From Tetradesmus obliquus (Eukaryota > Chlorophyta > Chlorophyceae > Sphaeropleales > Scenedesmaceae): 64,000 bases of DNA. Positions 1 through 64,000 of this stretch are shown here, piece after piece. The stretch lies in assembly GCA_030272155.1 (NCBI GenBank), contig CP126198.1:1116001-1180000 (forward strand). The letters are read 5' to 3'. The notes beneath the pieces are model-generated. The model searched no databases. It was not told where the DNA came from and worked only from the letters and a program-made list of their open reading frames with translations. Every line of letters begins with the position of its first letter. Within the stretch, counting starts at the first letter, position 1. The translations under genes and the position numbers were made by a program.

Positions 1-783
1 GCCGCGGCCCGCTCACCTCGCTGCGTATGAGGCATACTTCTTGCCGTCTAGCTGCACATGTTGCGCTTTCAAGTTGCAGCAGGGTACAGGCCGCAAAGCC
101 TACACCCACCTGGCTGCGTATGAGGCATACTTCTTGCCATCCAGCTGCGCAGGCCGCTCAATGCCGCTCAACTTGAGCATGTTGTAGGTTTTAGGGTTCA
201 TGAGTGTGAATTCAAGGGTTTGAACGCCTTAGCGCACCCACCTGGCTGCGTATGAGGCATACTTCTTGCCATCCTGCTGCGCAGGCCGCTCAATGCCGCT
301 CAACTTGAGCATGTTGTAGGTTTTAGGGTTCATGAGTGTGAATTCAAGGGTTTGAACGCCTTAGCGCACCCACCTGGCTGCGTATGAGGCATACTTCTTG
401 CCATCCTGCTGCGCAGGCCGCTCAATGCCGCTCAACTTGAGCATGTTGTAGGTTTTAGGGTTCATGAGTGTGAATTCAAGGGTTTGAACGCCTTAGCGCA
501 CCCACCTGGCTGCGTATGAGGCATACTTCTTGCCATCCTGCTGCGCAGGCCGCTCAATGCCGCTCAACTTGAGCATGTTGTAGGTTTTAGGGTTCATGAG
601 TGTGAATTCAAGGGTTTGAACGCCCTAGCGCACCCACCTGGCTGCGTATGAGGCATACTTCTTGCCATCCAGCTGCGCAGGCCGCTCAATGCCGCTCAAC
701 TTGAGCATGTTGTAGGTTTTAGGGTTCATGAGTGTGAATTCAAGGGTTTGAACACCTTAGCGCACCTACCTTGCTGCGTATGA
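1..783. repeat. 132-bp tandem array carrying the 3' end of THI5-like exon 2 plus its donor
   Basis: The same landmark recurs at 111, 243, 375, 507, 639 and 771, an exact 132-bp period, with one more diverged copy at about 19-50. Read on the minus strand, each unit encodes SGIERPAQQDGKKYASYAAR followed at once by a GTGGGT or GTAGGT donor and about 65 bases of intron. Units 2-5 are almost identical. The copy at 771 is the one continuous with the rest of the complete exon. Confidence 0.93.
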
Positions 784-2044
784 CGCGTATTTCTTGTCAT
801 CCAGCTGCGCAGGCCGCTCAATGCCGCTGGATTTGAGCGTGACAATGGCTGACTGGTTGCTCTGCAGCAGCGCTGCCACAGCCACGATCTTGGGCTTGGC
901 TGCATTGGGCCAGGTGTGGTAGCTGATCACACTCTCTGAGGGCACGCAGGCAAATGTGGCGCTGCGGTCGACGAGGCGGGAGCCTATGGTGCAGTGGCAG
1001 TGGCAGTGGCAGTGGCGGGGATGTTGGCACAGGTTGGCTTCACATGTGTACACATGTCCGCAACGGTTGCTGGGCTTGGCTGCATTGGGCCATGTGTGGT
1101 AGCTGATCACACTCTCTGAGGGCACGCAGGCAAATGTGGCGCTGCGGTCAACGAGGCGGGAGCCTGTGGTGCAGTGGGGGGTGGCAGCAGCAGCGGCAGT
1201 GGCAGTGGCGGGGATGTTGGCACAAGGTGGCTTCACATGTGTGCACATGTCCGCAACGGTTGCTGGGCTTGGCTGCATTGGGCCATGTGTGGTAGCTGAT
1301 CACACTCTCTGAGGGCACGCAGGCAAATGTGGCGCTGCGGTCAACTAGGCGGGAGCCTGTGGTGCATAAGGTGGCAGTGGCAGTGGCAGCGGCAGCGGCA
1401 GTGGCAGTGGCGGCGGCAGTGGCAGTGGCGGGGATGTCGGCACAGGTTGGCTTCACACATGTCGGCAGAGGGGGCCAGACTGATGTTTGCACATTACGTG
1501 AGGGAAAACAGGCAAATGTGGTGCTGCGGTTGACTAGGCGGGGAGCCTATGGTGCAGGCAGGTGGCAGCGGTGAACAGCATCACAGCGTGGCGTCACAGA
1601 TGTGGGAAAGGGGAGTCAGCAATTGCACTGTTTATTGCCTTGAACAGCTGAGCATGCACGATGGTTGAAAGCTAACAAAGAGCTGCTGCTTGCTGCTGGA
1701 GCTGGGGGCACCATTTGGTACTGCCTGCAGCAGCACGCGCACAACAGCAGCAGCAGTTCCCAGATGGCAGCCTAGCGTGGACCATTTGCCACAGTAGCTG
1801 GCATTAGCGTCAGTTATTGTACGTTCATTGTAACGAATAGCTTTATGTTGGCATCTCGTTGCAGCACAGGTGGCATCTGCTGTGCAAGCAGCACACCTGG
1901 AGTGGTCTTGTACTCGTCCTGGTGCGGGCTCAGGATCTGCACCTCGAGCCCCGCATCCTTGTAAAACCCTTTGCTTCGTGCGACGTAAAACCCTGTATGA
2001 TTTGTGTTTGGCGTCCAGTCCAATGCGATCGTGATCGGGGCCAT
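1..2044 (-). CDS. NMT1/THI5-like (SsuA/THI5 family) protein, 5' part; 3' end outside window
   Basis: The start at 2044 opens exon 1 (2044-1897), whose product begins MAPITIALDWTPNTNHTGFY and continues with KGFYKDAGLEVQIL, the N-terminal lobe of periplasmic-binding-like NMT1/THI5 proteins. Exon 1 ends in phase 1 at CCAG|GTGTGC. The complete exon 2 is 983-770 and supplies SRLVDRSATFACVPSES, VISYHTWPNAAKP and KIVAVAALLQSNQSAIVTLK, ending at KKYASYAAR with donor AAG|GTAGGT. Relatives make the thiamine pyrimidine (HMP-P) in fungi or bind pyrimidine precursors in bacteria. The residues that separate synthase from binding protein lie beyond the window, so the exact role is open. Intron 1 and the following intron are filled with partial copies of exon 2 (separate entries). 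A further copy of the exon end lies at 19-50, so which donor is used cannot be read from sequence alone. Family assignment is firm; function is inferred. Confidence 0.8.
877..1560. repeat. Partial tandem copies of the acceptor side of THI5-like exon 2
   Basis: On the minus strand the segment acceptor plus SRLVDRSATFACVPSES and VISYHTWPNAAKP appears three times, with landmarks at about 891, 1071 and 1264 (spacing 180 and 193). A fourth, worn copy lies at 1505-1560. Only the copy at 983-770 runs on into the rest of the exon; the others break off after AAKP into unrelated sequence. Between copies sit short GGCAGT/GGCAGC minisatellites (about 990-1015, 1180-1210 and 1373-1430). Confidence 0.88.
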
Positions 2045-2670
2045 GACTGGTGCTACAGTGCCAATGTTCTACTACGCACACATGCGGCCTGAGTCCTCCT
2101 TTACAGCGTATTTTGCATGCTTTCAATGCCTCAAACGTATTTGCTGTCACGATCGGGGGATCCAGCACCCGCGATACACTCGACCTCTGCTTGTAGCACA
2201 CCTGGCATAACTGTCATTGCTGTCACAGCCAGCCAGCCAGGCAGAGGGCAGCAAGCAACCTGACTTCGCTGCATACGTTGTAGTATGGAAAGCTTCTAAG
2301 CAGACTCACCGGCATGCCTGATGACAAGAATTGCTGCTATGCTTATATGCTGCCAGCAGAGTGTGGGCTGCCAAGCTTCCTGCTGCACTGCAGCTGAGCT
2401 GCACTCCATGCTTGATTTCAAGTGGCTCATAACACGCCTGGATAAGGCGTGTGCTGTGAAAAGGCTGTAGGGGTTATAGATCTGTACGGGTTTGAGTGTT
2501 GCGAGGTTCACACGAGTGTCAAGGCAGCAACTTGCCAGCTGCATGCGCAGGGACATGTCCTGCAGGTAGTGCCGTATCGGTAATCGACTTTCTGTCACTG
2601 TAAGTGGGGTTCCACCATCTTAACCTTCCGTGAGCCTTGATTACACGATCATAGTTGTTTGATCTATGGC
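2045..2670. other. Intergenic space between two divergent genes
   Basis: This lies between the minus-strand THI5-like start and the promoter of the plus-strand secreted-protein gene. No recognisable coding exon, RNA gene or repeat family is seen. It presumably holds both 5' UTRs and promoters. Confidence 0.5.
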
Positions 2671-2676
2671 TATAAA
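2671..2676 (+). promoter_or_regulatory. TATA box of the secreted-protein gene
   Basis: TATAAA at 2671 is preceded by CTATGGC and lies 134 bases before the ATG at 2805. This is a reasonable distance for a core promoter with a 5' UTR of about 100 bases. The identification is by motif and position only. Confidence 0.5.
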
Positions 2677-2804
2677 GCGCACGGCTTGCGAGTGGGTTGC
2701 AGGCATCGCCGAGTGAACACCCAGCAACCAGTCGCAACACAACCAAGGAAACAAGAACGCCAAAGAGCGCTTCGTTTAACTCTGCAAGTTACGTTGCTTC
2801 GACC

Positions 2805-3388
2805 ATGAAGGCCTTAGTGATCGCCTGCTTCGCGCTGTGCGGTGAGCTTGCAATGACCACGGGTGACCAGTACTGTACTTTTCACGACAGCTCATATGCC
2901 ATCATATCTACGCTTGCATTATACTGAGACGAAAATGTTTTATGCCTGCTTATGATGGAGAGAACGTTGTCAGCGATCACATCATCGACTTTTTGCACTT
3001 GTTTTTCCCGCCTGTTCGCAGTGTGCGCAAGCCTGGCGGAAACCAACCAACCAAGTAAGCGGATGTTTGACCGTGAGTTTCATTCACTAGAAACTAGTTT
3101 CTAAGAGCTCTGACGTGCGACTTTCTGCTGCAACTTCCGACCTTCCTTCAAGCTTCGCATGTACCAGCTGCTGCCACCTGCAGCAGGACAGCAGCAGAAC
3201 ACGGATTTTGGTGCTGCTAGACGCAAATTCTGGCTTTACATCACATCTTAACTATCTTTCTCTACCTTCAGAGCTCTCTATCACACCTGCTGCTGCTGAT
3301 GCTGCTGCTGCTGCTGCTGCATTGCAGAGCCCCGTGCCCCTGCCTCCAAGCCCGCCCCTGCCAAGCCACCCCAGCAGCAACCCCCTCC

Positions 3389-3423
<35 letters not shown>

Positions 3424-3898
3424 CCCCCGGCCCCTACTTCCAGTCATCCATGGTCAGCAGCACCAACAACGGCGGCAAGGTGGAAACTGCCATGCTGACC
3501 AGTCAAACAGTCAACGGCAAGACCACCACCACCACACTGCAGGGAGACAAGGTGCAAACTTTCAACGGCCCTATGCAGCCCGCAATGATGCCACCCATGC
3601 AGCCAATGCCCTGGTACGGCCCTGGAGATTACGGCAAGAGGCGCTCCCTGGCTGGCGTTGACGCTGCACAGACGGCAGACAGCACACAGCAGCGCTGGCG
3701 CAACAGGTGAGAGGGGTGTGATGGTCAGTCGTTGAGTCAGCTGCAAATTTGGGCTGCTGGTGCAGTGTAAGAGGCCGCTAATTGTCAATGACAGCGACAG
3801 CAGCTGCAAGAAAACAAAAAGATGCTGCTCGCGGCTGAACAGTCCTACACACGCAGCAGATCATCACTGCGCTGCGCCCATAGCTTTGTCTCCAATAA

Positions 3899-3956
<58 letters not shown>

Positions 3957-5269
3957 ACATCGCCAGGGGTGATAGCTGGGGTGGCAACAACTGGGGCGGC
4001 AACAGACCCTTTTCTGGCGGCTTTAGTGGAAGCATGGCCCAGGCACAGTCACAGAGCCAGTCCATGGGTAAGACTGCTGCTGCAATTGCTACTGCTGCAA
4101 CATCTTTGTATCGCAGCATGTCCATAGCTTAGATGGCTGTGTTGCAGCTTCCTGCATGTATGTGCGAAACCTGTTGCCGCAAGCGGCGCAACCATGTCCC
4201 ACTTGCAGATATGCCTTTATTTTGAAACGGTCCATTGACATCCTCAATGGCCACCTGAATGGTCTGTCAGGCTAGTCAGGACTACACCACTCATCATGCA
4301 CTGCTGCACTGCCAAATGCTGCTGCCAACTGCTGCTGCTGCTGCTGCTGCTGCTGCAGGTGGCATGAGTCAGAGCCAGGCCCAGGCACAGGCCATGGGCA
4401 TGGGCAGGGGAGGTGAGTGACACAGCAGCAACTTATGTAACTCAAGGCCTACATGCAGACACCACCAGCAGCAGTGGCGGCAGCAGCAGCAGCAGAAGCA
4501 GTGGCAACTGTCCGCTGGTGACCACAGTTCTGGACTGCCAGTGGAGTGCTGCCCAGTTAGCAGCAGTCGGCAGTGCTGCATAGCAAGCGTGACCTGCTGG
4601 CAGTGCTGGGAGGCAGTTGCTGCTGTGTTGAAAGCCTTTCAGTGACAGCTGGCATGCAAACCTTACATGCCTGCCTCGTCGCATGATGAACCACCCACTC
4701 ACCCAGACCTCCCTGCTGCTGCTGCCAATGCTGCTGCTGCTGCTGCTGCTGCAGGTGGTTCCATGTCTCAGGCACAGTCCCAGGCACAGTCAATGGGCTA
4801 TGGAGGTCGCAAGCTTGCTAGCACCAGCAGCACAAACAGTGCCAACAGTGCAAGTGCTGTGCAAGCCGCTGATGCAGCTAATGCAGCGCAGAACAAGCAG
4901 GCAGCTCAGCAGTGGGGCTGGGGCGGCAGTGGCTCCTCTGCCTCTGCTGGCGCGCGGGCTGGCTCCTTTGGCGGCTGGGGAGGCAGCGGCAGCGGCGCTG
5001 AGGCCTTTGCACGCTCCGACTCCTGGGGCAACGGCGGTGAGTGAGCAGCTTTCAAAGCAATGGTGCAAGTTTGACAGTGGTGGCTTAGGGAGAAATGAAT
5101 CTGAGCATGGCTTGCATGTTGGCAGTGCTACACAAGTGGCCATCTCAGCACACATAAAACAGCAGACTGTGACACATGCTGCTGTTCGACGCTGCAACTG
5201 CCAATGCGTCCCTGCCGCTATGCATCATGAGGACGTTCATCCTGCAGGTCACCTGCTGCATTTCACATA

Positions 5270-5319
<50 letters not shown>

Positions 5320-5856
5320 GTGTCCTGCAGGTGGATCCATGTCTCAGGCGCAGGCTCAGGCCCAGTCCCAGTCCATGGGTGGTTTCTTTGGGGGCCGCAA
5401 GCTGGCCAGCATCAACACTGCCAACAGTGTGCAGGCTGCAGATGCAGTGCAAAACAAGCAGGCCACAGATGCAGCGCAGAAGGGTCAGGCTGTGCAGCAG
5501 TGGGGCTGGGGCGGCAGTGGCTCCTCTGCCTCTGCTGGCGCGCGGGCTGGCTCCTTTGGCGGCTGGGGAGGCAGCGGCAGCGGCGCTGAGGCCTTTGCAC
5601 GCTCCAACTCCTGGGGCAACGGCGGTGAGTCAGGATGCTGCTGAGTACGCAACAGCACCATTGTGGCAACAGCTAGGGCTAGGGCTATCGGCATCTCAAA
5701 ATGGTTTCTGCATGCTACCACACTGACTGTTGACCTTCAAATGCAAGACAGCTGCTTTGACCAGTGCTATAGTTGGATGCTGCAGCTGCCAACTTGTGCT
5801 TGCCACTATACAACAGCTGCAATTTGCTCAACCTGCTGCAACCAACATGTCACTTG

Positions 5857-5898
<42 letters not shown>

Positions 5899-7315
5899 GT
5901 CCCACAGGTGGCAGCATGTCCAAGGCCCAGGCTCAGGCACAGTCCCAGTCCATGGGAGGCTTCTTTGGGGGCCGCAAGCTGGCTAGCATCAACAGCATCA
6001 ACAGTGTGCAGGCCGCAGATGCAGTGCAAAACAAGCAGGCCGCAAATGCAGCGCAGAGCAAGCAGGCTGTGCAGCAGTGGGGCTGGGGCGGCGGTGGCTC
6101 TTCTGCCTCTGCTGGCGCGCGGGCTGGCTCCTTTGGCGGCTGGGGAGGCAGCGGCAGCGGCGCTGAGGCCTTTGCGCGCTCCAACTCCTGGGGCAACGGC
6201 GGTGAGTCTGGGTGCTGCCATGTTGGCTGTTGATGCAGTCGACTTGGCTTATAACTGCTTATAGTGTAAGAGATGTACAGCAGGCACAACCATTGCTGCG
6301 GTATCTGCAGGCGCAACTGCGCTCAAGCAGTTTGCAAAGTCAGCCATTCAGTGAACGGGGTTGTTGCTGGAGGGCCCTGATTGGCGACAGTACCACTGTG
6401 TCAGATGCGTCCTTTCACACATCGCTGCGCTACCAGCCAACATTGCTTGTGCATACACCTGCAACACATCTGCTGCTCCCGCTGCTGCTGCTGCTGCTGC
6501 AGGTGGCTCCATGTCCCAGGCACAGGCACAGGCACAGAGCCAGTCTTATGGTGGCGGTGAGTGCCATGCTTCCAAGCGAGCTGCTTCTCTGTCACCAGCC
6601 AACATGCTGCACCATGATGAAAACCTTGGGCAAGGCCCGTGTACACAGCATGCACAGCATGTGCAGATAATTGCCAGCTTTTCATTTTGGCGTCAGCGTA
6701 CATTCCCCGGTGGGCTTTCACTTACCTACAGCATGCAGTCCCTCGCTTGCACATCATGTCACGATTGGCTGAACCAAGCTACTGTATGGCTAAGTGCTCT
6801 TCCCCTCTGCTGCTGCTGCTGCTGCTGCTGCAGGTTTTGGCGGCTACGGGAAGAAGCTGCTGGCCGCTGATGCGGTCAACACAGTCAACGCAGTCAATGC
6901 GGTCAACACGGTCAACACTGCTGACAAGGCCACCCAGTCGGGTGCCAGTGCTTATGCTGAGGCCAGCTCCTTCAACGACGGCTGGGGAGGATCTGGCGCG
7001 TCCGCTGAAGCACGGGCCGAGTCCTTTGGCAATGGCTTTGGTGAGTGATCTGGCTCTGGTGGTGGTGTTAGTGGTGGCGCTGCTGCTGTCAATGTAGAGT
7101 TTTGCTTAACCCACGATTTCAGCATGGCATGCTGCAGGCAACAATAAGAGGGACCATTACTTGTTGCTGTGTTTTGGCACTGCCAAAACACAGCATTCAT
7201 CATTGTGACAATACGTGTGACAGCTTTACAGGGCTGCTGGTATTCACATGACTGCTGGTATTATATGCTTGTGTGTCGTGGCGCAACCCCGCAAGTTGCT
7301 TTATCATTCTCTCCG

Positions 7316-7401
<86 letters not shown>

Positions 7402-8289
7402 AGGTGGTTCTCAGTCCCAGGCTGGGGCCCGGGCGCAATCCTATGGCGGTGGTGAGTGCCATGTAAAGAGACGAATCTATACAGCAATTTCTACATGCAT
7501 GCACCTTCAAGCATTGCTGGACCAGGAGTGCCATGCCTGCTGCTTGTACCGGTCCCTGCGATGCAGCAGCCGCTGTTGCTGACAGGCTCACAGCATGCTA
7601 CATGCCTGAAAGATCTCTGAGATGAAGCACTTTGCCGAACATGTACACCACAACTCCTGTTATTTTGTGCACACGGGCCATGTCGCACAGCTCATTGCAA
7701 CACCACTCAACAACGGGGTTTGTTTTGTATCTGCAGCCATCCACCGCAGTGCTTGGACCTTGTGGGCTCTACCTACATGCTGCAACGCTGTGGCAGCTAC
7801 ATCTCATCATTCTGCTGCTGCTGCTGCTGCTGCAGGCAATGGCTGGAACGATTGGGGCAAGAAGCGCATGGCCCGCAAGATGCTAGCTGCTGAAGCAGTC
7901 AAAGCAGTCAACACAGTCAACGCAGTCAACACGGTCAACACGGTCAACACTGATGACAAGGCCACCCAATGGGGCGGGTCTGGCTCCAGTGCCAGGGCCT
8001 GGGCTGAGGCCAGCTCCTTCAATGACGGCTGGGGAGGATCAGGCTCCGGAGCATCTGCTGGCGCAAGCTCTGAATCTTTTGGCAATGGATTTGGTGAGAC
8101 TGCTGCTGCTCTTGCTGCTGCTGCTGCCGCTACCGTTGAATGCTGTGCATCGTCGACATCATTGTCACGGACAGGACGAAACAGGCTGTTGACATATAGT
8201 TCCACCCGGACAGGACGAAAGCAACTGGTTGGAAATAATTTGCTTGTAGATTGACACCAGGTGTGCAAGGCGGGCGTTTCAACAGCAAC

Positions 8290-8321
<32 letters not shown>

Positions 8322-8406
8322 AGGTGGGTCAGGTGCTCGGGCCTCTGCTGGTGCAGAGTCCTGGTCCAACGGTGGCTTTGGTGGCTGGGGCAAGAAAAAG
8401 CTGTAG
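2805..8406 (+). CDS. Secreted Gly/Ser/Ala-rich modular repeat protein (13 exons)
   Basis: Exons: 2805-2841, 3022-3054, 3328-3706, 3967-4067, 4359-4412, 4755-5036, 5331-5624, 5908-6201, 6503-6556, 6834-7040, 7404-7451, 7836-8093 and 8324-8406. All phases close, giving 707 residues. The first two exons give a signal peptide (MKALVIACFALCVCASLA), so the protein is probably exported or in the cell wall. Exon 3 is Pro/Gln-rich with a Q run and ends in a GKRRSL stretch. Later exons alternate a short GGSMSQAQAQAQ module, an NKQA/VNTVN linker and an aromatic-glycine block such as FGGWGGSGSGAEAFA. The last exon ends GGFGGWGKKKL. Exons 5-12 are all phase 1-1 and multiples of three (54, 282, 294, 294, 54, 207, 48, 258), and exons 6-8 are near copies. 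I know no family match; an extracellular structural role is inferred from the signal peptide and composition. Confidence 0.85.
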
Positions 8407-9786
8407 AGGCACAGCCGACTGCTGCATGCTGCTGCATTTCTAACTGGCAGAGAAGGTTAGGGCTCAAGAGGACACGTGTGTGTACATGTGCTTCAACCCT
8501 TTACCCTGATTGATTGCTGACGCCTTGGAGTTCGGCGCGATGCGCTGCATTGATTGTTGCCCAAGATGTGACGTATACACATAACAGATGTGACAGCTGT
8601 TACATGCATGAGACAGCAGTGTTCAAAGTCTGACATTTGCTCTTAGGAGGTTTAGGTTCAGTTAGCTTGTGTGGTGTGCCGTGCCACACTGTATATCACT
8701 GTTCGACAGACATGGTTTCTGTGCAAGACAATTTACAGACATGGTTGACGGCAGATAGGGTGTCAGCAGCAGGCGCGTGGCAGGTTCTTGCCGCGCCATG
8801 TCCTGCGCTCTCCCATGTCCTGCGCTGTGCTTGATCCCAGCCAGCTGCATGTGTCTCTCAAGGCTTGTAGGGCCTAAGTTGTAGGTTGTTGTTGTACTAC
8901 ATGCGTGCATGTACGCGCACTGACATTGCTGATTAGGAAATCATCCGCACAAGTTCAACTTGATCTGATCAAGACAGCCTCACATCGCTGCATGACATGC
9001 ACGGGATCCGCACGTCAGGTGCCAAACCAGTTTGTGTGCGGACAGGTCTTACAACCTGGCTGTGCGACGCAGGTGTTACGCAGCATCTGTCAGGCATGCC
9101 CTGCATAGAGCTCCATCCCGCCTGCTTTCTTTCCATCACCCTGTGTGCTGTGGTTTCCGTGGAAAAATATCAGTGTGTCAAGGGCTGTCATGCACTGCAC
9201 CGCACTTATACACTCACATAGTACTAGAGCTTGGTGATGATACTATCGTAACAGTTGGTTAACACTGCTGCTGCGAGAAGTAGCATGGTGCTGGCAGTGG
9301 AGTTGCCTGCTAGATAGCTGGCTGTAACAGTGCCGAAGGATCCACATCGCAGCACCATTGCTGTACAGATAATTTCTCAGATCATGTGACCCAGAGCTGT
9401 ATAACATTGTCTGTCTATCACAACCAAATATCAAAAGACCCGGATCTTCGCCACTTTGAACATTAAAGTGCAACAGCTGGCAGCAAGCTGGCCGCAGGCT
9501 GTTGTGCAGTACAGCAAAACATTGGAGTACAGCCAATGCTACATGAGTCCCCTGCGTGCCTGACATCGCTAATCACGTAACATGTAATAGAGTTCGAACA
9601 TATCGTTGGGGCTGATTGCACTGGAGTGCGAATGGTCATCCGCTGTACCCTCTGCAACACGTCAGCCTTTATTCGCATCAGCAGTATCGACGTCCGTCGC
9701 CGCTGATCAAACGGACATCCATTTGAAGCTCAATTGCTCTACTTTGCATACTTTTGAGGCGTTGGTATCGAACAGAATACGCAGGG
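8407..9786. other. Intergenic stretch
   Basis: This lies between the secreted-protein stop and the aminotransferase start. It should hold the 3' UTR of the first gene and the promoter of the second. No recognisable gene, structural RNA or repeat is seen. Confidence 0.5.
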
Positions 9787-10446
9787 ATGGAAGCAGCACA
9801 CGGAGACAGCAGCAAGGTTGTGGACTGGGAGCAGCGATGGAGCCGAGAGGCCCGAAGGAAACAGATGCCAACACTTCAAAGTAGGTCAATATGCAGTTGC
9901 TTTAGCTGGCGTTAGAGTAGCAACCTGCTTCTTCCTGCAGTCCTGCTGCTGCTGCTCGTGCTGCTGCTACTGCTACTACTGCTGCTGCTGCTGCTGCCAG
10001 CGTATCTGCAGCCAACACACCACCCACTGCGCAGCAGTGTTGATTTAAGCATGCATGCGCATGCAGTTAATCTAGTTCCCTCTGACGCTGAATGAAGCAC
10101 CAAATAAATGATATGTTGCAGCTCAGCAGCTCTGTTGCAGCACATGTTGCAGCTCAGCTTGCCATCCTGTGGCTATCAACCTCGGTGCAACTCCAGGTCC
10201 ACTCCGCAGTCAAACTGCATGATACGCTGCATTGGTGCACACGCAGGAAGCCTCCTCACTGCCTTCCTCTGCTTCTTCTTCTTCTGCTGCTGCTGCTGCT
10301 GCTGCTTTGTAGGCATTGTGTCAAAGTACCAGGGTGCCCCAGGCATAATCGGCATGCATGGCGGCCTGCCTCCTGCTGATGCATTCCCCTTCTCAGCCTT
10401 CGACTGCTCCCTGCAAAGAAGCTGTGGCAGCAGTGATGCAACAGCA

Positions 10447-10484
<38 letters not shown>

Positions 10485-11157
10485 TAGCTTGAGCATAGCA
10501 GACCCTCTGCTGGTGTCAGCTGCGCAGCAGTACAACATGCATGCAAAGGTACGCTGCCAGCCAAGCATACGCGTCACCTCGGCAGCATGCACTGTACTTT
10601 TGATGCAACAGTTGCAGCCTCATGAATAGGCTGCAGAGACCAAAGGTGCGCCGCCAGCCAAGCAGTGCTGCAGCCTCAGCCGCGCACGCTTCATGAAACA
10701 GACAGCTGACAGCCTGGGTCAGCAGTAAACAAGTTTAACACAGCACATGCCGGCTAGATCCATGCCATGGCATGTGCAGGATGCCGGCGCAAAGCAGCCG
10801 CTGCGGCGTAGCAGCATTCCTTGTGACGCTCTAACAGTGTCACAGCGAACTAGAATCACTTTGAAGTGACGCTCATGTGGTTTGGTGTGTCCCTAGCATT
10901 GCTTTGTGCTTTTGTCTGTAGCTGATTGGTGATGTCGCTGCAAATTCTTCTTCTTGCTGCTGCTGCTGCTGCTGCCAGGGCTACCCTCCACTGCAGTACT
11001 GGGCCAGGGACATCACTTGTAGCAGACTGTTGATATGGCTGCCATAGTTCTTGTTGCTGCTGTTTGTTGCTGCTGTTTGTTTGTTGCAGTCCTGGGCCAG
11101 GGACTTTGGTTGTAACAGACTGTTAATGTTGCTGCCATGGTTCTTGCTGCTGCTGAT

Positions 11158-11194
<37 letters not shown>

Positions 11195-14100
11195 GCTACC
11201 CTCCGCTGCAGTCCTGGGCCAGGGACATTGTGGTTGAGCTGCAACAGCCAGCAACACTCAAACCCCACCCCCAAAACAGCAGCAGCGACAACACCGCAGC
11301 CGCAGCACACCAGCAGCAGCAGCAGCAGCAGCCGATTGGGCTGGATGTTGCAATCACGCCTGGTGCGTCTGCGGTTCTGGATGCAGTTGCAAGGGTTCTG
11401 CTCAACCCTGGAGATGCTGTGTTGCTGGAAGAGTTTACGTACAACCATCATGCAGAGGCACATCTGCTGCCAATGGGGTAAGTGTGTGGTTTACACATTG
11501 CTTGGTTTAATGTGATTTGGTGTGTAACAGATGTTGTGCTGCTGGAGGAGTTCACTCACAACCATCATGCAGAGGCGCACTGCTGCCAATGGGGTGAGTT
11601 TGTGTTTTTCACATTGTGCATGGTGGTTGTATGTGAACTCTTCCAGCAGCACACTTTTGTTACATCGTGTTATTTGGTGTGTGAATAACCCAATGCTGTG
11701 CTGCTGGAGGAGTTCACTCACAACTACCATGCAGAGGCACATCTGCAGCCGCTAGGGTCAGTTTGTTTTTGTCAACTTTTGTTTATTTATTTTTTTAAGA
11801 GAGTAAAAATATGTTGCGCTGCTGGAAGAACACGATGGGGTGAGTGCACACATGTTACAATGTGTTAATAATGTTACATAGTGTTATGTGGCATGTTAGT
11901 GACAAACCTGCTAGCATGTGGCTGTGCAGCACACGAGCAGCAGATGCAGGTGCGGGCCATGCTGGTTGGGTGTCTGCTGCTGGTTTCTGTCTGCTAGATT
12001 ATCAAGTCCTGCCGCCAACACCCACGCACCATCCCTGCTGCTGCTGCTGCTGCCGCTGCCTGCCATTCATGTCTCTCCCCGCAGCTGTGAGCTGCTGCCT
12101 GTGCCAATGGACAGCGCCGGCCTGCTGCCAGCCGCATTGGATGCCATGCTGACTCAGCGCTCTGTAGCAGGCCTGGCGCTGCCGCGGCTGCTGTACTGCA
12201 TCCCCACAGGCCAGAACCCCACAGGCGCGGTGATGGGGCCTGAGCGAATGCGCCAGGTGTATGAGCTGGCGCGCAAGTGGGACCTAATCATCCTGGAGGA
12301 TGACGCTTACTTCTGGCTGCAGTACCCGCAGGGGCCGGAGGCAGTGCCAGGGCTTAACCTGAGGCGTGAGTGGCTGCTGTGGTGGCAGGATGTGCATGCT
12401 GCTTTTATGTTTGCAAAGTTGTTGCGGCTGAGGCTGTGTGTGGCGCTGTTATACAGCCATATGCTGCCTTCTACTGCTGGGCTCTTGTTCGCCGCACGTG
12501 GGTCTGTGCTGCCAGACGCTTGCGCCGTCAAGTTTTGCCACCGTATGCAGCTCACAAGCGGCTTCCACGGCACTTGCTGGCATCCCTTTGCCTCCGCTGC
12601 ACCTAAGCCGCCACGTTGTGTTACTTCACTCTGCCTTCTACAATAGCTGCCTCACCCGCAGCCGGCATCATTAGCATTAATGTGGACGGCCGCATCATCG
12701 GATTGACGTTGACACGCTCGCAACTAGCTCTCAACTTACTTGTCTTTGCTTCCGCTGCCACCGCCACTGCTGCTACTGTTGCCACATGCTGGCCCCATAG
12801 CCGGCTTCCTGAGCGTTGGTGTTGGTGGCCGCATCATTCGTGTTGACACCTCGCAACTAGCTTTGATCTTGCTTGCTATGTCTTTGCCCCTGCTGCCGCT
12901 ACCATCGCTGCTGCTGCCACTTTACAGCCGGGTTCCTGAGCATTGACGTTGATGGCCGTGTCATTCGCGTTGATACTCTGGCAAAGCTGCTGGGGCCTGG
13001 ATTCAGGCTGGGCTGGGTGGCGGGGCCGCCAGCGCTGGTGAACAAGGTGGCGCTGTACATTGCAGCCATCAGCGTCGGGGCATCAAGCCTGAGCCAGGTG
13101 GGCAGAGGGGTCCGATGTTTTATTCAGCGATTGTGCTTCCATCGGGTGATCATGGTGCATGTTGCCGCGTGTGAGGTACAATGTCTGTTGCTGTGTGAGG
13201 GTGCATGTCTCTGTGCCAGGAAGCATGCCTGATTTACCCTTTGGGGCAGGGCGTCAATGTGTATCTAGCAATGTGTGTGGGCCGTGGGTGCCCGCCTCTC
13301 TAGGGATGTCTGGCAGTGTTAGCTACACAGTTCTGGCTTCTGGCTGTTATCTATAAAGCTGCACCGCCTGTCACGTGCAGCAGCAAGTGCACACATACTG
13401 TTGACAGCTTTGTCACAGCTGGCGGACACTGGCATCCTTCCGCTGCTGCTGCTGCTGCTGCCGCCAGGTCGTGATCCACCAGCTGCTGTCTCAGTGGGGC
13501 AGGCCGGGCCTAGAGGCCTACGTGGCGCAGCTGCAGCAGCGATACTAATTAACACTGTGAGCCTGCCTGCTGCTGCTGCTGCTTTTGCCAGGTCATGATC
13601 CACCAGCTACTGTCGCAGTGGGGCAGGCCGGGCTTAGAGGCCTACGTGACACAGCTGCAGCAGCAATACTAACCAACCCACCACAAACATTGTATGCCTG
13701 CTGCTGCTGCTGCTGCTGCTGCTGCCGCCAGGTCATGATCCACCAGCTGCTGTTACAATGGGGCAGACCAGGCCTAGAGGCCTACGTGGTGCAGCTGCAG
13801 CAGCGCTATGCACGCAGCGCGGCAGCAGCAGAAACAGCAGCAGCAGCTCACTTGGCAGACATTGCGGAGTGGCAGCCTATCAGGGCAGGCATGTTCATGT
13901 GGGTGAAGATCAAAGGTGAGGCTCGAGAATGCTTCGCGCGTGACTTGGGTGGCGTGGTGTGTGGTGCTGTGCGCTCGTGTGTCGGGGCGGCAAGAATTCT
14001 GCTGGCTAGGGCCTGCCGTAGCGACGCTAATTTGGTCAGGCACTAAATTGTTCTCAACCAGCAGCTGCATAAGCAGCAGGAGCAGTGGTGGCAGCAGCGG

Positions 14101-14832
14101 CTCACTTGGCAGATATTGCGGAGTGGCAGCCAATCAGGGCAGGCATGTTCATGTGGGTGAAGATCAAAGGTGAGGCTCTAGGATGTTGTCCCGCGGATTG
14201 GCTGGCTGGCTGGCTGGCTGGTTTGCTGGCTGGCTATTTTGCTGCCTGCATGCACACAGTTGTGCCTGGTTATAGATCATCAGTGTTTGCAGTTTGCGCC
14301 ATGATCAAAGGTGATTGGCTTGTAGCTGCTGCCAGGGACAACCTCACACACAAAGACGAACTGGAGCCCTGCTCGTTGTTTTGTTTCCCTTTGTCTGCCG
14401 TGCCAAGCCAACATGCAGCTGCGGGAAACGTCTGCAGTGCAAGTCCTAGTTTTGCTGGCGTACTGAGGCCACCCTGCTGCTGCTGCTGCTGCAGGTGAAG
14501 GGGTTGATGCAAGCCCCTTGATGGGGCTAGGGGCAGCAGAGAAGGTCATGGTGGTGACAGGCAACCTGTCGTCAGTAGCACACCTGCAGGCAACTGCACA
14601 CGCACAGCAGGAGCAGGCACAAGATCAGCAGCAGCAGCCAGAGCAGCAGGGGTCACACAAGCAGCAGCAGCAGCAGCAGCAGCAGCTTGATAAAGCAGCT
14701 GGGCCGTGTCCATACTTCAGGGTGTCGTTTGCCAGTGTGGCATCTGATGCGGATTTGCAGGAAGGCTTTGCTCGGCTGCGGCGTGCTGTGCTGCGCTGCC
14801 AAGCATTGGCTGCCAACGGCGCTGCCCAGTAG
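9787..14832 (+). CDS. PLP-dependent aminotransferase, AADAT/kynurenine aminotransferase II type (copy 1)
   Basis: Exons: 9787-9880, 10313-10548, 11194-11477, 12085-12365, 12928-13097, 13732-13915 and 14495-14832. All phases close, giving 528 residues. The start at 9787 was chosen because it gives [18 protein letters not shown], which joins in phase to [10 protein letters not shown], as in the paralogue at 47565. Fold-type I marks run in order: [39 protein letters not shown] (PLP-binding Asn-Pro loop), [14 protein letters not shown] (Asp contacting the pyridine nitrogen) and [15 protein letters not shown] with the Schiff-base lysine. Relatives move amino groups between 2-oxoglutarate and aminoadipate, kynurenine or similar substrates. 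The substrate here is not decided. Gln-rich insertions, encoded by CAG runs, sit in exons 3 and 7. Introns carry many partial exon copies (separate entries). Confidence 0.9.
10979..11115. repeat. Two decoy copies of aminotransferase exon 3 start
   Basis: An acceptor followed by GGCTACCCTCCACTGCAGTA and a GGGCCAGGGACATCAC continuation lies at about 10979, and a shorter copy (CAGTCCTGGGCCAGGGAC) at about 11088. Both resemble the true exon start at 11194, which encodes [12 protein letters not shown], but run into stops within a few codons. Confidence 0.8.
11531..11845. repeat. Tandem decoy copies of aminotransferase exon 3 end plus donor
   Basis: The end of exon 3 ([20 protein letters not shown], donor GTAAGT at 11478) recurs at about 11531-11600, 11694-11760 and, reduced, 11815-11843. 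The first and last keep a GGGGTGAG donor. The copies are separated by short AT-richer intron sequence. Confidence 0.85.
12655..12860. repeat. Two decoy copies of aminotransferase exon 5 start
   Basis: Sequences reading [14 protein letters not shown] (about 12658) and [17 protein letters not shown] (about 12797) precede the true exon start [16 protein letters not shown] at 12928. Spacing is about 130-140 bases. The copies drift in sequence and break off after about 60 bases. Confidence 0.85.
13468..13671. repeat. Two decoy copies of aminotransferase exon 6 start
   Basis: After CTG-tract acceptors, copies starting at about 13468 ([19 protein letters not shown]) and 13592 ([19 protein letters not shown] in a slightly worn form) both end at QLQQRY followed by a stop. 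The complete exon starts at 13732 with the same residues and continues. The copies include the intronic tract and acceptor, so they were duplicated as intron-exon junctions. Confidence 0.9.
14083..14176. repeat. Decoy copy of aminotransferase exon 6 end plus donor
   Basis: About 90 bases encoding [20 protein letters not shown] with VKIKG and the AAAG|GTGAGGCT donor repeat the end of exon 6 (13840-13920). The copy lies about 250 bases into the following intron. Confidence 0.88.
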
Positions 14833-14959
14833 CATAGTTGTGGAACCCGTTAGTTTGTGATGGAACATGTAATAACACAAACAGCGTACGCATGATGGTG
14901 ATGGTGGATGTGCAGCTGCAACTGCAGCGATACTGCACAGCAAGATGTTGGTTGAAGCC

Positions 14960-15291
14960 GTTCCCAGCCATGGCATCTGACGAGGCTTTGCAGGAAAGCT
15001 TTGCTCAGCTGCGGCGTGCTGTGCTGCGCTGCCAAGCATTGGCCGCCAACGGTGCTGCGCAGTAGCATATTTGCAAACGTTAGTCAGTGCGAGAAGCACG
15101 GTGCAAAAGCATACGCATAATGATGGTCGTGGATGTGCTGCTGCAGCTGCAGCAATGCAGCAGAGCAGGATGTGGAAGAAGTGGTTGCAAGCCATGCATC
15201 TGATGAGGCCTTGCAGGAAGGCTTTTCCCGGCTGCGGCGGGTTGTGCTGCGCTGACAAGGGCTGGCTGTCAATGGCGTCGTTCAGTAGCAC
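14960..15291. repeat. Two copies of the aminotransferase terminal-exon end, downstream of the gene
   Basis: Copies of the last 100 bases of the coding region, including the stop and early 3' UTR, lie at about 14962-15065 (ending ANGAAQ-stop) and about 15180-15290 (more worn, with an early stop). They follow the true end at 14832 with a spacing of about 230 bases. Confidence 0.88.
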
Positions 15292-15814
15292 AAATCTGAC
15301 TGAGTCTCTGAGCTCCTCGTGCTGCAGCTGTTCACCAAGTTAGGGTTGCCGGGTGTGCAGCGGCAGCCGCAGCCGCAGCAACCTGTGTTGCCAACACAGG
15401 TGTGCAGGCTGTGGCAGCAGGGGCTGGCAGTGGTACTGCAGGAGCATGCCTGCCGTAGCCTCGCTTTTGTGTGGCTTGTGAGGGGTATGTTGTGGAAACT
15501 GAAGACCTGAGCAGTTGAAGCAGCAGGTTGCGGTTCACAGCATGTCACATTAGGGTTGTGTGTGTGCAGCAGCTGGTGATACTTGGCTGCCTTGCGGGGC
15601 CCGTCCCATTAGTGCAAAGGTTTATTCGTTTTTAAGGTTGCCGTGGCATTGGTTCGTGTTTCTTCTCGAACCCACGCGTTCTCGTAAACTGCACAGGTGC
15701 CCAGCTGCAGCCCAACGTTCCACGTGTCCACCTGATTTGCAGCAGAGCAATCTCACGATCTTGCCTACCTTCTGATGTTGATGATGCAGCTGCGTAGCTT
15801 GAGTAGTTTCTGAA
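15292..15814. other. Intergenic stretch before the nitrilase-family gene
   Basis: No exon I can support. A short reading frame at 15319-15510 looks like Gln/Pro-rich chance sequence. The stretch presumably includes the promoter and 5' UTR of the gene starting at 15815. Confidence 0.4.
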
Positions 15815-17246
15815 ATGCTGCACAGAGCAGCGTGTACGTTAGGCAGTACTCGGCACTGCTCCTCCTTGCTGCTATCCCTAGCCTTGCGTAGACCTCCAGC
15901 AGCGAGAGCCAGCAGGTTCTTCTGTTCCGCAATGTCACAGTCACAGGTGATATCTCGGCGACTTGCCAAGCGTGTCTGCAATCTAGTGCTCAGCACACCA
16001 GCTACAGCAGCAGTAAATCTCCATCATGCATACATTAGTCCACATTGTATTCGGACACCACAATTTGCACACACGACAGTGAATCATAGCAGTGTTGTTC
16101 TCTTCACAATCACAATCATCAGCATTTGCAGCTGCTGCAGCTGCTACTAGCCCAGGGCCCTGCAAGCTGGCTGCCTGCTCAACATATCCCCTGCTGTACA
16201 TCTGCAGCTTGTGTGCGGCCTGCAGCAGCAAACCCAATACCCAATACTGGGTGCATGTTGCAACACACTACCGGCTCTGCATATCATGCTGTGTTTCGAC
16301 AGGGAGTTTCAGCGTCTTCTCCAGCAGCAGCTGCAGCTGCGCCCAGCCAGCCTGGCAGGCGCAGCAAGGTGGCTGTGGGGCAGATGACGTCTGTGGGAGA
16401 CCAGCTGGCAAACTTCAACACCTGTAAGCAGCTGGCTGAGGTGCGGACACAGCAGCAGTTGGCACACATAAGCGGTGCTTTTGGCATTCAAGAACCATGT
16501 GTTGTTGTCGTTTGTGGGGAACCAGCTGGACAACTTCAACACCTGCAAGCAGCTGGCAGAGGTGCGGACACAGCAGCAGATGGCACACATAAGCAGCGCT
16601 GTTGGCGTTCACTTGAACATGGCTTGCGTGCAACGATAGAAGCCATTTGCTGTTGATGTCTGTGGGGGACCAGCTAGCCAACTTTAACACCTGTAAGCAG
16701 CTGGCAGAGGTGAGGACACAGCAGCAAATGGCTCAAAACATCAGCAGTGTCTACACCGTGTGACGGCAGCAGCTTGGGGTTGGAGGCAGCAACCAGTGTT
16801 GCTGCTGCAGGCAGCATGTGCAACAGCCTGTTGGTGGAGACATGTGATTGCTGTTATCACAAATCCTGATGACGCCAGCATCCTGGTGACTGTTCTGACA
16901 CTCATATCTGTTATATTGCTTGTGCGCTGCAGCAAGCAGCAGCGGCTGGCTGCAGCATGCTGTTCCTGCCAGAGTGCTTCTCCTTCATTGGAGCATCGCA
17001 ACCTGAGGTGGGCTGGCCACAGCCCCCAGGCAGCAGCAGCAGCAGCAGTAACACCTGCATCATCGCAGCCAGCGAGCCATACACACACATGACAGCTTGC
17101 GACAGCCGCCACAAGGCACTAGCAACAGTAGCCGCTGACGTCAGCTCACTTGAAGCAGCAGCCACTGTTGTGACCTCAGCAGGCTATCCAAGTTCACCAG
17201 CAGACGGCTCAAGTAGCAACTGTGTGTGTAGAGCGTCTGCATCCAC

Positions 17247-17296
<50 letters not shown>

Positions 17297-17885
17297 AGTC
17301 GCTGTCCAAGGCTGAGCCGCTGGATGGGCCAGCCATGGCCAGGTACAGGCAGTTGGCACGGTGAGCAGCGCTGACAACAATAAGCTCCAAAACAATATGA
17401 AGCACGACCCTTTGGCTTGGTTTCAGTTGGCTGTGTGTTCTCTTTGGACACTGAATGTAAGTAAGATGCTGGATGGGCCAGCCATGGTCAGGTACAGGCA
17501 GCTGGCGAGGTGAGCAGCGCTCGCCACAAAAAGCTTCATCTTGGCGCATCTTCTGTTGCACCTCTTCAGATTATCGGCGTTGAACCTTTGGCTTGGTGGC
17601 CTTCTTGCATTAGCTGTCCATTTTGGTCGACTACTTTAATTGCGGTGGTCCAGCTCAGGGCCATCAGCGATTGAGAGACCTGCTTATTCTTCTGTGTTTG
17701 AAGGTTCTGGCCGTATCTGGCCCTGGCTTGTGGGATTGCCCCGTCTGGTCAGGAACCACCTGAGGTGGTTTGGGAGTGGCTGCCTTTCTAGGTACCATCT
17801 CTTGCTAGCAAAACGTGTAATTGATTGATTGATTGATTGACTTTAATTGTTCTCATGCAAGGTGCAGTGGTCTGGTACCAAAGGC

Positions 17886-17940
<55 letters not shown>

Positions 17941-20690
17941 ATCCTCCTGCTGCTGGTGCCCCTGCTGTGCAGAGACACCGGGCTGTGGCTGTCCCTAGGG
18001 GGCTTCCAAGAAACAGGGCCAGACCCAGAACACCTGTAAGCACCAGCGGCATGTTTCATGATCAACAGCAGTTTGTTGTGCACAGCACGCAGCGTGCTCA
18101 GCTGCAAGCAATTGCGGCTACTGCTCTGTCATTTTTTTATTCAAGGTACTTGGAGTGTAGCTGTATACCAAGACTGAGCATCATCTAGATGTAGCCACAG
18201 CGCAGGTCGAATCAGAATAGCTGCGCTGCATTGCAGAAGTTCTGTGGGTGAGTCAGTGCTTGCTGGCTTGCTGATACCTAGTCATGCATGTATGACAAGG
18301 GAGCAATAGATGAGGAAGCTGTCGCTTTTGTTTTGTGCAGCGGATCAATGAATGACGCAGTGTCATGACTAGCATATTGAGGCGTCAAGCGCTTGCCTGC
18401 ACTGCCTTGCACATGCAGGTACAACTGCCATGTGGTGCTGGACGCGTCAGGTGCCACTGCTGCCGCCTACCGCAAGGTGCACCTCTTTGACGTTGACGTG
18501 CCAGATGGACCAGTGCTGATGGAAAGCCGGACCACAGCACCAGGAGATAAGGTGTGTACACGTGTAATGCCTGCATGTTTGGGCTGCATTCAATCCAGCA
18601 CGATTTTGCGTGCTGTTTTGCAGCAGTTTTTGAAACAGGGTGGGGCTAGCATGTCGCAAGTCTGCACACAAACCCGGCATTCATTCCACTGTGCCTTGCT
18701 GCACCTCACTCTTTGCAGCTGGTCGCGTGTGACAGCCCTGCAGGGCGGCTAGGTCTCAGTGTGTGCTACGACCTGCGCTTCCCCGAGGTTTACCAGACCC
18801 TGACCTGGGGCATGGGGGCAGAGGTGCTGCTGGTGCCCTCTGCTTTCACCAAAGTGACAGGTGGGCCATGATAAAGCTTTGTACGTCGTAAATCCAGATC
18901 TGTCAGTGCCTGTAGCTGCTGCGTTACATCATATCAGTGCCTTGTGCGGTGGCACTCGTTTGTTTTACCTGATGTTGGTTCTGGAAACAGACAGCACTGG
19001 CCATGCAATTTCTGCGCACTTCATAGTGCAAAGCTGGCATGACAAGCCAGACCCTGACCTGGGGCATGGGTGCTGAGGTGCTGCTGGTGCCCTCTGCATT
19101 CACCAAAGTAACAGGTGGGATCTGGCAGTGCTTGCAGTTTTTTGGAATTTGTGCCAGTGTTAGTGGTTGCCGTGCCAAACCACATGAGTCCTATCTGCAG
19201 AAACAACTGTTAACATGACGCGTGTCCTGACACAACAATTGCGTGGCATGCTTCACAGCGCCAAGTTCCTGAATGCCTCATTACTGTGCGGAATTAAGGA
19301 GCACTACACATCATTAAGCAGACCTGCAAAACACTGCCAGCAGCTTAGCACACACGTGCATGTAGAGTGAGTGAGTGAGTGGCTACCCAGGCAGCTCTGC
19401 AGCTCCTGGGTAAGTTAAGGCTCAGATGGTGTTTGTGGCCAGGGGCGTCGCCCCTGGGCTCCACACCCTCTACCTGCGTGCATGTAGAAGAGGCTGCAGG
19501 CGCTGCATGGCGACAGTTGTTGCTGCGCTGCTGCGTGCTGTGCGGGGTGACGCCACACTCCTGCAGGTAAAGCGCACTGGGAGGTGCTGCTGCGTGCGCC
19601 CGCCATCGCGTGCTGCATGGTGCTGTAACTGCTGGGCTGCTGTGTGCTGCGTGGTTTGCCGCTGTCCTGCAGGCAAGGCGCACTGGGAGGTGCTGCTGCC
19701 TGCGCGCGCTATCAAGTGCATGGTGGTACAAGTGCTGTGTTGCTGTGCTGCTGTGTTTAAACACAGAATTCTGTGCGGGTTGGCTTTTTTTGCAGGCAAG
19801 GCGCACTGGGAGGTGCTGCTGCGAGCGCGCGCCATTGAGTGCCAATGCTTTGTCATCGCAGCAGCGCAAGCGGGCACACACAATGAGAAGCGCGAGAGCT
19901 ATGGGCATGCGCTGATCATCGACCCCTGGGGGGAGGTGATTGGCAGGCTGGAGGACCCACAGGGCACTGGTGAGTTCCTCTTGCAGAGGCTAGCTGTATT
20001 TAAACTAACAGCAGCATTAAGCACAACGGTGAGCTCATTAGCAAACAGCGTGAGAACTACGGGTATGCACTGATGATTGACCCTTTGGGGAGGTCATGCG
20101 CAGGCTGGAGGACCCACAGGGCACTGGTGAGTGGCTGAGGGTGGCTTCTGATGCACTAGAACTATCATTGCCCCTATTCTAAACTAAACGAGGGGGGAGG
20201 ATGTGTGAGGGTCAGGTTGAGATCAAGATCCCAGGTCCAGACCCAGGTGGCCAGCCGCAACCCAGGCAAATATGCCTGTTGGAATATGGGACGTTGATCA
20301 TACTGTAGCAGGCTTCGTGTTGGATGCCACAGCTGTTGGTTTGCGTGCTTGGGCAAGGTTTTTTCTCTCTACCAATGTGCTGCTGCAAGGTGTAGGTTCA
20401 GCATCATCATCATGTCACCCTTCAAGCCATAGCATCAACGCCCTCGGCCCCGCCCCACTGGAGTGTTCAGCAAACATGTGCCACTGTGCTTGCCATGCCC
20501 CTCTCTTAGCGAGCTGGCATGTTTATATCTAAAACAAGGCGTGCTGCTTGTTTTTGCTGCTGCCGCTACTGCCGCAGGCATTGCTGTCGCTGAGCTGGAC
20601 TTTGAGCTGCTGTCGGCTGTGCGCACCAAGATGCCTATTAGAGAGCATCGGGCCAAAGGCAGGAGCCAGCTTGCGGGCCAGCTTACATGA
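15815..20690 (+). CDS. NIT1: Nitrilase-superfamily amidase, NIT1 type (deaminated glutathione amidase-like)
   Basis: Exons: 15815-15946, 16303-16440, 16933-17007, 17299-17360, 17973-18035, 18419-18551, 18719-18860, 19796-19969 and 20578-20690. All phases close, giving 343 residues. The family triad is present: Glu in [12 protein letters not shown], Lys in [12 protein letters not shown] and Cys in [14 protein letters not shown]. Other NIT1 marks are [32 protein letters not shown]-like sequence, [14 protein letters not shown] and REHR near the end. Known relatives hydrolyse deaminated glutathione to 2-oxoglutarate, a metabolite-repair step. About 40 Arg/Ser/Ala-rich residues precede the domain and look like an organelle transit peptide. 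An internal Met (before SQSQ) could start a cytosolic form, as in known dual-targeted NIT1. The introns carry several decoy half-exons. Confidence 0.92.
16505..16740. repeat. Two decoy copies of nitrilase exon 2 end plus donor
   Basis: The segment GGGGAACCAGCTGGACAACT onwards (about 16515-16600) and a second copy at about 16662-16740 repeat the [17 protein letters not shown] end of exon 2 (16385-16440) with its GTGCGGACA or GTGAGGACA donor and about 30 bases of intron. Confidence 0.9.
17465..17520. repeat. Decoy copy of nitrilase exon 4 end plus donor
   Basis: GCTGGATGGGCCAGCCATGG followed by a GTACAGGCAGCTGGC segment and a GGTGAGC donor repeats the end of exon 4 (17317-17366), encoding [14 protein letters not shown]. 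It lies about 150 bases downstream. Confidence 0.9.
19040..19120. repeat. Decoy copy of nitrilase exon 7 end plus donor
   Basis: A near-identical copy of the end of exon 7 (18795-18866), covering [20 protein letters not shown] and an ACAG|GTGGG donor. Confidence 0.9.
19556..19725. repeat. Two decoy copies of nitrilase exon 8 start with acceptor
   Basis: CTGCAG followed by GTAAAGCGCACTGGGAGGTG (19562 onwards) and CTGCAG followed by GCAAGGCGCACTGGGAGGTG (19668 onwards) repeat the acceptor and start of exon 8 at 19796 ([15 protein letters not shown]). Each copy lasts about 50 bases. Confidence 0.9.
20030..20135. repeat. Decoy copy of nitrilase exon 8 end plus donor
   Basis: A worn copy of the exon 8 end ([19 protein letters not shown] to EDPQGTG) with its ACTG|GTGAGT donor. 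It follows the true donor at 19970 by about 150 bases. Confidence 0.85.
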
Positions 20691-20991
20691 TGGCACGGCC
20701 GCCATATGGGCAGTGCTGAGCCGTGCTAACACGTGTTGGTCATCTTGCTTCAACTTTTTACGGCGTATTTTTACCAGCGTGGTTTTTATCTCAGGTCCCT
20801 TAGCTGGTGAGGATACTCATGTAACGCAAAGTGTGACCTGGTTACCCGTTATGACAAGTGTAGAGGTACCGGATAATCATGCATGCACACCCACTACAAT
20901 GCGGAACAATGCTCATGCAGTGCAACCTGATGTCATCTTAGCACACCGATGCGCTTAACTACCGTATCCAGATGTGATGTCAAGCTATGCG

Positions 20992-23900
20992 TCACTCCGT
21001 CACAGTGATAACATATTCTGGGTACGCACTGCTGCTGTCGAAGATCACGAGGTATCTACCTTTGGAGCTGCTGCTGTCCTGCGGCTTGTCAAACACAGAG
21101 TCGAAGCCCTCTGGCGGCCGCCTCATGCCGTACTTGCCCTCGCACTGCCTCCCCAGCAGCACACGCGCCGCCAGCAGCGTCAGCGTCCCAACTGTTGCAG
21201 CTCCTTTTATGTTGCTATATACAACGGCAGTATAGCTGCAGTTTGAGAAGTACGTCCCTTGTCCGTAGACGCCAGCGCTGTTCAGGCGGCAGTCGAAACC
21301 GCCCTTGGTGATGGCTGCTGCTGCTGCTGCACTGGTGCCATGGAAGAGCTGCTGCTCGTTGATGCCTGCAGCAGATGGACAGCCCAACAACACATGAGAG
21401 TTTGGTTGCCGCAATGCACAAGGCAATTGTTGTGTGGGCCCAGCAAACATTCAGCAAAAGCACAAACAGAGGCTCATTGTAGTATATGTTGAGCTGTAAT
21501 GATGTATCATCCTCAGCAGAGCCATGCATGCGCAGTCACCCGGGTGGACGCGGCCCTGGCAGGAGCTGCAAAGGCAACACAGCCTGACGCTCACCTGCAG
21601 GGCCCAGTTCATCCTGCATCTCTTGCCGCCTGAGGCAGTAGCGCCTCCACAGCATAGGGTTCTGCACACGCACAACCCTCAGCACCTGCAGCAACGGCAC
21701 ACCAAACGCAGCTTGCACAAACTAGTCAAGTGAGAGTAACCGCCGGAGTTGCCAGCAGTGAAAGCACAAACAGCACCAGTGCATGCATGCTTACAAGCTA
21801 CCTGATGCGGCCTTGACAGCCTATCAAGCGCCCAGTATTTTGCACACAACAAGCGCTTGCTGTGTAACAGGGTGTGACGCGCTACCTAGCCCATCCGAAT
21901 GCAGCTCACATACGCACCCTAGACCTCTCCACACCGCTGCTCTGCAGCTGCTGCAGCAGCTCCTCCACTTCCAGCACCTCCGCAGGTGATGCAGGGCCCT
22001 GACTGCAACTCCTTGAAGCAGCGGCACTGCTGCTGCTGCTGCTGCTGGCAGCTGAAATGGATGAAGCATGCCCGGTCGCTCCCTGCAGAGATCGAGTCAC
22101 GCAGACAGGCCAGTGGCAGCAGGCAGGCTTCAGTTAAAAGATAACCTTCACCACACAGTAGTACTCAGCAGACACTATCCAGCCATTGCCTGGTGTCAGG
22201 CGTGCACCCGCCCAGGAAACACAACGAGCAAGTGATGAAGGTCCACCTCGCTCCCTGCTCCCTTTATGCCAAGTGATACACGATCTGCACATTGCTTCTC
22301 TGCATTTGCCAATCGTTGCTAGCACTAGCATGTGCACTGTCACAGCCACGTTTGCAAGGTGTTCACTGCTGACAGCCGACTGCAGCTTCATCTCACCCGT
22401 AACTGGCCATACGCCACCGCCCACACATTGGCAGGCCCACCGCTGCCAGCGCAGCATGCCACCTGCACATGCGCCGCCTCCAGGTCCCCGTCGCCCAGCA
22501 GCAGCGCAGCCAGTGCATCAGGCAGGCTAAGCCACAGCTGGCTCTGCAGTGACGCCACGTCACTAGCCTTCACCTGCTGCTGCACTGCTGCTGCCTCGAG
22601 CGATGACACATGCAGGGGGTCGGCTGGCTGCCAGAGGGTCGAGCCTGTTGAATGCCGCTGTGTGATGCTGCTTGGCAGGGCCAGCTCCTTCAAGTGCAGC
22701 CCTGCACACATTCAACACAACAAAAGGGGTGCTGAGCACCAGCTTGCTGTTCTGGCGTGACGCATCCTTTGCAGCCGCTGTGCAGGTGCTGCATTTTCAG
22801 ACAATGTGATGTGGTCTGCAGCAGCGCACTGGCTATTGCAGATTTTACAATGACTACCATGCACGTACCATTGTTGGATGTGGGCTCCCAAGATGATGGC
22901 AGGTCGAAGTTCAGATATGTTGACAGAGGCATGCTGCTGCTGCCTTGGGCTGGCATTGAGGCTGGGGCGGGGCCCCTACTAGTAGCACCCTGTGCTACAG
23001 CTGTGGGAGCTTCTGGTGCCGTTCCTGCTGCTGCTGTTGCTGTTGCCACAGCTGGCGCTGCCACTGCTACTGGTGCTGGTGCTAATGCAAGTGAAGGCTC
23101 TGGGACTGACGACGCTGCACCAACACCAGGTCCTTGCTTCAAGCCCGATTGGTAGTGTTGGTAGCGCAGCTCTTCTGTGGAGAGGTGCTGGCACAAGCTG
23201 CTGGCTGTGATTGTCGAAGGCACATCTGTGGTGCTGTCAAAGGGTCCTGCTACAGCAGCAGCAGCAGCAGGCGGTGACAGCGACGCGAGTGCTGCACTGC
23301 CAGTGCTTGTTGTGATGCCTGCCTGGAAGGGTCCTGTTGGAGCAGCAGCAGGCGGTGACAGCGGCATGACCACTGCACTGCCAGTGCTTGCTTTGACGCC
23401 TGCCTGGTAGTCGCCAAAGCGAAGCTCCTCTGTAGATGTGCTTTGGTAGGCAGTCATGGCTGTGATTGTCTGCATATAAAAAACGAGTTGTGCGGGCATA
23501 TGAAGCTCCAGGTGAAGCTTCAATTTCAACAGGTGCCTGAAAGGGCGGCCTGCCTGCGTAGTCCAGCTTGTGTGAACCAGCATCAAACCTTGGCTGTGCA
23601 GCGCCAGGCGCCGGCGGCACCAATGCAGCAGCTGCGCCCCTGCCGCTGAGCCCCGCAGATGGCATGCCAAAGCTGAAACCGGCGCTGCCGGCGCTGCCAA
23701 ATGCAGCTGTAGCAGCGGGTAGAGCACCAAAGCTGGATCCAGCTCCTGTTCCAGCGCTGCTGGCGCTGCGATGTGTAGCAGCGGGTAGAGCACCAAAGCC
23801 GAATCCAGCTCCTGTTCCAGCGCTGCTGGCGCTGCCATGTGTAGCTGTAGCAGCGGGTAGAGCACCAAAGCTGGATCCAGCCTTGGTGCCAGCGCTGCTG

Positions 23901-26900
23901 GCGCTGCCATGTGCTGCAGCGGGTACAGCACCAAAGCCGAACCCAGCCTTGGTGCCAGCGCTGCTGACGCTGCCATGCGCTGCAGCGGGTAGGGCACCAA
24001 AGCCGAATCCAGCGCCTGTGCCAGCGCTGCTGGCGCTGCCATGCGCTGCAGCGGGTAGAGCACCAAAGCCGAATCCAGCGCCTGTGCCAGCGCTGCTGGC
24101 GCTGCCAGATGCAGCTGCAGCAGCGGTCTGCACGCCAAAGAAACCACCTCCTGTGCCAGCACTGTTGGAATTTTCATCATGAACAGGTGCCGGGAAAGGT
24201 GGCCTGCCTGCATGGTCCGCTCTTAATGCACCAGCATCAAACCTTGACTGTGCAGCAGCAGGCGCTGGCAGCGTTGGTGCAGCTGCAATCCCGCCGCTGA
24301 AACCTGCCTCATAGTCTGCCCAGCGCAGCTCCTCTGCTGACATGTGCTGGTAGGCGCCCATGGCTGTTATGCTGCACATGAATACTTGACATGGACCTGT
24401 GCTGATTGAAGATGTGTCAATGGTATGGGTTAGTTGGTAGCTGGCGGCCCGGCTACCAAGCGCCTGCAGCACAAGAGGAGAACACCATGTTATCACCACC
24501 ATCATGCCGTCACGATCAGCAATGCATGTCCCACAGCTCACGTGTCCTCTGCATGTTTGAGATCCAGTGGCTGTGCAGACCAGAAAACATTGCTCAGCAT
24601 TTACAGCGTCCGTCGCCATGCATGCTGCTGCTGTTGCTGCTAATGATGATGCAACTCAAGGGTACAAAACAACCACACACCTGCTGCTGCTGTGTAGATG
24701 TTGTCTGACCAAAGGCTTCTAACCCGGTGGTGCCTGCAGATGCTGCGCTGCCTGCTGCCAAGGCCGCCAGTCCTGGGGAAGTGGGTTGCTGGTGCTGAGA
24801 GGCTCCTTGTATGCTGATGCCAGGGCTAAGAGTGCTGCCAGGACCACCTGAGGTGCTGAACATCATGCCTGGGCTGTTAGGGCACGATAATGCCATGGGA
24901 GACACAGCTGCCACCACAACAGGCAGGCTGTGCAAGGGGCTTCCTACTGCCATCCCTTGCTGGAAGACAGCAGCAAGCTGTTCCAGTGGAATAACAACAC
25001 ATGGAGAGCCATTGAAGCTGCAGTTTGCCACTTCTGGTGCACCACGTACTGGTGAAGCAAATGGTGAACGTGGAAAGCTGCCAGCTGGCACAGCACCTGG
25101 AGAGCTGGGTGCTGCTGCAATGCTGCCAAAGCCACTATAGTTGTTGGTGGTGGGTTGTCCTGATGTGATGTTTGTGGGGCTGAAGGGGTTTGGTTGGCTG
25201 CCAAACTGGCTGCTGTTGGCTGGCGCAGCACCTGGGGAGCTGGGTGCTGCTGCAATGCTGCCAAAGCCACTAAAACTGTTAGCGCTTGGTTGTCCAGACA
25301 TGCTGCTGGTGGGGCCAAAGGGGCTTAGGTGGCTGCCAAACTGGCAGCTGCTGGCGGGCGCTGCACTTGGAGAGCTAGGTGTGCCTGCAAAGCTGCTGAA
25401 GCCACCAGGCTGGTTGGCTGCATGCTGTCCAAAAGTGGTGTTTCCTGAGCCAAAGGGGCTTGGTTGGCTGCCAAAAGGGCCGCTGCTGCTGCTGCTGCCA
25501 CCATGCGCACCACAGGATTTGGAGTGGGCGCCAAAGAACCCAGCAAGGTCAGGGCTTGGCGCGGCGGAGGCACCGCTGCCGCTTGCAGCTGGAGGAACGC
25601 CAAAGCTGAAGCTGCCAGGACTGGCAAAAAACCCAAAATTGCTGCTGCCAGCAATGAAGCCGCTGCTGCTGGTGTGGGCAGTTGGTGTGCCAAACTTGAA
25701 GCTACCAGCTCTGCCGTGACTTTCAAAGCTGCTGCAACTGCTCCCATTGACAGACTGCCCACCAAAGCTGAGGAACCCCCCAGTACCTCCTCCACTGCTG
25801 GTGCCGGCGTTGAAGCCGCTGCTGCTGGTGGTGGCGGCTGGTGTGCCAACTTGAAATCACCAGCTCTGCCGTGGCTATCAAACCTGCTGCTGTTGACGTT
25901 GACATGCTGCACACCAGAACTGAGGGCACCTGCAGTGCCACTGCCACTGCTGCTGCCGTTGCTGCCGAAGCGGCTGGCCCCTGCAGAGCCGGCAAGTGCA
26001 CCGTTGAAGCTGAAGACAGCTCCAGTGCCAGAGGTGAAGACACCTCCGGTGCTGCTGGTGCTGCCAAAAGCAGGTGCAGCACCAGGTAGCACACCACAGC
26101 TGGAGCCAGCTCCTGTGCCAGTGCTAGCGCTGCTAGTGCAGCCAAATAATTGCAGGCCAAAGCCAAAGCCAGCTCCTGTGCCAGCGCCGCTGGTGCTGCC
26201 GATTATAGCTGTAGCAGTGGCCGGCGCACCAAAGCTGAAGCTTGCTGCACTTGTGGTGGCAGAGGGTACAGTGCTTGAGATGGGAGCACTAACAGTACCA
26301 TTGGCAGCAGGATGGTGTACGCTGGAACCCGGGCTGCTGTGTTGGCTGCCAGGGAATGGGCTGCTGCTGGCAGCATCAGTGGACGCATTGCCACCAAAGC
26401 TAGCTGGCTGTGCCACTGGTGCTGGGCTGTCATCCTCTGAGTCTGTGACTTGAACGCTGAATATGCTGAAGCTTGCTGCTGCTACACCTAGTTGTGGTGT
26501 GCTGCCTCCAGGTGTGCTGCCACCAGGCACATCAAACACAAAGCTTCTCTTTCTTCTGCTGCTGCCCGGAGTGCTACCAGGAGTGTGCGCGCTGCTTATG
26601 CCTGCCTGGGCAGTGGTTGACACACCAAACAAGCCTATTACAGGGCTTGGCTGCTTGCAGCTGCTGGCGCTGTTGAATGGGCCTTCAGCCTGTGGCCAGC
26701 TGCCAGCTTGGCCGCCAAAGGAGCTGAACCCTGTCCTGTCGGCAGGTGGTACACTGAAAGGAGAACTGCTCGTGCCTGCACTGCCGCTGGCGCTTGGGCC
26801 ACCGAAAGAAAGGCTGCCTGCGACTGCACTGCTGCCGCCGCTGTCGCTGGTGGGTGGGGCGCCAAAGGGGAAGCTAGCTGTGCCTGCAGCGCTGCCGCCG

Positions 26901-27400
26901 GTAGGCGGAGCGCCGAAGGTGGAGCTGCTTGCTGCTGCGCTGCTGCCATCGCTGCCGCTGGTAGGTGGGAGGCCTAAAGGGAAGCTTCTTGCTGCTGCAC
27001 TGTTGCTGCTGCTGCCGCTGAGAAGCGAGGCGTCAAACGCGAAGCTGCTGGCGGCTGCGCTGCTGCCGCCGCTGCCTCTGGTAGGTGGGCCGCCTTCAGC
27101 CGCTGCCACGCCTGTGGTGACGTTGTCGCTAGGATTCAAGCCCACAGGCGCAGACGCAAGCGTGCTGCCCATGGCGCTGATTGAGCCAAAAGCTATGTAA
27201 GTAGCTGCTTGCTGCTGCTGTCGTTCCCTCATGCTAACCAACCGCCTTGCCTTAGCCAACGCCGGGGCAGTGCTGCGGTTTCCAGGTGTGCCAGGGTGGC
27301 CCCAGCCTTTGGCCTTGTGGTTTCTCAGTGTGCGGTCAAACGCTGCCCTTGCCTCGCCGCTGCTGTAGCCGTATGTGGGGCTTCCAAGGTCAAACTCCAC
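20992..27400 (-). CDS. NUP98-like FG/GLEBS protein joined to a C-terminal PARP catalytic domain
   Basis: Exons: 27400-24681, 24463 to about 23510, 23469-22869, 22701-22397, 22082-21918, 21685-21595 and 21365-20992; roughly 1,700 residues. Phases close at every junction from 23469 on, and the first exon closes if one missing base near 25850 is allowed for. The N-terminal 900 residues are Ser/Gly/Ala-rich with dozens of FG dipeptides (SFSFGAP, SGFGS). Then come GSRAASYQLTHTIDTSS and AEELRWADYEAG, closely like the Gle2/RAE1-binding GLEBS segment of NUP98, then FG repeats, then two more GLEBS-like motifs (TEELRFGDYQAG and TEELRYQHYQSG). The C-terminal part reads LPSSWEPTSNNG, VLRVVRVQNPMLWRRY, NEQQLFHGT (His), YGQGTYFS (Tyr) and YPEYVITV (Glu), an intact H-Y-E ADP-ribosyltransferase triad. 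No NUP98 autoproteolytic domain is seen. Location at the nuclear pore and ADP-ribosylation there are inferences. The 23,510/23,469 junction is uncertain. Confidence 0.75.
23660..24120. repeat. In-frame 66-72 bp FG repeats inside the FG/PARP gene
   Basis: About seven units on the minus strand read roughly GSASSAGTGAGFGFGALPA, each carrying GFGFG or GSSFG. Small length differences (AAA versus AATAT) are multiples of three, so the frame is kept. This is coding repetition, unlike the intronic arrays elsewhere in the window. Confidence 0.9.
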
Positions 27401-27707
27401 ACGAAGCGGGCCTGTGCGCCTGCAGCATGTTCAGCACGTGACCGTGTAAGCCAAGAGCGAGCACTTGGTGTGAGCTAAGAGTGAGCCAGATGCCAGCAGG
27501 AACAGGCAATACACGATGTATTACAGGCTGCACTGTCCTGCAGACAGACACGGCCTGCAGGCCGTGTGGCCATCAGCCAACACGTCCAGTGCACACGAGC
27601 ACCGTTTCCTGTAAGCAGCACTGCCCTGCAGGTGGCACCTGACACGCCTTCAGCAGCATGATTGAGATGGCATGGCTGCGTTCCTGCAAGCTGGCCTGCT
27701 GTGCTGC
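27401..27707. other. Short gap between the FG/PARP start and the UBE2Q-like end
   Basis: This holds the presumed FG/PARP promoter. The last residues of the E2 gene end on GGCGG|GTGAGC, which is a possible donor, so a further 3' exon of that gene could lie here, for example after TTGCAG near 27690. I cannot decide. Confidence 0.35.
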
Positions 27708-29114
27708 TCACCCGCCAGGCCCAGTTGGAGTCTCAATGTCCATCACTTCAGCATGCAGCATGTTGTTGACAATGACGTGTAATATGCTGCCCACGCAGAA
27801 GCTGGGCTGCCAGCAGCCTGGGCTGCCGCTGTTGGTCAGGGACTCGAGGCAGATGGAGCCGCCCGCTGTCACATGGCCGGTGTACATGACACACCTGCGG
27901 CACGCACGTGTCAGCAAGCAGGAGAGTGCAGGGTCATGTTGGGGATGTGCTCACAGCGGCAGGGCACACTGTACACAACAATCTTTCCAGTGTTGATGGG
28001 GTCAAGGCTTGCAGGACTTGCAGGAATTGCCTTGCACACCTGGGCTTGACAACACGGGCGAAGAAGGGCCTGGTGGGGTAGTCGTCAGGGAACTCCAGCT
28101 CCAGCAGCAGGTGGTCGAGGCCATGCCTGAGGAGCACAGCCGCAGCAACAAACCAGCAGCACAGCATTGGTCCAGTCAGACATGCATGTGTACCCAACCA
28201 CTGTGGTTTAAACCACAAATTTGTGGCAGTTGTAGCAGTTGACATCATACAATAGGCTGTGCACGAGGGTGTGAGCTGTTTGAGGGCATTTTTTTGCGTG
28301 GGTATTGTCCTGCAAGCTGCATCCTGCAAGCACCTCAGTCTGTGAGCACATCGCCTGCTGTGCACCATGCAGCTACACTATGACAAAGTCAACTCCTAAA
28401 TTTGCGGCATACTTTCCTAGGAAAAAAAGCAACTCGCTGACATCCTGCCTGGCCCACTGGTGGTGCTCTTTAGTACCGAATACTTGCAGGAGGCACTCAC
28501 AATTGCCCCAGCTTGCGCAGGTCTTCATTCAACTGCCTGCCACCCTCTGTGCCATCATCAAAGTTGCACAACTCCAGGCGCCACGCATGCAGCCTGTCAT
28601 CCACAGTTGTCACGCTCCTGACAAAAGGGTAGCAGCTTGGCAGGTCCTTGCACAGCTGCCTGAGCTCTGCCTGTATGCGCTTGGCGCCATGCAAGCGGCT
28701 CCAGGGTGCTGCTGCTTGCTCTGCATGGCAACTGCTGCTGGAAAGACTGCTGCCCTTGGACGTGCTTGGCGATGGTACAGTAGTGCCATTGTTGTCAGCT
28801 TCAGGCTGCGTATTACCGTCAGCACCAGGGCTGGCCTGTAAGGACAAAGCAAGCAGTTGAGCAGAGTAGCAGACAGCACGTATCAGATACAGCAGCTGTA
28901 GCAATGGTAGTTATGGTGTGCATGCCATCCACTGCACAGCGCAATGCTGCGAGGCAGCACCACATATTGAGCAGCAGCTCAACGTAGCATGAACATCGGC
29001 CAAGTTGTCGCTAAGCTTGCCAGTTGTACGCCACTGCTTGCCATCTGAAGCCAGCTGCTTGCTATTCCAGCTCAAGCTCACCCTTTGCTGCTGACGGCAT
29101 TCCACTGCACTCAT
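27708..29114 (-). CDS. UBE2Q-like ubiquitin-conjugating enzyme (E2)
   Basis: Exons: 29114-29082 (MSAVECRQQQR), 28835-28501, 28126-28040 and 27894-27708; phases close. After a Ser-rich leader the UBC fold starts at RLHGAKRIQAELRQLCKDLP and runs on through HAWRLELCNFD, HLLLELEFPDDYPTRPFF, ARVVKPRC, GHVTAGGSICLESLTNSG and a GCWQPSFCVGSILHVIVNNM helix. The Cys in GGSICLESL sits where UBE2Q enzymes have GGALCMELLT, the thioester cysteine. Ubiquitin transfer is the family role; partners are unknown. The first exon is short and chosen for its ATG, clean GTGAGC donor and matching phase, so it is the least certain part. The stop at 27708 may hide another donor. Confidence 0.75.
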
Positions 29115-29652
29115 TGCCTTGTCAAATCTTATAATTTCACGCTATGCTGCAGAGCTGCATGCACGTACTTGCTGGCTTATGAACACGCGGCAAGCGCGCT
29201 CATTATCTTCCGCGCACAGTCTGCGATGCTGTGAGTACGATGGTAGCGGGTGAGCGTAAGGAACATGTTTATTCGAATCTCGGGGCCACCTTCGTTTGCA
29301 GGTTGCCAAAACTAGGGTTTTCAGGGCAGGTCCTGCCAAGTTGCCAACTGCCATCACCACCAGTGATCTGCCATGTTTCAGGCTGAAACTTTCAACACAC
29401 TTGCAGGGCTTACCAAAGATGCGAGGATCAACTAGGCACTTCCGGCAAGCATCAGACTCAAACACTGATCACTGCTGCTGACAACAACTCTAGCCAGACA
29501 ACGAGAGTATGGTGAGCAGCTGCGTTGCACATGCTGAGCACACAAGAAGAAAACTACAAATGCTGAAAGCAAATCAGCAACACATCATGCAAACGTAACA
29601 GTACAGCTTGCCAGCTTCACACCTGCAGTCACACTCAGCGTGCCTGGCACCT
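29115..29652. other. Gap between E2 start and phosphatase end
   Basis: A minus-strand stretch (29465 downwards) reads MFESDACRKCLVDPRIFG and has two CxxC-like pairs. I see no clear splice partner and do not call it a gene. The rest is unremarkable. Confidence 0.3.
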
Positions 29653-31644
29653 TTAGGCCTCCTTTGCGCTCCCTCCAAAACTTGAAGCATCCAGCATGCC
29701 ATGAGCGACCAGTTCATGGCCATCATTCCATACCAACAGTGCCATGCGGCCACCACTCGCTTCTTGTTGCTTGACTGGGTTCGCACCACAATCGTCGCTG
29801 CTGCAGTGGCTTTTGTCAATGCATGTCTGCTGCGCAGCAGCGCCCCTGCAGTCTGCCTCTAGATGTATGCTGCTGCCATGCTGCTTGCAGGATTGGCCAT
29901 CAAGGCTACTGCTGCAGTTGCTGCTGCTGTTGTGTTGCCCGCCTGACTCTGCCGATGCCCCCTGGGCCCTGCACTGCGCTTGCTGCTCCAGCTGCTCACA
30001 GCTATGCTGCTGCGGCGGCGGCTGCTGACCTGGCAGGCTGCTGCTCCTGCTTGGGCAGCTGCTGTGTAGCTCTGCCATCATAATGCTGATGCCGCAGTTG
30101 AACACCTTCCCCCTGGCAGCATAGCCCCGCGCTGCTCTGTGTGCTGCATGCAGCGCACCGCCATGACTCACTAGCAGCACCCTCTTGCCTGCAGGAGAAA
30201 AGCAGCAACACAGCACAATCAGGTTCAGCTATGCCTCCTTGCCAAGCCATGCGGGCAAGCACCTTTCTTTAAAGCATGGCAAAGCAGCAGACTGCAACTG
30301 TACTGTAGCCGCTGGCTGCTGTGGCCGTGCACAAGCCAAGCCTCCAACATGCTCTGTATATCATGCTGCCCCCAGCACATGTCCCATCAGCTTTGACCCA
30401 TTCCTGCAAGCATATTGTAAGCAAACCAGAGCCAAGCAAGCCACAGACCACAGACACATATAACAAAGTGACCGCCTCCGCTGCTGCGCCACCACGTGCA
30501 GCCACCATCAGCACCCACCAGGGTACTGCGCAGCAATGTCCAGCAGAGCACCCGCCATGCGCAGCTGCAGGTCATCCAAGCTCTCGCCGCCGCCAGGGAT
30601 GCGCGTGCTGCTGCTGCTGCTCTGCAGAGCTGCCCAGGCGTCAGGCTGGGCCTGAGGTGCCTCTGCATATGTCAGCCCTTGAAGTAGCCCCAAGTTGCGC
30701 TCCCGTAGCCCAGGGTGCTGCTGCACCTGCAGGACAGACGCAAAACACAAAACGAACAGATGAGCGAGGCAGCATGGCAGTAGTTTTGCAAGGCATCCGA
30801 TTCAGTTGCTGCCTGCAGGATGCATAAACAGCAAACCATAGCTGGGTGTGGAGCACATGCAGGGCTAGCCAATAGGCATGCTTAGCTTGCGCTTGCAGGA
30901 GCTGGCAGGGTGAACCAGGTGCGGAAGCATCAGGTGCTATCGTGGCAAGCTGTTCTGCATGGTGCAGGGTGCGGCGATTGCTGTTCTCAATGCTTGCAGG
31001 CTGGTGGTATGACATTTACCTGTAGGTTGTATGCTCCTGCCAGCACCTGCGCTGTCTGCACTGTGCGCAGTAGGTCTGAGCTGACCACTGCATCGAAATG
31101 GGCAAAGCGCTGCTGCAGGACACCGCGCAGCTGCAAGGCAGAACAGCATTCGGGCGGGCATAACAAAGCAGTGGGCAGGCAAAAGAAAGCAGTCCGACCA
31201 CTCTGCATCAACTAGGGACGGGGCGCTGAGGCGCTGCTGCCCTAGGACATGTGTAAATTGCTGCGAGCAGTAAAGGCAGTAAGCAGGCACAGCAGAGGTG
31301 ATGCTGATCAGAAGGTTATAACATGGAATCACGCTGTCAAATGTACTGGTAGCAGACTGTCATCAATTGCAGACACCGCCACCGCATCGGTTGCTGCTGG
31401 GTGGTGCTGTGCTTGCTTTTTTTGCTCCAAGAGTGCCGCTGCTCACCAGCTCACACTGCTTCCAGCCCAGCTGGTTGAGCGGAGGTCCTGGCTGCTGCTG
31501 TCCCTGCAGTCGGTGTTCCCTGTTCCAGGCTGTCTCCCCATGCCGCACCAGCACCAGCTCTGCTGCCTTTGCTGTCATAGCAGCAGCTGCTTTCTGAGCA
31601 CGCTGCAGCAGGTTGTGCAGAGCCGAGGTGTGCAGCAGCAGCAA
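29653..31644 (-). CDS. Histidine phosphatase superfamily protein (phosphoglycerate mutase-like)
   Basis: Exons: 31644-31447, 31130-31020, 30726-30519 and 30188-29653. All phases close, giving 350 residues. Catalytic marks in order: LVLVRHGETAWNREHRLQG (phospho-accepting His and Arg), VVSSDLLRTVQTAQVL (second Arg), LRERNLGLLQGLTY (acid) and VLLVSHGGALHAAHR (second His). This is the cofactor-independent-substrate, GpmB/broad phosphatase layout; the substrate cannot be told from sequence. The first 23 residues (to the internal MTAKAAELVLV) could be a short targeting leader. After the last catalytic His there is a low-complexity Ser/Gln/Cys insertion of about 90 residues before the conserved-looking end (MALLVWNDGHELVAHG). 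No decoy exon copies were seen in its introns. Confidence 0.88.
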
Positions 31645-32058
31645 GCCTGAGCTCTGTCTAATGGTGATTATTACGCAGCTTCTTGAAGCATAATCTGCGA
31701 TTGTTCACAGCTACAGGCACATGTCCCTTTTCTAAACAACAAGAAGACAGCAAGCCCACCTGTAGGTCCTGTGATTCTCGTCGCTGCGTTCTACTTGCTG
31801 ACATCTGCATGCAGCCAACCTGTATGGAACAAATGATTCTTACTATGGCTCGCGAAAACAGCTATCGCTGGAGCACACCAAACGCCAGAGGATGATGCCA
31901 GTGCAGTTTCCGGCAGGCAGCTGTGATCAGTGCTCTGCTGCACGAATGCCAAGCTCCGTTACTGTGTGTTCGGGAGCAACAGCAGCCGCATTAAGAGATG
32001 CAGAGTACCCTGTAAAAACAAAGAACCCTACCGGTACTGGTGCATGACATGGCACAAG
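31645..32058. other. Intergenic stretch left of the hAT element
   Basis: Upstream region of the minus-strand phosphatase. No exon or repeat recognised. Confidence 0.4.
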
Positions 32059-32379
32059 CAGGGGTGTGCCGTTACAGATTTCACTTTTAGTTGTTTCAGT
32101 AATTTCACTGAAATTTCATTTCAAATTTCAATTGATCTGGGCTCCACTGCGCGAAGTGAAATGACAGCGAAATGGGCTTTTGGAGAGCGAGGAACGCGTT
32201 GGCTCACGCAAGGATATATCAGAAATAGTCGATTAGCATTGCAATATATCTTTTAGGGGTTACTGCATAGCAGAGGCCCCTGGAACCCATGCAAAGCAAC
32301 CTACTGCAGTGAACTGCAAGACGCTCCCTGCAGCTTGCTGCCACGTGGGGGGCAGGAGGGCGCTCCTGTCAAGACCAAC

Positions 32380-32430
<51 letters not shown>

Positions 32431-32596
32431 ACTTATGCCAACAATAACTGTACACATCACCGGTTAGCACAAGCAAGCATGAACATATGCAAAACAAAGC
32501 CACATTCCCAGCTCAGTGCCACTCTGCTGCTGCTCATCTTGTGTCATGATCCAGCTAGCATGCTGCGCTACCCCTGCTGCTGCTCCTCCCCCTCTC

Positions 32597-32631
<35 letters not shown>

Positions 32632-32814
32632 TCGTCTTCTATGATGCTGTCCAGCCACTCCTAGCTTGCAGTTTGAACTTGCCCGCCCGCTGGTTGTTGC
32701 TGCTGCTCAGCCATCTTTCACTATTACACGTTCCGCGTTTCACCTTTCATTTCATTTCAGATTTCATGAAATTTCTTTCACGAGGAGCCAAAAACCTGAA
32801 ATGGAACACCCCTG
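32059..32814. mobile_element. Non-autonomous hAT-type DNA transposon with perfect 8-bp target duplication
   Basis: The left end begins CAGGGGTGTGCCGTTACAG and the right end, read inward on the minus strand, CAGGGGTGTTCCATTTCAG (16 of 19 matching). The flanks are GGCACAAG at 32051-32058 and again at 32815-32822, an exact 8-bp direct duplication. CAGGGG-type ends with 8-bp duplications are typical of hAT elements. Subterminal AATTTCA/TGAAATTT motifs occur inside both ends. The interior has no transposase frame; it carries a (TCA)n microsatellite (about 32379-32431) and a CTG-rich patch (about 32575-32640). At 756 bp it is a MITE-like element that would need an enzyme from elsewhere. The perfect target duplication suggests a fairly recent insertion. 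Confidence 0.88.
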
Positions 32815-32822
32815 GGCACAAG

Positions 32823-33506
32823 CCCGCCAGTGACACCATGACGATATGGTGGCTGATCACCAGGTTGTAGAGTAAACAAAGTGAGTGCCGTACTGCAACC
32901 ATGACTGAGACACGGAGCTTCCGGCCAAGGTGCCTGCAGCAGTGCCACAACACACTGCTCAGGTGGATGAAAAACACTGCTGTTCATGTTCTGTCTCTTG
33001 TCTAAGACGCCCATATGTCAGCACCAAGGCGCTACAGACACAAATGATGTGTGACACAACACATGTTTTTTTCCTGCCACATGCCAGGCTCAGCTGCGTT
33101 GCAAAGCGGCTTGCACGCACATGTGCTGCTGTACAGCAGGTGATGCTGTGCTGCTCAGCAACGGATTGTACGTTGCATGCTTAGGAAGCCCAAAATACCG
33201 CTGCTATCTTTGCAACATAACGTACACCAGTTCTTCTGGCTGCAAGGGGGACGAGCCACGCAGATGGAGGACCATCGCTATGCGGGCAGCAGGTATGACT
33301 GGCCTGGTTCGTGAACAGATTTCGAGCAAAACAATTGCCTGAGTTTAATATTGATATTACGCAGGATGGGTGCAACAGCACTGCGCCCGGAGCAGGCACT
33401 GGGTACGGTCGAGCGACCCTTGCCGAGTGACCGGGACCAAAGCTTGCATCCGTCCTCACTCCGAGCGCTTAACGCTCCAAAAGGTACCAAACACTTGCGA
33501 CTATGG
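32823..33506. other. Intergenic stretch right of the hAT element
   Basis: Upstream region of the lipase gene. No exon or repeat recognised before the TATA box at 33507. Confidence 0.4.
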
Positions 33507-33514
33507 TATATATA
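33507..33514 (+). promoter_or_regulatory. TATA box of the lipase gene
   Basis: TATATATA followed by GGGCAGGGG, 187 bases before the ATG at 33701. Assigned by motif and position. Confidence 0.5.
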
Positions 33515-33700
33515 GGGCAGGGGCAGCAGGAAAAGATCAAACCGAGCCCTCGAGCAACTCTTCACCACCAGCTGCACCCAGAAGTGACCTGCAAGGACTT
33601 CTCGTTCCCGCTGACTTGCTAACTGCACAGTGATCGACCTGCAAAACGTTCGGCAAAACTAGTCGAATAGCCTAACCATCATAATTTAGAAGTAGCACCC

Positions 33701-35250
33701 ATGGCACCTGCCAAGGCATCAAGACCGCTGCTGGCAACCTTGGCCAGCTGCCTGCTGCTGCTGCAGTTGACCATTCCTGCAGTGCAGTGCGCCCCATCTG
33801 CCTCTGCCCTGGGCAGGCGAGCTCTGCTGCAAGACATCGAGCAGCAAGCCACCAAAAAGCCCAAGAATGACATCCCCATGGCCCCGAAAGATGTGCTGCA
33901 GCAGTCGCTGTTTGCAGCCAACCTGTCAGCCCTGGCCTACCCGGGCACACTGCTGACCAGCAACAGTGACGTGGAGAACACCTACACCTCACCAGACAGT
34001 TTCCAACAGTGAGTGCAGCTGTGCAGAGCTTGATGCCGCAGCAACTTAGTCAATGGCCATTGACTAGGCGTTGACCCTGCATAGCACAGCTCCCACCTTC
34101 TTACTCCTAGGCCGTGCTGCTGCCAGTTTAGGACACTGCCCACTTGACATGCATGTCTGCGGCACATTCTTTGTTCAGGCCAATTGCAGGTGTTTGTACG
34201 TTGTATCAGCATCACTAACTCACCCATGCATTCCCTGTACTGCCGCCTGCTCTGCAGGTATGCTACTGCCCTAGCAGCAGCCACTGCTTCTTTCAGCAGC
34301 CATGCCCCCACCTTTGTGCAGCGCCTTTCTCAGAGCTTCCTGCACCCAGAGACAAGCGCTCGCTTCCTGTACGCGTTTGTGCTGCCTACAAATGATGCCA
34401 TCTATGTGGCGTTCCGCGGCACAGACCTGACCGGCTATTTCGACATCAACGCTGGAGCCTCCACTGGAGAGGACGCCAACAGCCTGTGAGTGCAGTGCAG
34501 CTGTGCAGTTGCTTGATTGCGCCAATAGCCTCTGAGCGCTGTGCAGCTGTGCATTTCTGACTGTGCCGTTGGTGAATTGCATGCAGAATGTGCACTGTGA
34601 CATGCAGCATTGGAAGGAATAGGCTTGAGTGTCACGGCTGCTTCAAGCCTAGGCAGTCACACACAGCATTCTGAGCAGTAAAGCAGCGACTGGGTGCCTG
34701 CTGGCAGGTGTGCCACCACACACCATGCAGCTGCAGCGCCTGCACAACCTGCAGCCAGCCGCCTGCAGCAGACTGTAGTACGTGTTTCTAACACACCGCA
34801 AGCTGCGCCTTGAATACCTGGGCTGACAGGGCTTGTTTTTCTGCGGTGTTCCTGCTGTTGCCCTGCAGTCAGACTCCTTTCAGCTACGGCGGTGCTGCTG
34901 CTGGCAACGTGCACAGCGGCTTTTTGCTGAGCCTGACTGATGTCAATGTTGACAGCTACAACAACGATTCCTTCCCCAACAGCATCAGCGCATACACAGA
35001 GCTGGTGGCAGCAATCAAGGCAGCACAGGCAGCAGTGGGGCCCAGTGTGCCAATCATACTGACAGGTCACTCTCTGGTAAGTGGGTTGCCTGGCCTTCTG
35101 TGCTGCAAGCAATACCAGCGTTTGGCGGCAGTATGCGTGTTCTGTGCTTGTGGAGCGTGCTGATGTGACTTGACCCTGATTCTGTACCAGCACCAGCCTG
35201 CTTGCCCTGCCCCTCCTTGGACTGCTGCTGCGCCACAACATCGTGCTGAC

Positions 35251-35308
<58 letters not shown>

Positions 35309-36714
35309 CAGGGTGCTGCCCAGGCCTCCCTGGCAGGCTTCATGCTGTCCCGTGACGGCTTCAGCAACCTGCGCCTGGCCACATTCGGCTGCCCTCAGAT
35401 CGGCGACGCTGAATGGGCTGCAGCATTCAATGCCACGCTGGGCAGCAGCACTGTGGCCTGGTGGAACATGGCGGTGAGTGAAACATGTTGCGGTGTACAC
35501 CGCCTGGCTGCTGTAGGACGGTAGTTTAGCATTTAGCCTTTGCTTCATGCTTTCCACTCTGGGCAGCAGCACCATGGCCTGGTGGAACATGGCGGTGAGT
35601 GAAACATGTTGCAGTGTACACCGCATGGCTGCTGTAGGACGGTAGTTCAGCATATAGCCTTTGCAGCACTATGGCTTGGTGGAACATGGCGGTGAGTGAA
35701 ACATGCTGCAGTGTACACCGCCTGGCTGCTGTAGGACGGTAGTTTAACATTTAGCCTTTGCTTCATGCTGTCCACGCTGGGCAGCAGCACCATGGCCTGG
35801 TGGAACATGGCGGTGAGTGAAACATGTTGCAGTGTACACCGCATGGCTGCTGTAGGACGGTAGTTCAGCATATAGCCTTTGCAGCACTATGGCTTGGTGG
35901 AACATGGCGGTGAGTGAAACATGCTGCAGTGTACACCGCCTGTCTGCTGTAGGACGGTAGTTTAACATTTAGCCTTTGCTTCATGCTGTCCACGCTGGGC
36001 AGCAGCACCATGGCCTGGTGGAACATGGCGGTGAGTGAAACATGTTGCAGTGTACACCGCATGGCTGCTGTAGGACGGTAGTTCAGCATATAGCCTTTGC
36101 AGCACTATGGCTTGGTGGAACATGGCGGTGAGTGAAACATGCTGCAGTGTACACCGCCTGGCTGCTGTAGGACAGTAGTTTAGCATACAGCCTTTGCTTC
36201 ATGCTGTCCACGCTGGGCAGCAGCACCATGGCCTGGTGGAACATGGCGGTGAGTGGGGCACTTCCTGCCTGCTGTTGGACGGTAGTTTGATCTGTGCTGC
36301 ATCGCAGAGCTGAAAGAGTGGAACGCTGTGTGCCTGCTTATGAGGCGGTAGTTTTGGTTTGGCTTTTGCTGCCCCGCATAACTTTACGTGCTCTCTGTTG
36401 GCCTCATGTTTTAAAAGTGCGGGTGGTCAGCACCAGCAGCACCAGCAGCACCAGCAGCACCAGCAGCACCAGCAGCAGCACCATGGCTTGGTGGAACATG
36501 GCGGTGAGTGGGACGCTGCCTGGCTGCTGTATGGTTTATACACCGGCGGTTGTCGTCTTCCACAGGTTTTCTGAAGCTGCACTTAACTACAACAGATGTA
36601 ACATTGGATGGTTTGCTTGCAGCGCCTCGGAGGTGCTAGTGATTTCCTAGTTCTCAGAGAGCAGCCACCTGTTTCATGTGCACCGTACAGAAGATGCTGA
36701 CATTGCTTCATCTT

Positions 36715-36774
<60 letters not shown>

Positions 36775-37096
36775 CCCTGTGGTGCAGGTCCCTAACATCG
36801 ACGAGGACCCCGGCTGCGGCAACTTTGGCAGCCACACCGACGGCAGCTGCGTGCAGAACTGGTTTACCGTGGCCACCCGCTACCGCATCGACACTGTTAA
36901 TAGCAACATGCGCTGCGGCAAGCCCTCTGGAAGCTTTGCTGTGTGTGACAGCCGCAGCGATTCTAAGTTCCCTGCCAACACGCTGTCTTGCTACACTGAC
37001 GTTGACTTGAAGACGGCATTTCTTTCAACAGACCACTACATCAGCCACTACATTGCAAACCTGCAGGCGTGTGTGACAGCAGCTGGAGGCAACTAA
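33701..37096 (+). CDS. Secreted class 3 lipase (fungal-lipase-like alpha/beta hydrolase)
   Basis: Exons: 33701-34008, 34258-34485, 34869-35076, 35312-35473 and 36773-37096. All phases close, giving 409 residues. A signal peptide is clear (hydrophobic run ATLASCLLLLQLTIPAVQC). Family marks: IYVAFRGTDLTGYFD (oxyanion loop), VHSGFL, IILTGHSLGAAQASLAG with the nucleophile Ser at the exon 3/4 junction, RLATFGCPQIGD, a DPVVQVPNI segment carrying the Asp, and DHYISHYIAN near the end with the probable catalytic His. The enzyme should hydrolyse acyl esters of lipids outside the cell or in the secretory system. Intron 4 (35474-36772) contains eight extra copies of the exon 4 end with its donor, plus a (CTG)n acceptor tract. 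Confidence 0.92.
35459..36505. repeat. Nine-copy array of lipase exon 4 end plus donor, alternating 121/97-bp spacing
   Basis: TGGTGGAACATGGCG followed by a GTGAGTG donor occurs at 35459 (true exon), 35580, 35677, 35798, 35895, 36016, 36113, 36234 and 36489. Spacings are 121, 97, 121, 97, 121, 97, 121 and 255, so the unit of growth is a 218-bp dimer. The 97-bp members are preceded by AGCCTTTGCAG, a usable acceptor, and would make 25-nt microexons; the 121-bp members are preceded by GGGCAGCAG. Before the last copy is a short CAGCACCAG microsatellite (36428-36479). Confidence 0.95.
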
Positions 37097-38015
37097 GGGA
37101 GCCGTGGTTTGAAGCGCGGCCCGAGATCATACTAGCGGCTCGCTGAGCTAGTGCCTGGGGTGAGGTTTGGCTTTGAAGGTGCAGTGTATGATATTGTTTG
37201 ATGCTCAGGAGTGTGGCAACCGTGTAGCCAAGCTATCGTTTGCATGATGGCAAGACGTTACTGCGTTTGTTGAACCACAGCAGCCGCAGTACAGATGCTT
37301 TCTGGACAGACAGACGCATGCCTGAATCAAGGTGCCAATGCATATGAATGTGCAGCGTTGCCTGTGCGACATGCTGTGTGTGGTTCACCATAGTTGATTG
37401 TGACAGTTGTATGTTACATCGCTTTTGGAATGAGGCATAGTGCAGCAATGCAGCGCCTTGCGTGCGCACACATCTGGCCACATGCACATGCAATGTATGC
37501 ACCCTGCTCACGGCATTAGCTGCTGCACAGCCCTGATATGGCACTTTGTGGCCATCATACAAGCCCAAAATGTTGTTTCTGTTACAAGTATGCACTAGGC
37601 ATCTATGCATACATTTGAAACCACACAGCTGTCCTACACTGGAAGCTGCAACAGCTGCAACAGCTGTTAGCGCTCTACCATCTGCAATTACGGAGCTCCA
37701 GGGTCCTGCTTGCTGCAGCAAGCTGCTTGTTGGCTTCAACTGGTGCTCTGCACACACCAGAAGTGACATGGACGTATGCACAGCCTGCTGACAAATCTAG
37801 CAAGCATTTGTTGATCATGTACCACCATCAGAAGTAGTATGCACTTATGCTGGTAATTAGGGTGCGCAGCCCATACATGTGGTTCCTACGTAGCACCTGT
37901 ATACAGGGCAATACACACATGTAGTCATCCCTAGCTCAACACCATGGGCACTGCCCAGCATGTGCAATAATGTGCACTGCTTGTGAGCACGGCATGCTGG
38001 TGTTGATGACAGCTT
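37097..38015. other. Intergenic stretch between convergent genes
   Basis: Downstream of the lipase stop. No exon or repeat recognised; it should hold the two 3' UTRs. Confidence 0.4.
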
Positions 38016-38016
38016 G

Positions 38017-40835
38017 TCATCTGGCTATGGCAGGCTGTTGATAACAAGCAATGTCATTCTGTTGCAAGCTTGTAACTATCAATGTAACACTGCAACCATA
38101 ATGCTGATCCCGCTTGTGACCAGCAAGCCGCACACCATGCCCAGCACTCCAGCTGATGGGCAGTGTGGCACTCCATCCTGTGCTAGCCAGCAATGCCTCC
38201 CTCACTGTTAAAACGTGGTTGTAAACACTCAGCTGCTCGACCCCCATGTTTGGCGCTGCCAGCCAGTGCGGCAGCACACTGTTGCTGCTGCCGCCGCCAC
38301 CGCCGCCGCCGCTGCTGCTGCTGCTACTGCTCCACTTCCTCCTCAGACCAGTATCCTCTCGTTGCTGCTGCTGCTCCTCCCTTGGATCCTCCTCCTCGTC
38401 AGACCAGTATCCTCTTGTTGCTGTATGTGTCTGGCTCGTAAATGAGGAACTTGGGCATGTTTGCTGGGTGGCGCCGCCTGCCTGCCGGGCTGTGATCGAC
38501 CATCATAGACACAGCCACTGCAATGCATGGCAATACAACGCATACACAACACAATACACCTCGTCAGGGCTGAAAGATGCAGTTCTGTACTCGAGACACG
38601 CGTCACTGCGAGTCGGCACAGGTCGAGCAGCAGCAGCAGCAGCAAGGGGTGGCCTGCCGTGCGGGCTCTGGCAACCTGCACATTGAACTTCCTGTCAATG
38701 CTGACTAGCTTGCCATTTCCGGCAAGTGCTTTTACCGGTGGCGCTAGTAGCTCAGTGGCACAACTGCTGTAAGGCATGGTGTGCGATTAGCTATCAACCA
38801 TCGGCCAATTACTGTGCCCAGCTGGCGCAGCAGCCTATCTGTTAGCCTAGCATGCAGTCAACACACATGCAGCCTGCTATTGAGCATTTCCCGATGGGCC
38901 TTTCATTGGGTCCTGATTAAGGGTGTAAGCATAAGAATGCTTGTTACAGTTGGTGTCAAGCAAAGGCGTATGCAAAGTGCAATGCAAGGCCACCACCTCC
39001 TGCTTGAGTGTTACCACTCTCTCTGTTGTTATGAGTGTTAGTGAATGTTTAGAATTGTTACATTTTATACAGGGTAGTAACATGTTATTCAATGCAGACA
39101 ACCACACCTGCCACCCCCAGCTCGATGGTCTCCAGCACAAAGTCTGGCGGGGGGATGCCATTGGCGACGCCCATGGATGCCGACGCGATGCGCACCTGCG
39201 ACAGATGGGCAGACCTGTTGCTACTGCTGTTGTTGCTCACCACCACGTCCACTGGGCAAGATAATGTGGTTGGCTGGCCTGCTGCTGCTGCTGCTGTTGC
39301 TGCTGTTTGGGTCATGGACATGCCTGGTATGGGTGCAGGTGTGTCAGCAAGGGCTGTCTGTGCGGGTCGCTTCCCTGGACATGAGCGCCTTGAAGAAGGG
39401 CCTAAAACAAGCAGCGACTTGTCCATTGCTGCTGCTGCTGCTGTGTTGTGCACCCTGTGCTGAATTGGTGCATGAAGACAATATGACAGTCAAATGAAAG
39501 CCTCACCTCGCCAGACATGAGTGCCTTGAAGAAAGGCACTCCGTCCTGGTCGCTGCGGGTGCCAGGCAGCTGCCGCCGCATCAAGTACTGCACGTACCAC
39601 GTCTTCACCTGCAGTGCGGTTGGTTGCGGCAACCCATTGTTGTGTACAGTCAGTATTGATGCTGTACATCTGGGCTGGCATTTGAAGCGCTACAGACTGC
39701 TCTGCTCTGGAACTTTAAAGTAACTAAATGCGCACAAGGTACTCCACACCACCATGCGTACACCACGTCTTCAGCTGCAATGCGGTTGCAAGCAAAGTCG
39801 GTCGGGATGAGTACAGGCGCGGTTTGTGCAACTTGGTTGAGTTTGGCTGTGTAGCTGTGCAGCTGGTTCCTATGGCGGTGTGTGATGGTCACCAGCTGCT
39901 GTTTGCTCTGCGTCAGTGGTGGATGAGTGCGGCGGTGCCTCGCAGCGACAGATACAAAATAATCAAAACAAGTCACAAACAGGGTTGTGCATGGCAATAT
40001 GATGGTTTTGAAGCAGGGTTGTGCACGCACCTTCTTCATGATGAATCGGTCCAGGTTTATGGTGCAGCTGTCGCCGTCAACCAGCATGCCAGGGTACACC
40101 TCCGCCAGGTATGCAAGCTCCTTCCTGCTAAACTCTGGCGGGTTCTTCAAATCCCCGGCCCTGGGGTCAGCATTTGTCCTGTACTTGAAAAAGGGCAGCA
40201 GCGCGTCATCAGGCAGCGCAACATACTCGTCCTCTGAGCCACTGCTGCTGCTGCTGCCGGCTGCTGCTGCTGCTGCTGCTGCTGCCAGCTGCCTGTTGAT
40301 GACTCGGGAAGTGCGCCTGGGGGCCGCATTGCCGCTGCCACTGCTGCTGCTGCTGGGCGCTGCTGCCACTGCTGCTGCTGCAGGGTCTGGGCGGTCCCTG
40401 GCGCTGCTGCTGCATGCAGCTGCAGCTGCAGTGAGGGGCGGTTCGCTGTCCTGTTGCTGTGTGATTTGCTGCTTCCAGCGCTTGCAGTCTGCCTTGTGGC
40501 CTTTCCATGCAGCAACCTGCGCATGCACAGCCAGCAGCATAGAACTCGCTGTCAACTGTACATGTACAGTCAAAACTCAACATCTCCATGCAAACACCCT
40601 GAGACGCACGACCACGGACTTCCGAGCAACAGCGTTAAGACCTGTTATTCGTCTTTTACGCAGAAGCCACACTCAGCACATGTGCAGCATCGTTTTTGCA
40701 GGAGACAGCAGTGCTGCTTGCCTGGCACTCCTGTGAGCAGTACCACGCCTGGTGGCAGCCACTGCACCTCTTCAGCTTCTCTGTTTTGCCACATTTCTCA
40801 CACGTCTCTGGTTGCTGCTTGCTTTCATGCTCCAT
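38017..40835 (-). CDS. MYND-type zinc finger protein of unknown function
   Basis: Firm exons: 40835-40722, 40516-40031 and 39608-39507, all phase 0. Exon 1 plus the start of exon 2 give a MYND finger: CEKCGKTEKLKRCSGC, WYCSQECQ and KGHKADCKRW, with all zinc ligands present. Intron 1 uses a GC donor (CCAG|GCAAGC), which is needed to keep the finger in frame. After a Ser/Ala-rich linker come FFKYRTNADPRAGDLKNPPE, AYLAEVYPGMLVDGDSC, and KTWYVQYLMRRQL with a VPFFKALMSGE end. Likely later exons include TALADTPAPIPGMSM to GIPPPDFVLETIELG (about 39406-39100), KLVSIDRKFNVQ (about 38740-38680) and a 3' end near 38450-38020, but these joins are not settled. MYND fingers bind short proline motifs; the rest matches nothing I can name. 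Confidence 0.7.
39376..39402. repeat. Decoy copy of MYND-gene exon 3 end
   Basis: On the minus strand, CCCTTCTTCAAGGCGCTCAT then GTCCAG repeats the end of exon 3 (PFFKALMSG at 39538-39507). It lacks the exact donor and is read, if at all, in another frame. A short copy of the exon 3 start (GAAGACGTGGTGTACG with a CAG before it) also lies at about 39765-39795. Confidence 0.7.
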
Positions 40836-43590
40836 GGTCGCTGCTGGGCACGGAAACTCCGTTACGAAACGTCAAACACCGGCACACGTTCCGAGGGGCT
40901 TCTGATACAATGAGTCCAACACCAAAGCTATAAACTTAACATAAATTTACACGCGAACTACAACAGTAGCCTGGGAGCAACAGCATGGTTACATTTGTAC
41001 GACCCTGCGAGTTTAGCATACCCTTGAGCAGCACTGGGGCAATATAAACGTGGTATGGGGCGCTAACAATGCGACTTGCAGGAAGCCGTTGCAGACGCAT
41101 TGCCTACAACCAACGGACCACGAGCAGTACAGCACACGACCATCACAAGGGCTGCAGGAGAGCATCAGCACAGTGCAGCAAGAAATGCTCTACGTGCATG
41201 GCCAGGGACATTACACTCCTGCCATAAAAAAGCTGAAGAACGACCAACACATGGGTTTACAAGAGCGTTGCAGAGCTGTAGGATCCCACAAAAACTCCAG
41301 AAATAACCACTGTGACGATGGACACGCCTCATCAGCGATGCAGCGAGCAGCATAAGGCCTGAAGGTGATGTTTTGTTACCAGTCTAGCCACAGCTTGAAA
41401 GCCATCGGCACCGCGCTCTACACTGTCGAGCACGGAGCGACCCCTGTGCAGGCAAAATGTGCTGGTCAAAAGGCAGCTCATACACCACCACGAACAACGG
41501 CACAATGAAATGCCAGTGGTGCACACATGGTCCTGAACTTCCAAGACCTGGTCTGCCATTTGCCAAACAAGCGCACGACCAGAACATCACTGCAGACCAG
41601 TGCCTGTTTGCACATGCTCAAATGTCACTGATTGCATCAGTAAAGCACGCCGCTGCTAATCATGCAGCTCCGCTGACGGCAGCCCACACACTTTTATCAT
41701 GAGTTGCAGACTTGCTGACCAGTCAGCAGCAAGCGAAAAGCCAGCTGTAACATACACACATCGGTCAACGCAGCGATGTGGCCCGCTGGCAGATCAAACA
41801 GAGTTCGCATGATGGTTCAACAGCGCACAGGGCACTGCAACACGGTGTACTACCTGCCAGTAAGCCTTTGCAAGCACTCTGCAGAGGTAGCTACCCCACA
41901 GCTGGCCAGCAAGCAGACGGCTTGCCTGCATATGCTGACTGACCCACGTGTGCGTACAACAGAAAGCTCGTGCAACCGCTCACTGAGTGTGTCTGTCACC
42001 TGCACAGCAGCGTGCATGTTGCAGCACATCATGTGCTAGTGCGAGCAGGGTTGCTTGTGGCAGCAACCATCACTCCAGAAGTGTGCGCACAACTCTACCG
42101 ACCCATCTGCAGGACAGCATCAGCCGTGACAATAACAATGTCACATGACGTAACACCCGAGTTTCTGCTTTCCTTGCAGCTGCAGGCGATGAGTGCTTTG
42201 CAGCACCTGCCAGCCTCCAAGCAGCCAGGCAGCATGTCTGACAGCGGATGCGTTGCTGCGGTGAGGTGCTTTGTCACACTGCACAAGCAGTGCACTTTCC
42301 GCAAAAGTGGTGCCGATGCGGCCATGAAATGGCCGACAAAATGCCACCCACTACATAACACGCGAGGGGTGAAGACGCATCCAGAGATGCAGCAGCGGCT
42401 GCTCAACAGTCGAACAAGACTCAGCACAGGGCTGAGCACAAGAAGCTCTCAACAGCTGGCAGCAACCTGTGCTGCGTGACTCCAACTCTGGAGCTGTTGA
42501 TGGCACGACAGCCTAGCAGCCTAGCTGCCGTGCGTGACAGTATTGATTGTAGGCGCAGGGCCTTCCACATGCCTTGCATGTCACACACACAAACATTCAT
42601 CTGCAAGCAGGCGTCGGCCAGCATGCGACACACACCAGCATGCAACACACACCAGCACATGTTTCAAACGGTCGTGCATGCCTTTTTCACATCACCTGCA
42701 GCAGCAACTGCACAGCACCATCACACAAGCTGCTGTCCACCAGCAGCTTACACGAGCAGGCAACCAGACCACATGATACCGTCGTGATCTCTGAACATGA
42801 TCTGCACACAAACTGCCTGCTATAGCTGTATGTCAGCCACTGGCAACAGACATGCAGCTACACAATGCACACCCTGCAAAACCTGCACACCTTGAAACCC
42901 TTGACGCCAGCCGCTGAAATGCACACCCTGCATCAACCTGCACACCCTGAAACCCTTGACGCAAACCCCTGAATTGCACACCCTGCATCAACCTGCACAC
43001 CCTCAACTGCACAACAGCAAACTGCAAGCCCTGCTCAATCAGACCCCGCCATTTTTGGTAGGCGACGAACAAAAGCAATAAGCCTTAGCTAAGCCCCTCA
43101 CTCTTTCTGCCAACACGTTGTACACTGGGGCAGGAGCGCTAGCTTTGCCAGACAATCGATTTGCATATGCTGCAACTAGTGTACAAGAGGCAGCACGCAC
43201 AACGCGTGCTGCCGCATCCGTTGGTGGCATCATCACCCTAGCATCAACTGCTGCATGAGGAGCAGCACCGGTCGGCAACAAGCAACGCAGCACCACTGCG
43301 TGCATAATCAGGGACACGGCAATGGCAGCAGCAGCAGCACCAGCAGCAGATGCTGGGCTAGCAATGCTCTTTGCCTAGTCGCACGCAGCAAGCAGGGTCA
43401 CCTGGCAGGGGTCAGCCATTTCCCGCCATCACCTGCTGTAGCCTACCCCTAGGCAATGCAACTCTGCATCCAGTCCAATGCATACATATATCCAATGCAG
43501 ATAGACGGCAGCTATTGAAGCTGCTCCAGCAGCGCAATTGCTGCCCAGCCATCAACATGACCTCTTCCACCTTGCGTGTTTGTTGTTCTC
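40836..43590. other. 2.75-kb gene-poor stretch
   Basis: No supported exon. CTG acceptor tracts, otherwise common in this window, are nearly absent between about 41000 and 43250, which agrees with few or no introns here. A 54-55 bp tandem repeat lies at 42867-43010. A long frame at 41970-42479 (+) has no recognisable motif. Confidence 0.45.
42867..43010. repeat. 54-55 bp tandem repeat, about 2.6 copies
   Basis: GCACACCCTGCATCAACCTG and the following GAAACCCTTGACGC recur at 42867, 42921 and 42976 with minor changes. Noncoding as far as can be seen. Confidence 0.85.
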
Positions 43591-45410
43591 TCACCGCCAC
43601 ACTCTCACACCAGCAACCATCGACACACCTCCCTTGCCGTAGCTGCTGGCTGCTGCCGCAGCCGCTGCACTCGCTGCAGCTGCTGCTGCCACAAACTGCT
43701 GTGCCGCACTGGCAGCACTGCCTGTGCTGACATCTGCTACTGCTAGAGGAGCAGCTGCAGCCAGGCTCTCTGCTGCAACAGTCGCTGCTGAACAACTCTC
43801 CTGCTCTTTCTCCCTCTCCTGGACAGCCACAGCCTTAGCATGCACATTCTCCTTGTCAGCAGCTGCTCGCAGCTGTGCCGGCACTACACTGCTGCTGCTG
43901 CTGATGGCAGCTACAGCCCTGCCCAGCCGCTTGATGCCCTCTTTGATCGCCTCAGGACCCACACTCACAAACGAAATTCTGAAGTACGGGCTTGGCGCGA
44001 GCCCACCCGCCTGCTGATCCTGTGCCTGCTGCAGATCGCTGCAGCCCACCGTTGAGCTGGCAGCCTTGCGCTGCTGCTGCTGCTGCCGGCTGCGAGCAGC
44101 AGCCTGCAGGTGTGGCACCGAGATGAGGTTGCCAGGCACAATCATGACTCCCTCTGCAGAGCTGGCCTCGATCAGCTTGCTGGAGTCGGCGCCAGGGGCT
44201 GCAGAACAAGCAAAAGTTTGCAGAAAATATGTCAGCTTGCAGGGAAGTTGAAGAGGCTTGCAGGAAACGCTGGACATCTTGCACAGGAGACTGGACCGCT
44301 GCTAGGGTGGTGGTGTAATGCGTTTTGCAGCAGCAAAGCTGATGGCTGCAATTGACATGCTGGCAACCGTAAGGACAAAACATAGACATGATGCTCAACT
44401 GTTGATACAAGAAATTAAGAGGATACAAGCCCTACCTGTCATCCTCAGCCACATGAACATGCCGGCCTCAGCAGCCTGCCACTCCGCCAGCCCAGACAGG
44501 TGCTGCGCTGCAGCAGCTTGTGCTACTGCCGCCTGCTGCGCATACCGCCGCTGCAACTGCGCCACGAAGCCCTCAAAGCCCTGCCTGCCCCACTTTGTGA
44601 GCAGCTGGTGAATCATGACCTGGCAGATGCAGCAGCAGCAACAGCAAACGAAAGTCAAAGACTCAGGACAAGCAGGGCAGAGCAGGCGCAGTGTACCGCC
44701 CTGCATGCATGTTGACAGCAGCGGGGACAACGTCCACATAAGCAGGACGGCAGCGCACCTCACAGCACTGGGCACAACACAAGATCAGGAGATGCTGCAC
44801 TGCAACGTTGCTGGCACCTCAGTCAAACACTCAATGACCTTGCTAGCTCACCTGGCTGAGCATGTTGGCGCCGATGCTGCACTAATACATTGTTGGAGAA
44901 CCATCCAACTGTCCAGCAACAGCAAAGCTTGTTAGCTCACCTGGCTGAGCATGTTGGCGCCGATGCTGGTGCCCGCAGTGTGATTGCAAACACAAGAACT
45001 GGCAATGCTGCACTACTATACTGTTGAAAAACCATGCAACCGTCCAGCAAGAGCAAAGCTTGCTTGCGCACCTGGCTGAGCATGTTGGCGCCGATGCTGG
45101 TGCCTGCAGTGTACAGTGCAAACTTGGCAGCCAGTGCTGGCGGCCCCGCCACCCAGCCCAGCCTGAAGCCAGGACCCAGCAGCTTGGAGAGAGTATCCAG
45201 GCGGATCACGCGGCCATCAACATCAATGCTCAGGAAGCCAGCTGCAAAGGGAGAGATCATTAGGCGGAGGCAGCAAAATGTCAGCGAGGGAGTTGAGAGC
45301 TGGGTGCAAGAGTGTCCAGGCAAATCACGCGGCCGTCGACATCAGTGCTCAGGAAGCCGGCTGTGGGTGCGGCAGGTGTTGTCTGCAGCAGGGAGAAGAA
45401 GAACAACATG

Positions 45411-45478
<68 letters not shown>

Positions 45479-47565
45479 GAGATGTCAGCAGAACAGGTGT
45501 GAGCCGCTTGTGAGGTGCGTAAAGGGGCAGAACAAGACAGCGCAAGTGCCTTGCAGCACACAATCATTCTGCGGTTGCAGCGGTCAGCAGTGTCCAGCAT
45601 AGAAGCCAGCAACCGATGGCTGCACACCAGCTTCAAGCACAGCCTCAGCCGCGGCCACTTTGCACACACAGTAGGAGCATGCACATCCTGCCACCACAGC
45701 CAGCCGCCACTCACGCCTCAGGTTGAGCCCTGGCACTGCCTCCGGCCCCTGCGGGTACTGCAGCCAGAAGTAAGCGTCATCCTCCAGGATGATTAGGTCC
45801 CACTTGCGCGCCAGCTCATACACCTGGCGCATGCGCTCAGGCCCCATCACCGCGCCTGTGGGGTTCTGGCCTGTGGGGATGCAGTACAGCAGCCGCGGCA
45901 GCGCCAGGCCTGCTACAGAGCGCTGAGTCAGCATGGCATCTAGCGCTGCTGGCAGCAGGCCGTGGCTGTCCATAGGGACGGGCAGCAGCTCACAGCTGCG
46001 GGGAGGGGCAGGCAAAGGCCAGAAGCAGCAGCGGCAGAAGCAAAGTGACAGCACAGTGCTTGAGTAATTGGTTTGTGTTGCGAAACACTGATTGCATGAC
46101 TTGCTCCAGTAGTATCCCATTCATCCACCACTTGCAAGACGCACACAACTGCTTGCAGGAGACACACAAGTGCAAGCACAGCTCATGTGCATCCATACAT
46201 TTTTGCAGGCCAGGCACACGTACACTGCAGAGTGCCCAGCACTGCAAGCCACACCACAAGCTCTCGCGCCAACACGTCATAACTCACCGCATCGGCAGCA
46301 GGTCTGCTTCAACCACGTGTGCATAAGTGTACTCCTCCAGCAGCACGGGATCCCCAGGGTTGAGCAGCATGCGGAACAGGCAGTCCAGCGCAGCACTGCT
46401 GCCCTGCGTCATGACCACCTGCATGCCGATAGGCTCCGCCTCACTGCTGCAGCTGCTGCTGCTGCTGGGGGTAGTGGGTGCTGTACTGGTGTTAGGGTTT
46501 GGCTGCGGCAGCAGCGTCGCGGGCTGGTGCAGGGAGGCAACCATGTTGTAGGCCCAAGACACAAGCGGCGCATAGCCCTGCAGTGCAGTTGCAGTACAGG
46601 TGTCCTTGTATCAGATGCCTGCAGTGCTGGTGTGTTGCTGGCATATGGCCAGACTTTTTGAGTGCAGCTGGCAGGTGCTGTTGATCGCACGCGAGTGTTG
46701 CTGCTGAGGCCCCTCCCTTCAATTATGTTGTCGTTTGCTCAGCTGCTCACTGTGTTCTGCTGCAATGCCCTTGAGGTAGTGGATGACGCACATGGCTTCA
46801 GCCAACACTGCAGCTGGCTTGCATAAGTGTGCCCCCAAAAATCCAATTACACAGCGATTCCAAGTGCCACTGCAGGGTTGCACGCTATTTTAAACCTTTG
46901 CTGCTGCTGGTTGCACGAGGCATGCTACCTCCTGCCTGCCCACCTCTGCATTCATGTTGTACTGCTGCGCAGCTGACACCAGCTGGGGCTCCACAATTTG
47001 CAGCTCTGTATCTGCTGGGCCATGGCCCGCTGCTGAGATGCCAGCGTTGAAGGAGCTGAAGGGGAAGGAGTCTGCGGGTGGCAGGCCTCCGTGCATGCCA
47101 ATCATGCCTGCCATGGTGCTGAATTTGGACACAATGCCTGCAGTACAAAACATTGAATCGTTTAAGCATGTGTTGCAGGGCAGGAGGGTGTGGTACACTG
47201 CCAAGTTACACTAATGCCACTCGCTTCGTGGGCAGCCAGTCAAGCCTCTGACAAACACCATCATCTGCTGCTGACACAACAGAACCAGGCTAAGACCATC
47301 TTCACATCTCCATTTGATGCAAACCGGTCAAAAAATGATTTGTCCAGCGTCCCCAGGCATCAAGCGGATGGGCTGCTGTTGTGTGGTGTGGCCCACCACA
47401 CAGAGTGCTGCTTAGCACTGCATGCGCCAGCCATCGAAATGTTATCCGCCACGGCTGCCTCGGTTGCTAGAACTGAGACTATCAATATCAATTACCATGA
47501 AGTGAAGGCAATTGTTTGAGCTGGGCCTCTGTGCTCCACCGATCCTCCCAGTTGACAGGCGCCAT
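43591..47565 (-). CDS. PLP-dependent aminotransferase, AADAT/kynurenine aminotransferase II type (copy 2)
   Basis: Exons: 47565-47496, 47137-46944, 46577-46288, 45995-45715, 45241-45072, 44619-44436 and 44198-43591. All phases close, giving 598 residues. The exon map matches copy 1 one for one, with exons 4, 5 and 6 of identical length (281, 170, 184). It starts MAPVNWEDRWSTEAQLKQLP. Marks: [41 protein letters not shown] and [19 protein letters not shown] with the PLP lysine. The C-terminus is about 90 residues longer than copy 1, mostly Ala/Ser/Gln, and the stop at 43591 overlaps a GCG|GTGAGAG that could be a donor. Exon 4 is almost identical to copy 1 while the other exons are clearly diverged. 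Substrate unknown, as for copy 1. Confidence 0.9.
44845..44968. repeat. Two decoy copies of aminotransferase-2 exon 5 end plus donor
   Basis: On the minus strand, the segment GCCAACATGCTCAGCCAG followed by GTGAGC occurs at about 44850-44880 and 44938-44968. It matches the true exon end at 45072 (GANMLSQ, donor GTGCGC). The intron sequence next to it is copied too. Confidence 0.88.
45308..45365. repeat. Decoy copy of aminotransferase-2 exon 5 start
   Basis: On the minus strand this reads AGCCGGCTTCCTGAGCACTG then GACGGCCGCGTGATTTG, a copy of the exon 5 start ([15 protein letters not shown] at 45241). It lies upstream within intron 4. Confidence 0.85.
45415..45477. repeat. (CAG)n microsatellite, about 21 units, in aminotransferase-2 intron 4
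   Basis: An uninterrupted CAG run on the + strand, that is CTG on the gene's sense strand. It lies next to the decoy exon 5 start, so it was probably once, or still is, part of an acceptor tract. Confidence 0.95.
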
Positions 47566-48732
47566 GAGCGTTGTTGTTGCCCTCACTGCTGAACGCCCCT
47601 GACTTAAGATAATGATGTTTTTGCGATTGAAGTGAATAATTCCACTCGATTATGCTTGGCAGGAAGCAAGAAGCTCAAGCGCAACCGTAATTGCACGCTG
47701 TGAGCGTTGCCTCCACACAGCAGACAACGATGTGCTCGGCTATGCTCTTGTCAAAACAGTGTGTACAGCTTCAGTCAAGGTACTGTGCTACATAACCCTG
47801 CAGTGGGCGTTTTGTCAGAGGCACGTCAACCCTGCCCGGTCAGCTTGCTGACACAGCTGCATGGGGATAGTCCAAGGACGTGAAGTCGTGTAGCAGAAAA
47901 AAACTCAAAATTAGCGTAGCAAAAAACTGCAGTGGTGTGCTTTACTGGGTTATGCGAACCTTTGCCGTCGACGGCCATCTGGTTGACCGGTCACCGGGTC
48001 TCTGGAGTCCAGAGATTTGACGGCTGTCTGTTGCGCCTTGTCTCGAAGCTGGCAACACTGTTGCAACTGGCAGTTGAAGCCGCTTGTAAGTCATCTGCTG
48101 CTTTCAGTCAAAGCACTGACTACTAGCCTAGCAGGGTTGCAGATCACCCACTTCTGCAGCGCTGTGCTGCACTCCAAGTGTCAGCGTTTGCAAGGCTTAG
48201 ATCCAAGCACAAGGATCTCCAGTTGCTCCAGCAGGTAACAATATACTGCGAACATGCACTGTAGTCAAATTCATTTTACATAGAGCACATCTGGCGTGTG
48301 TGCAAGCAGGACGAACGCACAAAGGAAGCATCACCAAGAAGTGGTATTGCCTACGGAGCTGCGCAAATGGCTGACACTGACCAGGCGGCTGCACTACCGC
48401 ACAGCCACACAGCAAGCAACGAGGATGAAAGCGGACCTTTGTGCAAGTGCATCTGCATGCCATGATCACAATGCTACTGTCATGTAAAACAAACCCCTGC
48501 TTGAACAGAACTATGCCAGCCACCAACATTTGGACCCCTGCTGTCAGCAACATATACAGCGCAGGGAAAGTCCAGCATCAAGACAACATACATTGGCCTG
48601 CCAATACAGGCGGCCGCACCAACACCAAGCGTGTCAAGCACAGTGCGCACCAATGGCCACACCACGACCACTGGCCGGAGACGCAGACGTGCCAGCACAC
48701 CATCATCTCATACACCAGAGAAGCTAGAAGCT
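47566..48732. other. Intergenic stretch
   Basis: Upstream of aminotransferase copy 2 and downstream of H2A.X. No exon or repeat recognised. Confidence 0.4.
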
Positions 48733-49618
48733 CTAGAATTCCTGGCTCACGCTGCCGATCTTGGCCTTGCTCTTGGCTGGCAGCAGAGTGGTGTGGATGT
48801 TGGGCAGCACGCCACCTGGTGGTAACAACGGCAGAGCAGCACAGGCAGCAGCAGCAACAGCAGCAGCACGGCAGCATTGTTGAATGTGTAAGCCACAATA
48901 GCAAACAGATGAACAATTGCTGTCTTACAGTGATCACATGTATGTAATATGCGGTTGCTGGCTGCATGCCTGTGCTGCTGACTTTCAAGGAGTTCTACAT
49001 GCACCTTGCGGCTACTGCTGCTGCTGCAAACACATCACATTGCCACCAACCCCACCTGATGCGATGGTTACGTTGCCCAGCAGCTTGCTCAGCTCCTCAT
49101 CGTTGCGGACTGCGAGCTGGATGTGGCGGGGGATGATGCGATTCTTCTTGTTGTCACGGGCAGCGTTTCCTGCAAGCTCCAGCAGCTCTGCAGCAAGGTA
49201 CTCCAGCACTGCTGCCAGGTACACGGGGGCGCCTGCTCCGATGCGCTCGGCATACCTGCGAACATGAAAAGTGGGCAGAAACATGGCGTGAGGTGCTGGC
49301 AGGTGCTCAGAAGGGCCATGGAGCCCAGCACTACAGATGGTTGTGAGCAGCTGCAAACAACAACGGAGCCATCACGCATCGCTGTGGCCACTCTGCCTGG
49401 CAGTACCAATGGGTATTTTATACCTATATGCAATGGACAACCACGATCGTGACCTGCACACCGTGACGACCCAGCACTCAACAATCTTGGCACCACACCC
49501 ACCTGCCCTTCTTCAGGTAGCGGGCCAGACGACCCACAGGGAACTGCAGGCCTGCCTTGGAGCTGCGGCTTGTGGCCTTGCCCTTGGCCTTGCCTGCTGC
49601 CTTGCCACGTCCAGACAT
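48733..49618 (-). CDS. H2AX: Histone H2A.X with C-terminal SQEF motif
   Basis: Exons: 49618-49503, 49255-49056 and 48815-48733. Phases close, giving 132 residues. The sequence starts [20 protein letters not shown], then [60 protein letters not shown] and [18 protein letters not shown], a complete H2A fold. It ends [12 protein letters not shown]-hydrophobic at the very end is the site phosphorylated at DNA breaks in H2A.X, so this is the damage-signalling variant or an H2A doing that job. Two introns suggest a polyadenylated, replication-independent gene, unlike the clustered intronless algal histones. No other histone gene is next to it. Confidence 0.95.
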
Positions 49619-51240
49619 GGTGATGTTTCTGCTTGGGTAGAAGATGGAGTAAGAAGGATGCAGGCACCAGTGAGTGCTTCGTGTGTGCTTTGGTTGAAAC
49701 GAGCACCGCGCTGAGCTTAACAACGAGCCACATCGCCAGATGAGGAGGTCCGGTTCATGGTTTTGTCATTTGTTTGAATTTATTCGGAACGCGTTCCACT
49801 GCGCAAACACACAAGTGAAATGATCGTAATCAGTCAAAAAACAAAGCTTTGACATTGTGTTGGTTGTGGAATGCCTGACCAGCAAGCAGAGCTGGAGCAC
49901 TGCTTGATTGTTGACAACCACTGTCCATCTCAACTCTGTCACAGAGCGGAGAAGTTCTCCAGCTCACATGCAGACTTGCACTGGGTGTGATAATTTCATG
50001 CGCATGGTTCAACTTAACCAGTCAATATTTACAATGTTTTCGTCGTGTATTGCCACATGGTGTGGTACTGAATGGCTTTAGTGGTGCTGGTGATCGGTGG
50101 TCCGTCAAGGCAATAGCAGGGCTTGCTGTTCTCAGAGCTTTGCACTGGTTTTACATTTTGCTGCATTGCATGGATAAGCAGCTGATTACCCTTTAAACAG
50201 CATCGAACCATCTCTGATACTGGCAGAACTCCGGCCCGGCAACAAAGGCTTGTTGAAGCAACACCCTTTATATCCTAGGATATAAAAATAATTAATATAT
50301 AGGCCTATATATTAAAAGAATAAGGTGAACCCCTGGTGGGGACGCTGCGGGCAGCTGCAAGCCGCAGGCAACCCATCAATGTGTTGAAGTGATTAAGGAA
50401 AGGTGTTTGCGGAAGCTTGAGGGCGAGTGGCTGCCCCTGTTCGGAGAAAAGGCCGCAGAAGACCCTTTCAGGGGCTTTTTGTCGCAAACGGTGCGGTAAA
50501 ATCATAGTGCCTCACAGCTCAAACAGTTTGTTTTAGGCTGTATTATTTTCACAGCGAGAGATAGCGGCAACAGAGGCCGCGTGAGGATGTCACCCAGAGT
50601 GAGAGTGGTGCAAGTGTGAGGGCGAGTCAAGGACGAACGGGGTCCCGAGAAGTTATTGACGTGCTCAAGTATAATAAAAACAAAATATTGCGTGAAGACG
50701 AGCCTGATGCCGCTCTATCGGCCAGAGTCTCTGAGAGACGGTCACCATCTAGATCTGTTGCTGCTTTCGAATATGTTACGCACAGTAGTGTGCCCTTTAA
50801 GGCTTGGGGCCGTGGCATCATGCCACGGGTTGTGCTAGTTGTTTCAAAAGAAACACACCTGTGGCACAATTGCGCCTTGCAATTCACCTTCACATCATTG
50901 TCATGATCCGGCACTTATCCAAAACAGCAATGCTACACGCTGAACAACAAGAGATTCTGCAAAGCCAGGTGACGCCAGCAGCTTCCCTTTGAACTCCTCA
51001 TCGAGGGGGCACCCCTGTCCACAGTGGCTACAGAAAACAAGCACACCTGTGCTGCTACCTGCACCAACAGCAGCCAGCACTAAACACCGCAAACGCGGGT
51101 TGTCAGCTGCGGCTACGCCCTGGCAGACCTGTTTTCGCAAACCGTACAGGGCATGCAAGCATGCATGCGGCACACATCATGAATGTACCATACACTGTGT
51201 CAAATGGCAAGATCAACTCGCCCTCACCGTCCACTTGTAG
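49619..51240. other. Intergenic stretch with an AT-rich palindromic patch
   Basis: An AT-rich patch at 50270-50320 contains TATAGGCCTATA, unusual for this GC-rich window. A perfect stem GTGGCAT/ATGCCAC lies near 50811. On the minus strand, 51130-51060 reads GVAAADNPRLRCLVLAAVGA with an acceptor before it and a GTAGCA donor after it. It could be a last exon of the neighbouring helical-repeat gene, but the phase does not fit the join I could find. Confidence 0.4.
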
Positions 51241-51251
51241 TCTAGGCCCAG

Positions 51252-51705
51252 CCTACTTCAAGCACGCTAGCTGGTAATGCAGTTTACGCAGCCTACTTCC
51301 ACTTCACGTCTAGCCTACTTCAAGCACGCCAGCTGGTCCTGCAAGGTGCGCAGCCTGCTGCACATGCTGGCGCAGCAGCCAGCCAGGCGTGCGCCCTGTG
51401 CCCACACAATCCACTTCTGGTCCAGCCCTAGCCTACTTCAAGCAGACTAGCTGGTCCTGCAAGGCGCGCAGCCTGCTGCACATGCTGGCGCAGCAGCCGC
51501 CAGCCAGGTGTCCCCCGTGTGCCCTCACACTCAACCTTTGGTCCAGCTATATCCTACTTCAAGCATGCAAGCTGGTCCTGCAAGGCGCGCAGCCTGCTGC
51601 ACAGGTTGGCGCAGCAGCCGCCAGCCAGGCGTGCACCTTGTGCCCTCACAATCTACTTCTGGTCCAGCTATATCCTACTTCAAGCAGGCTAGCTGGTCCT
51701 GCAAT
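51252..51705. repeat. Five-copy array of the helical-repeat gene's last exon end
   Basis: CCTACTTCAAGCA recurs at 51252, 51314, 51432, 51553 and 51674 (spacing 62, 118, 121, 121). On the minus strand each unit carries LQDQLACLK, or a worn form of it, followed by AAGTAGG, which can be read as a stop or as an AA|GTAGG donor. The three middle units also keep upstream codons for about 70 bases. Confidence 0.9.
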
Positions 51706-54700
51706 GCGCGCAGCCTGCTGCACAGGCTGGCGCAGCCGCCAGCTAGGCGTGCGCCCTGCCTGCTGAGCAGCACCACCTCCTCGCCACCCAGCTGGTGGCC
51801 CTGGGCAGCAGCGGATGCAGCTGAGAGCAGCAGCCGCACCTCACCCTCTGCCTTGCACAGCGCCTGTAGGTGATTATCAGCGCAAGCAGAGCAGGGCAAA
51901 ATCAGTTGATACATATGTACCTAGTCAGCAGATTGGCCTGGGCAAAAGCGATGGGCATAGCATCACCAGCACAAACTGCATGTGATCCACTACAGCAAAG
52001 ACATAACAGTGATACGCCCATGCTAGCATGCTTGCCCACTCCCAAGAATACACGCCTTTGCAACACACCTTGTCGACAGCATCCAGACCACCGCCAGCAG
52101 TAGCTGCCAGCTGCAGCAGTGCCTGCACTGGCCCAGATGCTGCTGCAGCAGCAGCAGCAGCACTGCCGTCCCCACAAGCGCTGGCTGCAGCTCCTGTGAG
52201 CCCAACCTGGGAGGCTGTAGTAGCAGCAGCAGCACCAGCAGCTGTAGTGCTGGCAGCAGCAGCTAACGCCTTCTCCAGGTGCATCAGTGCAGCTGCTGCG
52301 GCTTCTGTGTTGCACAGCTTGTTGGCACTGCTGTCACCGAAGGACGAGGCATGCGCGCTTGCGCTGTTGTTGAGGGCTGCTGCTAGCACTTGGCTGTGCT
52401 GCTCTGCAAGCTGTGGGTAGATGGCCTGGAAGGCCTGCTGTGCCTGCAGGTGGCGATGGAAGTGTAAAGGTGCATGGAGGCTGTGAGGGCACGCAAAAAG
52501 CACTGTCACTTGTGGAGCTAGGCCATTTGCATTTGCTAGTGATTGTGTGCAACTCTGATGCACAACGCAAAAAAACCCACAACTCGCAGCGAGCGACGCA
52601 CCTGTGCATCTGGCTGCCGCTGCAGGTGCGCCTTCACCACCTGCACCACCGCGGGCGAGGCCTCCGTGGCGCTCACGCGCATGCTGGGCGGCAGCAGCCG
52701 CACGATGTTGCTGCCGCTGTAGCTATTGTGCCGCAGCCGCGCCAGCAGCCCGTCAAAGGCAGCGTGGCGCACAGGCCAGTGGGGTGAAGCCAGCAGCTGC
52801 TGGAAGAGCGCCTGGTGAGTGTGAGCAGGGGCCAGTGAGGGCACATGCTTGAAGTGAGCCTGAGCGGGAAGATGGTGTAATGGCTACAGTTGTCAATAGG
52901 TGGGCCAGTAGATTCATAATTGATCGCTTTGTTGGATGAGCGCAAAAGCTGTACATTGACTACGATAGGATCAGAACAGCACCAAGGCTGTGCAAGCACC
53001 TGCAGCAAACTGATGCAAAAGCAGCCATGTATCCAAGGGCGGCCCACCTCATGCTTCAGGTTGCCAGCAGGCACGCCAATGTTGCCGCACACAGCAGCCA
53101 GCAGCACATGCAGCGGCTCGTGCTTGGCAGCAACATCCTGCAGCAGCTGCAGCAGCTCCTCTGCCCCTTCCTGCACTGGCACTTGACCAGCAGCAGCAAG
53201 CACCCTGAGTGCCGCTGCTGTGCATGCTGTGCGCGCAGCTGCTGTTGCCACAGCAATGTTAGCACTGTCACTACCGCCGCTGCCAGCAGCGTTGCATGCT
53301 TGATCTTCTGCTGCGTTTCCGCTGCTGGGCCTGTTGCTGCTGCTGTGAATGGCCTTCAACAGGTCCAGTGCGAAGGCTGTGTAGCACTGCATGGGACTGC
53401 CTTGAGCTGCAGCAGCAGAAGTGCAGCAGCCAGGATGCGTGTCAGCACGGCAGTGCTGGACCGCAATCTAGGTAAGCAGAAACGGCCTTCAGTTATGCAG
53501 GGGCAACACCGAATGCTAGCTGGCACTCCACCAGGCTCGCAGGTGCAACACGGATTGCATGCGGCGAACAAAGCCCTGCACTCTATCACTTACTCGAGGC
53601 ATTGGCGCCATGTGCTGCCTGCAGCTGCAGCAGCGCCTGCATGGCCTCCATCTGCCAGGTCAGCTGGTGCAGCACCAGCAGCTGCTCACAGCTGGCAGCA
53701 GGGTGCTGTTCAACAGAGGCTGCCTGCTGCTGCCGCTCTGCTGCAAGCAGCTCCAGCACCTGCAGCATGGCAGATGGCAGAGCAGGCAGGCTTCCATCGC
53801 ATATAGAAGAGCGCAAGCTCATGTTGCTAATGCAAGAAGAATGCCAGTGACGCAGACGAGGCGCCGCCTCTACAGGCGAAACAGTGCACGCGCATAGCCT
53901 CTACAAGCACCAAAAGACAAGGCTAGCTGGCAAACGTCCCATGACAAACAGGAGACTTGAACATCCATCATCCAGGCAGAAGCTTCCACAACAGCATCCA
54001 AGCAATCGACCAGGATTGCTCAGAGTCTGCCTACCTGTTGTGCTGTGAGCCACAGCTGGCTTAAGTACTCCCCAAGCGGCGGCTGGCTGCTGCCTTGCAG
54101 CACACGCTGCCCCAGCCGCTGCAGGATGTTGCACTGGCACGCCAGCAGGCAGCAGCTGCCAGCATCCAGCCAGCAGCTGCTGCCACTGTCGCTGCTGCCA
54201 GCAGGGCTGGGCAGCTGCAGCAGGTGCTGGCTGACCCAGTTGGACGCCGTGTCATCGTCACGAGCCTGCATGCAGCATAAGGATCACGAATGATAGTGTT
54301 TACTATGATGCTTTGGCTCTCTTTCCTTCCTAGCGCCAGTACAGCACTGTTGCATTACCACCCTACACCATAACAGCTTGCAGGAAAGGGCCAGTCGACA
54401 GCGTATGTGTATGACCAGCAGTAAGGAACACATGCTCTTCCAGCACAGCCAATAAACACACCTGAAGCACTGCTGACATTATGTCCACCAGCGCTTGTGT
54501 CCCGTTGTCAAAGGCTGGGTCCGCGCCAGGCAGAGCAGCACAGGCAGACGCTGCCTGTAGCAGCTGCAGCATCCCTGACAGCTGCTGCTGCAGCAGCTCA
54601 TTGCTGCCGCAGGCAAGCGCCTCTGCCAGCAGCTGCTGTGCAAGGAAGGCCACTGCCGGATGCTCACTCAAGCCTGCAGCAGCAAAAGCGGCAGCAGCAG

Positions 54701-57452
54701 TGCACCAGTTGTAGGTGTGTTTGCTGGCACACAAGCTCCTTGCAATCAAGGCCAGACGCAGCAGCTGCACACGGGAGGCATGCGTACACATTCACACGGT
54801 GCACAGTTGCAGAAGGCAACCTGTACCCTGCAATTGCTTATCGGAAATAAGGCAGTTGGCGGCAACACTCACTCATGCGTAGCAGTAGAGCCAGCAGCTC
54901 CTGCTGCACTGGCAGGCCCAGCCCTGCCATGCAGCCCACCACATACGCCAGGCAGCACTGCAGCGTGTGCTGCACCAGCGCGCCCCCAGCTTCATCAGCC
55001 AGCACCACGCAGCACAGCCTGCAGGCTGCCGTATGTACTGCCCAGCCCAGCAGCTTGCAGGACGCTTGCTGCAGCAGCTCGACCGGCGCAAAGGCAAGGC
55101 TGGGCAGCTGCTGCATGAGGTCTAGCACGATCAGCAGGTGCAGCTGCACCTGCAGCAAGTCTTCTGGGGCCGTTGCTGCTGCTGATGCGTCATCTGCCTT
55201 GTTGTGTGGTGCTTGCAGCAGCAGGTCCAGCTTCTGCTGTGTGGCCGAGGCGTCGTCTGGGTTGCTTGACAGCAGCGAGGCGAGGCACAGCACCAAGCGT
55301 GGCTGCAGCACCCCTTGCAGGAAGTCCTGCACCCCTAACATGTCGTCCCTGCGTGAGCGTTGATGGGGTGGGCAACATTGACACATGTCGGTGGGTAGAT
55401 CCCTCAAGTATGCCACATCTGCAAGGGCACTTGCAGGACAGTGTGCATGCATCCCACAGGAGGAGGAGTGCATGACACAGGAGCGAGGAGCAAGCCATAT
55501 CATTATAAAGCAGCAGATGTTGAAGCCCTTCGCATACACAGTCTGCTGCATCCGCCGTTACTCAAACCATAACAGCGCAGGTTGCACTCCAGCACTCACC
55601 TAGGAAAGCTGCCACATTCAAACACCTCCAGTGACACCTCAAGCAGCGTCCGCAGCGCCCCCAGTGCAGCACGCTCGCAGGACACGCTGCCAGTCAGGCG
55701 CGACACGTTCTGCATCCAGAACCTGGCCACAACTTCGCGCTTCTCGGGCGCCTGCTGCGGCATCTCGCGCACAGCACGCTGCAGCTGCGTGAGAGCGCAG
55801 CACAGGCCTTGCAGGACACCATCCGCATGCAGGACATGCTCACGCGCATGTGCGGGAACAGCCATCAGCAGCTTGGTCAAGTTTGTCCATGAGAGGCTGA
55901 GCACAGCCATGCTGCGCATCTCCTTTGGGACTTGGCTGCTGCTGCCGCATGCTGCTGCTGGTGCTGGCGTGTTGCTGATAAAGGCTGCCACTGACGTGCC
56001 CATGTGCAGCAGCTGCTGCGCTGCAGCTTGTGCTGCTGGCAGCAGGCCTTGCAGGAAAGCATTTCCTGCAGCACTGCTGCCATCAGGTGCTAGAGCATCC
56101 TGCGCTGATGCATCTGCAGTAGCACCGGCTGCCTCAACTGCCTTTACAAGCAGTGCAACCAGCTCCTTGACTGCTGCCTTAAGCTGCTCTGCTGCTGCTG
56201 CATACGAACCAGCTGTTAACAGCTGCAGCGCTGTGTCCGGCTGGCAGAACACAGCAGCTGCTAGCTGCATGATGCTGCTGCTAAGCTGCGCAAGGCTCGG
56301 CAGCACCTGCACAGGCGTTGCAGCTAGGTGGCAGCCAGCTGCTGCAGCTGCCTGGCAGGTGTCGTAGCTTCTAGAGCACAGTGCCTGCAGGGCACAGCAG
56401 CAGCGGCAGCAGCAGCAAGAGGAACAGCAGGCAGTACATGAAGCCAACACTGCAACAGCATAGTACTGCAAGCAGTGCAACTACAGTGGTTGTGCGCGTT
56501 CCTGCAAGTTCTTTTGCTTGGACGTATGGCTGCTTACAACCTGAACATTTGTCCCTCAGCATGCTGTAAACAGCAGCAGTGATGAGTCACACGCGCAGCA
56601 TGTGATTCTGTGTGCGTCCTGTGCAGCTTGCACCTACTGTATGCACAGCTACAATAGACCATGATTGTGCTGAGAACCTCTGTTTGAGAGTGATGAGGAT
56701 GCTGCAGCAGCACCGCACCTCCAGGCCAGCAACATCACACTCCCGGTTGCCTTGCAGCTGCAGGACTTCTGCAACTTCCTGCAGGACAACAGTGCAGGGA
56801 TCGGTGGCATCAATTTTACACCCCATTGCATCAGTTTGTAAGCTTCCTCGCCCGAACCCTTCTTGTGCTAAACACAGCTGACAGCCATAGGTCACATGAA
56901 GACATGTTTCCTGCAAGGTCACGTATGGAAGGCATGCAGGCTCTTGGCTTCCCAGCTGCTCGTAGCATGTTGCAACAGCATGGCATGGCACGGCTGACAT
57001 GAGGCAACGCGTGTGACTGTTGATCAAGGTTTTAAATCACACTAATAAAAATGCTGGTAGCTGCACATCATGAAACAAAGCAGCAGCACCCTGGGGCAAC
57101 ATGTGGCACCTGGGACAACGCCGCAGCCTCGGACGCCCAGCTGTGCCCCTCCTCGGCCCATGCCTCCAGCTGCATGTTGTCTGCTGGCTCCATCAGCTAT
57201 TTCTTTATCTATTAGTGCCTTGCTAGTGTGGTGGTGGTTTCAAAGCAACGCTGCAAGTGTATGGGCTGCAGCTGGGGTGTTTGAAGCGCTGTGTGCTGTG
57301 CCTGGTTTGAAAGCATCCATGCCTGTGCCAGCCAAATCAGAATGGATGAAGTGCTAGTCAATGAAGTAAACCTGCGACACAGCTGCAATCACGTCACGAT
57401 CAACGCCCTGAACACTGCAGAACGCAGCAGGAGACACTGCACAGTCAAACAC
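51675..57452 (-). CDS. Large helical-repeat protein, tentatively FIRRM/FLIP-like (DUF4487); first exon not found
   Basis: Supported exons, with matching phases: 57452-57372 (VFDCAVSPAAFCSVQGVDRD), 56778-56719, 56384-55600, 55348-54873, 54673-54462, 54265-54035, 53759-53594, 53400-53048, 52811-52602, 52443-52069 and 51863-51675. This gives about 890 residues without the N-terminus. The product is Ala/Leu-rich and reads as stacked helices; the clearest segments are SMAVLSLSWTNLTKLLMAVP and LLASPHWPVRHAAFDGLLAR. These recall the FIDGETIN-like-1 partner FIRRM (C1orf112, plant FLIP), which limits crossovers and handles RAD51. The likeness is to general pattern and a few motifs, so the name is a suggestion only. 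An ATG exon should lie between 57453 and 57703, close to the divergent gene at 57704. Confidence 0.55.
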
Positions 57453-57703
57453 CTGTCAGCAAAACAATGACATTGATTGTATGGTAATGCTAGTTCAGAT
57501 AAAGAAAGATCCTGCCCTGCAAAGTTGCATTGCAAAGAGTTGGACTCCGCCTGGGCTTGCCTTCAAACCTTCGTAACACCTGTCACTTTCGTACACGCAG
57601 CCTGTTGTGCGTGAAGGCAAACATGAAGACGCTCCAGCGAAACTACGCTGCTACATCAACTATTGAACGCCGTGTGCCATACTCGTGAACAGCCGGTCAC
57701 TTC
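57453..57703. promoter_or_regulatory. Short divergent intergenic region, probable two-way promoter
   Basis: At most 250 bases separate the first recognised exon of the minus-strand helical-repeat gene from the plus-strand ATG at 57704. The missing first exon of the minus gene must also fit here. No TATA box is evident. Confidence 0.4.
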
Positions 57704-60700
57704 ATGTCCCAGCAGCAGCAACAGCAGCAGCAGGTGTGGCTGGGTTTGGCAGGTGACCTGGTGGGACCCAGCGATGCACCTGACTACTACACAACGAAGG
57801 TTGGGGGCTGTGCGGTGCTGCCTGGCTCGCAGCCTCCAGCAGAGGCACTGTCAGGCTGCACCTGCTGCGTGTGCGGGCGCCCACTGTCTCTGCTGATGCA
57901 GGTATGTGTTGGCTGCCGACCTGCAGCGCTCTTGCACAGCTGCCACTTGCATGTGCAGCAGATGCTGCTTAGCATCACGGATGCGTGCAGGAGGTGCCAG
58001 TGGCGTGACTAGGATGGCGCCAGCAGTAGCAGCAGGATACTGCTACTTCACGACTGCACTGCACGGCGGCCCTCAAATTCCCACATTGCAGCATTTTGCA
58101 AGCAGTCACCACAGCCCCGGCCCTGTGCGGCCATGCCTCTGGTGGTCTCAGCAAGTCAGCCTCACAAGCATTGCTGTGTGTGCTCTGCAGGCATACGCAC
58201 CACACTCTGCTGCACCAGAACGCGTGCTGCTAATGCTGGGCTGTACGAAGCTCGGCTGCGGCAAGGAAGCAGGCTGCTATAAGGCCCTGCGCTGCCAGCT
58301 TCCAGCCCAGCAGCAGCAGCAGCCTGAAGAGCCATCAGCCGCAACAGCAGCTGCACCGCAGGAGCCAGCAGCAGCGCCACCAGCAGCAGCAGTTGGCTTT
58401 GATGCGGTCTCTGCAGCAGACGATGACTGGGGAGACGCAGGCGACTGGGGTGCAGCATCATCATCAACAGTGGCTGGCACATCTTGCGCAGCATTTGACT
58501 TTTCTGATCTTGTTCAATCCTTGGAGGCTGCTGGGCAGCAGGCAGCAGCAGCAGCAGCAGCAGCCAAGACGAACGCAAAGCCAAAGCAGCAGCCAGCAGC
58601 AGAGGCCAGCGCTGGCGATGCTGGTGACGCTGCAGCGGGTGAGGCTGCTGCGTGCTGCAGGGTCTCTGCTGGCCCGCAGCTGCCTGAGTTCTATGTGTAC
58701 TCTGAGGCGGAGCCTGGTGAGTACTGCTGAGAATCCTGTGCAACATGCTGCGATGCTTGCCCTTGTTGAGCAGCCTCCATTGATGCTGCTGCTGCCAGGA
58801 TTTTACGTGTACTCTGAGGCAGAGCCTGGTGAGCGCAGCAAATCGAGAACCTGAGGGAGCAGGTTGAGGAACTGGGATCGATGCAGCAACGCAAGTACTG
58901 GTTGTATGTTTTGCATTGGATCTTGCTGCTTCCTTGCAGCACCTGACATGCTCAGTGCTGTTGCTGCATGTGGGCATTGGCTTATTCATTTGCTGACATT
59001 AAGCAGGCACTGAAAACATACCAATGTGCCTGCAGGCGAGGCAGGCGCCAAGTTTATCAGCAGCAAGGAGCTGCAGCACGTGCAGGAGCTGCTAGCAGCT
59101 TATGAAGCAGCAGAGGCAGCAGGCACCACCACCAGCACCAGCACCAGCGCAGCTGCCGGCACCAGCAGGCAGCAGCAGCAGCAGGCGGCAGCAGCAGCAG
59201 CAGCAGCAGCATCGGTGAGTTCTTCCGATGCTGCTGCTGCTGACGAGGGCGGCTCCTGGGCTGGCGAGGGTTATGAGGAGGATCAGGCGCGAGGAGTGGA
59301 GCGGGGCTACCTGAAGTTTGCCAAGCGCCTGGCCCGGCAACCACAGCAGTGCGCGAGGTGAGTGAATGTATAGGCTTGATGATTTGGCAGGTTGTGTTTG
59401 GCCTGGCAGCCGCAGCAACGCGCCTGGAGCGGGGCTACCTCAAGTTTGCCAGACACCTGGCCCGGCAGCCGCAGCAGTGCGCGAGGTGAGTGCTGGGGTA
59501 TCTCCAGCAACAGGCAGGAGTCTCACTCGCTGACGCTCCTGCTGGCAGCGCTGCGCTGTATGCATTGCATGGCTGGCATCCATCACAACAGCAGTCATCA
59601 CGCCGTGTTACATCTGCTCGCTGCACACCTGTCACTGCAACTGCAGGTACTCGCTTGGCGGCCCGCTGCTGTGGCCCAAGGCAGCGCTGCCTCAACAGCC
59701 TTCACTGCATCACACGGCAACACACAGCGTTACATCTGCTCGCTGCTCCTGTCTTGACACCCTCAGGTACTCCCTTGGTGGCCCGTTACTGTGGCCCAAG
59801 GCAGCGCTGCCGCAACAGCATCATTGCATCATACAGCAATGCACCTTCATATCTGCGCTTTGCACCTGTCACTGCAACTGCAGGTACGCGCTTGGTGGCC
59901 CGCTGCTGTGGCGCAAGGCAGCGCTGCCGCAACAGCATCATTGCATCATACAGCAATGCACCTTCAAATCTGCGCTTTGCACCTGTCACTGCAACTGCAG
60001 GTACGCGCTTGGTGGCCCGCTGCTGTGGCGCAAGGCAGCGCTGCCGCAACAGCATCATTGCATCATACAGCAATGCACCTTCACATCTGCTTGCTGCACC
60101 TGTAACTGCAACCTGCAGGTACTCTCTTGGTGGACCGCTGGTGTGACTTGAAGCAGCGTGGCCACACCAGTCTGCACCACATGGAGACACAGCATCACAC
60201 TTGCTTGCTGCACCTGTCGCTGCAACCCCAGGTACTCCCTAGGTGGCCCGTTACTGTGGCCCAAGGCAGCGCTGCCGCAGCCGCCGCCGTGTGCTGCTTG
60301 TGGCGGCCCACGTGCGTTTGAGCTGCAGCTGATGCCATCACTCATGCAGCTGAGCATTGAGGCGGCACAGATGGCACTGGAGCAGCAGATGCCCGTAGAC
60401 GCAGCAGGTGAGGGCATGGGTTGAGTTTGCCGGCAGGTTCTTATGAAGGTTTCAGTGTCAGCTGAGCATTGAGGCGGCACAGATGGCACTGGAGCAGCAG
60501 ATGCCTGTAGACGCAGCAGGTGAGAGCGCGGGTTGATGTTTGTCGGCAGGTTTTGCTTGAGCTGTTATTGTCAGCTGAGTATTGAGGCGGCACAGATGGC
60601 ACTGGATCAAGAGATGCATGTAGACGCAGCAGGTGAGAGCATGCCTTGAACATGGCGGCCAGGATCAGCTACAGGTTGTAGCGTTAGCTGAGCATTGCGG

Positions 60701-61462
60701 CAGCACAAATGGCACTGGAGCAGCAGATGCCTGTAGACGCAGCAGGTGAGAGCTTAGATTGTAGTTTGCCCAGCAGATTTTGCTTGAGCTTTGACTGTCA
60801 GCTGAGCATTGCAACAGCACAGATGGCACTGGATCAAGACATTCCAGTTGACGCAGCAGGTGAGGGCAGAGATGTATGTAACGAATCGCTGGCAGGCGCT
60901 GTTTTAACGTTGAAACAGAGTTTTTAGAGGTGGGCAGCAGCCAGATGGTGACTAGTCTGGTGCCAGCAGTGTTTTTTGGCAAATGCCAGCACTACAGCAA
61001 GAATTGCACACTATCGCTTTGCATGCAAAGTGCTGCACATAAGAAGCTCATCTGCCCCTGCGCTTTGCTTGCTGCCCTGTCATCACTGCAGCCGTTGATG
61101 CTGTGGCGAACTGGGACTGGGCCACTGTGGCTGTGTTCACCTGCCAGGCCAGCTGCAGCAGCAGCAGCAAGCAACCGCAGGCACCACCACCACCACCAGC
61201 AGCAGCAGCAGTGGACAGCAAGCAGCAGCAGCAGCAGCAGCAGTGTGAGGTGTTTTCGGAGGCAGTGTTTCTGATTAATGAGCAGGACTGCCACCTGGCA
61301 CTGCCTCCGCCAGTGCCAGGCGTTGGAGCAGGCTCGGAGCCTGGCGCTGCGCCCTCAGCAGCAGTAGCAGCGGCAGCAGCAGCAGCAGCTCCAGCAGCTA
61401 ATGATGATGATCTCGATGGAGAAGAACAGGCCAGCTTTGAAGATGATGAAGAGGACAATTAA
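57704..61462 (+). CDS. TSR4/PDCD2L-like ribosome-assembly protein
   Basis: Exons: 57704-57901, 58191-58716, 59036-59357, 60232-60407 and 61092-61462. All phases close, giving 530 residues. The start follows the family: VWLGLAGDLVGPSD, YYTTKVGGCAVLPG, CTCCVCGRPLSLLMQAYAP and VLLMLGCTKLGCG, then a long Gln/Ala/Asp-Trp-rich insertion (DDDWGDAGDWG), FYVYSEAEPG, YLKFAKRLARQPQQCARYS, PPCAACGGPRAFELQLMPSL and NWDWATVAVFTCQASC. No MYND finger sits in the middle, which fits PDCD2L/Tsr4 more than PDCD2. Tsr4 is a dedicated chaperone for ribosomal protein uS5 in 40S assembly; the same role is inferred here. The acidic end (DDDLDGEEQASFEDDEEDN) is common in such chaperones. Its introns hold four sets of decoy half-exons. 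Confidence 0.9.
58795..58832. repeat. Decoy copy of TSR4-like exon 2 end plus donor
   Basis: GCCAG|GATTTTACGTGTACTCTG then AGGCAGAGCCTG|GTGAGC repeats FYVYSEAEPG and the donor of exon 2 (58689-58722). With its own acceptor it could act as a 32-nt cassette exon. Confidence 0.88.
59418..59490. repeat. Decoy copy of TSR4-like exon 3 end plus donor
   Basis: GAGCGGGGCTACCTCAAGTT to GCGAG|GTGAGTG repeats the exon 3 end (59299-59363), RGYLKFAKRLARQPQQCAR, about 125 bases downstream. Confidence 0.92.
59640..60150. repeat. Five decoy copies of TSR4-like exon 4 start with acceptor
   Basis: CTGCAG or TCAG followed by GTACTCGCTTGGCGGCCCGC (or close variants) occurs at about 59646, 59766, 59884, 60001 and 60119, spaced about 118 bases. 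The true exon start is at 60232 (YSLGGPLLWPKAALPQP). Each copy keeps the acceptor and about 50 bases of exon. Confidence 0.93.
60450..60865. repeat. Four decoy copies of TSR4-like exon 4 end plus donor
   Basis: CAGCTGAGCATTGAGGCGGC to GACGCAGCAG|GTGAG recurs at about 60460, 60572, 60687 and 60802, spaced 112-115 bases, after the true exon end at 60407. Each encodes QLSIEAAQMALEQQMPVDAA or a close variant. Confidence 0.93.
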
Positions 61463-62347
61463 AAGGCTAGTCGCTGGCTAAAACCCGCAACATGGCAGCA
61501 TGATGCTGCCAGCCTGAGGAGCGTGAGGCGCGGCACAGCAAGCTGGCAGCGCACCCTGTGCATCACTGATGCTTTGAAAGCATAATGATGTAGGCTGGTA
61601 GTAGCGAGGTTGCTGGCAATATGGTGTTTCAAGGTTTGAATATGCTGCAAACACACGGCCATGGTGGTGGGTGGTGGGTGGTGGGCATGAGCAGCTCAGC
61701 TGATGCTAAGGCTGTCCTTACGACCAGGCAACTGTTTGCATGAATGCCCATACATTTGGTGCATTGTCGAGCAGCGGTTGAACACCACGTGCTGGTGTGT
61801 AAAGATCATGTGTGACAGGCTGCAAGCACGCCATCAGCAGTGACACTGCAGAGTGAACTTGCGCATGAGTAGGTTTGCAACTGTTGACTGGCGAGGCTGA
61901 ACGGTCCCTAGAAATGCGCATGTAGTACTCAGCATAATGGCGTGCTGAAGTTTGGGCTGCCAGCCACGGAGCAGGCTCAAAGGCTCTCGGTGGATTTTCA
62001 TGCCCACCCAGTGATGGGCTGCACCCCAGCTGACCTGCTGGGTGGCTTGCTTAAGCGAAGCCCGATGAAAGACAAGATAAGAAACCCTGAGTGTGTTGTT
62101 GTAATCGTAACTGGTACATGGCGTCCTGCAAGCATGTGATTAGTAATCGGGTTCTACTTTGCTGTTGGTACAGGTCAGCATGCTCGGTTAGACAAGACGG
62201 CCTGGTTGCTGAGTAGATCAGGCAACACGGCTGCTTTCTTGTGCTCATATTGCTGCTGAAGGGGGTATCAGTTGAACACTCGCAGCCCTCACGCGAATTT
62301 GCTTTCACATCCCCGCAAGCAGCAGCAGCACAGCAATCGCGTGCACC
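61463..62347. other. Intergenic stretch before the thiolase gene
   Basis: No supported exon. A short frame at 61942-62139 has no known motif. Small GGTGGTGGGTGGT repeats lie near 61660-61685. Confidence 0.4.
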
Positions 62348-64000
62348 ATGGACCACCAGGCAGCTCATCGTCTGCGTGTTCTGCAGCAGCAGTTCACCAT
62401 GGTAAGGCTTTAAGCAGCAGAGCGTGCGGCACACCCCAACACCGGCTGGTGCCTGACGTGTCATCCCTTTTTCACGCAGGAGCGCGAGGCAGTGGCCGGG
62501 CTGAGCCTGCAGGTGGGTTTATGAGCAGCAATGTTTTTTGGTTGACACATGCCGATCGCTGCTGGTTGCCTTGCATGGGAATGGGACGCAGCTGGTGCTG
62601 TGCTGCTGCTTCTGCCCCATGCTGCTCACCAAACGGCAGGGTTTCTCCCTTGCCGCTTGCAGGACTGCTCAGCCGGCGACTCAGCTGCATACCAGCGCAG
62701 GAACACCAGCTTGGATGATGTCGTGATTGTTTCTGCTCTGCGCACACCCCTGACCAAGGTAGGGCACACGTGGTTGCAGAGCTAGCACACAGCAGCTAGG
62801 CTGTGGCTGCTGCCCTGAGCAGCAGAGGTGCTGCGCTTTCATGCATGCTGTGCAGCTGCATGCATGTGCTCCCACGGGTGTAGAGTGCAACGTCCTTGTC
62901 AGGCGACTGCAGCAAGCTGCTTGCAAGCAGCAGTTGCCGCCTATGCCAGCTCCTCGTGTCGCGCCGACCCCGTGATAGCCGTCGCGCATGAAGTTGCACA
63001 TGCAGCAGCGCAGCTGCGCCCCCAGGCATCGCCAACATGTCCCACACATGCCATGATCACACATGCCATGAGCTCTTGCACACACACCTCACCATCGCCT
63101 GTGGCCTCCTTCGCTCCTGCAGGCCAAGCGTGGCGGGCTGAAGGACACTGATGCAGTTGACTTGCTGGCCACTGTCTTCAAGGCTGTGCTGCAGCAGCCT
63201 TGCCCACATTCTCACCTGTCTGTTGCCTCTGCATCGCTGCTCTGCCCTTGCACAGGCCAAGCGTGGCGGGCTGAAGGACACTGATGCAGTGGACCTGCTT
63301 GCCACAGTCTTCAAGGCTGTGCTGCAGCAGAGCGGCATCAACCCCGCTGACATCGGCGACATTGTGGTGGGCAGCGTGCTGGGCCCCAGCAGCCAGCGCG
63401 CAAACGAGGCACGCATCGCCAGCTTCTTTGCAGGCATCCCTGAGGAGGTGCCCGTGCGCACAGTGAACAGGTGGGAAACAGGTATAGCAGCAGTATTGAC
63501 TCTTTTCTGTCCCTGCATGTCAGCTTAGATGCATGATGTTTGTAGTGCTGCGCAAACGAGGCGAGGTTTGCCAGCTTCTGTGCGGGCATCCATGAAAAGG
63601 GCCTGTGCGCACAGTGAACAGGTGGGAAGGGGTTTGCAAGCAGCAGCTTTGTGTTGTATACAGCTTGCATGTGCCTTTTGCATGCCTTTTGTGAAGTGAG
63701 GCGTGCATCGCGAGGCTCTGTGCAGGTCTTTTATGTCAGTGCCTGTGCGCACAGTGAACAGGCGGGGCAGGAGGAATCGACCGCAACGCTGTAGAGGTTT
63801 GCTCGGCTGCTTCGATGTCGGATGGTATGTGATGCTGCAGTTTGCACCTCTGTGTGCTTGGCCTTGATTGATGTAGGATGCTCGCACCAAGGCAAGCAAG
63901 GCATGTCGCGCTTATGGCTCCTGAGCTGTGCCCTAGGATGGTCGGGACCACAAGCGCTATGCTTTGCTTGCGTGTGCATTGGTCAGCACGTATGCAGTTG
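62348..64000 (+). CDS. Peroxisomal 3-ketoacyl-CoA thiolase, 5' part; continues past window
   Basis: Exons: 62348-62401, 62480-62512, 62663-62758 and 63256-63470 (phase 2 donor); later exons are outside. The N-terminus, MDHQAAHRLRVLQQQFTM, contains RLRVLQQQF, a fit to the PTS2 peroxisome signal (R-L-x5-Q-F), in the same place as RQ-x5-HL in plant KAT enzymes. Then come CSAGDSAAYQRRNTSLDDVV, SALRTPLTKAKRGGLKDTDA, NPADIGDIVVGSVLGPSSQR, ARIASFFAGIPEEV and VRTVNR. This runs up to just before the active-site Cys loop (QCSSG in relatives), which should be in the next exon. It carries out the last step of peroxisomal beta-oxidation. Intron 4 and the intron before it contain decoy copies. Confidence 0.92.
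63115..63205. repeat. Decoy copy of thiolase exon 4 start with acceptor
   Basis: CTGCAG|GCCAAGCGTGGCGGGCTG onwards for about 80 bases, encoding AKRGGLKDTDAVDLLATVFK, repeats the exon 4 start at 63256 about 130 bases upstream. It breaks off after CTGCAGCAG. Confidence 0.93.
63545..63765. repeat. Two decoy copies of thiolase exon 4 end plus donor
   Basis: GTGCGCACAGTGAACAG followed by GTGGG or GCGGG recurs at about 63606 and 63746, after the true end at 63454-63470. The copy before 63622 also keeps upstream codons (GCAAACGAGGCGAGGTTTGC). Confidence 0.9.

What the first reader, a model, noticed from the sequence alone, without database searches (positions are those of the whole stretch)
20992..27400. 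NUP98-like FG/GLEBS region fused to a PARP catalytic domain
From 23469 to 20992 six exons join with matching phase at every junction, linking GLEBS-like motifs and FG repeats to a PARP domain with His (LFHGT), Tyr (GTYFS) and Glu (YPEYV). I know of no such fusion. In mammals PARP11 is reported to act at the nuclear envelope with NUP98, so a covalent link would be an independent route to the same pairing.
Basis: partly seen in the sequence, partly recalled or inferred. Interest (0 to 1): 0.93.

Follow-up and report, generated by a model that had tools for sequence, protein, structure and literature searches.

The report
Ubiquitin-E2/PARP enzyme with nuclear-pore insert
A green alga carries a gene that appears to join a ubiquitin-conjugating enzyme domain and an ADP-ribosylating enzyme domain into one protein with nuclear-pore-like repeats and docking motifs between them, hinting at a protein-tagging enzyme built to work at the nuclear pore.

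Summary
The core observation is real, but the gene is larger and differently built than described. Pfam confirms a PARP domain and NUP98 GLEBS motifs on the minus strand. The GLEBS2/GLEBS3 exon joins the PARP exons in one open frame (five exons, not six). The gene begins near 29114, 1.7 kb beyond the finding's end, with a UBE2Q-type ubiquitin E2 domain that reads directly into the FG repeats.

E2 + linker + UBA-like + PARP is a known chlorophyte architecture (a C. reinhardtii case is in print). This Tetradesmus obliquus genome has two ordinary copies on another contig. The window gene is their paralogue: both halves give the same tree placement, and five introns are shared in position and phase. 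Its linker carries 40 FG dipeptides and three GLEBS-like motifs. A Scenedesmus protein also joins GLEBS2 and GLEBS3 to PARP, with both motifs conserved.

The triad reads H-Y-Y, predicting a mono-ADP-ribosyltransferase. Caveats: two frame breaks (assembly error, intron or decay unresolved), conflicting public gene models, no RNA data. I propose an FG/Rae1-tethered ubiquitin/ADP-ribose writer: architecture well supported, function inferred.

The parts
29082..29114 (-). proposed first exon (ATG, 11 codons); least certain part of the model
   Evidence: in frame with exon 28835-28501, GT donor; public model P0004 instead splices the upstream gene into 28835
28501..28835 (-). exon, N-terminal part of UBE2Q-like E2 domain
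   Evidence: phmmer to UBE2Q2 1zuo 2.3e-13 and UBE2Q1 2qgx 6.5e-13 across joined exons; intron after it shared with C10 paralogue, phase 2
28040..28126 (-). exon, E2 core (LEFPDDYPTRPFFARVVKP)
   Evidence: following intron shared with C10 paralogue, phase 2
27712..27894 (-). exon with E2 active-site segment GGSICLE (Cys codon 27851-27849)
   Evidence: aligned to GGAICME/GGALCME of UBE2Q1/2; conserved in the chlorophyte rows that hold the E2
25850..27419 (-). long exon: end of E2 domain running in the same frame into FG repeats (13 FG)
25830..25870 (-). first frame break: AAGTTGG here versus AAGTTTGG in the next repeat copy
24681..25858 (-). FG-repeat exon after the break (part of 27 FG)
   Evidence: donor GTGTGT
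23470..24463 (-). exon with GLEBS1 (24311-24376), RFDAG..GRPPF modules and 22-residue FG repeats
   Evidence: GLEBS 27.2 bits in genome scan, 23.2 bits by hmmscan; repeat copies differ mostly at third codon positions in this frame
23455..23500 (-). second frame break: either an intron ending at 23470 or an indel by a T6 run inside the GLEBS2 hairpin
22869..23469 (-). exon with GLEBS2 (23407-23472 by the scan), GLEBS3 (about 23131-23211) and, at its end, the SSWEP motif of the UBC-PARP family
   Evidence: following intron shared with C10 paralogue, phase 1
22397..22701 (-). exon with UBA-like segment (SLPDALAALLLGDGDLEAAHVQVACC)
   Evidence: colinear with the same place in relatives, of which P0015, P0016 and P0019 score over the Pfam UBA cut-off, and a three-helix bundle in the P0006 model; Pfam does not recognise UBA in the window exon itself
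21918..22082 (-). exon, helix before the PARP domain; ends RSR
   Evidence: following intron shared with C10 paralogue, phase 0
21595..21685 (-). exon, first PARP strand and helix (VLRVVRVQNPMLWRRY)
   Evidence: following intron shared with C10 paralogue, phase 1
20992..21365 (-). last exon: PARP catalytic core, LFHGT, GTYFS and Tyr at the third triad position, stop codon
   Evidence: PF00644 53.1 bits; PARP12 4.9e-20; tankyrase alignment

Best explanation
This is one gene (about 29114-20992, minus strand) of Tetradesmus obliquus encoding a multidomain enzyme: UBE2Q-type ubiquitin E2, then a long FG-repeat stretch with three GLEBS-like Rae1/Gle2-docking motifs, then a UBA-like segment, then a PARP-type mono-ADP-ribosyltransferase with an H-Y-Y triad. 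It arose by duplication of an ordinary chlorophyte E2-UBA-PARP gene whose disordered linker then gained NUP98-like FG and GLEBS sequence. Shown by sequence: the domains, the paralogy, and conservation of GLEBS2/3 together with PARP in a second genus. Inferred: the FG repeats partition the enzyme into the FG phase of nuclear pores or bind transport receptors, the GLEBS motifs dock Rae1/Gle2, and the two catalytic ends ADP-ribosylate and ubiquitinate nucleoporins or mRNA-export factors there.
For: Domains: PF00644 and PF21240 over cut-off. UBE2Q match 2.3e-13 across the joined exons; Pfam UQ_con 26.2 bits, just below its cut-off of 27. One gene: E2 and FG share the ORF 27419-25850. The GLEBS2/3 exon ends in the SWEP motif of the UBC-PARP family. 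P0003 of Scenedesmus sp. has GLEBS2, GLEBS3, UBA-like and PARP in one model. GLEBS2 is identical at 16 of 24 aligned and GLEBS3 at 17 of 27, like PARP at 81 of 127, while the stretches around them mostly fail to align (spacer 27 of 58 residues aligned, 9 identical; linker 21 of 72 aligned, 7 identical). The E2 tree (15 rows) and the UBA-PARP tree (14 rows) both place the window beside P0010 and P0005, 100/99. Five introns have the same position and phase as in C10 paralogue copy 1, the C10 junctions read by eye from the printed sequence. FG excess 40 versus 13.6 +/- 3.3, against 0-2 FG in 16 other family rows, 4 of which hold no PARP in their models. In six copies of the 22-residue repeat, pairwise changes by codon position are 26/21/47, with 39 of 78 codon changes synonymous against 4 of 55 and 11 of 61 in the other frames; a second repeat family is much less clear, 20/16/22 with 12 of 40 synonymous. 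Triad Tyr aligned to tankyrase Glu. Parallel: PARP11 targets NXF1 and NUP98 (passage of PMC7827148).
Against: Two frame breaks, at about 25850 and 23470. The public model of this locus (P0004) skips most of the FG region, stops before GLEBS2 and leaves PARP outside; the public model of the OEZ85 relative (P0002) starts after the GLEBS motifs. Neither relative has an intact PARP in its model: P0002 ends in what resembles the window's alternative frame, P0003 lacks the Tyr-motif segment. P0003's GLEBS is 25.5 bits, below cut-off. I never searched proteins with the FG region or GLEBS1 as the scored part, so whether they exist outside this genome is untested. GLEBS matches to solved NUP98 are weak (0.0012 and 0.017). 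Some introns are not shared with C10. No RNA, localisation, binding or activity data. Rae1 was not searched for in this genome.
Confidence: 0.6

Rival explanations
1. The locus is a decaying paralogue: the ordinary C10 copies do the work, and the window gene is losing its frame, so the FG/GLEBS-PARP link is a relic.
For: Two frame breaks in the window; P0002 C-terminus resembles the window's alternative frame; P0003 lacks the PARP Tyr-motif segment; long end branch of the window E2, 1.13; two C10 paralogues present.
Against: GLEBS2, GLEBS3 and PARP are conserved between genera while spacers are not; H and Y of the triad and the E2 active-site segment are intact, and the introns used in the two joined parts have GT-AG ends; third-position bias in one repeat family; both breaks lie by runs of T, as expected of read errors.
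Confidence: 0.22
2. Two separate genes: an E2-FG-GLEBS1 gene ending near 23.6-23.2 kb and a PARP gene starting near 22.9 kb.
For: Public models split here: P0004 ends before GLEBS2, P0002 starts at a Met that corresponds to a place inside exon 23469-22869.
Against: GLEBS2/3 are in the same open exon as the SWEP motif; P0003 has GLEBS2/3 with PARP; relatives and the C10 copies join E2 to PARP; concordant trees. P0004 is itself chimeric: it fuses the upstream histidine-phosphatase gene to the E2.
Confidence: 0.1
3. Integrated decoy: the GLEBS motifs bait pathogen proteins that attack the Rae1-NUP98 site, and the E2/PARP ends act as an immune effector rather than as a pore enzyme.
For: Several mammalian mono-ARTs act in antiviral responses (passages of PMC4245714 and PMC9189837); viral attack on the Rae1-NUP98 site is recalled, not tested here; three GLEBS-like copies beside a normal NUP98.
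Against: 40 FG repeats are not needed for a decoy; no evidence on infection or binding.
Confidence: 0.1

Closest known systems
Chlorophyte UBC-PARP proteins (C. reinhardtii P0012, Gonium P0008, Chlorella P0015/P0016, T. obliquus OEZ85_003974 P0010; PARP with UBCc in Perina et al. 2014, PMC4245714)
   Same: N-terminal UBE2Q-like E2, C-terminal PARP, UBA-like segment, SWEP/HWEP motif; five introns shared with the C10 paralogue
   Different: 0-2 FG in 16 rows and no GLEBS by Pfam in 0 of 15 scanned rows, P0005-P0009 and P0010-P0019
NUP98 (canonical gene on contig C17 of this genome)
   Same: FG repeats and GLEBS of the ITAM-Y-S-EELR-DY type
   Different: Window gene shows no autoproteolytic domain PF04096 (genome-scan hits only on C17; none in the window ORFs scanned), has one GLFG in the joined reading, and carries E2 and PARP instead
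Human PARP12/PARP14/PARP15 mono-ARTs
   Same: Best solved relatives of the PARP domain (4.9e-20); PARP12 and PARP15 show the YPEY motif in the alignments seen; no Glu at their third triad position (recalled)
   Different: Human proteins carry zinc-finger, WWE or macro domains (passages of PMC4245714), not E2, FG or GLEBS
Human PARP11
   Same: Mono-ART reported to modify NUP98 and to localise at the nuclear envelope (passages)
   Different: The link to NUP98 is enzyme-substrate, not covalent fusion
Fungal clade 6A PARP-UBCc proteins (Citarelli et al. 2010, PMC2964712)
   Same: PARP and UBCc in one protein
   Different: Order PARP then UBCc; no FG/GLEBS described in the passages seen

Membership tests
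Chlorophyte UBC-PARP | UBE2Q-like E2 domain with active-site Cys at the N-terminus | tested here: met
   1zuo 2.3e-13, GGSICLE; Pfam UQ_con 26.2 bits, just under its cut-off of 27, as in most relatives
Chlorophyte UBC-PARP | PARP domain at the C-terminus | tested here: met
   PF00644 53.1 bits
Chlorophyte UBC-PARP | UBA-like segment between linker and PARP | tested here: inconclusive
   colinear alignment but no Pfam UBA hit in the window exon
Chlorophyte UBC-PARP | common descent of both halves | tested here: met
   E2 and UBA-PARP trees agree, 100/99; five shared introns
NUP98 | GLEBS motif | tested here: met
   29.3 and 27.2 bits over cut-off; third copy by eye and by its conservation in P0003
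NUP98 | FG repeats above chance | tested here: met
   40 versus 13.6 +/- 3.3
NUP98 | autoproteolytic domain (Nucleoporin2, PF04096) | tested here: not met
   own-genome hits only on C17 (3 matches, 1 over cut-off); none in the 7 window ORFs scanned
Poly-ADP-ribose polymerase (H-Y-E) | Glu at third triad position | tested here: not met
   tankyrase Glu aligns with window Tyr
Mono-ADP-ribosyltransferase (H-Y-Phi; Phi = Ile, Leu or Tyr) | His and Tyr kept, hydrophobic residue or Tyr at third position | tested here: met
   rule from passages of PMC9189837
Mono-ADP-ribosyltransferase (H-Y-Phi; Phi = Ile, Leu or Tyr) | NAD-dependent mono-ADP-ribosylation | not testable with these tools
   needs purified protein

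The most novel reading that the evidence does not exclude
Scenedesmaceae built a covalent nuclear-pore modifying enzyme: NUP98-type FG and GLEBS modules inserted between a ubiquitin E2 and a mono-ADP-ribosyltransferase, so that one polypeptide docks at the pore and Rae1 and writes both marks there. That would be an independent, hard-wired version of the PARP11-NUP98 pairing. I know of no other enzyme carrying both FG repeats and GLEBS; three narrow paper searches found none.
Probability: 0.4. Interest if true: 0.87.

Novelty: new variant of a known kind. Interest (0 to 1): 0.7.

Why it matters
I know of no catalytic domain fused to NUP98-type FG/GLEBS sequence, and three narrow searches of an open-licence paper library returned nothing. 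If expressed, the protein would be a natural, genetically accessible test of how ADP-ribosylation and ubiquitination act on nuclear pores and mRNA export, and of whether NUP98-PARP pairing evolved twice. It also shows a UBC-PARP linker acquiring NUP98-like modules after duplication, with two unmodified paralogues in the same genome as a control.

Tried and rejected
Rejected: that the gene is NUP98 itself (canonical NUP98 on C17). Rejected: an H-Y-E triad. Rejected: that the C14 GLEBS-like locus is a paralogue; its motifs score 21.7 and 19.2 bits in the genome scan and 18.1 and 15.7 by hmmscan, all below the cut-off of 27, and Pfam shows no E2 or PARP in the two ORF stretches scanned. Led nowhere: NCBIfam gave no hits for the 3 relatives tried; tRNA scan of the window empty; paper searches for the fusion returned none; a search for a Tetradesmus genome paper did not help. 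I considered an intron for the second frame break: seven phase-0 donors exist for the acceptor at 23470, none decisive. The AlphaFold job was run on the relative P0006, not on the window's spliced protein, mean pLDDT 57.9; Foldseek then matched UBE2Q and PARP12. Limits of searches: searches scored only the roughly 7990 candidates sharing most words; the own-genome PARP scan reports one match and missed the two intron-rich C10 copies that and one search then showed, so exon-wise absence is weak evidence. Rows dropped: P0009 (E2 piece fused to an ABC1 kinase model) from the trees and the FG count; P0004, P0015 and P0021 from both trees; P0002 and P0003 from the E2 tree (no E2 in their models); P0007, P0018 and P0020 from the UBA-PARP tree; P0022 and P0023 were never fetched; P0024-P0028 (tankyrases) used only as aligned controls. 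Bryopsis has a long branch (2.0) in the UBA-PARP tree.
Full report
What the locus is. The window lies in a 104.7 Mb, 17-contig genome (contig C8). The public protein P0004, whose contig length (5918163) equals that of C8, names it Tetradesmus obliquus (OEZ86_014139) and is 100% identical over the E2 region searched. The finding's two claims, a PARP domain and NUP98-like GLEBS and FG sequence, both hold. PF00644 scores 53.1 bits against a cut-off of 26.7. PF21240 (Nup98_GLEBS) is over its cut-off for two copies at this locus in the genome scan, 29.3 and 27.2 bits; hmmscan of the ORFs gives 28.2 and 23.2. A third, more degenerate copy (TITASSLCQHLSTEELRYQHYQSGLK, about 23211-23131) is recognised by eye and by its conservation in a relative. 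The GLEBS copies align with NUP98 GLEBS peptides in solved structures such as 3mmy, at E 0.0012 for GLEBS2 and 0.017 for GLEBS1.

The gene is longer than described. From 23469 to 20992 I find five exons, not six; they join in one open frame of 511 codons. Upstream, exons 29114-29082, 28835-28501, 28126-28040 and 27894-27712 and the long exon 27419-25850 also join in one frame. They encode a ubiquitin E2 domain of the UBE2Q type, best solved matches UBE2Q2 (1zuo, 2.3e-13) and UBE2Q1 (2qgx, 6.5e-13), with the active-site segment GGSICLE. Pfam's general UQ_con model scores 26.2 bits, just under its cut-off of 27. The E2 reads straight into the FG repeats within one exon. The joined reading has 41 FG dipeptides (13, 27 and 1 in the three parts). 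In residues 263-1470, 40 are found against 13.6 +/- 3.3 in shuffles, maximum 25 of 2000.

It belongs to a known kind, the chlorophyte UBC-PARP. Protein searches found proteins with an E2 and a PARP in Gonium, C. reinhardtii, Myrmecia, Bryopsis, Chlamydomonas sp. UWO 241, Chlorella, Micractinium and an MMETSP sample, and another T. obliquus protein (P0010). Of the 10 proteins scanned, Pfam detects PARP over cut-off in 9 (P0018 is E2 only), UQ_con over cut-off in 1 (P0010) with the others below it (12.8-26.5 bits), and UBA over cut-off in 3 (P0015, P0016, P0019). Perina et al. 2014 (PMC4245714, passages seen) already report a C. reinhardtii PARP with a UBCc domain; Citarelli et al. 2010 (PMC2964712, passages seen) describe fungal PARP-UBCc proteins. 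An AlphaFold model of P0006, a relative and not the window's protein, shows a confident E2 core, a low-confidence linker (residues 222-457 under pLDDT 50), a confident three-helix bundle in the UBA-like place and a partly confident PARP; Foldseek matches it to UBE2Q and PARP12.

Evidence that the window is one gene. The GLEBS2/GLEBS3 exon ends with LPSSWEPTSNN, colinear with PPHWEP of Gonium and RHWEP of P0006, just before the UBA-like segment. The same genome has two ordinary copies in tandem on C10, found exon by exon. Comparing the window with C10 copy 1, five introns agree in position and phase, the C10 junctions read by eye from the sequence printed: GQL|HGLDH (phase 2), KPR|CVMYTG (2), SWEPTSNN|LHLKEL against NWDYSQPIQRD|FRLVEL (1), RSR|VLRVV (0) and GPA|INEQ (1). 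Not shared: the window intron after TGPGG, and the C10 introns after NM and GTSP and near LYF; the window intron after AYGQLR was not matched to one in C10. Two of the shared introns lie in the E2 half and three in the PARP half. The E2 tree (15 rows) groups window, P0010 and P0005 with 100/99 support; the UBA-PARP tree (14 rows) groups window, P0002 and P0003 (100/100) beside P0010 and P0005 (100/99). Both halves therefore descend together from a duplicated UBC-PARP gene. Scenedesmus sp. NREL 46B-D3 has GLEBS2, GLEBS3, the UBA-like segment and PARP in one annotated protein (P0003); its GLEBS scores 25.5 bits, below the cut-off of 27, the model starting inside GLEBS2. GLEBS2 (16 identical of 24 aligned) and GLEBS3 (17 of 27) are conserved about as well as PARP (81 of 127), whereas the stretches around them mostly fail to align (27 of 58 and 21 of 72 residues aligned, with 9 and 7 identical).

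What is new is the linker. Sixteen other family rows (P0005-P0008, P0010-P0021; four of them without PARP in their models) have 0-2 FG, near their shuffled expectation, and none of their EEL[RK] matches is of the GLEBS type. Pfam finds GLEBS in 0 of 15 rows scanned, P0005-P0009 and P0010-P0019, at E up to 0.1. The four long ORFs of the C10 copies have 0-1 FG each. The genome keeps a canonical NUP98 on C17, with FG exons, a GLEBS of 45 bits and the autoproteolytic domain, so the window gene is not NUP98. In six copies of the 22-residue FG repeat, pairwise changes by codon position are 26/21/47 in the proposed frame, with 39 of 78 codon changes synonymous, against 4 of 55 and 11 of 61 in the other frames; a second repeat family (three copies) is far less clear, 20/16/22 with 12 of 40 synonymous. 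The repeat pairs are not independent, but the first family favours translation.

Catalytic prediction. In an alignment with five tankyrases, the tankyrase Glu of EYVIY stands opposite Tyr in the window's RYLVIF, while YPEY is shared by both. PARP12 and PARP15 also carry YPEY; that they are mono-ARTs with Ile and Leu in the triad is recalled. The passages of PMC9189837 seen give the rule: H-Y-E in poly-ARTs, H-Y-Phi with Phi = Ile, Leu or Tyr in mono-ARTs. The window triad is H-Y-Y, which predicts mono-ADP-ribosylation if the enzyme is active.

How it probably works. Inferred steps: FG repeats partition the enzyme into the pore's FG phase or bind transport receptors; GLEBS motifs dock Rae1/Gle2; the E2 and mono-ART ends modify nucleoporins or export factors. 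PARP11, which targets NUP98 and NXF1 and was found at the nuclear envelope (passages of PMC7827148 and PMC9189837), is the nearest functional precedent. None of these steps is shown here, and I did not look for Rae1 in this genome.

Against. The frame breaks twice: at about 25850 (AAGTTGG where the next repeat copy has AAGTTTGG) and at 23470, next to a run of six T or at an intron acceptor. The public model P0004 splices the upstream histidine phosphatase to the E2, skips most of the FG region and stops before GLEBS2; P0002 starts after the GLEBS motifs. P0002's C-terminus resembles the window's alternative frame, and P0003 lacks the PARP Tyr-motif segment, so neither relative proves an intact enzyme. 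Assembly error, intron and decay cannot be separated without reads or RNA. No protein search used the FG region or GLEBS1 as its scored part, so their presence in other species is untested.

Novelty. Three searches of the open-licence paper library returned no paper: Nup98 + PARP + fusion + green algae, nucleoporin + GLEBS + PARP domain, nucleoporin + PARP domain + FG repeat. These are narrow, and most subscription papers are not held. I rate it a new variant of a known kind, with high interest if the transcript is confirmed.

Noticed in passing
window about 31780-28835 (minus): The public model P0004 fuses an upstream histidine-phosphatase gene (PF00300, 138 bits) to the E2 exon, cutting the phosphatase off just before an exon that reads VSHGG in the sequence (read by eye); it looks like a chimeric annotation.
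   Followed up: partly
L011:1126-1185 and L011:1623-1685 (G000:C14:251126-251685): Two more weak GLEBS-like motifs (SISAMPAYSSSSHEELR) in Ala/Ser/Gln-rich ORFs, below the Pfam cut-off. The second ORF ends in a stretch that, from recall only, resembles a DUF3883-type nuclease region; Pfam gave no hit for it.
   Followed up: partly
L024 and L025 (G000:C10:4450001-4470000): Two tandem copies of the ordinary E2-UBA-PARP gene about 10 kb apart, with repeated exon-like pieces inside copy 1.
   Followed up: partly
P0002 (T. obliquus OEZ85_013877), C-terminus: Its last residues resemble the window's alternative reading frame, so that relative's model loses the last PARP strand; sequencing error or decay is unresolved.
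   Followed up: no
window about 32430-32380: A (GAT)n microsatellite upstream of the histidine-phosphatase gene.
   Followed up: no
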